Assembly (NCBI GenBank): GCA_001443385.1
Contig: LDXP01000011.1
Location: 7,892 to 44,981, forward strand
From: Candidatus Rokubacteria bacterium CSP1-6
Lineage (GTDB): Bacteria > Methylomirabilota > Methylomirabilia > Rokubacteriales > CSP1-6
Reading direction: 5' to 3'
DNA: 37,090 bases
Shown: piece after piece, positions 1 through 37,090 of the stretch
Layout: the number at the start of each line of letters is the position of its first letter
Numbering within the stretch: position 1 is the stretch's first letter
The notes under the pieces: model-generated
Told to the model about the DNA's origin: nothing
Seen by the model: only the letters and a program-made list of their open reading frames with translations
Database searches by the model: none
Position numbers and translations under genes: made by a program

Positions 1-4
1 AAGT

Positions 5-469
5 ATGCCTTCCCGCGAGGTTGTTCCCCGAAAGCAATTGGCATTCTTTTTGCCCATGCGCATCGATATGAATCCGCGCTGGCGCGTTGTGATCGTTGAC
101 GATCGTGCCCTCTCCAAGGCCGCCGTGGCCGAAGCGGTTGCGACCTTGGAGCGCTATCGCCCGGACGTGGTCGTCCTGGCTCTGGGCCCCCCCGACGGCG
201 GTGGCGCGGAGGAGCTCAAGTCCGGGTTGGACGCGGTCAGGCGGGAGAACGAGGATCTCAAGAAGGCCCTCGAGTCACGGAAACTCGTGGAGCGCGCCAA
301 GGGAGTCCTGATGGAGCGGCACGGGTTGAGCGAGGCAGAAGCCTTCCGCCGAATCCAAAAGACCGCCATGGACAGTCGCCGGCCGATGATCGAGGTCGCG
401 CGAGCCCTCCTGCTGGTCGAACGGCTCGCAGGGGTGCCTTCCGGCCGGCGGCAGTCGTCCCCGCGGTAG
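5..469 (+). CDS. ANTAR-domain transcription antiterminator with reduced receiver
   Basis: The C-terminal half (about residues 80-140) reads as an ANTAR RNA-binding domain: a coiled lead-in, then ESRKLVERAKGVLMERHG, AEAFRRIQKTAMDSRRPM and a hydrophobic last helix. ANTAR proteins bind paired hexaloop hairpins in leader RNA and prevent termination (AmiR, NasR, EutV). The N-terminal part keeps a receiver-like first strand (RVVIVDD) and a segment resembling the strand that normally carries the phosphoacceptor (VVVLALGPPDGG), but no Asp sits at that place. Only about 60 residues separate the first strand from the ANTAR domain, about half a normal receiver. The start is uncertain: ATGs at 5, 56 and 68 are in frame, none has a clear Shine-Dalgarno, and the frame is open to the window edge. 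The next gene is the urea importer, whose leader carries matching RNA hairpins, so I infer it controls urea uptake and urease. The ANTAR call is firm; target and signal are inferred. Confidence 0.85.
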   Translation: MPSREVVPRKQLAFFLPMRIDMNPRWRVVIVDDRALSKAAVAEAVATLERYRPDVVVLALGPPDGGGAEELKSGLDAVRRENEDLKKALESRKLVERAKGVLMERHGLSEAEAFRRIQKTAMDSRRPMIEVARALLLVERLAGVPSGRRQSSPR

Positions 470-603
470 CCCTGCCGCATTCGTTAGCACCGCGCCGGGC
501 TTGCCTAAGAAGCGAGCAGCCGCCGCCATTTCATCCGGGATGGAGGGGCCGGGCAACCGCTGGAATTCTTGGCGAAATCGATTCATCCCCTCCTCCCGTT
601 CAG

Positions 604-619
604 CGGCACGCGGCTTGCT
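604..619 (+). promoter_or_regulatory. Candidate sigma-54 (-24/-12) promoter for the urt-ure operon
   Basis: The sequence CGGCACG-cggc-TTGCT matches the sigma-54 consensus TGGCACG-N4-TTGCW with one mismatch, and keeps the invariant GG and GC ten bases apart. Transcription would start near 629-631, just before the first ANTAR-type hairpin. A nitrogen-linked promoter suits urea import and urease. I did not identify an enhancer-binding-protein site upstream. Confidence 0.6.
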
Positions 620-642
620 AGTTGGTTTCCTCGAAGCGACCC

Positions 643-660
643 GCCGACAACGGTGTTGGC
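643..660 (+). promoter_or_regulatory. ANTAR target hairpin P1 (hexaloop AACGGT)
   Basis: Six base pairs (GCCGAC with GTTGGC, one G-U) close a six-base loop AACGGT. The loop has A at position 1 and G at position 4, the published signature of ANTAR target hairpins. It lies just after the predicted sigma-54 start site and about 115 bases before the urtA ATG. Confidence 0.6.
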
Positions 661-696
661 CAGGGCAAGCTCGACCAGGTAATCCGTGGACCGATC

Positions 697-710
697 GCGC
701 AAGGGTGCGC
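697..710 (+). promoter_or_regulatory. ANTAR target hairpin P2 (hexaloop AAGGGT)
   Basis: A four-pair GCGC/GCGC stem closes the six-base loop AAGGGT, again with A1 and G4. Paired with P1 about 36 bases upstream, this gives the two-hairpin arrangement ANTAR dimers recognise. Its 3' arm overlaps the base (709-711) of an alternative bulged hairpin at 709-744 (GCT/AGC, AGGG/CCCT, ACG/CGT), so the two cannot form together. No real U-run follows that alternative hairpin. Confidence 0.55.
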
Positions 711-750
711 TGAGGGGCGACGAGGCCAGAACGTCCCTGATAGCCCAAAA

Positions 751-772
751 CGTCTCTTGTCGAAAGGAGTCG
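751..772 (+). promoter_or_regulatory. Hairpin that could mask the urtA Shine-Dalgarno
   Basis: CTCTT (754-758) can pair with AGGAG (765-769) across a six-base loop, with two more outer pairs beyond a T-T mismatch. AGGAG is the core of the urtA ribosome-binding site (AAAGGAG, six bases before the ATG at 776). The leader could therefore act on translation as well as, or instead of, termination. Short and only moderately stable by eye. Confidence 0.35.
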
Positions 773-775
773 CAC

Positions 776-2116
776 ATGACACAGGGTCACAGCCGTCGGG
801 AATTCCTCAAGGCGTCGGCTCTCGGCATCGCCGGCGCCGGGATTGCGGGAGGGCTGTCCTTCCCCGCGATCCTTCGGGCCCAGGAGAAGGGACCCATTAA
901 GGTCGGCGTCCTGCACTCGCTCAGCGGCACCATGGCCATCAGCGAAGCCCCGATCAAGGAGATCGTCCTGATGGCCATCGACGAGGTCAACAAGGCCGGT
1001 GGCGTCCTGGGCCGCAAGGTGGAGGCCCTGGTTGAAGATCCGGCCTCCAACTGGGACCTGTTCGCCGAGAAGTCGAAGAAGCTCTTGCTCCAGGACAAGG
1101 TGGCCACGGTTTTCGGTTGCTGGACGTCGGTCAGCCGCAAGTCCGTGCTGCCGGTCTTCGAGAAGAACAACGGCCTGCTCTTCTACCCGGTCCAGTACGA
1201 GGGTGAGGAGTGCTCGAAGAACGTGATCTACACCGGCGCCACGATCAACCAGCAGGCCACGCCCGGCATCGACTACCTGATGAGCCCGGAGGGGGGGAAC
1301 AGGAAGAAGTTCTACCTGCTCGGCTCCGACTACGTGTACCCCCGGACCACGAACAAGATCCTGCGCCTGTACCTCACGAAGGTGAAGAAGGTGCCCGAGT
1401 CGGCCATCGCCGAGGAGTACACACCGTTCCATCACCAGGACTACCAGACCATCGTCGGCAAGATCAAGAGCTTCAGCGCCGCCGGCGACGCGGCCGTGAT
1501 CAACACGATCAACGGCGACAGCAATGTGCCTTTCTTCAAGGAGCTCGCCAACCAGGGCGTGACGGCGGACCGGACGCCGACGATGTCGTCCAGCTTTGCC
1601 GAGGTGGAGCGCCAGCCCCTCGACGTCAAGCCGCTCGTGGGGCATCTGGCCTCGTGGAATTACTTCATGTCGCTCAAGACGCCCGAGAACCTCAAGTGGG
1701 TGAAGGCGTACAAGGAGTGGGCCAAGCAGCACGGGATTGCCGACAAGCAGGCCGTCACCGACGACCCGATGATGCACGCCTACATCCACGTCAAGCTCTG
1801 GGCGAAGGCGGTGGCGAAGGCGGAGTCCACCGAGGTCGACCGTGTCCTCAAGGCGCTCGAGGGGCTCGAGATTCCGAGCCCAGTGGGCAAGTACAAGGTG
1901 GACGAGAAGAATCACCACACGTGGAAACCGGTCTACATCGGCAAGATCCGCGCGGACGGCCAGTTCGACATCGTCTGGAAGACGAAGTCGTGGGTCCGGC
2001 CCGCGCCGTGGAGCGACGTCACGTACCCCGGCCGCGATTGCGACTGGAGCGGTGGCGGCAAGGGCTCGTACGACATGGTCGGCGGAAAGCGCGTGTGGCT
2101 CTCAGAAAAACAGTAG
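776..2116 (+). CDS. urtA: Urea ABC transporter, substrate-binding protein UrtA
   Basis: Periplasmic urea-binding component of the high-affinity UrtABCDE importer, of the type-I binding-protein fold related to LivJ and AmiC. I place the start at ATG 776 (446 aa): AAAGGAG lies six bases upstream, and the protein then opens with a Tat-type signal (SRREFLKA followed by a hydrophobic stretch and LRAQE). The ORF-track start at 686 would put about 30 non-conserved residues ahead of the signal and run through the P2 hairpin. The mature part begins PIKVGVLHSLSGTMA, typical of the family, and continues with YPVQYEGEECSKNVIYTGA, which I associate with UrtA rather than branched-chain amino acid binding proteins. 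The urtB start overlaps the end by 22 bases. Expression is probably under the sigma-54/ANTAR leader just upstream. Confidence 0.95.
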   Translation: MTQGHSRREFLKASALGIAGAGIAGGLSFPAILRAQEKGPIKVGVLHSLSGTMAISEAPIKEIVLMAIDEVNKAGGVLGRKVEALVEDPASNWDLFAEKSKKLLLQDKVATVFGCWTSVSRKSVLPVFEKNNGLLFYPVQYEGEECSKNVIYTGATINQQATPGIDYLMSPEGGNRKKFYLLGSDYVYPRTTNKILRLYLTKVKKVPESAIAEEYTPFHHQDYQTIVGKIKSFSAAGDAAVINTINGDSNVPFFKELANQGVTADRTPTMSSSFAEVERQPLDVKPLVGHLASWNYFMSLKTPENLKWVKAYKEWAKQHGIADKQAVTDDPMMHAYIHVKLWAKAVAKAESTEVDRVLKALEGLEIPSPVGKYKVDEKNHHTWKPVYIGKIRADGQFDIVWKTKSWVRPAPWSDVTYPGRDCDWSGGGKGSYDMVGGKRVWLSEKQ

Positions 2117-3747
2117 TCGTTCTCGCTGTTCTCGCTCTGGCGGTTCTTCCGGGGGTCCCCGGGCCCGGGGCGGCGTCCGCCGTCCCGGGGCCCGGCGTCC
2201 CCGACCTCGAGTCGGTCGCCAAGAGGCTCGCCGCGCCGGCGACCCAGGAAGCGGCGATCCTCGCCCTGCGAGAGGTCGGCGACCCGTCCGTGGGGACCCT
2301 CCTGCGGGCGCTCAAGGACGGAGCCCTGTATCGGTGGAAGGGGCGGCTCGTAATTCTGGGGGATGACGGCGCGCTGAAAGATCTGGCTGGGCAGCCGATC
2401 GTGGATGACCGCGGGCAGCCGGTCTCGCCCGCGGAGGGGCAGGAGGCCATCGCCCTCGAAGAACGACTCTTCGGGCTCGTCCAGAACCTCCTCGAGCGTC
2501 TCGAGGTCTTCAGCCTAGATCGCCAGGCGCGCCAGTCGGCGGCCTTCAAGCTCGGCAACTCGCGGGACCTGTCCGCGATCCCGGTGCTCGCGAAGGCCCT
2601 GGATCGGGAGGCGGACCGGCAGGTCAAAGGCGCCATCCAGGAAGCGCTGAACCGGCTGAGCCTCTCGTCTCCTGACGCCGCTGTGCGCGCGCGGGCGGCG
2701 CAGTTCCTGGGCCAGGCGTGGTTCGAGTCGAGCCTGGCTCAGCTCAGGATCATGGCGGAGCAGGATGAGGACGCCGAGGCCAAGCAGGCCGCGCGCGCCG
2801 CCGTCAGGCGCATCGAAGTGTTCCTCACCTGGCGCAACCTGACCGGCTACCTCTTCAACGGCGTCAGCCTCGGGGCCGTCCTGCTGATCATGAGCCTCGG
2901 GCTCGCCGTGACCTTCGGCCTGATGGGCATCATCAATATGGCGCACGGCGAGATGCTCATGCTCGGGTCCTACACGGCGTACGTGGTGCAGGAGATCTTC
3001 GCCTCGCGCTACGCCGCCCATCAGGACTATTTCTTCCTCGTGGCGCTGCCGCTCTCGTTCCTCGCGGCCGGGCTGGTGGGGCTCGCGCTCGAGAGCGGGA
3101 TCATCCGCTTCCTCTACGGCCGGCCCCTGGAGACGCTCATCGTCACCTGGGGGATCGGGATGATCTTCCAGCAGTCCGCCCGGCTCTACTTCGGCGACCA
3201 GACGAGCGTGAACTCCCCGAGCTGGTTTCGGGGCGGCGTGGAGGTGATGCGGGGACTGATCTTCCCCTGGAGCCGGATCTTCATCGTGGGGCTGTCCCTG
3301 GTGGCGCTGGCGGCGCTCTATCTCCTGCTTCAACGATCGTATGCGGGGCTCCGCGTGCGGGCCGTGATGCAGAACCGGGGGATGGCCTCGTGCCTGGGCG
3401 TGTCCACCCGGAAGATCGATGCCCTGACGTTTGCCCTGGGGACGGCGCTGGCGGGGGTGGCGGGGTGCGCGCTGGCCCTGATCGGCACGGTGGATCCCGA
3501 GGTCGGGAAGACGTACATCGTGGATGCCTTCATGGTTGTCGTGCTGGGCGGCGTCGGCAAGCTCCTCGGCGCCGTCGTCGCCTCGTTCGGCATCGGCGTG
3601 TCGAACAAGATCCTGGAGCCGTCCATCGGGGGGACCGCGGCCGCCATCTACGCGAAGGTGGCCATTCTCGCGCTCGTGATCTGGTTTCTCCAGTGGAGGC
3701 CGACGGGCTTCTTCCCCGCCAAGGGGCGCGCCGCCGAGGGCGCCTGA
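2095..3747 (+). CDS. urtB: Urea ABC transporter permease UrtB
   Basis: Inner-membrane permease of the urea importer, LivH family. GTG 2095 is chosen because it is preceded by GGCGGAAAG and opens a cleavable-looking hydrophobic signal (ALRKTVVVLAVLALAVLPG). The product is 550 aa, matching UrtB, which carries an extra N-terminal exported region of about 230 residues not found in LivH. That region here (about 30-240) is helical and HEAT-like, with repeated hydrophobic/charged helices. The membrane domain follows from about residue 245 (LTGYLFNGVSLGAVLLIMSL) and holds the family segment GIINMAHGEMLMLG. The upstream part of ORF 1210-3747 overlaps urtA in another frame and is not coding. A Pro/Gly-rich, very GC-rich stretch (about 2150-2200) encodes the linker after the signal. 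Confidence 0.93.
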   Translation: MALRKTVVVLAVLALAVLPGVPGPGAASAVPGPGVPDLESVAKRLAAPATQEAAILALREVGDPSVGTLLRALKDGALYRWKGRLVILGDDGALKDLAGQPIVDDRGQPVSPAEGQEAIALEERLFGLVQNLLERLEVFSLDRQARQSAAFKLGNSRDLSAIPVLAKALDREADRQVKGAIQEALNRLSLSSPDAAVRARAAQFLGQAWFESSLAQLRIMAEQDEDAEAKQAARAAVRRIEVFLTWRNLTGYLFNGVSLGAVLLIMSLGLAVTFGLMGIINMAHGEMLMLGSYTAYVVQEIFASRYAAHQDYFFLVALPLSFLAAGLVGLALESGIIRFLYGRPLETLIVTWGIGMIFQQSARLYFGDQTSVNSPSWFRGGVEVMRGLIFPWSRIFIVGLSLVALAALYLLLQRSYAGLRVRAVMQNRGMASCLGVSTRKIDALTFALGTALAGVAGCALALIGTVDPEVGKTYIVDAFMVVVLGGVGKLLGAVVASFGIGVSNKILEPSIGGTAAAIYAKVAILALVIWFLQWRPTGFFPAKGRAAEGA

Positions 3748-3755
3748 GGCCTCCC

Positions 3756-4898
3756 GTGGTTCCCCCCCTGGGCCGGCGGAGCTGGGACGCGCAACTCCTG
3801 TGGCTCGGGCTGTTCGGGATCGTGTTTGTGGTCGTCCTCCCGCTGGCCAACGCGCTGGGTTTCCTCTCGGACTACTACCTGAACCTCTTCGGGAAATACC
3901 TGTCGCTCGCCATCCTCGCCCTGGGTATGGACCTCATCTGGGGCTACACGGGGATTCTCTCCCTGGGCCAGGCCATCTTCTTCGGGGTCGGGGCCTACTC
4001 CATCGGGATGCACATGATGCTGGAGGGGAGCGGCAAGGGCGTGTACGGAGAGCCGGTCCCCGACTTCATGATCTGGAACCAGGTCTACCAGCTTCCGATT
4101 TTCTGGAAGCCCTACAAGTATTTCGTCTTCGCCCTGGGCTCCTCGGTCTTGCTGCCGGCCGCCCTGGCCGCGCTCGTCGGATTCCTCACCTTTCGGCGGA
4201 GGCTCCGCGGGACCTACTTCGCCATCCTCACCCAGGCCATCGCGTTCGCCGTGTGGCTGATGCTCAATCGCAATGAAATGAAGCTGGGGGGCACCAACGG
4301 TCTGACCGACTTCAAGTCCATCCTGGGATTCTCGCTGGGCCAGCCGGCCACGCTCAGGGCGCTCTATATCTTCACGGCGGCGGCGCTGGTCGGGGCGTTC
4401 CTGGTGAGCCGGTGGCTCGTCCGTTCGAAGACCGGATTGGTTCTCCAGGCCGTCCGGGACAACGAGCGGCGGCTGGAGTTTCTGGGCTACAACGTCGCCA
4501 GCTACAAGATCTTCGTGTTCGCCGTCTCCGGGGCGCTGGCCGGTCTCTCCGGGCTGCTCTACGCCCCGCAGGTCGGCATCATCACGCCGAGCCAGGTCGG
4601 TGTGCTTCCCTCCCTGGAGATCGTCATCTGGGTCGCCTTCGGCGGCCGGGGGACGCTCTGGGGAGCCCTGCTCGGGGCGATCTCCATCAACTGGCTCCGG
4701 AGCGTGCTGACCGCCACGTATCCCAGCCTCTGGCCGATTATCCTGGGCGGATTGTTCGTGACCGTCATCCTGTTCTTCCCGCAGGGGCTCGTCGGGCTCG
4801 CGAACAAGCTCCGATCCCTCGGGAAGAGAAAACGAACCTTTCTGACGACCGCTCGAGTCACTCCGGCATCGTCGAAGGTGGAAGGACACCCCCTCTGA
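3756..4898 (+). CDS. urtC: Urea ABC transporter permease UrtC
   Basis: Second inner-membrane permease of the urea importer, LivM family, 380 aa from GTG 3756, nine bases after the urtB stop. About ten hydrophobic segments are visible. Family hallmarks include DLIWGYTGILSLGQAIFFG in the first half, LRGTYFAILTQAIAFA in the middle, and AVRDNERRLEFLGYNVASYK, the EAA-like cytoplasmic loop that meets the ATPases. The soluble loop at about 90-115 (EPVPDFMIWNQVYQLPIFWK) is characteristic of UrtC compared with LivM. Earlier parts of ORF 3390-4898 overlap urtB and are not coding. The stop overlaps the urtD ATG (TGATG). Confidence 0.93.
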   Translation: MVPPLGRRSWDAQLLWLGLFGIVFVVVLPLANALGFLSDYYLNLFGKYLSLAILALGMDLIWGYTGILSLGQAIFFGVGAYSIGMHMMLEGSGKGVYGEPVPDFMIWNQVYQLPIFWKPYKYFVFALGSSVLLPAALAALVGFLTFRRRLRGTYFAILTQAIAFAVWLMLNRNEMKLGGTNGLTDFKSILGFSLGQPATLRALYIFTAAALVGAFLVSRWLVRSKTGLVLQAVRDNERRLEFLGYNVASYKIFVFAVSGALAGLSGLLYAPQVGIITPSQVGVLPSLEIVIWVAFGGRGTLWGALLGAISINWLRSVLTATYPSLWPIILGGLFVTVILFFPQGLVGLANKLRSLGKRKRTFLTTARVTPASSKVEGHPL

Positions 4899-5677
4899 TG
4901 GACACGCTACTCTACGTGGAAGGCCTCAGCGTTTCGTTCGACGGGTTTCTGGCGTTGAGAACCCTCAATCTCATCCTGGAGCGGCAGGAGCGGATCCGCC
5001 TGCTGATCGGCCCCAACGGGGCGGGGAAGACCACGCTCTTCGACGCGCTCACGGGCCAGGTCAAGCCGGACCACGGCCGCGTCCTCTTCAAGGATCACGT
5101 GGACCTGCTCGGGTTGAGCGAGCATGTCATCGCCAACCACGGCGTCATCCGGAAGTTCCAGACTCCCTCCGTGTTCCCCGATCACACCGTCTTCGAGAAC
5201 ATGGTGCTCTCCTCCGGTCGAAAGCGGTTCCTGGCCACCCTCGCCGCCCGCGCCGCCTCGCGGGAACTGGATGGCATCGCCCGGGTGCTGGAACAGGTCG
5301 GGCTGCTCCAGCACGCGCACGCGCGGGCCGGGACCCTCTCCCACGGCCAGAAACAGTGGCTGGAGATCGCCATGCTGCTCCTGCAGGAGCCGACGCTCCT
5401 CCTCCTCGATGAGCCCGTCGCCGGGATGACGAGGGCGGAGAAGGAGAAGACCGTCGCCCTGATGGAGTCGATCGTGCAGCGCTCGACCTGCACCATCATG
5501 CTCATCGAGCACGACATGCAGTTCGTCCGGCAGATCGCCGGCCGCGGCCACCGGGTGACCGTGCTGCACGAGGGAAGCGTGCTCTCGGAGGGCTCGATCG
5601 ATCGGGTGCAGCCCGACGAGCGGGTGATCGAGGCGTATCTGGGCCGGGGCACGGTGAGCGCGGAGGCGCCATGCTAG
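4898..5677 (+). CDS. urtD: Urea ABC transporter ATPase UrtD
   Basis: Cytoplasmic ATPase of the urea importer, LivG-like, 259 aa. The start ATG 4898 overlaps the urtC stop, with GGAAGG a short distance upstream. Walker A is GPNGAGKTT (about residue 43), the signature is LSHGQKQWLEIAML, a variant of LSGGQ that is usual in UrtD, and Walker B is LLLLDEPVAGM. The switch His lies in LIEHDMQFVRQIA. It should pair with UrtE to power transport. The stop overlaps the urtE start. Confidence 0.95.
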   Translation: MDTLLYVEGLSVSFDGFLALRTLNLILERQERIRLLIGPNGAGKTTLFDALTGQVKPDHGRVLFKDHVDLLGLSEHVIANHGVIRKFQTPSVFPDHTVFENMVLSSGRKRFLATLAARAASRELDGIARVLEQVGLLQHAHARAGTLSHGQKQWLEIAMLLLQEPTLLLLDEPVAGMTRAEKEKTVALMESIVQRSTCTIMLIEHDMQFVRQIAGRGHRVTVLHEGSVLSEGSIDRVQPDERVIEAYLGRGTVSAEAPC

Positions 5678-6363
5678 CCGTCAACGCGATCGACGTGTTT
5701 TACGGTGAGAGCCAGATTTTGACCCAGCTGAGCGTCGCTGTGGGGACAGGTCAGGTTGTGTGCGTCATGGGGCGCAACGGCGTCGGCAAGACCACCCTGC
5801 TCAAGACCATCATGGGACTCCTGGTACCGCGCCAGGGCACGATCGTCTTCGACGGCCACGAGATCGGTCACCTGACTCCCTACGAGCGGGCGCGCCGGGG
5901 GATCGGGTACGTTCCCCAGGGGCGAGAGATCTTCCCGTCCCTGAGCGTCCGCGAGAACCTGGTCCTGGGAGCCCGCCGGAAGCGGCCGACGCCGGAGTCC
6001 CTGGACTACGTCCTGTCCCTCTTCCCCGCGCTGTCCCAGATGCTCGAGAAACGCGGGGGGGACCTGAGCGGAGGGCAGCAGCAGCAGCTGGCCATCGCCC
6101 GCGCCCTGATCTCGGATCCAAAGCTGCTCCTCCTGGATGAGCCCACCGAGGGGATCCAGCCGTCCATCGTCCAGGAGATCGCCGCGGTGCTCCAGCAGAT
6201 CAAGGGGGAACGAACGCGGTCCATTCTTCTGGTGGAGCAGTACCTCGAATTCGCCCGCTCGATCTGCGACCACTTCTACGTGATGGAAAAAGGCGTGGTA
6301 GCCTTGGAGGGCGATCGGGAGGCGTTTCGCGTGGACGAGGTGAGCCAGTTTCTGAGCGTGTAG
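5671..6363 (+). CDS. urtE: Urea ABC transporter ATPase UrtE
   Basis: Second cytoplasmic ATPase of the urea importer, LivF-like, 230 aa, the usual length. Walker A is GRNGVGKTTLL, signature LSGGQQQQLAIARAL, Walker B LLLLDEPTEGIQPSIV, and the switch His is replaced by Gln in LLVEQYLEFA, as is normal for LivF/UrtE proteins. The start ATG 5671 lies inside the end of urtD, preceded by GCGGAGG. A short spacer carrying a GC-rich hairpin repeat separates it from ureA. Confidence 0.95.
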   Translation: MLAVNAIDVFYGESQILTQLSVAVGTGQVVCVMGRNGVGKTTLLKTIMGLLVPRQGTIVFDGHEIGHLTPYERARRGIGYVPQGREIFPSLSVRENLVLGARRKRPTPESLDYVLSLFPALSQMLEKRGGDLSGGQQQQLAIARALISDPKLLLLDEPTEGIQPSIVQEIAAVLQQIKGERTRSILLVEQYLEFARSICDHFYVMEKGVVALEGDREAFRVDEVSQFLSV

Positions 6364-6405
6364 GGGGGGAGGTTCGGAAGGGGGGCAACGCCCCCCTCCG
6401 AGGAA
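6364..6405 (+). repeat. GC-hairpin intergenic repeat, copy 1
   Basis: Between urtE and ureA lies a G-rich run, then TCGG, then an eight-pair stem AGGGGGGC/GCCCCCCT around the triloop AAC (6379-6397), then CCGAGG. Almost the same sequence recurs in reverse orientation at 28205-28245, differing in one inserted base and the triloop. No T-run follows, so it does not look like an ordinary terminator. It may stabilise RNA or be a REP-like dispersed element. Confidence 0.75.
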
Positions 6406-6408
6406 AAC

Positions 6409-6711
6409 GTGCATCTGACGCCGCGTGAGCAGGAGAAGCTGTTGATCTTCACCGCCGCCGAGGTCGCGCGCCGCCGCCGGGCGCGGGGCCTTCGGCTGAA
6501 CTACCCGGAAGCGCTCGCCCTCATCACCGCCGAGGTCCTCGAAGGGATCCGCGACGGCCGATCGGTGTCCCAGCTCATGGCCGAGGGCCTGCAGATTCTC
6601 ACCCGCGACGACGTGATGGAAGGCGTCCCGGAGATGCTGGAGGAAGTTCAGGTCGAGGGAACCTTCCCTGACGGCACGAAGCTGGTCACGATCCACCACC
6701 CGATACGATGA
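6409..6711 (+). CDS. ureA: Urease gamma subunit UreA
   Basis: Small structural subunit of nickel urease (urea to ammonia and carbamate), 100 aa, the standard length. It starts [20 protein letters not shown] and holds [21 protein letters not shown], both canonical. The GTG start at 6409 follows GAGG (spacing about six). It ends [15 protein letters not shown], the usual UreA C-terminus. It is separated from ureB by a 191-base repeat-rich spacer, while later ure genes overlap each other. Confidence 0.97.
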
Positions 6712-6735
6712 CCCGCTCACCTCTATGCACTCCCC

Positions 6736-6895
6736 CCTCACCCCACTTATAATCCCCTCACCTTCATCCTCTCCCCCCCTCACCCTGCCTCTCCCCCCAG
6801 GGGAGAGGAGAAGAGGTGAGGGGCATCTGAGTGGGGCAGGGTGAGGGGGGAGAAGAGGTGAGGGACATTTGAGCGGGGTAGGGTGAGGGGGAGGA
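6736..6895 (+). repeat. Low-complexity repeat block between ureA and ureB
   Basis: The 191-base ureA-ureB spacer starts C/T-rich, contains a nine-pair perfect hairpin CCTCTCCCC-CCA-GGGGAGAGG (6788-6808), then two tandem 42-base units (6809-6850 and 6851-6892) that agree at about 37 positions. The units share agaagaggtgaggg and agggtgaggggg. No gene is seen here. The G-rich end of copy 2 merges with the ureB ribosome-binding site (GGAGG). Confidence 0.8.
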
Positions 6896-6902
6896 GGCGC
6901 GC

Positions 6903-7274
6903 ATGATTCCAGGAGAATACCTGTTGGGCGAAGGCGAGATCGTGGCCAACGCGGGACGCCGGACCATCGAGCTGGCCGTGGCGAACACGGGCGACCGCCC
7001 GATCCAGGTCGGCTCTCACTTCCACTTTTTCGAGGCGAACAGGGCGTTGCGCTTCGATCGCGCGAAAGCCTTCGGGATGAGGCTCAACATCCCGGCGGGG
7101 ACCGCGGTCCGCTTCGAGCCCGGCGACGAGAAGCGCGTGACGCTGGTCGAGCTGGCGGGCGCGCGCGAGGTGTACGGACTGAACGCCCTGACCGACGGAC
7201 CGGCGGGTGACGCGGGACGCGCCGGCGCCGTGGGCCGCGCGGCGCGGGAGGGCTTTCAGGGGGCCGCCCAATGA
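6903..7274 (+). CDS. ureB: Urease beta subunit UreB
   Basis: Second small structural subunit of urease, 123 aa. It begins [16 protein letters not shown] and contains the family block [20 protein letters not shown] and [17 protein letters not shown], then [21 protein letters not shown] sits seven bases before the ATG. The C-terminal tail after residue 100 is Ala/Gly/Arg-rich and a little longer than in many UreB. The last four bases overlap the ureC ATG. Confidence 0.97.
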
Positions 7275-8986
7275 GTCTCACACTTGGGCGCAAGCAATAC
7301 GCCGATCTCTACGGGCCCACCGTCGGCGACCGCGTCCGGCTGGCCGACACGGAGCTGCTCATCGAGGTGGAGCGAGACTTCACGGTCTACGGCGACGAGG
7401 TCAAATTCGGCGGCGGGAAGGTGATTCGGGACGGGATGGGGCAATCCGCCCGGGCCACGGCGGCCGAAGGGGCGCTCGACTGCGTCGTCACCAACGCGCT
7501 CATCCTCGACCACTGGGGGATCGTGAAGGCGGACATCGGGATCAAGGGCGGCCGCATCGTCGGGATCGGGAAGGCGGGCAATCCCGATCTGATGGCCGGC
7601 GTCTCGCCGGGAATGGTGATCGGAGCCGCCACGGAGGTCATCGCGGGCGAGGGGCGGATCGTCACGGCGGGCGGGATCGACGCCCACATCCATTTCATCT
7701 GCCCTCAGCTCGCGTGGGAGGCGCTCTCCGCCGGCGTGACCACGTTGATCGGCGGCGGGAGCGGGCCGGCCACGGGGACCAACGCCACGACCTGCACGCC
7801 GGGGGCGTGGAACATCCACCGCATGCTGGAAGCGGCCGACGGCCTGCCGATGAACCTGGGCTTCCTCGGCAAGGGCAACGCCTCGCGCCCCCAGCCCCTG
7901 CGCGAGCAGATCGAGGCCGGCGCCATCGGCCTCAAGCTCCACGAGGACTGGGGGACCACGCCGGCGGCCATCGACTGCGCGCTGGGGGTGGCGGAGGAGT
8001 ACGACGTCCAGATCGCGATCCATACCGACACGCTGAACGAGGCGGGCTTTGTCGAGGACTCGATTCGCGCCTTCAAGGGGCGGACGATTCACACGTACCA
8101 CACCGAAGGCGCCGGCGGCGGCCACGCGCCCGACATCATCCGCGTCTGCGGCGAGCCGAACTGCCTGCCGTCCTCGACGAACCCGACCATGCCGTTCACC
8201 GTGAACACGATGGACGAGCACCTCGACATGCTGATGGTCTGCCACCACTTGAACCCGAAGATCCCCGAGGACCTGGCTTTCGCCGAGTCGCGCATCCGGG
8301 CCGAGACGATCGCCGCCGAGGACGTGCTCCACGATCTGGGCGCGATCAGCATGCTCTCCTCCGATTCGCAGGCTATGGGGCGCATCGGCGAGGTGGTCGT
8401 GCGCACCTGGCAGACCGCCGACAAGATGAAGCGTCAGCGCGGCCCGCTGCCCGGGGATGGGCGCAACGACAACGCCCGGGCGAAGCGCTACGTGGCGAAG
8501 TATACGATTAACCCCGCGATCACCCACGGGATCGCCCACGAGGCCGGCTCGATCGAGGTCGGGAAGCTCGCCGACCTGGTGCTCTGGAAGCCGGCCTTCT
8601 TCGGCGTCAAGCCCGAGCTGGTGGTGAAGGGCGGGTTCATCGCGTGGGCGGCCATGGGGGACCCGAACGCCTCGATTCCCACCCCCCAGCCGGTGCTCTA
8701 CCGCCCGATGTTCGGCGCCTTCGGGCGCGCGCCGTTCGCGACGGGGCTGACCTTCCTCTCCCGCGCGGCGCTGGAGGACGGAGTCGCGGCGCGCCTCGGT
8801 CTCCAGAAGCGGGTGGTGGCGGTGAAGAACTGCCGCGGGCTCACGAAACGGGCGATGGTCGGGAACGACTACTGCCCGCGCATTGAGGTGGACCCGGAGA
8901 CCTACCAGGTCCGCGCCGACGGCCAGCTGCTCACCTGCGAGCCGGCGCGGGCCCTCGCCATGGCCCAGCGCTATTTCTTGTTCTGA
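7271..8986 (+). CDS. ureC: Urease alpha (catalytic) subunit UreC
   Basis: Catalytic amidohydrolase subunit of the dinickel urease, 571 aa, normal length. The nickel ligands are present: [12 protein letters not shown] (H139, H141), the carbamylated lysine in GLKLHEDWG (K222, with H224), IHTDTLNE, the [14 protein letters not shown] block, and [12 protein letters not shown] with the Asp ligand. The mobile flap [16 protein letters not shown] carries the conserved Cys and His. The N-terminus ([18 protein letters not shown]) is canonical. The enzyme should therefore be active once the accessory genes downstream load nickel. Confidence 0.98.
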
Positions 8987-8987
8987 C

Positions 8988-9434
8988 ATGAAGGTCGTCA
9001 GCGCGTCCCACGTGCACGTCGAGCCGGGCGCCCTCGCCGGCAAGGAGCGCGACGTGCTCAGGCTGACCTGGGAGGAGCGGCGCTGGAGTCGGAAGCGGGT
9101 GGTGACCGAGAAAGGACGGGAGGTTGCGTTGGCCCTTCCCACGGGCAGCACGCTCCGCACCGGGGACATCCTCCTGGTGGAGGCCGAGTGGTATCTCGAA
9201 GTGGAATCGGCTCCCGAGCCGGTCATCGCCGTCTTCGCGCGCGATCACGCCGAGGCGCTCCGCCTCGCGTTCGAGGTCGGCAATCGCCATTTCTCGCTCG
9301 CCGTCGAGCCGGATGCCCTCCTCGTTCCGGACGACCCGGCGATGGAGCAGCTCCTCGCCCGGCTCGGGGCGAAATGGGAGCGACGGACGGCCATCTTCAA
9401 TCCCATCGGGGCCGCCCACGCCCATGAGCACTGA
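8988..9434 (+). CDS. ureE: Urease accessory protein UreE (nickel chaperone)
   Basis: Nickel-delivering metallochaperone for urease assembly, 148 aa from ATG 8988, two bases after the ureC stop. The N-terminal domain holds the RLTWEERRWSRKR / GREVALALPTGSTLRTGDIL pattern of UreE, and the C-terminal ferredoxin-like half holds FEVGNRHFSLAVE, with the conserved His, and the VPDDPAMEQLL segment. The tail is only weakly His-rich (AAHAHEH) compared with enterobacterial UreE. The ORF-track start at 8883 lies inside ureC and is rejected. It overlaps ureF by 11 bases. Confidence 0.93.
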   Translation: MKVVSASHVHVEPGALAGKERDVLRLTWEERRWSRKRVVTEKGREVALALPTGSTLRTGDILLVEAEWYLEVESAPEPVIAVFARDHAEALRLAFEVGNRHFSLAVEPDALLVPDDPAMEQLLARLGAKWERRTAIFNPIGAAHAHEH

Positions 9435-10113
9435 TCCCCTGCTGAGCCTGCTCCAGTTCGCCGACGGCCTCTTTCCCAGCGGCGGCTACGCCCATTCCTT
9501 CGGGCTCGAGTATTACGTCCAGGCGGGCGAGGTCCGCGATCCGGCAGGCGTCGAGGCGTTCGTCCACGCCCACCTCGAAGGGGCGGCGGGGCCGTGCGAC
9601 GCCGTCGCTGTCGTCGCGGCCTTGACGCTCGGCGATCGGGAGGACTTGGACGGCTGCCTCTCCCTCGACGAGACCCTCGACGCCATGAAGCCGGTCGCTG
9701 AATTCCGCGAAGCAAGCCGTCAAATGGGCCGCCAAACCCTCCGCGTCGCCGCCACCGTGACCGATCATCCGATGCTCCGCGCCGTTTCGGAGCTCGTCGA
9801 GGCAGGCCGGACGCCGGGCCATCACCCGCTGGCCTTCGGGCTGGCCGGGAGCGCGCTCGGGTGGCCTGCCGAGGCCGCCGCCCGCGCGTACCTCTACTCG
9901 ACGGCGGCACTCCTCGTCGGCGCGGCGCTCAGGTTGCTACCGCTCGGCCAGCTCGATGGCCAGCGCATCCTCCGGGCGGCCGCTCCGCTCATCGAGCGGC
10001 TCGCCCGGGAAACCGAGGGCAAGGGGCCCGCCGATCTCTGGAGCTTCGCCCCGGGGATCGAGATTGCAGGCATGCGCCACGCCCGGCTGGACGCGAGACT
10101 CTTCCGCTCATGA
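9424..10113 (+). CDS. ureF: Urease accessory protein UreF
   Basis: Accessory protein that works with UreG and UreD during nickel insertion, 229 aa. The N-terminus [19 protein letters not shown] is the UreF hallmark, followed by the all-helical fold with [19 protein letters not shown] and [21 protein letters not shown]. The start ATG 9424 lies within the end of ureE, and the stop overlaps the ureG ATG, so E, F and G are probably translationally coupled. Upstream portions of ORF 9124-10113 are out-of-frame ureE. Confidence 0.95.
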
Positions 10114-10721
10114 TTCCGAAGCCGCTCAAGATCGGGGTGGGGGGACCGGTGGGGTCCGGGAAGACGGCGCTGGTCGAGGCGCTCTGCCTCCGCCTGCGCG
10201 ACCGGTATGATCTCGCGGTGATCACCAACGATATCTACACGAAGGAGGACGCCCAATTCCTGATCCGCCGGGGCGTGCTCCCGGCCGAGAGGGTCCTCGG
10301 CGTGGAGACGGGAGGGTGCCCGCACACGGCCATCCGTGAGGACGCCTCGGTGAATCTGGAGGCGATCCGCGACCTCCTCCGCCGCTTCCCCGGCCTGGAT
10401 CTGATCTTCGTGGAGAGCGGCGGCGACAACCTGGCCGCCACGTTCAGCCCCGAACTGGTGGATGCCGCGATGTACGTGATCGACGTGGCCGAAGGGGAGA
10501 AAATCCCGCGCAAGGGAGGGCCGGGGATCACGCGCTCCGACCTCCTGGTCATCAACAAGATCGACCTGGCTCCGTACGTGGGGGCCGACCTCTCCGTCAT
10601 GGAGGCGGACGCCAAGCGGATGCGGGGAGCGCGGCCGTTCGTCTTCACCAACCTGAAGGATGGGACCGGCGTTGCTTCCATCATCGACTGGATCCGCGCC
10701 AGCCTTCTCTTCGACGCCTGA
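10110..10721 (+). CDS. ureG: Urease accessory GTPase UreG
   Basis: SIMIBI-class GTPase that drives nickel transfer to apo-urease, 203 aa. The P-loop is [16 protein letters not shown], switch regions include [12 protein letters not shown], the metal-binding CPH motif is in [13 protein letters not shown], the Walker B-like segment is [19 protein letters not shown], and the base-specificity motif is [11 protein letters not shown] 10110 overlaps the ureF stop. All expected residues are present. Confidence 0.97.
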
Positions 10722-11550
10722 TCGCGTCGGGCGGGACGGGGCGCTGGCGCTCGCCTTCGAGCGCCGGGGCGGGGGCACCGTCCTCACCGCGCGCCGCTTC
10801 ACCCTTCCCCTCCAGGCCCTGGAGCCGATCCCCCTCGAGGGGGCCGGCTCGGTCTGTCTCACGCTCCTGAATCCCACGGGGGGGGTCCTGGGAGGCGATC
10901 GTCTGGAGGCGGAGATCGCGGTGGGACCCGGCGCCCACGTCTGCCTGACCACTCCCTCCGCCACGCGGGTCTATCGCGCGCTCGGCCCTCCCGCCGTTCA
11001 GGAGACCAGCATCCGGCTCGGGGTCGGCGCCACAGTCGAATACATTCCCGATCATGTGATCCCCCATCCGGGCTCGGTGTTCCATCAGTCCCTGACGGTG
11101 GAGATGGGACCCGGGAGCCGGGTGATTCTGTCTGATGCCCTGGCCATCGGCCGGCTCGCCCGGGAGGAGCGCTGGGCATTCAGAGAGCTGGTGAGCCGGA
11201 TCAGCGTCACCTCCGGCGGGCGGCCGCTCTTTCTCGATCGGATCCGTCTGGACCCCTCACGCCGAATCCCGCAGGAGCTCGGCGGGATGGAGCGCTTCGG
11301 GTACCTCGCGAGCCTCGCGCTTTTCGCCGACGGCTTCGCGGGCTGGGAGGACGTGATCTGCGCCCTGGAGGCGCGGCTCGCCGCGTGGCCGTCGGTTCTG
11401 GGGGGCGTGAGCCTCGTGGCCGGGGGCGGGTGTCTCGTTCGGTTCCTCGCGCCGTCGGCCCAGGACCTCACCGAAGCGACCCGGGGCCTGTGGGCCCTGG
11501 CCCGCCACTCGCTCCTCGGTCTTCCCGCGCTCGACCTGAGGAAGTGGTGA
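10660..11550 (+). CDS. ureD: Urease accessory protein UreD
   Basis: Scaffold protein (UreD/UreH) that binds apo-urease and recruits UreF/UreG, 296 aa. Recognisable blocks are [65 protein letters not shown] and GRLAREERW. The only usable start I see in frame is ATG 10660, which gives a 62-base overlap with ureG. Family similarity begins only about residue 22, so the first 20 residues are unusual. ureD is last in this cluster rather than first as in Klebsiella. The stop overlaps the start of the next gene. Confidence 0.92.
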
Positions 11551-12593
11551 GACCGGTCCCGCGCGCCGCGCTCGTCGCGATTCTGCTCGCCGGTCTCCTG
11601 GCGGCGTGCGCCGGCGTCGGCGGCCCGAAGGCCGGCGCTCCCGCCCACCATGCCGAAGGCGGGTTCAGGAATCCCAACCCCGGATACGTTCCGGCGCCGG
11701 CCTGGGTCCGCACAAAATTCTTCCTCTCCCGCATCTGGGGGACGACCTTCCATCCGCGAACGGCCGCCCTGCCGCGCGTCGAGAACGACGGCGCCGCGCT
11801 CCGTGAGAACCCGGCCAAGGACACCGTTACCTGGATCGGGCACTCGACGCTTCTCGTTCAGCTGGACGGGGTGAACCTCTTGACCGATCCCCACTGGTCG
11901 GATCGCTCCAGCCCGTTTTCCTTTGCAGGCCCCACGCGAGTCACGCCGCCGGGGCTCAGTTTCGAGGACCTCCCGCCCATCCACCTCGTCCTGATCTCCC
12001 ACGACCACTACGATCACCTGGACGTCGCGACGGTCCTGCGCCTGGCGGAGGTCCATCGCCCGCTCTTCCTGGTGCCCCTCGGGCTCAAGGCGTGGTTCGC
12101 CGGGCTGGGGATCACGAGCGTCGAGGAGCTGGACTGGTGGGAGAGCCGCTCGGTCAGAGGGCTCACGCTGACGTGTCTGCCGGCCCAGCACTTCTCGAGC
12201 CGCACCTTCTGGGACCGGAACCGCCGGCTCTGGAGCGGATGGGCCGTGGCCGGGCGGGCCAAGCGGTTCTTCTTCGCGGGCGACACGGGGTACTATGACG
12301 TCTTCAAGGAGATCGGGAGCCGCCTCGGCCCCTTCGACCTGGCCGCCGTCCCGATCGGGGCCTACGTGCCGGCCGTCATCATGCAGCCGGCTCACACCAC
12401 GCCGGAGGAAGCCCTCCAGCTCTTCGAGGACGTCGGGGGCCGGCGGTTCCTCGGCATCCACTGGGGGACGTTCGACCTGGCGGAAGAGCCCATCGAGGAG
12501 CCCCCGAAGCGCGTGGAGGCCGAAGCGCGGCGCCGCGGGATCGATCCCGACCGGCTCTTCCTCCTGAAGCACGGCGAGACCCGGCGCTGGTAA
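11547..12593 (+). CDS. Metallo-beta-lactamase-fold hydrolase, putative lipoprotein
   Basis: A 348-aa MBL-fold hydrolase resembling the N-acyl-phosphatidylethanolamine phospholipase D-like group: GHSTLLVQLDGVNLLTDPHW, LISHDHYDHLD (the HxHxDH metal motif), CLPAQHFSSRTFWDRN, FFFAGDTGYYD and GIHWGTFDLAEEP. GTG 11547 (or 11544) opens a short lipoprotein signal, VPRAALVAILLAGLLAAC, with a lipobox-like LLAAC, so it is probably membrane-anchored outside the cytoplasm. It overlaps the ureD stop and ends 12 bases before phoB, linking the urease and phosphate blocks. Substrate unknown. A phospholipid phosphodiesterase role would suit phosphate scavenging, but that is a guess from position. Confidence 0.85.
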   Translation: MRPVPRAALVAILLAGLLAACAGVGGPKAGAPAHHAEGGFRNPNPGYVPAPAWVRTKFFLSRIWGTTFHPRTAALPRVENDGAALRENPAKDTVTWIGHSTLLVQLDGVNLLTDPHWSDRSSPFSFAGPTRVTPPGLSFEDLPPIHLVLISHDHYDHLDVATVLRLAEVHRPLFLVPLGLKAWFAGLGITSVEELDWWESRSVRGLTLTCLPAQHFSSRTFWDRNRRLWSGWAVAGRAKRFFFAGDTGYYDVFKEIGSRLGPFDLAAVPIGAYVPAVIMQPAHTTPEEALQLFEDVGGRRFLGIHWGTFDLAEEPIEEPPKRVEAEARRRGIDPDRLFLLKHGETRRW

Positions 12594-12605
12594 GATGGGG
12601 TCGCC

Positions 12606-13295
12606 GTGGCCGCCCAGGTGCTCGTGGTCGAGGATGAGCCGGACATCCGAGACCTCATCGTCCTCCATCTCCAGCGCGAGGGATTCCAAGTCCGCACGGC
12701 CCGCAACGGCGCCGACGCGCTGAGGCAGGTCAAAGCGTCTCTTCCCGATCTCGTCGTCCTCGACCTGATGCTGCCCGAGATGGACGGCCTCGAGGTCTGC
12801 CGCCGTCTCCGCCGGGATGTGGCCACCGCCTCCCTCCCCGTGATCATGCTCACCGCCAAGGGGGACGAAGCGGATCGCGTCGTGGGCCTCGAGCTGGGGG
12901 CCGACGATTACGTGACCAAGCCCTTCTCCCCGAAGGAGCTGGTCGCGCGCGTCCGCGCCGTCCTGCGGCGGGCGCGGCCGCCGGAGGGGCCGACCGCGTT
13001 CAGCGTCGGCGGCCTCAGCGTGGACTTCGGCAAGCGCCAGACGGCAGTCGGAGGCGCACCGGTGGCGCTCACGCCGAAGGAGTTCGACCTGCTCCGCGCC
13101 CTCATCGAAGCCCATGGCCGCGTCCTCTCCCGCGAGGTCCTCCTGGACCGCGTATGGGGGTACGCTCGGGCGGGGGAGATCGAGTCGCGCACCGTGGACG
13201 TGCACGTCCGCCGGCTCAGGCAGAAGCTGGGCGCCGAGGGGCGCCGGATCGTGACCGCCAAGAGCGTCGGGTACCGCTTCGAGGAGGCCGACTGA
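12606..13295 (+). CDS. phoB: Response regulator, PhoB-like
   Basis: OmpR/PhoB-family regulator, 229 aa, GTG start at 12606. The receiver domain (about 1-120) has the acidic pair E9/D10, phosphoacceptor D53 in VVLDLMLPEMDG, the conserved Thr in IMLTAKG and Lys in YVTKPFSPKEL. The C-terminal winged helix (about 130-227) ends with RTVDVHVRRLRQKLG and SVGYRFEE, the DNA-contacting helix and wing. The symbol rests on the receiver type plus the adjoining phoR-like kinase and pst operon. It should activate pst at low phosphate. The stop overlaps the kinase start (TGATG). Confidence 0.9.
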   Translation: MAAQVLVVEDEPDIRDLIVLHLQREGFQVRTARNGADALRQVKASLPDLVVLDLMLPEMDGLEVCRRLRRDVATASLPVIMLTAKGDEADRVVGLELGADDYVTKPFSPKELVARVRAVLRRARPPEGPTAFSVGGLSVDFGKRQTAVGGAPVALTPKEFDLLRALIEAHGRVLSREVLLDRVWGYARAGEIESRTVDVHVRRLRQKLGAEGRRIVTAKSVGYRFEEAD

Positions 13296-15115
13296 TGCTC
13301 CGCTGGCTGATCCTATTCTTCCGCCGCCGCATCGCCGTCAAGCTCACCCTGACGCTCCTGGCCTTTGTGGCGGTGGTGGAGGTGGTCGCGGGCGCCTACC
13401 TGACGCGAGCCCTCGAAGAGCGCGCCGTCCAGGCGCTGGAGGGGCGGCTTGTGGCGCTGGCCCGGCTCCTCCAGGACGACGCCCGCACGCTCCTCGCTCC
13501 GGCGGCGGCCCCCCAGGCGCGACGGGAGTTCGCGCTCCGCACGTCCCGCGTGACCGACGCCCGGATCACCCTCATCCTGCGCGACGGGCGCGTGGTGGCT
13601 GAATCCGATCGGCCCCTGGAGGATCTGGCGAAGATCGAGAGCCACCGGGATCGCCCCGAGGTCCGGACCGCGCTCGCCGGCGGCGTCGGGCGCGCCGTCC
13701 GGCGGAGCGAGACCGTGGGGCACGACCTCCTCTACGTGGCGCTCCCCATCCAGGACGGCACGCGCACGGTCGGGATCCTCAGGCTCGCCCTGCCGCTCGA
13801 GGTCGTGACCGGCGCTTACGCCTCCATCCGCCAGGTGCTGCTGGCCGGAGGATTCCTTGCCCTCGCGGTCGCGCTCGGGATCGGTCTCTTCGTGGCCCGC
13901 CGCGTCACCCGACCGGTCGTCGAGATGCAGTCCGTCGCTCGCCAGATGGCCGGAGGGGACTACACGGTGAGGGCTCCCGTCCGCTCGCCCGACGAGATCG
14001 GCAAGCTCGGCCGCGCGCTCAACGTGATGGCGTCCAGGTTCCGGGAAAAGATCGAGGACCTGGAGCGCGAGCAGGCCACGATCACCGCCATCCTCGACAG
14101 CATGGTGGAGGGCGTGCTGGCGGTGGACGGCCGCGACCATCTCCTGCTGCTCAACCAGAGCGTTCGGGCCATGTTCCGCCTGGGGCCCCGTCTCGGGCCG
14201 GGGAAGCCCTTTCTGGAGGTCATTCGCAACGCGGATCTCTTCGACTTGCTCGAGGCCTGCCGGGCCGCGGGGGGAGAGATGGTCTCGCGCGAGCTGAGCC
14301 TGACCACGCCCGTGGAGCGCGTCCACGAAGTCCACGCGCTGCCGCTTCGCCTCGGCGGCGAGGGGACCGGTGTGCTCATGGTGCTCCACGACGTCACCGA
14401 ACTCCGCCGCCTGGAGCGCGTTCGGACGGAGTTCGTGGCCAACGTCTCGCACGAGCTGCGGACGCCGCTGACCGCGATCCGCGGCTACCTGGAGACTCTG
14501 CTGGAGGGGGGCCTCGACGAGCCGGACAACGGGCGGCGCTTCCTCCAGATCGTCTTTCGCCACGCCGAGCGTCTCGGCCGGCTGCTGGACGACCTGATGG
14601 ATCTCTCCAACATCGAGCTGGGGAAAGTGACGCTGAAGCGCGAGCCAACCGACCTCGCCGACGTGCTCGAGCCCGTGCTGGCCATCGTGCGGCCTCAGGC
14701 CGAGGCCAAGCGGCTCGCCGTCGCAGCCGACCTCCCGCCGGGGCTCCCGGCCGTCAGCGCGGACCGGGATCGCCTCGTCCAGATCCTGCTCAACCTGGTT
14801 GACAACGCCGTGAAGTTCACACCCGAAGGCGGCCGCGTCACCGTGACGGCGTCGCCGCGGGAGGGGATGGTCGAGGTAGTCGTCGCCGACACGGGCGTCG
14901 GCATCCCCTCCACCGATCTGCCGCGCATCACCGAGCGCTTCTACCGCGTGGACAAGGCCCGATCCCGCGAGCTCGGCGGGACCGGCCTCGGGCTCGCGAT
15001 CGTCAAGCACCTCGTCCAAGCCCACGGCGGCGAGCTCCGAATCGAGAGTGAGCTCGGCAAGGGCACCACCGTCAGCTTCACCCTGCCGACGGCGCGAGTG
15101 GAGGAGGCGGCGTGA
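13295..15115 (+). CDS. phoR: Phosphate-regulon sensor histidine kinase, PhoR-like
   Basis: A 606-aa membrane kinase. A transmembrane helix at about 17-37 and another at about 180-205 bracket an extracytoplasmic domain of about 140 residues. HAMP follows (RRVTRPVVEMQSVARQMAGG), then PAS (about 260-350, TAILDSMVEGVLAVDGRDHL), HisKA with H386 in NVSHELRTPLTAIRG, and HATPase_c with DNAVKFTPEGG, ADTGVGIP and GGTGLGLAIVKHL. E. coli PhoR lacks the large extracytoplasmic domain, but this longer layout is common in other phyla. Coupled to phoB by overlap. Early parts of ORF 13154 are out-of-frame phoB. Confidence 0.9.
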   Translation: MLRWLILFFRRRIAVKLTLTLLAFVAVVEVVAGAYLTRALEERAVQALEGRLVALARLLQDDARTLLAPAAAPQARREFALRTSRVTDARITLILRDGRVVAESDRPLEDLAKIESHRDRPEVRTALAGGVGRAVRRSETVGHDLLYVALPIQDGTRTVGILRLALPLEVVTGAYASIRQVLLAGGFLALAVALGIGLFVARRVTRPVVEMQSVARQMAGGDYTVRAPVRSPDEIGKLGRALNVMASRFREKIEDLEREQATITAILDSMVEGVLAVDGRDHLLLLNQSVRAMFRLGPRLGPGKPFLEVIRNADLFDLLEACRAAGGEMVSRELSLTTPVERVHEVHALPLRLGGEGTGVLMVLHDVTELRRLERVRTEFVANVSHELRTPLTAIRGYLETLLEGGLDEPDNGRRFLQIVFRHAERLGRLLDDLMDLSNIELGKVTLKREPTDLADVLEPVLAIVRPQAEAKRLAVAADLPPGLPAVSADRDRLVQILLNLVDNAVKFTPEGGRVTVTASPREGMVEVVVADTGVGIPSTDLPRITERFYRVDKARSRELGGTGLGLAIVKHLVQAHGGELRIESELGKGTTVSFTLPTARVEEAA

Positions 15116-15127
15116 CCCCTTGATCCG

Positions 15128-15145
15128 TTACACGGAATTAACACG
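15128..15145 (+). promoter_or_regulatory. Possible PHO box upstream of pstS
   Basis: In the 92-base gap between phoR and pstS two similar seven-base units, GTTACAC and TTAACAC, are separated by four bases (11-base period). On the other strand this reads GTGTTAA-TTCC-GTGTAAC. PhoB half-sites are seven-base direct repeats at this spacing, though the sequence is only loosely like CTGTCAT. No convincing -10 lies at the expected distance. Tentative. Confidence 0.3.
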
Positions 15146-15207
15146 TTCGTTCTTTGCCTGTAACCCAGGAGGTAGAGACTGGCTACAGATAGAGAAAGGA
15201 GCGTGCG

Positions 15208-16185
15208 ATGAGACGGACAATCTGGACTGGATGGCTCGTGGTCGTGCTGGTGCTGGCGCACGGAGTGGGGTGGGCGCAGGAGGCTCTCAAGGTGGACCCG
15301 GCGCTCCCGCCGTACAAGGCGGTGAGCGGGGTCAGCGGTAATCTCTCGAGCGTCGGCTCAGACACGCTCAACAACCTGATGACGCTCTGGGCCGAGGGCT
15401 TCTCGAAGTTCTACCCGAACGCCAAGATCCAGATCGAGGGGAAAGGCTCCTCGACGGCGCCGCCCGCCCTGATCGCGGGGGCCGCGCAGCTCGGTCCCAT
15501 GTCGCGCGCGATGAAGGGGACGGAAGTCGATCAGTTCGAGAAGAAGTACGGCTACAAGCCCACCCCCATTCGGACGTCGGTGGACGCCCTGGCCGTCTTC
15601 GTCAACAAGGACAACCCGGTCAAGTGCCTGACGATCGCCCAGGTGGACGCGATCTTCTCCAAATCGCGCCGCCACGGATACAGGGAGAACGTCACGGCAT
15701 GGGGCCAGCTTGGCCTCACCGGAGAGTGGGCGGGCAAGCCGATCAGCCTCTATGGCCGCAACTCGGCGTCGGGGACGTACGGCTTCTTCAAGGAGCACAC
15801 GCTCAAGAATGGTGACTACAAGGACTCGGTGAAGGAGCAGCCGGGCTCGGCGTCCGTCGTCCAGGGCGTGACGGTGGACCGCTACGCCATCGGCTACAGT
15901 GGGATCGGCTATGCGACCGCCGGCGTCCGGGCCGTTCCGCTCGCCGAGAAGGAAGGCGGCGCGTGCGTGGAGGCCACGGCCGACAACGCCTATTCGGGGA
16001 CCTACCCGCTGGCCCGCTTCCTCTTCGTCTATGTCAACAAGGCTCCGGGCAAGCCCCTCGATCCGGTGACCCGGGAGTTCGTCAAGCTGGTGCTCTCGAA
16101 GGAGGGTCAGGAAGTGGTGATCAAGGACGGCTATTTCCCGATCCCCGCCTCGGTGGCCCAGGAAGAGATCAACAAGATCCAGTAG
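15208..16185 (+). CDS. pstS: Phosphate ABC transporter substrate-binding protein PstS
   Basis: Periplasmic phosphate-binding protein, 325 aa. A Sec signal ([23 protein letters not shown]) is followed by family segments: [17 protein letters not shown], the phosphate-loop-like [23 protein letters not shown], then [16 protein letters not shown] and [16 protein letters not shown] lies before ATG 15208. It is the SphX/PstS-2-like branch rather than the E. coli type, judging by the [13 protein letters not shown] block. It starts the pst operon and ends one base before pstC. Confidence 0.95.
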
Positions 16186-16186
16186 C

Positions 16187-18472
16187 ATGGCCATCGGCGC
16201 GGAGGCATTGAAGGCGGGCGGGCCGGGGCCACCGGCCGGCCCGCTAGCCATCAGCCGGGCGCGGACGAGCCGGCGCATCCTGCTGGATCGCCTCTCGTCC
16301 CGGCTTGTCGTGGTCGGTGGCGTGATCATCATCGTCTCGATCCTGGCGATCCTCGTCGTGATCGCGGGCGAGGTCTATCCGCTCTTCAAGAAGCCGACGG
16401 CGCTGTTCCTGGGCCGGCATGGTGTCCCGGGGGCGATCCCCGTGCCCGGCGACGCGGCGGGGGTCGAGGAGTACCGCGAGCTCGCGTATCAGGTCACGGC
16501 AGATGGGATGCTTCGGTTTGTTGCCCTCAAGGAGGACCGGACGCTGGCGCCGGTCCCGGTCCCAGGGGTGGACGGGGCCGCGGTGACGGCCGCGGCCCAC
16601 AACGGCAAGTCGAGCCACGTCATCGGGACGTCCGACGGCCGGGTGATCCCGCTGGAGCTCGTGTTCGATGTGACCTTCAAGGATGGCAGGCGCACGATCA
16701 CGCCTCGAGCGGAGTTCGGCCAACCCTTCCTCCTCGACGGAGAAAGGCGGCGGCCCGTCCGGCGGCTGGCCTTCGCGGCCCCGCCCTCGGGTCCGCTCAC
16801 CGTGGCGCAGGTCGGCCCGACCGAGCTGGTCGTCCGGACGATCGTGGAGCGGAAGGCGCTCATCGGGCCGGGCACCAAGATCGAATCGCTCCAGTCCCTG
16901 GCCGTGCCGGTGGAGGGGGAAATCACGGCGCTCAGGCTCGACGGCCGCGGGGAGGACCTGTTCGTCGGCACCTCGCGCGGCCAGGTAGTCCGGTACGATA
17001 TGCGCGACACGGCCAACCCGACGCGCGCCGACGTCACGGACGTGACCGGCAACCACGGCGCGGTGACGGCCCTCGGCCTCCTGATCGGGGACCGCACGCT
17101 GGTGGTGGGAGACCAGGCGGGCGGTGTCTCGACGTGGCAGGTGATTTCCCCTCCACGCGGGGGGGAGCGCCGGCTTACCCGAGTGTATCGGTTCGAGGAC
17201 CACGCCGGCCCCGTCATCGCGATCAGTCCATCGAGGCGCGACAAAGGCTTCACCACTGCGGACGCATCAGGCCAGATCCACCTCCACTACGGGACCTCCG
17301 GCCGCACTCTGCTGGCCATGCGGGCGCCGGACGGCGCGCCGCTGCGAGCGGTTGTCTTCGCTCCCAAGACCGACGGCCTTCTCGCCCTCGATGAACGCGG
17401 CGTCCTCTCCCACTGGCAGGTGGAGAACCCGCACCCCGAGGTCAGCCTGCGGACCCTGTTCGGCAAGGTGTGGTACGAGGGGTACGCGAGGCCGGAGTAC
17501 GTCTGGCAGTCCACCGGCGGCACCGACGACTACGAGGCGAAGTTCAGCCTCACGCCGCTGATCTATGGCACGCTCAAGGGGACGTTCTACGCCCTGCTCT
17601 TGGCGGTGCCGCTCGCGCTCCTCGCCGCCCTCTACGTCAGCGAGTTCATGCACCCGACGATCAAGGGGTACGTCAAGCCGGTCATCGAGATCATGGCGGC
17701 GTTGCCGAGCGTGGTGCTTGGCTTCCTGGCGGGCCTCTGGCTCGCCCCCATGGTCGAGCGGGTCGTGCCGGGGCTCTTCCTGATCCCGCTCGTGGTGCCG
17801 GCGTGCATCCTGGCGGCGCTGTTGCTCTGGCGCGGCCTGCCCGTCTCGATCCGCGGTCGCATGCGGGTGGGCACGGAAGCGCTCCTCCTCGTTCCGGTGG
17901 TGGGGATCGGCGTCTGGATCGCCCTGGCGCTCGGGGGACTCGTCGAAGCGCAGCTCCTGGGGGGCAACTACCGCGGCTGGCTGCTCTCGGCGCTCGGGCT
18001 CACCTACGACCAGCGGAACTCCCTGGTGGTCGGGATCGCCATGGGGTTCACCGTGATCCCCATCATCTTCACGATCGCCGAGGACTCGCTCGCCAACGTC
18101 CCGCAGCATCTGCGGGCAGGCTCCCTGGCTCTCGGGGCAACGCGGTGGCAGACGGCGCTCCGCATCGTCCTCCCCACGGCGAGCCCCGGCATCTTCTCCG
18201 CCATCATGATCGGGTTCGGCCGGGCAGTCGGCGAGACGATGATCGTCCTCATGGCGACGGGAAACACCCCGGTGATGGATTGGTCGATCTTCAACGGCTT
18301 CCGAGCGCTGTCGGCGAACATCGCCGTGGAGCTGCCCGAGGCGCCCGAGGGCGGCACGCTCTTCCGCGTTCTCTTCCTGGCGGCCTTCCTGCTCTTTTGC
18401 CTCACCTTCCTTGTGAACACCGTCGCCGAGGTGGTCCGTCTCAAGCTCCGGCGGAAGTACCGCTACCTGTGA
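16187..18472 (+). CDS. pstC: Phosphate ABC transporter permease PstC with large periplasmic domain
   Basis: Inner-membrane permease, 761 aa, more than twice the size of E. coli PstC (319 aa). The first TM helix is at about 40-62. An extracytoplasmic insertion of about 380 residues follows, with repeated VxALGL/GDxxGxVxxW-type strands (VTALGLLIGDRTLVVGDQAG, TTADASGQIHLHYG, LLALDERGVLSHWQVE), which looks like a beta-propeller of WD-like blades. The permease core runs from about 455 (LIYGTLKGTFYALLLAVPLAL), with the ATPase-contact loop LRAGSLALGATRWQTALR and GFGRAVGETMIVLMATGN. Enlarged PstC proteins are known in Pseudomonas and others. The role of the propeller is not known to me. Confidence 0.93.
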   Translation: MAIGAEALKAGGPGPPAGPLAISRARTSRRILLDRLSSRLVVVGGVIIIVSILAILVVIAGEVYPLFKKPTALFLGRHGVPGAIPVPGDAAGVEEYRELAYQVTADGMLRFVALKEDRTLAPVPVPGVDGAAVTAAAHNGKSSHVIGTSDGRVIPLELVFDVTFKDGRRTITPRAEFGQPFLLDGERRRPVRRLAFAAPPSGPLTVAQVGPTELVVRTIVERKALIGPGTKIESLQSLAVPVEGEITALRLDGRGEDLFVGTSRGQVVRYDMRDTANPTRADVTDVTGNHGAVTALGLLIGDRTLVVGDQAGGVSTWQVISPPRGGERRLTRVYRFEDHAGPVIAISPSRRDKGFTTADASGQIHLHYGTSGRTLLAMRAPDGAPLRAVVFAPKTDGLLALDERGVLSHWQVENPHPEVSLRTLFGKVWYEGYARPEYVWQSTGGTDDYEAKFSLTPLIYGTLKGTFYALLLAVPLALLAALYVSEFMHPTIKGYVKPVIEIMAALPSVVLGFLAGLWLAPMVERVVPGLFLIPLVVPACILAALLLWRGLPVSIRGRMRVGTEALLLVPVVGIGVWIALALGGLVEAQLLGGNYRGWLLSALGLTYDQRNSLVVGIAMGFTVIPIIFTIAEDSLANVPQHLRAGSLALGATRWQTALRIVLPTASPGIFSAIMIGFGRAVGETMIVLMATGNTPVMDWSIFNGFRALSANIAVELPEAPEGGTLFRVLFLAAFLLFCLTFLVNTVAEVVRLKLRRKYRYL

Positions 18473-18505
18473 TGTTCGAGCCGAGGGGCTGACGACGAGG
18501 CACTC

Positions 18506-20107
18506 ATGAAACGCTTGTGGAAGAGCGGCGAACCCTTCATCTGGCTGACGGGCGGAGCGCTGGCGCTCGCCCTGCTGCTGGTGGCGGGGCTGGTGGCGCT
18601 GATTCTGGCGAACGGGCTCGGCCTCTTCTGGCCCAGGGACGTGGTCCGCATGACGCTGGCCGACGGCAAGGTGATGACGGGCCAGCAGGTGGAGCGCGAG
18701 GCGGTCCCCGGCAAACCGGGCCAGTACCGCATCAAGCTCCGGGTGGCCAACCGCGACCTCTACGGCGCGGACTTTCAGTGGGTCGATGAAGCCCGGATCG
18801 CCACGCGCGAATACCCGCCCGACGCCGTGGTCGTCGAGCGGACCGAGTGGGGATTGCTGATCGGAACGATCCAGGAGGTGCGCGACGGGGGCAGGACGGT
18901 GGCCGTCGGCTCCGCCCGGGGATTGGACGAGCTGAGGAGGCAGCTTCCCGAGGCGGCGCGACTGCGGGAGGAGATCCGGCGCATCGAGAAGGGCGACATC
19001 GGCGCCATCAACTTCGCCCAGGACCGGGTCCGCCTCGCCCTGAAGCGGCTCGAGATCAAGGGCGTCACCCGCGGCCCCGACGTGGACGCTCTCCAGAGCC
19101 AGATGGGGGCGCTCCAGGCTCGCTACAGGGAGCAGGAGGCGCGGCTCGCCGGGCTCAGAAAGCGCCAGACCGCCAGCGTGGTCGTGACCGCAGACGACGG
19201 CAAGGAAAAGGATCTGCCACTGGTCCAGGTCCTGAACGTGTACGCCCCGAACACGATGGGAGTGTTCGCGAAAAGCGGGCACTATGCGGCCGGCGTGTGG
19301 GAGTTCGTGTCCGACGATCCCCGGGAAGCGAACACCGAGGGAGGCGTCTTCCCCGCCATCTTCGGGACGGTTATGATGGTCATGATCATGAGCATCATGG
19401 TCACGCCGCTGGGGGTGCTGGCGGCCTTCTACCTCCGCGAGTACGCGCGGCAGGGGACGTTCGTCAGCGCCGTCCGGATCGCGGTCAACAACCTGGCGGG
19501 CGTGCCGTCGATCGTGTTCGGGGTATTCGGCGTGGGCTTCTTCATCTATTTCGTGGGGGGGACCATCGACCGGTGGTTCTTCGCGGAGGCGCTGCCGACG
19601 CCGACCTTCGGCACGGGGGGCATCTTGTGGGCCTCGCTGACCCTCGCGCTCCTCACCGTCCCCGTGGTGATCGTGGCCACGGAAGAGGGGCTGGCGGCGA
19701 TTCCGAGCGAGATGCGGGAGGCATCGCTGGCGCTGGGCGCGACCAAGCTCGAGACCACCCTGCGGGTCGTTCTGCCGGCGGTGATGCCGTCGATCCTGAC
19801 GGGGCTGATCCTGGCCATGGCCCGGGCGGCGGGCGAAGTCGCCCCGCTCATGATCACCGGGGTCGTCAAGCTGGCCCCGGCGCTCCCTATCGATGGCTTC
19901 TGGCCGTTCGTGCATTTGGACCGGAAGTTCATGCACCTCGGGTTCCACATCTACGACGTGGGCTTCCAGTCGCCCAACGTGGATGCGGCGCGCCCGATGG
20001 TCTTCACCACAACGCTGCTCCTCCTCCTGATCGTCGTCCTGCTGAATCTGTTCGCGATCGGTCTCAGAAATCGGCTGCGGCGGAAGTACGCGATGGCAGC
20101 CGTCTAG
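18506..20107 (+). CDS. pstA: Phosphate ABC transporter permease PstA with large extracytoplasmic insert
   Basis: Partner permease, 533 aa against about 296 in E. coli. After one N-terminal TM helix (about 12-36) there is an insert of about 250 residues. It holds a coiled-coil-prone stretch (ELRRQLPEAARLREEIRRIE and LQSQMGALQARYREQEARLA). The core permease resumes at about 285 (FPAIFGTVMMVMIMSIMVTP), with NNLAGVPSIVFGVFGVGFF, the EAA-type loop MREASLALGATKLETTLR and ARAAGEVAPLMITGVVK. PstC and PstA are enlarged together, suggesting their external domains form one assembly over PstS. Start ATG 18506 is preceded by a weak GAGG. Confidence 0.93.
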   Translation: MKRLWKSGEPFIWLTGGALALALLLVAGLVALILANGLGLFWPRDVVRMTLADGKVMTGQQVEREAVPGKPGQYRIKLRVANRDLYGADFQWVDEARIATREYPPDAVVVERTEWGLLIGTIQEVRDGGRTVAVGSARGLDELRRQLPEAARLREEIRRIEKGDIGAINFAQDRVRLALKRLEIKGVTRGPDVDALQSQMGALQARYREQEARLAGLRKRQTASVVVTADDGKEKDLPLVQVLNVYAPNTMGVFAKSGHYAAGVWEFVSDDPREANTEGGVFPAIFGTVMMVMIMSIMVTPLGVLAAFYLREYARQGTFVSAVRIAVNNLAGVPSIVFGVFGVGFFIYFVGGTIDRWFFAEALPTPTFGTGGILWASLTLALLTVPVVIVATEEGLAAIPSEMREASLALGATKLETTLRVVLPAVMPSILTGLILAMARAAGEVAPLMITGVVKLAPALPIDGFWPFVHLDRKFMHLGFHIYDVGFQSPNVDAARPMVFTTTLLLLLIVVLLNLFAIGLRNRLRRKYAMAAV

Positions 20108-20116
20108 GAGGGCTTC

Positions 20117-20935
20117 ATGCGGGGGAACATTCAGGTCACGGCGACCCTCAATCCCCATGCGGGCGCCTCTGGTATCATCGAAACGCCGATGGTGGAGATC
20201 GACCACCTGTCGCTCTGGTACGGGGAGAAGCGTGCCCTGAAGGACGTCTCGATGTCCATCCCGAAGCACCGGATCACCGCCTATATCGGGCCGTCGGGCT
20301 GCGGCAAGACCACGCTGTTGCGCTGCCTGAATCGGATGAACGATCTGATCGATGGCGTGAGGATCGTCGGAACCATCCGGATCGGGGGGACCGATATCTA
20401 CGACCCGGCGCTGGACGTCACCGAGCTGCGAAAGCGCGTCGGCATGGTGTTCCAAAAGTCGAACCCCTTTCCGAAGTCCATCTTCGAGAACGTTGCCTAC
20501 GGCCCACGGATTCTCGGCGTGACCGGCCGGAACGACCTGGACGCGATCGTCGAACGGAGCCTGCGGGCGGCCGCGTTATGGGACGAGGTGCAGGACCGCC
20601 TCGACGACAGCGCCCTGGGTCTGTCGGGCGGCCAGCAGCAGCGGCTCTGCATCGCCCGCGCGATCGCGGTGGAGCCCGACGTGCTCCTGATGGACGAGCC
20701 GTGCTCGGCGCTGGATCCCATCGCCACGGCCAAGATCGAGGAGCTGATGCTCGAGCTCAAGAACAGCTACACGATCGTGATCGTGACCCACAACATGCAG
20801 CAGGCAGCGCGCGTGTCCGACTACACGGGGTTCATGCTGCTCGGCGAGCTGGTGGAATTCGGGGTCACGAAGGAGCTGTTCACGAATCCCAGGGACAAAC
20901 GGACCGAGGATTACATCACCGGGCGGTTCGGCTAG
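20117..20935 (+). CDS. pstB: Phosphate ABC transporter ATPase PstB
   Basis: Cytoplasmic ATPase of phosphate import, 272 aa. Walker A is [20 protein letters not shown]-loop [22 protein letters not shown], signature [16 protein letters not shown], Walker [17 protein letters not shown] and H-loop [19 protein letters not shown], all PstB-typical. It starts nine bases after pstA. The first 25 residues are an extension before [17 protein letters not shown], where the family similarity starts, so an internal start there is possible. Confidence 0.97.
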
Positions 20936-20949
20936 GACCGGGGGCCGAC

Positions 20950-21606
20950 ATGCAGCGCCATTTTCACGAAGAGCTGGCGACATTGAAGCAGACACTCCTC
21001 ACGATGGGAGGGCTGGTGGAGGACCAGATCCACCGCGTGATGCGTGCGCTGATCGAGCGCGACGACGCCCTCGCCCGGGAGGTTATCGACCGCGACCGGC
21101 GGGTGAACATGCTCGACGTCGAGGTGGACGAAAAGTGTGTGGAGCTCCTGGCGCTCCATCAGCCGGCCGCGGGCGACCTGCGCTTCATCACGACGGCCAT
21201 GAAGATCGTGACCGATCTGGAACGGATCGGAGATCAGGCGGTGAACATCGCCCAGCGCGCCATCGAGCTGAACCGCGAGCCCCAGCTGAAGCCCTACATC
21301 GACTTGCCGCGGATGGCGGAGAAGGCGGCGCGGATGGTCAAGGAGAGCCTGGATGCGTTCGTCAACCGGGATACCGCACTGGCGCGCCAAGTGTGCGCCG
21401 AGGACGCGGCCGTGGATGCGCTGAAGGAGCAGGTCTTCCGGGAACTCCTGACCTTCATGATGGAGGATGCGCGAACCATTCCGCGCGCCATCCGCCTCAT
21501 TCTCATCTCGCGCTTTCTCGAGCGGGTGGCCGACCACGCGACCAACATCGCCGAGATGGTGGTCTACTTGGTCGAGGGGAAGATGGTGAGGCACACGCTG
21601 GCGTAA
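20950..21606 (+). CDS. phoU: Phosphate signalling regulator PhoU
   Basis: PhoU links Pst activity to PhoR and keeps the Pho regulon off at high phosphate. It is 218 aa, the normal length, with two three-helix repeats. Each carries the metal-site signature: TAMKIVTDLERIGDQAVNIA in the first and LISRFLERVADHATNIAE in the second. The start ATG 20950 is 14 bases after pstB. The long ORF upstream in this frame overlaps pstA and pstB and is not coding. The stop overlaps the next ATG (TAATG). Confidence 0.95.
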   Translation: MQRHFHEELATLKQTLLTMGGLVEDQIHRVMRALIERDDALAREVIDRDRRVNMLDVEVDEKCVELLALHQPAAGDLRFITTAMKIVTDLERIGDQAVNIAQRAIELNREPQLKPYIDLPRMAEKAARMVKESLDAFVNRDTALARQVCAEDAAVDALKEQVFRELLTFMMEDARTIPRAIRLILISRFLERVADHATNIAEMVVYLVEGKMVRHTLA

Positions 21607-22625
21607 TGTATACTGTCTTCGTGGCGAACGAACGGAAGTACCAGCTCCAGTCGGAAGAGGGAAACCGGCAACTCGACGCGCTCCTGGAAGGCCTCCAGGT
21701 TCCCCGCGAGACCTGGCCGTACTACTCGCAGATGCTGACCACCGTCCTCAAAATGTTCGAGGACGGCGCGGAGGTCGGCGACCTCAAGATCGCGAACTCC
21801 GCCCTGAAGGAGCTCCGCTACTCCTTCAAGGTGTTCGCCCCGTACCGGGAGGTGCCCAAGGTCACCGTCTTCGGCTCGGCCCGGACGCCGGCGGATCATC
21901 CCTTCTCGGCCCTGGCGCGCGACCTGGGGCGCCGGATGGTGGAAGCGGGCTGGATGGTCGTCACGGGGGCGGGAAGCGGCGTCATGGGCGGGGCCCAGGC
22001 GGGAGCCGGCCGGGAGAAGAGCTTCGGGCTCAACATCCGGCTGCCCTTCGAGCAGGAAGCCAACCCCTGGATCGCCGACGATCCCAAGCTCATCAGCTTC
22101 AAGTACTTCTTCACGCGCAAGCTCTTCCTGCTCAAGGAGTCGGCCGCCGTCTGCTACCTGCCGGGCGGCTTCGGCACCTGCGACGAGGCGTTCGAGGTGC
22201 TCACGCTGATCCAGACGGGGAAGACCCGCCTCATCCCGGTGATCCTCCTCGACGTCCCCGGGGGCACCTACTGGAAGACGTGGGAGACCTTCGTGCGGGG
22301 GCAGATGGTAGGACAGGGTCTGATCTCAGGCGAAGATGTTCACCTCTACCGGCTGGCGAACGGCGTGGAGGAGGCCGGGCGCGAGATCCTCGGCTTCTAC
22401 CGCGTCTTCCACTCCCAGCGCGTGGTCGGCGAGCACCTGGTGCTCCGGCTCCGCTGGCTGCTGTCGGAGCAGGCCCTCGCCGAACTCCAGCGGGTCCGGG
22501 GCCGCTGCCCCCCGAGGGAGACGAATATCCCGATCTCCCCCGGCTCGTCCTGCCGTTCAACCGGACGAACTACGGCCGGCTGCGGCAGCTCATCGACTTC
22601 GTCAACCGGATCTAGGCGGGCTTGA
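21606..22625 (+). CDS. LOG-family (TIGR00730-like) protein, C-terminus apparently frameshifted
   Basis: Related to LOG cytokinin-activating nucleoside 5'-monophosphate phosphoribohydrolases and the lysine decarboxylase-like Rossmann group: [63 protein letters not shown] and the [20 protein letters not shown] catalytic motif. After about residue 300 the frame gives a low-complexity Ser/Arg tail. The frame beginning just past the C-run near 22510 instead encodes [20 protein letters not shown] and ends [10 protein letters not shown], a family-like C-terminus with its stop at 22613-22615. A one-base deletion around 22495-22515 explains both. The start could also be GTG 21621. Function in bacteria is uncertain; it may act on nucleotides. 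Confidence 0.85.
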
Positions 22626-23448
22626 CGGCGCGGACGAAGGCACTCATCAGTTTGCCGTCCGTCCCGGCGATGAGGTCCTCCAGGCTCTCGCCCTCCAGCG
22701 TTCCCGACTCGAGCAGGTCCTTGTACTGGACCAGCAGCTCCTTCGCATCCTCGAGCCGGTAGATCCGGGTCGGCTCGACGTCGATCTGGGAAAACCCGAC
22801 ACGGCCGAGCTTCTCGCGGTACTCCTCCTCCGTGAGGGCCCCGGCAACGCAGCCGGCCCAGGCCTCCAGGCTCCGGCGGATCGGGGCCGGCAGCTCACCG
22901 CGCACCACGATGTCGGAGACGGCGAAGCGGCCGCCGGGCTTGAGGACGCGGAACGCCTCGGCCAGCACGCGATCCTTGTTTCCCGAAAGGTTGATGACGC
23001 AGTTCGAGATGATGACGTCCACCGAGCGGTCGGGCAGGGGGATGCTCTCGATCTCGCCCTTCAGGAACTCCGCGTTCGTCACGCCGGCCTTCTGCTGGTT
23101 CTCCCGCGCCAGGGCCAGCATCTCGTCCGTCATGTCGAGGCCGTAGGCCTTGCCGGTGGGGCCGACGCGCTTCGCCGAGAGCAGCACGTCGATGCCGCCG
23201 CCCGAGCCCAGGTCCAGCACTACCTCGCCGGGCTTGAGCTGGGCCAGGGCCGTGGGGTTCCCGCAGCCGAGCGAGGCCGCGACGGCTTCCGCCGGTAGGC
23301 CGCGGAGCTCGTCCTTCACGTAGAGGTCCTTCGTGACGACGCTCCCACACGAAGTGGGGCCGCAGCAGCTGGTGTCCGCCTCCTTCGCCTTCAGGGCCGC
23401 CTTGCCATACTTGTCCTGGATCGTGGCCTTCAGCTCTTTGGTGTCCAT
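22612..23448 (-). CDS. arsM: Arsenite S-adenosylmethionine methyltransferase ArsM
   Basis: Methylates As(III) with SAM, 278 aa. The SAM site is [20 protein letters not shown] with GLDMTDEML. The three conserved arsenic-binding Cys are present: C62 (ASLGCGNP), C150 (IISNCVINL) and C200 ([10 protein letters not shown]). An additional N-terminal CCGPTSC segment (C28, C29, C34) adds thiols. It lies 13 bases downstream of arsR with GGGAGG before its ATG, so the two form one operon. Its stop overlaps by a couple of bases the frameshift-corrected LOG stop on the other strand. No ars pump or reductase is in the window. Confidence 0.95.
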
Positions 23449-23461
23449 GTCGCGCCTCCCA

Positions 23462-23764
23462 TCAAGAATGATTGATCAGTCCAGAGAGCGTGCCTTCGAG
23501 CGCCGAGAGGCCCGCCGGGTTCAGCCGGTAGTACACCCAGCGCCCCTGGCGGCGGTCGATGAGGAGCCCCGCGTCCTTCATGGTCTTCAGGTGGAACGAG
23601 AGCGCGGACTGCGACATTCCGAGCCAGTCCTGGAGCTCGCACACGCAGCGCTCGCCGTCGCGCAGGAGGTCCAGGATCCGCAGGCGGGTCTCGTCCGCGA
23701 GGGCGTGGAAGCTCCGGGCGGCCGCCGCCCGGGCGTGGGGTTGAGCGATCTTCAGCAGCGCCAT
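23462..23764 (-). CDS. arsR: ArsR-family arsenic-sensing repressor
   Basis: Winged-helix ArsR/SmtB repressor, 100 aa from ATG at 23764 (- strand). The sensor pair C40/C42 in [15 protein letters not shown] matches the classic As(III) ELCVCDL motif, followed by recognition helix [18 protein letters not shown] and wing [12 protein letters not shown]. Residues upstream in the longer track ORF are Pro/Arg-rich, non-conserved and run through the promoter, so the shorter start is right. It should repress itself and arsM through the palindrome at 23778-23793. There is no Shine-Dalgarno; the promoter geometry suggests leaderless translation. Confidence 0.93.
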
Positions 23765-23770
23765 GAGAGG

Positions 23771-23800
23771 ATCATATATCAACAAAACTTGATCTGTCAA
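23771..23800 (-). promoter_or_regulatory. arsR promoter with embedded ArsR operator
   Basis: On the - strand TTGACA (23800-23795) and TATGAT (23776-23771) are 18 bases apart. Between them sits a perfect inverted repeat ATCAA-N6-TTGAT (23778-23793), the known form of many ArsR operators, so bound repressor would block polymerase. The ATG follows the -10 by six bases, implying a leaderless transcript. Confidence 0.75.
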
Positions 23801-23817
23801 GCCCTTGGTCGGCGCCC

Positions 23818-24000
23818 CTATTCGGGCTCCTCCCGCTCCTCGGTGGCCTGGCAGTCGGCGCAGACCCAGAGGCGGAAGACCCGGCGCTGAAGGTCGCGGC
23901 GGAGCGTCCAGCGGATCAGGGCTCGCCGCCCGCAGCGGGGACAGCGTTCGGGGGTTTCCCCTTGTGGGACATGCGATGGTAGCCAGGGAGCCTTCCACAT
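23818..24000 (-). CDS. Small zinc-ribbon-like protein, function unknown
   Basis: A 60-aa open frame with a CPRC (C20, C23) and CADC (C47, C50) pair, the spacing of a four-Cys zinc ribbon. The rest is Arg-rich (RWTLRRDLQRRVFRLW), with an acidic tail EEREEPE. It sits upstream of arsR on the same strand and divergent from nadE. The longer track ORF runs back across nadE in antisense, so ATG 24000 is the sensible start. No Shine-Dalgarno is evident. I do not recognise a family; a nucleic-acid or metal-binding accessory role is possible. Confidence 0.5.
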   Translation of the reverse strand: MWKAPWLPSHVPQGETPERCPRCGRRALIRWTLRRDLQRRVFRLWVCADCQATEEREEPE

Positions 24001-24060
24001 AGCAATTCGCAGCGTTTGGCCCGTCCAGGGGATTAGAATATACCAGGGAGAACGAGGCGG

Positions 24061-25785
24061 ATGAAGCGGCTCAGGATCGGCCTGGCCCAGGTGAACCCCA
24101 CCGTGGGCGACCTCGAGGGGAACGTTCGCCTGATCCTCGACTGGATGGAGCGGGCACGGACCCTCGGCTGCGACGTGGTGGCCTTCCCGGAGCTCGCGCT
24201 CACCGGCTATCCCCCCGAGGATCTTCTCTTCAAGCCCGCCTTCATCGAAGCCAACCTCAGAGCCCTCGAAGAGGTGGCCAGAGGATCCCGCGGCCTGACC
24301 GCCATCGTGGGTTTCGTGGACAAGCGCGACGACATCTTCAACGCGGCGGCGGTCCTCCACGACGGCCACCGCGCCGGCGTGTACCACAAGCAGTACCTGC
24401 CAAACTACGGCGTCTTCGACGAGAACCGCTACTTCCAGGCCGGCACCGACGCGCCCGTCTTCGCCCTCGGCGAGACGTTGATCGCCGCCAACATCTGCGA
24501 GGATATCTGGTACCCCACCGGTCCCACCACGGCCCAGGCACTGGCGGGCGCCGAGCTCGTCATCACGATCAACGGCTCTCCCTACCACGTCGGCAAGGGC
24601 CACTTCAGGGAGAAGATGCTCGCCACCCGCGCAGCCGACGATCTGGTCTGCCTGGCCTTCGTCAACATGATAGGGGGCCAGGACGAGCTGGTCTTCGATG
24701 GCCAATCCTTCGTCTTCAACGAGAAGGGCGAGTGCATCGCCCGCGGGAAGACGTTCGAAGAGGATCTGATCGTCGCCGATCTCGATCTCGATGCCGTCTT
24801 TCGCGCCCGGCTCCACGACTCCCGCCGCCGGAAGGAGAAGCTGCGGGCCCCGGAGCGTGTGCCCCGGATCGAGCTTCATCCCCTTGCCGCGACCCCCAAG
24901 CCTCCGCTGCCGGCGCGGGAGGTCGAGCGCATCGAGCCCGTCGAGGAGATCTACAAGGCGCTCGTCGTCGGCACCCGCGACTATGTAAGGAAGAATGGTT
25001 TTCGAAGGATTGTCGTAGGGCTCTCAGGCGGCATCGACTCCTCCCTCGTGGCCGCCCTCGCCTGCGAGGCCCTGGGGGCGGAGAACGTGGCGGGCGTGAC
25101 CATGCCGTCGCCCTATTCGTCCACGGGGACCCGGGGCGATGCCAAGCGCCTGGGGAAAAATCTCGGGATCGAGTTCCTCACCCTCCCCATCACCGCGGTG
25201 TTCAAGGCGTTCAAGGGCGCCCTGGCCCGCCCGTTCAAGGGACTCAAAGAGGACGTCACCGAGGAGAACATCCAGGCGCGGATCCGCGGCACGCTCCTCA
25301 TGGCGCTCTCCAATAAATTCGGCTGGCTCGTCCTCACCACGGGGAACAAGAGCGAGATCGGCGTCGGCTACTGCACGCTCTACGGCGACATGGCCGGCGG
25401 CTTCGCCGTCATCAAGGACGTGCCCAAGACCATGGTGTACAAGCTGGCCCGCCACGTGAACGAGCGCGCCGGGCGGGTTGTGATCCCCGAGAGCGTCTTC
25501 GAGCGGCCGCCGTCGGCGGAGCTGCGCCCGGACCAGACCGACCAGGACACGCTCCCGCCCTATCCGGTGCTCGACGCGATCCTGGAGGCCTACGTCGAGG
25601 GGGACAAGAGTTTGAAGGAGATCACCGCCCTCGGCTTCGACACCGCCACCGTGCGCAAGGTCGTCGGCATGGTGGACAAGAACGAGTACAAGCGCCGCCA
25701 GGGCCCCATCGGCATCAAGATCACCCCGCGCGCCTTCGGCAGGGACTGGCGCCTGCCCATCGTCAACCGCTTCCGCGAGCCGTGA
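24061..25785 (+). CDS. nadE: Glutamine-dependent NAD+ synthetase NadE
   Basis: Last step of NAD synthesis: deamido-NAD + glutamine + ATP to NAD. 574 aa in two domains. The N-terminal nitrilase-like glutaminase (about 1-270) has the E44-K110-C146 triad (FPELALTGYPPEDL, YHKQYLPNYGVFDE, ANICEDIWYP). The C-terminal synthetase (about 295-574) has the ATP-pyrophosphatase loop SGGIDSS (322-328), the MPSPYSSTGT motif, and TGNKSEIGVGYCTLYGDMAGG. The end, FGRDWRLPIVNRFRE, is typical. ATG 24061 has AACGAGG just ahead. A degenerate copy of its last bases seems to lie beyond the toxin-antitoxin pair. Confidence 0.96.
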   Translation: MKRLRIGLAQVNPTVGDLEGNVRLILDWMERARTLGCDVVAFPELALTGYPPEDLLFKPAFIEANLRALEEVARGSRGLTAIVGFVDKRDDIFNAAAVLHDGHRAGVYHKQYLPNYGVFDENRYFQAGTDAPVFALGETLIAANICEDIWYPTGPTTAQALAGAELVITINGSPYHVGKGHFREKMLATRAADDLVCLAFVNMIGGQDELVFDGQSFVFNEKGECIARGKTFEEDLIVADLDLDAVFRARLHDSRRRKEKLRAPERVPRIELHPLAATPKPPLPAREVERIEPVEEIYKALVVGTRDYVRKNGFRRIVVGLSGGIDSSLVAALACEALGAENVAGVTMPSPYSSTGTRGDAKRLGKNLGIEFLTLPITAVFKAFKGALARPFKGLKEDVTEENIQARIRGTLLMALSNKFGWLVLTTGNKSEIGVGYCTLYGDMAGGFAVIKDVPKTMVYKLARHVNERAGRVVIPESVFERPPSAELRPDQTDQDTLPPYPVLDAILEAYVEGDKSLKEITALGFDTATVRKVVGMVDKNEYKRRQGPIGIKITPRAFGRDWRLPIVNRFREP

Positions 25786-25804
25786 CAGCCCGTCGGCGTG
25801 GGGC

Positions 25805-25833
25805 TTGACGCTATGGCGTCATAGCGTTATGAT
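25805..25833 (+). promoter_or_regulatory. Toxin-antitoxin promoter and operator
   Basis: TTGACG (25805-25810) and TATGAT (25828-25833) are 17 bases apart, an ideal sigma-70-type spacing. The spacer is mostly a perfect palindrome ACGCTATG-GCGT-CATAGCGT (25808-25827), the likely site for the ribbon-helix-helix antitoxin. The antitoxin ATG follows the -10 by six bases with no Shine-Dalgarno, so the mRNA is probably leaderless. Confidence 0.75.
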
Positions 25834-25839
25834 GTCACC

Positions 25840-26070
25840 ATGAGCCTACCGAAGCGAGCGACCGTCTATTTCGACCCCGAGATCCATCGGGCCCTCCGCC
25901 TCAAGGCTGTGGCGACGGAGCGCTCTATCTCGAGGATGGTGAACGACGCCGTCAAGCAACTCCTCGCCGAAGACGCAGAGGATCTGGCAGCATTTGAGGA
26001 ACGCGCCCATGAGCGGGACCTCGACTTCGAGGATGTAGTCAAGGCGCTCAAACGGCGTGGCAAGATATAG
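25840..26070 (+). CDS. Ribbon-helix-helix antitoxin
   Basis: 76 aa. The N-terminal half is a ribbon-helix-helix DNA-binding domain (ATVYFDPEIHRALRLKAVAT, then ERSISRMVNDAVKQLL) and the C-terminal half is acidic (EDAEDLAAFEERAHERDLDF), the part that normally wraps the toxin. It overlaps the toxin start by 14 bases. It should bind the palindrome in its own promoter. RelB, CopG and similar families share this pattern; I cannot assign the exact one. Confidence 0.88.
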   Translation: MSLPKRATVYFDPEIHRALRLKAVATERSISRMVNDAVKQLLAEDAEDLAAFEERAHERDLDFEDVVKALKRRGKI

Positions 26071-26320
26071 GATCCTCATAAAGACATCCGCGGCCAAGGA
26101 AATCGAGGCCGTTGATCAGAAGAAAGATCGCCAGCGCATCGTCACCCGGATCCAGTCCCTGGCAGAGAACCCCCGCCCTCCCGGCTGCGAGAAGCTATCA
26201 GGTCAGGGGGATAAGTACCGCGTCAGGGAGGGCCATTACCGCGTTGTCTATTCCATCGAGGACAAGGACCGGCTGGTGTACGTCGTGAAGGTCGGGCACC
26301 GGAAAGACGTGTACCGGTAA
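26057..26320 (+). CDS. RelE/ParE-family toxin
   Basis: 87 aa from GTG 26057. The pattern is that of RelE-like toxins: YRILIKTSAAKEIEAV at the start, RIVTRIQSLAENPRPPGCEKL in the helical part, then KYRVREGHYRVVYSIED and the C-terminal VKVGHRKDVYR with the usual His/Arg/Tyr residues. RelE members cut ribosome-bound mRNA while ParE members poison gyrase. The VGHRKDVYR ending and the conserved Arg residues favour the RelE side. It is translated from within the end of the antitoxin gene, as is common. Confidence 0.88.
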   Translation: MARYRILIKTSAAKEIEAVDQKKDRQRIVTRIQSLAENPRPPGCEKLSGQGDKYRVREGHYRVVYSIEDKDRLVYVVKVGHRKDVYR

Positions 26321-26370
26321 GGCAGCCAGAACTGCGCGTCATTAACCGCTTCTGCGGGCACGAAGCCACC
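26321..26370 (+). repeat. Degenerate copy of the nadE 3' end after the toxin gene
   Basis: At 26330-26357 the sequence contains AACCGCTTCTGCGGGC, close to the nadE ending AACCGCTTCCGCGAGC (14 of 16 bases), with weaker similarity before it. Read in frame it gives LRVINRFCG against LPIVNRFRE. So the toxin-antitoxin module may be flanked by the genuine nadE end and a decayed copy, as seen when an element enters at the 3' end of a gene. The match is short and chance is not excluded. Confidence 0.4.
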
Positions 26371-26454
26371 AGGGGATGATGTTGCGGTTCCAGGCATTGA
26401 CGATGACGTCCGCCCGCTGATCGAGCAGATCGCCTTCGACGATCCTGACTTTCA
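26342..26454 (-). pseudogene. Macro-domain protein remnant (N-terminal fragment)
   Basis: Directly after the msbA stop the - strand reads KVRIVEGDLLDQRADVIVNA followed by WNRNIIPWWL, which I recognise as the start of a macro (ADP-ribose-binding) domain protein. Intact relatives continue with more sequence after IIPWWL; here it turns to RARRSG and stops, where the nadE-like segment starts. No good start codon is present (a CTG overlaps the msbA stop). The fragment is about 37 codons against about 150 or more expected, so it is a truncated leftover, probably from the event that placed the toxin-antitoxin module. Confidence 0.6.
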
Positions 26455-28203
26455 GCGGGAGCCGGCCTGGCGGGGATCGATCTGGATGCCGTAGAGGCGC
26501 TGGTAGATACCGTCCTTGGCCAGGAGTTCCTCGTGTCGGCCCACCTCGGCGATCTGGCCCTCGTGGATGACGTAGATCCTGTCGGCGTTTCTCACGGTCG
26601 ATAGCCTGTGCGCGATGACCAGCACGGTCCGGCCCTTCATGAGGTCGGTCAAGGCTTGCTGGACGATGAACTCGCTTTCGGCGTCCAGATCGGACGTCGC
26701 CTCGTCCAGGATCAGGATGGGCGGGTCCTTCAAAAACGCCCGCGCGATGGCGAGGCGCTGGCGCTGGCCGCCTGAGAGCTTCACGCCACGCTCGCCCACG
26801 CGCGACTGGTACCCCTCGGGGGCGGCCAGGATGAAGTCGTGGGCATGGGCCAGCTTCGCCGCCCGCTCCACCTCCTCGGCCGTCGCCCCCGGTCGGCCGT
26901 AGGCGATGTTGTAGAAGATCGAGTCGCTGAAGAGGAACGTCTCCTGGGTAACGACGCCGATCTGCTCGCGGAGCGAGGCGACCGTCAGGTCGCGGAGGTC
27001 GTGGCCGTCCATCAGGATCCTGCCGCGGGTCACGTCGTGGAAGCGGGGGACGAGGTCCATCAGGGTGGACTTGCCGGCGCCGCTCAGGCCGACGAAGGCC
27101 ACCACCTCGCCGCGCCGCACCGTGAGGGAGATGTCCTTGAGGACGTCCTCTTCGGCGTCCGGGTAGCGGAAGGAGACGCGGTCGAAGTCGAGCCGGTCGC
27201 GGAAGGCCGGCAGGCGGACGGCCCCCGGGCGGTCCACAATCGCGGGGGGCGTGTCGAGGACGTCGAACACGCGCTCCACCGAGGCCGTGGACTGCTGGAC
27301 GGTGTTGGCGATGCGTGAGAGCTTCCGGACGGGGCCGTAGAGCATGATGACGGCGGCGGTGAAGGAGAAGAAGGTGCCCGGCGTCATGTGCCCCTCGATC
27401 ACCTGATAGCCGCCGTACCAGAGCGCCCCCATGATCCCGAGGGCGCCGAAGACTTCCATGAGGGGCTCCGTGATCTCGTCGGTCCGGTGGTCCTTCAGCG
27501 AGAGGCCCAGCAGGCGCTCGTTGACCCGGTCGAAGCGCTCCTGCTCGTGGGCCTCGCGGCCGAAGGCCTTCACGATCTTGGTCCCGGCGAAGACCTCCTG
27601 GAGGACGACGTTGAGCTCGGCGATTTTCTCCTGAGCGCGCTTGTTGATCTTGTAGAGCTTCCTCCCGATGACGCGGACCGTGACCCCCACGAAGGGGAAC
27701 ACGACGACGGCGATCAGGGCGAGGACCCACTCGCGGAGGATCATGACTCCGAGGAGCGCGACGATCGTGAAGACCTGGCGGATCGCCATGACCATCACCG
27801 TGGAGGAGAGCCGCGCCAGGCGGTTGACGTCGTTGGTGATGCGCGACATGAGCTCCGCCGAGTGGAGGTCCGTGAAGAAGGAGAGCGGCATGCCCTGGAT
27901 GTGGGCGTAGAGGTTTCGCCGGATCGTCGCGATCACGCGCTCGCCCACCGCGGCCATCAGGTACGACTGGCCGTATCGGCTGACCGCCTTGAGGAGATAG
28001 GCCGCGAGCAGCGCCAGCGGGATCAGCGTGAGCATACGAAGGTCGCGGTTGAGGAAGATGTCGTCCATGGCGGGCTTGACGAGCCAGGCGATGGCGCCGT
28101 CCATCGCCGCCACCACCAGCGCCAGCCCGGTCCCGACGAGGAGCCAGCGCCAGTAGGGGCGGAGGTAGGCCATGAGGCGGAGGTACAGGGGCCAGATGTT
28201 CAT
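26452..28203 (-). CDS. MsbA-type lipid/polysaccharide ABC exporter
   Basis: 583-aa half-size exporter with fused membrane and ATPase domains, working as a homodimer in the inner membrane. Six TM helices lie in residues 1-320 (for example WLLVGTGLALVVAAMDGAIAWL). The coupling region LMSRITNDVNRL and KAFGREAHEQERF are typical of MsbA. The ATPase has Walker A VGLSGAGKSTLMDLVPRFHD, signature KLSGGQRQRLAIARA, Walker B ILILDEATSDLDAES and H-loop IAHRLSTVRNADRI. The neighbouring glycosyltransferase and aminotransferase on the same strand suggest export of a lipid-linked glycan or lipid A. The closest name is MsbA; I leave the symbol empty because substrate cannot be read from sequence. Confidence 0.9.
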   Translation of the reverse strand: MNIWPLYLRLMAYLRPYWRWLLVGTGLALVVAAMDGAIAWLVKPAMDDIFLNRDLRMLTLIPLALLAAYLLKAVSRYGQSYLMAAVGERVIATIRRNLYAHIQGMPLSFFTDLHSAELMSRITNDVNRLARLSSTVMVMAIRQVFTIVALLGVMILREWVLALIAVVVFPFVGVTVRVIGRKLYKINKRAQEKIAELNVVLQEVFAGTKIVKAFGREAHEQERFDRVNERLLGLSLKDHRTDEITEPLMEVFGALGIMGALWYGGYQVIEGHMTPGTFFSFTAAVIMLYGPVRKLSRIANTVQQSTASVERVFDVLDTPPAIVDRPGAVRLPAFRDRLDFDRVSFRYPDAEEDVLKDISLTVRRGEVVAFVGLSGAGKSTLMDLVPRFHDVTRGRILMDGHDLRDLTVASLREQIGVVTQETFLFSDSIFYNIAYGRPGATAEEVERAAKLAHAHDFILAAPEGYQSRVGERGVKLSGGQRQRLAIARAFLKDPPILILDEATSDLDAESEFIVQQALTDLMKGRTVLVIAHRLSTVRNADRIYVIHEGQIAEVGRHEELLAKDGIYQRLYGIQIDPRQAGSR

Positions 28204-28204
28204 A

Positions 28205-28245
28205 CCTCGGAGGGGGGCTCCGCCCCCCTTCCGATACCTCCCCCC
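28205..28245 (-). repeat. GC-hairpin intergenic repeat, copy 2
   Basis: The reverse complement reads GGGGGGAGGTATCGG, then AAGGGGGGC-GGA-GCCCCCCT, then CCGAGG, nearly identical to 6364-6405. The stem (28211-28229) is unchanged while the triloop differs. Just beyond it at 28256-28274 is another perfect stem, GCGCGGGC-AAG-GCCCGCGC. This block fills the msbA-glycosyltransferase spacer. Confidence 0.75.
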
Positions 28246-28255
28246 AAACTCGATT

Positions 28256-28274
28256 GCGCGGGCAAGGCCCGCGC
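28256..28274. repeat. Perfect GC hairpin between glycosyltransferase and msbA
   Basis: Eight-pair palindrome GCGCGGGC/GCCCGCGC with an AAG loop. It adjoins the repeat at 28205-28245. No T-run on either side, so an intrinsic terminator is unlikely. The rest of the 28246-28327 spacer shows nothing else I can name. Confidence 0.6.
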
Positions 28275-28327
28275 TCGAACGGGCGCGGAGAAGTGCATCG
28301 GCCGTGCGACCCTTGACACAGGGTGTT

Positions 28328-29446
28328 TCATGCGCGTTGCGCCAGCAGGCGCGTGTAGAGCGCCTCGGTCTTCTCCACCTTGAGCCGGGTGGAGAAGAGC
28401 GCCTCGACCCGCTTGCGGCCCGCCCGGGCCATCGCCTTGGCGCGCGTGGGGTTCTCGATGACTCTCAGGATGGCCTGGGCCAGCGCCTCCGGATTCCGCG
28501 GCGGCACGAGGAGGCCGGTCTCACCGTCGAGGACCAGCTCGGGGATCCCTTCGAGGTTGGTCCCGATCACCGGCGTCTCCACCGCCAGCGATTCCCTCAG
28601 CGAGCCCGTCAGCCCGAGGCCGGCGTAGGAGGCGTCCACGGTCACGTTGCTGGCGGCCAGGATCTCGGGAATATCTTCCCGGTGGCCGAGCACCCGCGTC
28701 ACGTCCCCGATCCCGCGCTCCCGGGCCTTCTCGCCGAGGCTGACGATCCGCGCCGGCGGCGCCCCCACGATGAGCAGACGCGCCGGCGGCGCCGCCTGGG
28801 CCACCCGCGCCATGGCGTCCAGGACGTCATCGTTGCCGCGCCAGCTGCGGACGCCGATCTGCGTGACGAGGAAGTGGTCCGGCTGGAGCCCCAGCTCCGA
28901 GCGCACGCGGCCGCCGTCCACGCCGGGGTGGAAGCGGTCGGTGTCGGTGCCGGAGTAGATGACCTCGATCTTCTCCATCGGAACGCCCGCCGCGACGAGC
29001 CCCCGCTTGATGGACTGAGACACGGCCACGACGGCGGTCACCCGGCCCGTCGTGTAGCCGAGGCGGTTCCACGGGCCCAGCGGGAAGCTCACGCCGCGGT
29101 TCAGGATCAGCACGGGGATCTTCTCGAAGAGGCCGGCGAGGAGCGCCAGGGTCCGGGCGCGCCCCTTGTGGCAGTGGACGATCTGGATCCGGTGCTCGCG
29201 CAGGAGGCGAACGATCCCGACCACCGATCGCATATCCAGCTCGTGACTCATGGGGAGGGACACGTACGGGATGCCCGCCCCTTCGGCCTCCCGCCGCCAC
29301 AGGGGGCTCGAACGCGTCGCCACCACGACGTGGTGGCCGCGGGCGCGGAGCCCCAGGGCCAGGTCGCGGAGCTGGATCGCCGCCCCGGTGAAGTAGTCCT
29401 CCTTCGGGTAGAGCTGCAGGATCCTCAGCGGGGTCAGGTCTTGCAT
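28328..29446 (-). CDS. Glycosyltransferase, GT4-like
   Basis: 372 aa, GT-B fold. The N-terminal acceptor domain begins LRILQLYPKEDYFTGAAIQL and has LRARGHHVVVATRSS and IVHCHKGRARTLALL. The C-terminal donor domain has VIYSGTDTDRFHPG, FLVTQIGVRSWRG and the EX7E-type region SLRESLAVETPVIGTNLEGI then LVLDGETGLLVPP, typical of retaining family-4 enzymes using nucleotide sugars. It lies downstream of the aminotransferase and upstream of the exporter, fitting surface glycan assembly. The first codons (MQDLTP) are made of the inverted repeat described at 29430-29501, so the native start may have been replaced. Confidence 0.9.
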   Translation of the reverse strand: MQDLTPLRILQLYPKEDYFTGAAIQLRDLALGLRARGHHVVVATRSSPLWRREAEGAGIPYVSLPMSHELDMRSVVGIVRLLREHRIQIVHCHKGRARTLALLAGLFEKIPVLILNRGVSFPLGPWNRLGYTTGRVTAVVAVSQSIKRGLVAAGVPMEKIEVIYSGTDTDRFHPGVDGGRVRSELGLQPDHFLVTQIGVRSWRGNDDVLDAMARVAQAAPPARLLIVGAPPARIVSLGEKARERGIGDVTRVLGHREDIPEILAASNVTVDASYAGLGLTGSLRESLAVETPVIGTNLEGIPELVLDGETGLLVPPRNPEALAQAILRVIENPTRAKAMARAGRKRVEALFSTRLKVEKTEALYTRLLAQRA

Positions 29447-29501
29447 TCCAACATTCCCCCGTCCACTTCTGCAGACGCGTGTGATTGCAAGACCTGACCC
29501 C
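29430..29501. repeat. 16-bp inverted repeat pair joining aminotransferase and glycosyltransferase
   Basis: GGGGTCAGGTCTTGCA (29430-29445) and its perfect reverse complement TGCAAGACCTGACCCC (29486-29501) flank 40 bases. On the - strand the aminotransferase stop TAG borders the first arm, and the second arm contributes the glycosyltransferase codons ATG CAA GAC CTG ACC CC. From memory this arm is a recurrent dispersed repeat, sometimes near REP-associated (Y1-type) transposases, and I treat it as a small non-autonomous element. No transposase is in the window. Confidence 0.65.
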
Positions 29502-30577
29502 TAATTGAAGAACTCCCGGACGGCGGCGGCGACCTGATCGATCTCCTCCTCCGTGTGGCCGGCCGAGAGCGGGAGGGTGAGGATCTCCCGGACGATCCTC
29601 TCAGTCCGCGGAAGCGCCGGCGGATTCAGGTGCTCCACGGCGGGCTGGCGGTGGCAGGGGACGGGGTAGTGGATGCCGGTCTGGATTCCCCGCTCCCGGA
29701 GGAAGCCGGCCAGCGCGTCGCGCCGGTCGGTCCGGATGACGTAGAGGTGGAAGACGTGCCGGGCTGCCGGCTGTTCCACGGGGAGGATCAGGGGAAGTCC
29801 GGCCAGCCGATCGGCGTAGCGCGCCGCGAGCTGGCGCCGGCGCTCATTCATGGCGTCCAGCCTGCGCAGGATGACGCGCCCGATCGCCGCCTGGATGTCG
29901 TTGAACCGCAGGTTGAACCCCACCTCGCTGTGGACGTCCTTGTTGAGCCTGCCGTGGTCGCGCAGGCGCCGGCACCGCGCGGCGATCTCGTCGTCGTCGG
30001 TCACGAGGATGCCGCCGTCGCCCATGACGGTCAGGTTCTTCGAGGGATAGAACGAGAAGGCGCCGGCGCGGCCGAAACTGCCGACCTTCTTGCCCTGCCA
30101 GGTCGCGCCGTGGGCCTGGCAGCAGTCCTCGAGGAGCCAGAGCCCGTGGCGCGACACGAGCTCCTGGACGCGCGCGAGATTGACGGGATGGCCGTAGATG
30201 TGAACCGGGATGATGCCGACCGTCCGCGACGTGATCTTCTGGGCGGCGTCGGCCGGATCCATCGCGTAGGTATCGTCCACGTCCACGAAGACCGGCGTGG
30301 CCTCGCTGAAGCAGATCGCCTCGACGGTCGGGAAGGCGGTGTGGGCGGGGACGAGGACTTCGTCGCCCGCCTTGGCTCCGAGCGCCTTCAGCGTCATCCA
30401 GAGGGCGGCCGTTCCCGAGCTCGTCAGGACAGCATGACGCGTGCCGATATAACGGGCGAACTCGGCCTCGAACGCCTTGCACTCGGGGCCGAGGATGTAC
30501 TGCCGGGATTCGATGGCGGCGAGCGCCGCCCCCTTGATCTCGTCGTCCACGGGGGGGCGGGAAAGCGGGATGGTCAT
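29501..30577 (-). CDS. DegT/DnrJ/EryC1-type sugar aminotransferase
   Basis: PLP-dependent aminotransferase acting on nucleotide-linked keto-sugars, 358 aa. The Schiff-base lysine is K180 in FSFYPSKNLTVMGDGG, the PLP-contacting acid is in LLEDCCQAHGA (D151), and the substrate segment VGFNLRFNDIQAAIG and GIQTGIHYPVPCHRQPA are typical. HAVLTSSGTAALWMTLKALG is the phosphate-binding region. Probably supplies an amino sugar to the glycosyltransferase next door. ATG 30577 is four bases from the flavin reductase stop, so they may be co-transcribed. Confidence 0.93.
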   Translation of the reverse strand: MTIPLSRPPVDDEIKGAALAAIESRQYILGPECKAFEAEFARYIGTRHAVLTSSGTAALWMTLKALGAKAGDEVLVPAHTAFPTVEAICFSEATPVFVDVDDTYAMDPADAAQKITSRTVGIIPVHIYGHPVNLARVQELVSRHGLWLLEDCCQAHGATWQGKKVGSFGRAGAFSFYPSKNLTVMGDGGILVTDDDEIAARCRRLRDHGRLNKDVHSEVGFNLRFNDIQAAIGRVILRRLDAMNERRRQLAARYADRLAGLPLILPVEQPAARHVFHLYVIRTDRRDALAGFLRERGIQTGIHYPVPCHRQPAVEHLNPPALPRTERIVREILTLPLSAGHTEEEIDQVAAAVREFFN

Positions 30578-30580
30578 GGG

Positions 30581-31066
30581 TCAGGATCTCCTTTGGTCGA
30601 GCCGGGTATAGTCCCCGCGAAAGTAGAGAAGCGGTTCTCCATCGCGCGCATGGGCCGCCTCCACCTCTCCGACGAAGATCGTGTGGTCGCCGCCCGGGTA
30701 GGCGTGAACGGTGCGGCACTCGAGCTGGGCCAGCGCCTCGGGGAGCAGCGGCAGGCCGAGGGGGCCGGGGCGGTAGCTCACCCCGTTGAACTTGTCGGCG
30801 TCCGTCGTGGCGAAGCGCCGGGACACGGTCTCGTGCTCGGCCGCCAGGACGTTGACCGCGAAGCGGCCGCTGGCGCGGAGGGCGGGGTAGCTCTGGGCTT
30901 TGTGATCCACGCAGACCAGAATCAGCGGCGGCTCGAGGGAGACGGACGTGAAGGCGCTGGCCGTGAGGCCGGTGGGACCCCCGTCGGCATCCCAGGTTGT
31001 GACCACCGTGACGCCGCTCGCGAAATGGCTGAGAACATGGCGGAATTCGTCGGGGCCGATGCCCAT
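30581..31066 (-). CDS. Flavin reductase-like FMN-binding protein
   Basis: 161 aa from ATG 31066. The split-barrel flavin reductase pattern is clear: FRHVLSHFASGVTVVTTWDA, GLTASAFTSVSLEPPLILVC, SGRFAVNVLAAEHETVSRRFA and GGDHTIFVGEVEAAHARDGE with the final PLLYFRGDYTRL. Members reduce FMN/FAD with NAD(P)H and feed two-component monooxygenases; no monooxygenase partner lies here. The longer track start at 31132 adds 22 non-conserved residues that cross the divergent promoter, so the shorter start is chosen. Confidence 0.88.
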   Translation of the reverse strand: MGIGPDEFRHVLSHFASGVTVVTTWDADGGPTGLTASAFTSVSLEPPLILVCVDHKAQSYPALRASGRFAVNVLAAEHETVSRRFATTDADKFNGVSYRPGPLGLPLLPEALAQLECRTVHAYPGGDHTIFVGEVEAAHARDGEPLLYFRGDYTRLDQRRS

Positions 31067-31088
31067 GGCAGAATCAGGATAACACGGA

Positions 31089-31117
31089 TTGACTCGGGGA
31101 CGACCGCCCCCTATAGT
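31089..31117 (+). promoter_or_regulatory. mrp promoter, probably leaderless
   Basis: TTGACT (31089-31094) and TATAGT (31112-31117) with a 17-base spacer form a near-consensus promoter. The Mrp ATG at 31125 is only seven bases after the -10 and no Shine-Dalgarno lies between, so transcription should start at or beside the start codon. The promoter lies in the divergent gap with flavin reductase. Confidence 0.7.
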
Positions 31118-31124
31118 GAGTCCG

Positions 31125-32201
31125 ATGATCACAGAGGAAGCCGTCCTCCAGGCGCTCCGGACCGTTCAGGATCCGGGCGCCGGGGAAGATATCGTCAGCC
31201 TCGGCCTGGTCCAGGGCATGACCGTCCAGGACGGGCGAGTGTCCTTCACCCTCCAGTTCACGACCCAGCCAGCGGTGGCGAAGGCCCAGATCCACAGCCA
31301 GGCGCGCAAAGTGGTGGCTGCGCTGGCCGGAGTGTCCGACGTGAAGGTGGCGATGGGAGGCGGGACCCAGGCGGCCGGGCGCGCCACCCACGCCGAGCCT
31401 CCCAAGGAAGACCTCATTCCCGAGGTCAAGCACACGATCGCAGTCTCCTCCGGCAAGGGCGGGGTGGGGAAATCCACCGTCGCCGTCAACCTCGCCCTGG
31501 CCCTCCGCGAGACGGGCGCCCGGGTCGGGCTCGTGGACGTGGATGTATACGGCCCGGACATTCCCCTCATGATGGGCGCCCGCGGCACCCCCGCGATGTT
31601 CAACAACCGCATCATCCCCGTGGAGAGCTACGGGATCAAGCTCATCTCCATCGGTTTCTTCGTGGCACCGGGAGAGGCGATCGTCTGGCGCGGCCCGATG
31701 ATCCACTCGGCGGTCCAGCAATTCTTAAGGGACGTCCACTGGGGCGAGCTCGACTATCTGATCTTCGACATGCCGCCGGGCACGGGCGACGCCCAGCTGT
31801 CCCTCTCCCAGGTTATCCCGCTTGGCGGCGTGGTGATGGTGACCACCCCCCAGGAGGTGGCGCTCCTGGACGTGCGGAAGGCGGTGGCGATGTTCAAGAA
31901 GCTCAACGTCCCGATCCTCGGGATCGTGGAGAACATGAGCGACTTCGTCTGCCCTCACTGCGGGGCGCACACCCCGATTTTCGGCGAAGGGGGAGGCGCG
32001 AAGATCGCCCGGGAGGCGGACGTGCCGGTCCTGGCCCAGATCCCGATCGATCCGGAGACGCGGAAGGGCGGCGACGAAGGAGAGCCGATCCTGGTCCGGA
32101 AGCCCGATTCGGCCCAGGCCGCGGCCTTCCGGAAACTGGCGGCGGCCGTCGCCGACCGGGTCAGCACACTCTCCGTTTTCACGCTTCCGAAAATCACCTA
32201 G
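31125..32201 (+). CDS. Mrp/ApbC Fe-S cluster carrier ATPase
   Basis: 358 aa from ATG 31125 (MITEEAVLQALRTVQDP). The N-terminal DUF59/MIP18-like domain (about 1-90) is followed by the Mrp P-loop ATPase: deviant Walker A SSGKGGVGKSTVAVNLALAL, DVDVYGPDIPLMMG, DYLIFDMPPGTGDAQL, and the metal-binding CxxC in DFVCPHCGAHTPIFG. It assembles or carries 4Fe-4S clusters in the cytoplasm. The track start 31089 would add 12 residues from inside the promoter. Confidence 0.95.
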   Translation: MITEEAVLQALRTVQDPGAGEDIVSLGLVQGMTVQDGRVSFTLQFTTQPAVAKAQIHSQARKVVAALAGVSDVKVAMGGGTQAAGRATHAEPPKEDLIPEVKHTIAVSSGKGGVGKSTVAVNLALALRETGARVGLVDVDVYGPDIPLMMGARGTPAMFNNRIIPVESYGIKLISIGFFVAPGEAIVWRGPMIHSAVQQFLRDVHWGELDYLIFDMPPGTGDAQLSLSQVIPLGGVVMVTTPQEVALLDVRKAVAMFKKLNVPILGIVENMSDFVCPHCGAHTPIFGEGGGAKIAREADVPVLAQIPIDPETRKGGDEGEPILVRKPDSAQAAAFRKLAAAVADRVSTLSVFTLPKIT

Positions 32202-32202
32202 C

Positions 32203-32823
32203 GTGGTGGTCCTGCCGATCTTCCCGCTCCCCGGCCTGACCTTTTTCCCTCACACGCTCCTGCCGCTCCACATCTTCGAGGCGCGCTACCGCGCGATGGT
32301 CACCGACTGCCTGGCCCGCGACCGGCGCCTGGCCGTGGTAGGGCTCAGGCCCGGCTACGAGGCGACCTATGACGCGAAGCCTGAGGTGTACGCCGTGGCC
32401 GGCGCGGGGGAGATCGTGCGGTGGGAGCGGCTCGCCACGGGCAGGTTCAACATCCTTGTCCGTGGCGACTGCCGTGTGAGGATCGAGACCGAGCTGCCGA
32501 CGGACACGCTCTACCGCGTGGTGCGGGCCCGCGTCCTCGAGGACGCCGTCCCCCAGGGCGATGGCGGCCGGCTCGCCTCCCAGACCGATCGCGTGAAAGC
32601 GGCCTGTCTCAGGCTCCTCGAGGCCCACGGCCAATCCTCGCGCGAGGTGGAGCGGGCGCTCCGCGCGGCGACGGTCCCAGGAGTGGCGGCGGACCGGATC
32701 GCCTCGGTGGTCATCCCGGATCCGCTTCTGCGGCAGGATATGCTGGAGACGCTCGACGTCGGGCGCCGCCTCGACCGGCTCGCCGCCGCCCTCGACGACC
32801 TGCTACGCCAGGTCACTTCGTAG
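32203..32823 (+). CDS. LON substrate-binding domain protein
   Basis: 206 aa made of the N-terminal (LAN/LON) domain of Lon protease without ATPase or protease parts: LPIFPLPGLTFFPHTLLPLH then IFEARYRAMVTDCLA, GEIVRWERLATGRFNILVRG and a helical C-terminal half. Such stand-alone proteins are widespread and of unclear job. GTG 32203 lies one base after the mrp stop, so it is very probably in the same transcript. Confidence 0.9.
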   Translation: MVVLPIFPLPGLTFFPHTLLPLHIFEARYRAMVTDCLARDRRLAVVGLRPGYEATYDAKPEVYAVAGAGEIVRWERLATGRFNILVRGDCRVRIETELPTDTLYRVVRARVLEDAVPQGDGGRLASQTDRVKAACLRLLEAHGQSSREVERALRAATVPGVAADRIASVVIPDPLLRQDMLETLDVGRRLDRLAAALDDLLRQVTS

Positions 32824-32826
32824 GTC

Positions 32827-33762
32827 ATGGACCCGATCACGCACGGATTGACGGGGGCCATTCTCGCCCAGGCGGGCCTTCGCCAGCGCTACGGCTACCA
32901 GGCCACCCTGGCGACGACGGCGGGCGCACTGATTCCCGACATCGATGTCCTCTGGTCCCCGGCGGGGAGCGTTGTGGCGCTGGAGACTCACCGCGGGATC
33001 ACCCACTCGTTCGTCGGGGCCCTTGGGCTCGCGGTCGCCCTCGGGCTGATCGTCCGGCTGCTGGGTCCTGAGAAGCGATGGAGGCTCCTGTCGGGCCTCG
33101 CGCTTCTTGGGATCGTCGTCGGCCATCTCATCCTGGACCTCATCACGAGCTACGGGATCCAGCTCTTCCTGCCGTTTTCGCGCTCGCGCCCCGCCCTGGA
33201 CCTTGTCTTCATCATTGATCCCTTCTTCACCCTGCCGCTCCTGGCGGCGCTGGTCACCGGCTACGCCTGGCGCTCCCGGTCGGCGCTCATCGGGCGGGTG
33301 GCCCTGGGACTCATCGCGGGTTACCTGGGCCTGATGGCGGTCAACCACGTCGCGGCCGTGAGCACGCTCGATCGCATCGCGCGGGCCCAGGGAATCGTCC
33401 CGCGCCGGGTCGAAGCGCTGCCGGAGCCGTTCACGCCGTTCCGCTGGCGAGGCTTCGTGGAGGACGGGAATACGTACTGGCAGGGGATCGTCGCTGTCGA
33501 GCGGGGGCAAGCGGACCTGGTCGCCATTTCAAAGGGCCCGCGGAACGGGCCGGTGGCGCGGGCGGAGGAGGTCGAGGCGGTCAAGACGTTTCGCTGGTTC
33601 GCGCGCTTTCCGGTGGTGACCTTGCGTGAGGACGGCGCGCGGCAGGTCGTCGAGTACCAGGACCTCCGGTTCGCCCACTCATTCAGGCGGCGCCCCGCCT
33701 TCCTGCTTCGGGTCATCCTGGGACCCGGGGGTGTCGTCGAGCAGGTCCTTCTCAACCCATGA
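32827..33762 (+). CDS. Membrane-bound metal-dependent hydrolase (DUF457/YdjM-like)
   Basis: 311 aa. The N-terminus MDPITHGLTGAILAQAG, then GALIPDIDVLW, ETHRGITHSFVG and IVVGHLILDLITSYG give the conserved His/Asp set of the YdjM family, thought to bind metal. About five hydrophobic helices follow through residue 180 (for example LGLAVALGLIVRLLG). The C-terminal third is a soluble beta-rich domain (RWRGFVEDGNTYWQGIVAVE, RWFARFPVVTLREDGARQVV). Substrate unknown. Four bases after the LON protein, and its stop overlaps the next start. Confidence 0.88.
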   Translation: MDPITHGLTGAILAQAGLRQRYGYQATLATTAGALIPDIDVLWSPAGSVVALETHRGITHSFVGALGLAVALGLIVRLLGPEKRWRLLSGLALLGIVVGHLILDLITSYGIQLFLPFSRSRPALDLVFIIDPFFTLPLLAALVTGYAWRSRSALIGRVALGLIAGYLGLMAVNHVAAVSTLDRIARAQGIVPRRVEALPEPFTPFRWRGFVEDGNTYWQGIVAVERGQADLVAISKGPRNGPVARAEEVEAVKTFRWFARFPVVTLREDGARQVVEYQDLRFAHSFRRRPAFLLRVILGPGGVVEQVLLNP

Positions 33763-34586
33763 GTCCCCGGGCCGATAACCTTCGCATCCCGGCGTTCTCG
33801 GTCGTCGCCGATCCTCACGTACAACCGCGTACGCTCCGGTCGGCTCCTCCCTCGGGCCTTGGGCTGCTCGGTTCTCGGCCCGGGGCAGGAGCCAGAGCGC
33901 GGGGCCTGCTCCGGTTGCTGGTCTTGTGCGCCGTGATCTTCCCCGCCGTCGCCCAGGCGGCCACGTGGGGGTGGCTGGGCGTCAGGATCCGCGACCTCTC
34001 GGAGCAGGAGATGGAGGAGATCTCGACGCGTCACGGCATCCGGGAGGGCTACGGAGCGTTGATCGTCGAGGTCCTGAAGGAGACCCCGGCGGCCCGGGCG
34101 GGGCTTCAGAACGGCGATCTCGTGGTGGCCTTCAAGGATCGGCCGGTCGTCGATACCCGCTCCCTCCAGCGTTTCGTGGCCGCGACGCCGGCGGGGCAGG
34201 AGGTACCCTTGACCGTTCTCCGGGGAGGGGAGGGCCGACGTACGGTGCGAGTGAGCGTGGGGGTGATGCCCCAGGAGGTCGTCGCCGAGCGGGTGGCGGC
34301 GGAGTTCGGCTTCGTTGTCCGCGACCCTCAGGAGGAGCGCGAATCGCTCCGGCCGTCGGGAGTCCCCGCTATCGCCGTGGTGCTGCGCGGCAGCCAGGCC
34401 GACCGGGCGGGGCTCAAGGCGGGGGACGTCATCGTGGAGGTCAACGGGCGGCCCGTGCTGTCCCGCCAAGCCGTGGGCGACGCCCTGGTGGACGTGGCCC
34501 TCGACCAGCCGCTCAGGCTGACCGTGAGGCGGGAGGGGGAGCCATTGGCCCTGACGGTAGCCCCCCCGGGCGCTAGATTTCCCTAA
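33759..34586 (+). CDS. Exported protein with two PDZ domains
   Basis: 275 aa. A signal-like helix (LLRLLVLCAVIFPAVAQAATW, about 50-68) sits after an unusually long, Pro/Arg-rich N-terminus, so the true start may be further in, although I see no better codon. Two PDZ domains follow: about 72-170 (GWLGVRIRDLSEQEMEEIST, KETPAARAGLQNGDLVVAF) and about 185-270 (VVLRGSQADRAGLKAGDVIV, EVNGRPVLSRQAVGDALVDV). There is no Ser-His-Asp protease domain as in DegP, so it is an isolated PDZ-pair protein, perhaps a periplasmic adaptor. Overlaps the previous stop by four bases. Confidence 0.8.
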   Translation: MSPRADNLRIPAFSVVADPHVQPRTLRSAPPSGLGLLGSRPGAGARARGLLRLLVLCAVIFPAVAQAATWGWLGVRIRDLSEQEMEEISTRHGIREGYGALIVEVLKETPAARAGLQNGDLVVAFKDRPVVDTRSLQRFVAATPAGQEVPLTVLRGGEGRRTVRVSVGVMPQEVVAERVAAEFGFVVRDPQEERESLRPSGVPAIAVVLRGSQADRAGLKAGDVIVEVNGRPVLSRQAVGDALVDVALDQPLRLTVRREGEPLALTVAPPGARFP

Positions 34587-34595
34587 TGAACGCCC

Positions 34596-34625
34596 TTGAC
34601 AAGTGAGCCGCCTTGCCAATAGGGT
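34596..34625 (+). promoter_or_regulatory. Candidate promoter for the TRAP operon
   Basis: TTGACA (34596-34601) and TAGGGT (34620-34625) are 18 bases apart. They lie in the 113-base gap before dctP, followed by about 75 bases of leader and a strong GAGGAGG site near 34685. The -35 is perfect and the -10 poor. Confidence 0.4.
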
Positions 34626-34699
34626 AGCGTGTCGCTTTTGTCTCTAGCGGGGGTCCACTGGAAGCCTCAACCCGGCCGTTTACAGAGGAGGAAGAGAAG

Positions 34700-35836
34700 A
34701 TGGAGAAAGAGAAGATGAAGGAAACCACGTCACGACGCGGCTTTCTGAAGAAGGCGGCGGTCGCCGCCGGCGCCGCGGGGGCGGCGACGATAGGCTTCCC
34801 CCAGGTCTCTAGGGCGCAGACCACCGTCCTGAAGATGCAGGGGTCCTGGGGCGCCAAGGACGTGTTCAACGAGTTCGCCGAAGACTATATCAAGCGCGTC
34901 AACGAGATGGCCGGCGGACGGCTCAAGATTGACTATCTGGTCGGCGGCTCCGTCGTCCACCCCTTCCAGGTGCAGGACGCCGTCCATGGCGGACAGCTCG
35001 ACGGCGCCCACACGGTGACCGTGTACTGGTACGGCAAGCACAAGGCCGCGTCGCTCTTCGGCACCGGCCCGGTGTTCGGCTTCAATGCCAATGAGGGTCT
35101 CGGCTGGATCCACAATGGCGGTGGCCGCGAGCTGTTCAACGAGCTGCTCACCGACATCATGAAGCTCAACATCGTCAGCTTCTTCGCCATGCCGATGCCG
35201 ACCCAGCCGCTCGGCTGGTTCAAGAAGCCGGTCAGGAGCATGGCCGACCTGAAGGGCCTGAAGTACCGCACGGTGGGCCTGGCGGCCGATCTGATGCAGG
35301 CCATGGGCCTGGCGGTGGCGCAGCTTCCGGGCGGCGAGATCGTGCCGGCCATGGAGCGCGGCGTGATCGACGCCTTCGAGTTCAACAACCCGACCTCCGA
35401 CCGCCGCTTCGGCGCCCAGGACGTGGCCAAGAACTACATGCTGGGCAGCTACCACCAGGCCACCGAGTACTTCGAGATCATGTTCAACAAGGCCAAGTTC
35501 ACCGCGCTGCCCAAGGAGCAGCAGGCCATTCTTCAATATGGCGCCGAGGCCGTCTCCTCCGCCAACGAGTGGAAGGGGATGGACTACTACTCGAAGGACC
35601 TGCAGGAGCTGATCACCAAGGACAAGGTCAACGTCCTCCGCACGCCCAAGAGCGTGTTCGACGCTCAGATCAAGGCCTGGGACGGCCTGATCGAGGTGCT
35701 CGGCAAGGACCCCTTCATGAAGAAGGTGATGGACTCCCAGAAGGCGTGGGTGAAGCGGGTGGTCTATTACGGCATGCTCAACGCCGCCGATTACCGCGTC
35801 GCCTACGAGCACCACTTCGCCAAGCTGCCGCTGTAA
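34700..35836 (+). CDS. dctP: TRAP transporter solute-binding protein DctP (TakP/FcbT1-like)
   Basis: Periplasmic binding protein of a tripartite ATP-independent transporter, 378 aa. It opens with a Tat signal (SRRGFLKKAAVAAGAAGAAT). The body has family features: LKIDYLVGGSVVHPFQVQDA, WFKKPVRSMADLKGLKYRTV, LPGGEIVPAMERGVIDAFEF and EYFEIMFNKAKFTALPKEQQ. In TRAP proteins the Arg in the KYRT region binds the substrate carboxylate, so an organic acid is likely. The layout is of the COG4663 group (2-oxoacid, lactate or aromatic-acid binders); the exact ligand cannot be read. A stable hairpin separates it from dctQ. Confidence 0.92.
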   Translation: MEKEKMKETTSRRGFLKKAAVAAGAAGAATIGFPQVSRAQTTVLKMQGSWGAKDVFNEFAEDYIKRVNEMAGGRLKIDYLVGGSVVHPFQVQDAVHGGQLDGAHTVTVYWYGKHKAASLFGTGPVFGFNANEGLGWIHNGGGRELFNELLTDIMKLNIVSFFAMPMPTQPLGWFKKPVRSMADLKGLKYRTVGLAADLMQAMGLAVAQLPGGEIVPAMERGVIDAFEFNNPTSDRRFGAQDVAKNYMLGSYHQATEYFEIMFNKAKFTALPKEQQAILQYGAEAVSSANEWKGMDYYSKDLQELITKDKVNVLRTPKSVFDAQIKAWDGLIEVLGKDPFMKKVMDSQKAWVKRVVYYGMLNAADYRVAYEHHFAKLPL

Positions 35837-35874
35837 CCTTTTCTCCCGGTACCGTTAAGTGCTGTGCTTTCAGG

Positions 35875-35902
35875 TCGGGCGGCGTGGGCTCACGCCGCCC
35901 GA
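35875..35902. repeat. Intercistronic hairpin between dctP and dctQ
   Basis: An 11-pair perfect stem TCGGGCGGCGT/ACGCCGCCCGA encloses GGGCTC. No T-run follows, so it is not a typical terminator. In binding-protein-dependent systems such hairpins often protect the upstream binding-protein message, giving more DctP than membrane subunits. Confidence 0.6.
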
Positions 35903-35918
35903 GCCTCTGTAGGGGGAC

Positions 35919-36527
35919 ATGACCCGGTTTCTCTTTTTCATCGACTCGCTCAGCACGTGGGTCGGGAAAGCATTTGCCTGGCTGATCCTCGTGCTGACGT
36001 TCGGCGTCAGCTACGAGGTCTTCGTACGCTACGTCCTGCGCGCGCCGACGACCTGGGCCTTCGACATCAGCTACATCACCTACGGCGCCATGTTCCTGAT
36101 GGCCGGCGCCTACACCCTGTCACGCAACGGACACGTGCGTAGCGATATGATGTACCGCTTGTGGCGGCCGAGGGTCCAAGCCACGATGGATCTGGTGCTC
36201 TACATCGCGTTCTTTCTTCCCGCCGTGGGGGCCTGGATCTACTCCGGCTGGGCGTACGCGAGCTTGTCCGTCCGATTCAGAGAGGTGAGCATCTTCAGCC
36301 CCGCCGGGGTTCCGGTGTTCCCGCTCAAGGCCTTGATCCCGGTCACCGGGGTGCTCCTGCTCCTGCAGGGAGTCGCCGAGATCATCCGCTGCGTCCTCTG
36401 CATCCGTCTGGGGGCCTGGCCGCAGCGTCTGCACGACGTCGAAGAGACCGAATCCGTCATCCTCCGTGAGAAGCAGTATCTCGCCGAGCACGGCGAACAG
36501 GCGCCGCCCGGTCGTCAGGGCACCTGA
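35919..36527 (+). CDS. dctQ: TRAP transporter small membrane subunit DctQ
   Basis: 202 aa with four predicted TM helices (about 18-38, 50-66, 88-112 and 132-155). The family block VSYEVFVRYVLRAPTTWAFD followed by ISYITYGAMFLMAGAYTLSR is the DctQ signature (the vRYvfn...W..E/D pattern). The helices are followed by a charged cytoplasmic tail (VEETESVILREKQYLAEHGE), longer than in many DctQ proteins. AGGGGG lies a few bases before ATG 35919. Two bases separate it from dctM. Confidence 0.92.
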   Translation: MTRFLFFIDSLSTWVGKAFAWLILVLTFGVSYEVFVRYVLRAPTTWAFDISYITYGAMFLMAGAYTLSRNGHVRSDMMYRLWRPRVQATMDLVLYIAFFLPAVGAWIYSGWAYASLSVRFREVSIFSPAGVPVFPLKALIPVTGVLLLLQGVAEIIRCVLCIRLGAWPQRLHDVEETESVILREKQYLAEHGEQAPPGRQGT

Positions 36528-36529
36528 GC

Positions 36530-37090
36530 ATGACCGACCCGCAGATCGGCCTGTTGATGCTGGGCCTGTTCATCTTCATCATCATGCTTGGTTACCCGAT
36601 TGCCTTCACCTTGATCGCCATGGGGGTGGGCTTCGGATATTACGCCTACTTCACACCCGGCCAGGACTTCTTCGACAACCGCATCTTCAGGCTGCTCGTC
36701 CAGAAGACCTTCGAGGTCACGTCCAACGACGTGCTGACGGCCGTGCCCTTGTTCCTGTTCATGGGGTACGTGGTCGAACGCGCGAACATCCTCGACCGCC
36801 TGTTCCGCTCGCTGCAGATCGCCGCCAAGCACGTCCCCGGATCGCTCGCGGTGGCGACGCTGCTCACCTGCGCCATGTTCGCCACCGCCACGGGTATTGT
36901 GGGCGCGGTGGTGACCCTGATGGGGCTTCTCGCCTTTCCCGCCATGCTGCGCGCCGGTTATGACATCAAGCTCTCCGCGGGGGTCGTCTGCGCGGGCGGC
37001 TGCCTCGGCATTCTGATCCCGCCCAGCATTCTACTCATCGTCTATGCTGCCACCGCCGGGATCTCGGCGGTGAAGCTGTATGCGGCCGCC
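36530..37090 (+). CDS. dctM: TRAP transporter large permease DctM (partial, runs off the window)
   Basis: Open frame from ATG 36530 to the window end, 187 codons with no stop, absent from the ORF track because it is unfinished. It reads IGLLMLGLFIFIIMLGYPIA, FEVTSNDVLTAVPLFLFMGY, then CAMFATATGIVGAVVTLMGL and CAGGCLGILIPPSILLIVYA, which are DctM/TRAP large-subunit landmarks. The large subunit is the Na+-coupled transport channel, usually about 430 residues or more, so over half the gene is missing here. Confidence 0.93.
   Translation, partial: MTDPQIGLLMLGLFIFIIMLGYPIAFTLIAMGVGFGYYAYFTPGQDFFDNRIFRLLVQKTFEVTSNDVLTAVPLFLFMGYVVERANILDRLFRSLQIAAKHVPGSLAVATLLTCAMFATATGIVGAVVTLMGLLAFPAMLRAGYDIKLSAGVVCAGGCLGILIPPSILLIVYAATAGISAVKLYAAA

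Follow-up and report, generated by a model that had tools for sequence, protein, structure and literature searches.

A sigma-54 promoter and a putative, rearranged ANTAR-target leader in front of urea uptake and urease genes in a Rokubacteria genome

We propose, with a probability of about 0.6, that the urea uptake and urease genes described here are governed by an NtrC/sigma-54 promoter and by an ANTAR-target leader which, when bound by the ANTAR protein encoded upstream, raises the expression of urtA, and that this RNA element has been rearranged in the present species. The urt-ure genes would be transcribed from the sigma-54 promoter upon activation by an NtrC-type protein at two palindromes and, judging from these sites and their conservation, would be made when nitrogen is short. 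The transcript would open with the ANTAR-target leader; the ANTAR protein, which is of a pseudo-receiver (AmiR-like) lineage, would bind the first hairpin of this leader (P1) and probably also a hairpin at 697-710, and binding would raise the expression of urtA and of the genes behind it. The rearrangement would comprise the loss of the canonical second hairpin (P2), the retention of a hexaloop hairpin further downstream and the loss of most of the pseudo-receiver. If this is true, urea uptake and urease in mostly uncultured soil and groundwater bacteria are under two layers of control, nitrogen status acting at initiation and an RNA-binding protein acting afterwards.

The urt-ure locus and its promoter

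The window, by which we mean the whole stretch of DNA analysed (37,090 nucleotides, C11:7892-44981), comes from a Rokubacteria assembly, and its named relatives are members of Candidatus Rokuibacteriota. The comparison draws on 57 genomes of the window's own Rokubacteria family, which gave up to 41 urtA leaders. The features on which the argument turns are as follows.

67-469, plus strand: ANTAR-domain regulator gene (Pfam ANTAR, PF03861, E 1.8e-24; the only ANTAR match found in the genome)
473-489, no strand: NtrC-type palindrome 1, TGCCGCATTCGTTAGCA (TGCM-N9-RGCA pattern)
502-518, no strand: NtrC-type palindrome 2, TGCCTAAGAAGCGAGCA (29 bp from the first site)
604-619, plus strand: sigma-54 promoter (-24/-12), CGGCACG-N4-TTGCT, with GG at 605-606 and GC at 617-618; conserved in relatives
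643-660, plus strand: hairpin P1, GCCGAC(AACGGT)GTTGGC, 6 bp, loop 649-654 with A1 and G4; homologous to P1 of the family
661-696, plus strand: linker of 36 nt, with an eroded remnant at the canonical place of P2, about 24-25 nt after the start of the P1 loop
697-710, plus strand: second hexaloop hairpin, GCGC(AAGGGT)GCGC, 4 bp, loop 701-706 with A1 and G4
764-769, plus strand: ribosome-binding site of urtA, AAGGAG
776-2116, plus strand: urtA, Tat-exported urea-binding protein (TIGR03407 and the TAT signal TIGR01409, both above cut-off)
within the open frame 1210-3747, before urtC, plus strand: urtB (BPD_transp_2 match)
3735-6363, plus strand: urtC, urtD and urtE (TIGR03408, TIGR03411 and TIGR03410, above cut-off)
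6903-8986, plus strand: ureB and ureC, urease subunits

The gene order is thus ANTAR gene, urtABCDE, urease genes. An earlier reading made from the sequence alone had placed an ANTAR-domain gene immediately upstream of the leader, and this is borne out by the profile match in an open frame running from an ATG at 5 to 469, in which the start at 67, MNPRWRVVIVDD, agrees with relatives. Upstream of the window the contig encodes a receiver-GAF-histidine kinase, an NtrC-type regulator (receiver, sigma-54 interaction domain and Fis-type HTH), a lone receiver protein, amtB and glnA. Directly before window position 1 a stretch of 40 N (L002:1457-1496), standing for a gap of unknown length, separates glnA from the ANTAR gene, and in the sister genome a porin gene (BBP2) lies between the two. 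An Rfam match to 5_ureB_sRNA (74 bits; 7424-7715, minus strand), located inside ureC, probably reflects conserved urease coding sequence, not an antisense RNA. Within the genus the locus is present in two genomes only; another genome of the genus, G001, has neither an ANTAR nor a urtA match, both having been lost or being absent through incomplete assembly.

The sigma-54 box, already proposed from the sequence alone, is the sole match to YGGYAYRN4YTGCW in the window (0.15 expected by chance) and is kept at a similar distance in 35 of the 41 urtA leaders of the family. It has the GG-N10-GC arrangement with conserved flanks, the genome carries rpoN and 15 strong sigma-54 activators, and transcription is expected to start near 630. 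The two tandem NtrC-type palindromes had been missed by the sequence-only reading. A 17-bp palindrome of the form TGCM-N9-RGCA occurs at most 220 bp upstream of the box in all 35 box-bearing leaders, the local background rate predicting 4.4 such sites in total over all 35, and at sequence level TGC-N11-GCA, the arrangement expected of an enhancer about 70-130 bp upstream, is likewise found in 35/35. The 29-bp tandem is present also in L003, L004, L054-L056, L058-L060, L079 and L080; in all it occurs in eleven leaders of five genera. As the pattern alone is not rare across the window, which has 2 sites where shuffled sequence would give 4, it is position and conservation, not rarity, that make the case for NtrC-type sites. 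An NtrC site quoted for Paracoccus (PMC5424462) agrees with 473-489 and 502-518 in its half-sites and length, and we infer from these sequences that NtrC would bind both palindromes. Control by nitrogen status at initiation, another proposal of the sequence-only reading, is supported by the retention of the box, by the NtrC-type sites, by rpoN and by the upstream neighbourhood of NtrC-type regulator, amtB and glnA. In L010 and relatives of genus g19 the second NtrC-type site lies within a long hairpin, GGGCCGCTGCCTA...TAGGCAGCGGCCC followed by TTT, between the ANTAR stop and the sigma-54 box; this hairpin may also serve to terminate the upstream operon.

The hexaloop hairpins and the ANTAR protein

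Comparison of leader sequences supports an ANTAR-type leader that is real at the level of the family. In most relatives P1 has the typical form GGAC(AnnGnn)GTCC and P2 the form GCGGC(AnnGnn)GCnGC; the loop starts are 21-25 nt apart in 27 leaders (24 nt in about 19), and linkers within the published range for ANTAR targets, 2-25 nt (PMC8164766), occur in about 27 relatives. In an alignment of 24 sequences A1 of both loops, G4 of the second loop and the closing C-G pair are invariant, G4 of the first loop is kept in at least 90%, and loop positions 2, 3, 5 and 6 are variable. Standard pairs fill 84.6% of the cells in the stems of P1 and P2 taken together, compared with 24-56% when the partners are slid, and the covariation score lies within that of shuffles; for P1 over 36 sequences covariation is 0.204 versus 0.121 shuffled (1/500), with 11 double changes (0/500 shuffles). 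The two stems together show modest covariation, and P1 shows it clearly. The hexaloops thus recur in relatives and P1 covaries, and the joint score of P1 and P2 does not exceed shuffles. In genera g5, g8 and g14 there is a mismatch beside the closing pair in P1 and usually also in P2; such a second-pair mismatch (GGCC/GYCC, GCGCC/GYCGC) in both hairpins of L072, L074, L068, L073, L075, L076, L077, L071, L069 and L047 is a consistent variant of ANTAR hairpins.

In each genome a covariance model of the family (R1), trained on relatives, has a single strong match, which is the urtA leader, at 45-59 bits in relatives; the strong matches are mostly training sequences, G040 being outside the training set. 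In the other 38 genomes of the class the model found no instance of the motif outside the family at E 0.005. A genome-wide ANTAR regulon was considered and rejected on the single strong match per genome, and within the family this would be a one-regulator, one-target ANTAR system. Most genomes of the family that have the leader carry the ANTAR gene beside urtA; co-occurrence and conservation across the family show that regulator and leader are paired, and the neighbouring ANTAR protein very probably recognises the leader in these soil and groundwater Rokubacteria.

The window leader itself is atypical and partly remodelled relative to the family. Two short stems with hexaloops carrying A1 and G4 are found at 643-660 and 697-710, and the succession of loops AACGGT and AAGGGT and then the urtA ribosome-binding site is where the sequence-only reading had placed it. 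At the canonical place of P2 the window has ACCAGG, and its sister leader L003 has AACGAC with a broken stem. The hairpin at 697-710, which lies 52 nt after the start of the P1 loop, is also present in L003 (loop AAGGGC; 13/14 identical) and in L004 (loop AACGGC); its likely counterpart in L004 is the third hairpin there, AGCGC(AACGGC)GCGCT. The 36-nt linker between the two window hairpins is longer than the 2-25 nt range, and a lengthened linker abolishes EutV action (PMC8934654, PMC3369931). The covariance-model check suggested along with the sequence-only reading gave no support: the Rfam scan of the window leader matched no family, ANTAR included, and the family model gave it 9.1 bits, which puts it 17th among 90 matches at background level in the window. 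P1 as an ANTAR site is well supported and the hairpin at 697-710 less so, because of this linker and this score.

In relatives the ANTAR protein has a receiver fold followed by ANTAR; the phospho-acceptor Asp is replaced by Ala or another residue (FAVGLPDG and variants), and the aligned relatives retain the acidic pair and Lys of the receiver. By these residues the protein belongs to the pseudo-receiver subgroup that lacks the phospho-acceptor Asp, of which AmiR is a named example (PMC7496416), and a receiver with that Asp, as in EutV-type proteins, is not found. Most of the receiver of the window protein has gone through two in-frame deletions (Pfam detects no receiver domain there and does detect one in the L003 protein); the ANTAR frame is intact, and the last 81 residues are 83% identical to the sister protein. 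We took the RNA-contact residues of EutV from PMC8934654 and compared them by alignment to the solved EutV, with a deduced numbering offset of 2. Arg142, Lys143, Lys149, Glu160, Met172 and Arg175 of EutV are matched by R92, K93, K99, E110, M122 and R125 of the window protein; Tyr164 is replaced by Phe (F114), Lys147 by Arg and Asn173 by Asp, and the positions of Arg168 and Arg177 differ. As EutV without its receiver is dimeric (PMC3369936), the window protein could bind without a signal, and by this analogy it may be signal-independent. No cytoplasmic AmiC-like sensor was identified in the genome, the Peripla_BP_5 relatives with a readable N-terminus all carrying export signals; Tat-exported UrtA could conceivably serve as a cytosolic sensor before its export. 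Across the family the ANTAR protein probably relies on a binding partner for sensing, not on phosphorylation.

Output of the leader and competing readings

The sequence-only reading had placed the second control at elongation, in response to a signal related to urea or nitrogen. In classical antitermination of the nasF or eutP kind, P2 would form in competition with an intrinsic terminator, and polymerase would pass once the protein is bound; for the window leader this is unsupported, because there is no intrinsic terminator within the window, and so none overlapping P2, the linker is 36 nt and the canonical P2 is degraded. The relatives speak in its favour at one point: in L004, whose UrtA is 91% identical, a stem CGGCGCC/GGCGCCG followed by TTTTTGTTTGTT overlaps P2, GTGGC(AGCGGC)GCCAC, and the free fold favours the terminator (P2 probability 0.00), which makes L004 the clearest candidate for classical antitermination in the family. 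This terminator, the only strong one in a search for terminators shared by relatives, was read by eye, its 9-nt loop being beyond the loop limit of the terminator search, and a U-tract hairpin after P2 is absent from most other relatives. The L004 leader (sigma-54 box 1037, urtA 1221) carries the terminator over P2 and a third hexaloop hairpin downstream. In L057, L066 and L067 the gap between ANTAR and urtA is about 80 nt or less and has no sigma-54 box; P1 and P2 are retained there with scant room for a terminator. Taken together, we regard antitermination as an unlikely account of the window leader.

A different output is suggested by folding, in which the entire P1 sequence of many relatives is complementary to the ribosome-binding site, the spacer and the start codon; P1 would pair with the start region unless the ANTAR protein held it in its hairpin form. 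In a scan covering 39 leaders and 16 genera no other part of the leader matches its own start region as well as P1, where the peak exactly falls, the pairing with the own start being -13.8 kcal/mol versus -11.9 kcal/mol for other genera (one-per-genus permutation p about 0.003). Examples are L063, UGGACAACGAGGUCC with GGAGCUCGUAUGUCCA, L046, GAUGUC/GACAUC, and L044, GGCGUC/GACGCC; variable loop positions and the spacer change together (GAU/AUC in L046, GGC/GCC in L044, ACGAG/CUCGU in L063), and the complementarity is strong in about ten leaders. This co-variation suggests translational control in relatives, yet the pairing is absent from the window (best -12.2 versus a null best of -12.5), from L003, from L058 (at P1), from L054-L056 and from genus g19, and forcing P1 and P2 to form had no consistent effect on the shielding of the ribosome-binding site. 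As the scan covers about 34 overlapping positions, the leaders are related and the folds used to test the idea are also those that gave rise to it, the pairing is a lead, not a result, and we consider such a translational switch doubtful as the explanation for the window. A combined account, which we hold as a tentative possibility, is that in Rokubacteria P1 blocks the urtA start and ANTAR binding to P1 and P2 frees translation on top of NtrC/sigma-54 control, the window lineage having lost both the pairing and the sensing. The co-variation of P1 and start region makes a specific and easily tested prediction of an ANTAR mechanism without description in the literature cited here, and in the relatives there are hints of a mode of action not so far described for an ANTAR switch.

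The peculiarities of the window also raise the question of decay, in which P1 would be a relic and urt-ure would be under NtrC and sigma-54 alone. The canonical P2 is eroded, the receiver largely deleted and the model score at background, and P1, at 78% identity to the sister genome compared with 82% in the upstream spacer, is conserved no better than its flanks. Against this, the ANTAR frame has survived its two deletions with a well-kept C-terminus, the four changes in P1 relative to L003 each preserve the pairs and A1/G4, and 697-710 is nearly identical to its counterpart there; we judge decay to be rather unlikely. In favour of chance hairpins in GC-rich DNA, two or more A1/G4 hexaloop hairpins with stems of 4 bp or longer arise in 77 of 5000 dinucleotide shuffles of the window leader (1.5%), and its free-energy fold is no better than shuffles (z 0.00). 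The 41 homologous leaders, however, hold 46 A1/G4 hexaloop hairpins versus 4.1 expected from shuffles, and every sequence in the alignment of 24 has A1 in both loops; a chance origin of P1 is unlikely, and as a reading of the whole leader chance is very improbable. We favour an ANTAR-target leader, rearranged in this species, behind an NtrC/sigma-54 promoter.

Comparison with known ANTAR systems

The nasF leader of Klebsiella has a sigma-54 promoter as well. With NasR it likewise joins an ANTAR protein, paired A1/G4 hexaloops and nitrogen-source genes (PMC3369936); unlike the window system, NasR has a nitrate-sensing NIT domain, and the hairpins of nasF are compact and accompanied by an intrinsic terminator. 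AmiR-AmiC and NasT-NasS have receiver-type ANTAR proteins, as here, that of AmiR being a pseudo-receiver (PMC7496416), and NasT has a binding-protein partner that releases it (PMC3795266); in our case, by contrast, no cytoplasmic binding-protein partner was found, the neighbouring UrtA is Tat-signalled and the targets are urea genes. The EutV-eut leaders of Enterococcus share with the window system the dual hexaloop target and most RNA-contact residues, but EutW phosphorylates EutV, whose several targets carry terminators, whereas here the phospho-acceptor Asp is missing and each genome has a single strong target.

The sequence-only reading knew of no described ANTAR leader for urt or ure genes, which is partly right. 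Our literature search for ANTAR with urtABCDE returned matches that looked like the word Antarctica only; predicted ANTAR RNAs upstream of urea transporters were, however, listed among bioinformatic hits in 2012, according to an excerpt of PMC3369931, and share with the window an ANTAR RNA before urea uptake genes. The kind is therefore already known and the window copy is a variant of it; the excerpted text on these hits gives no Rokubacteria example, promoter or start-site pairing. Among actinobacterial ANTAR RNAs some act at the ribosome-binding site, where binding represses translation (PMC8164766); the P1-start pairing of the relatives predicts the opposite, translation activated by ANTAR binding.
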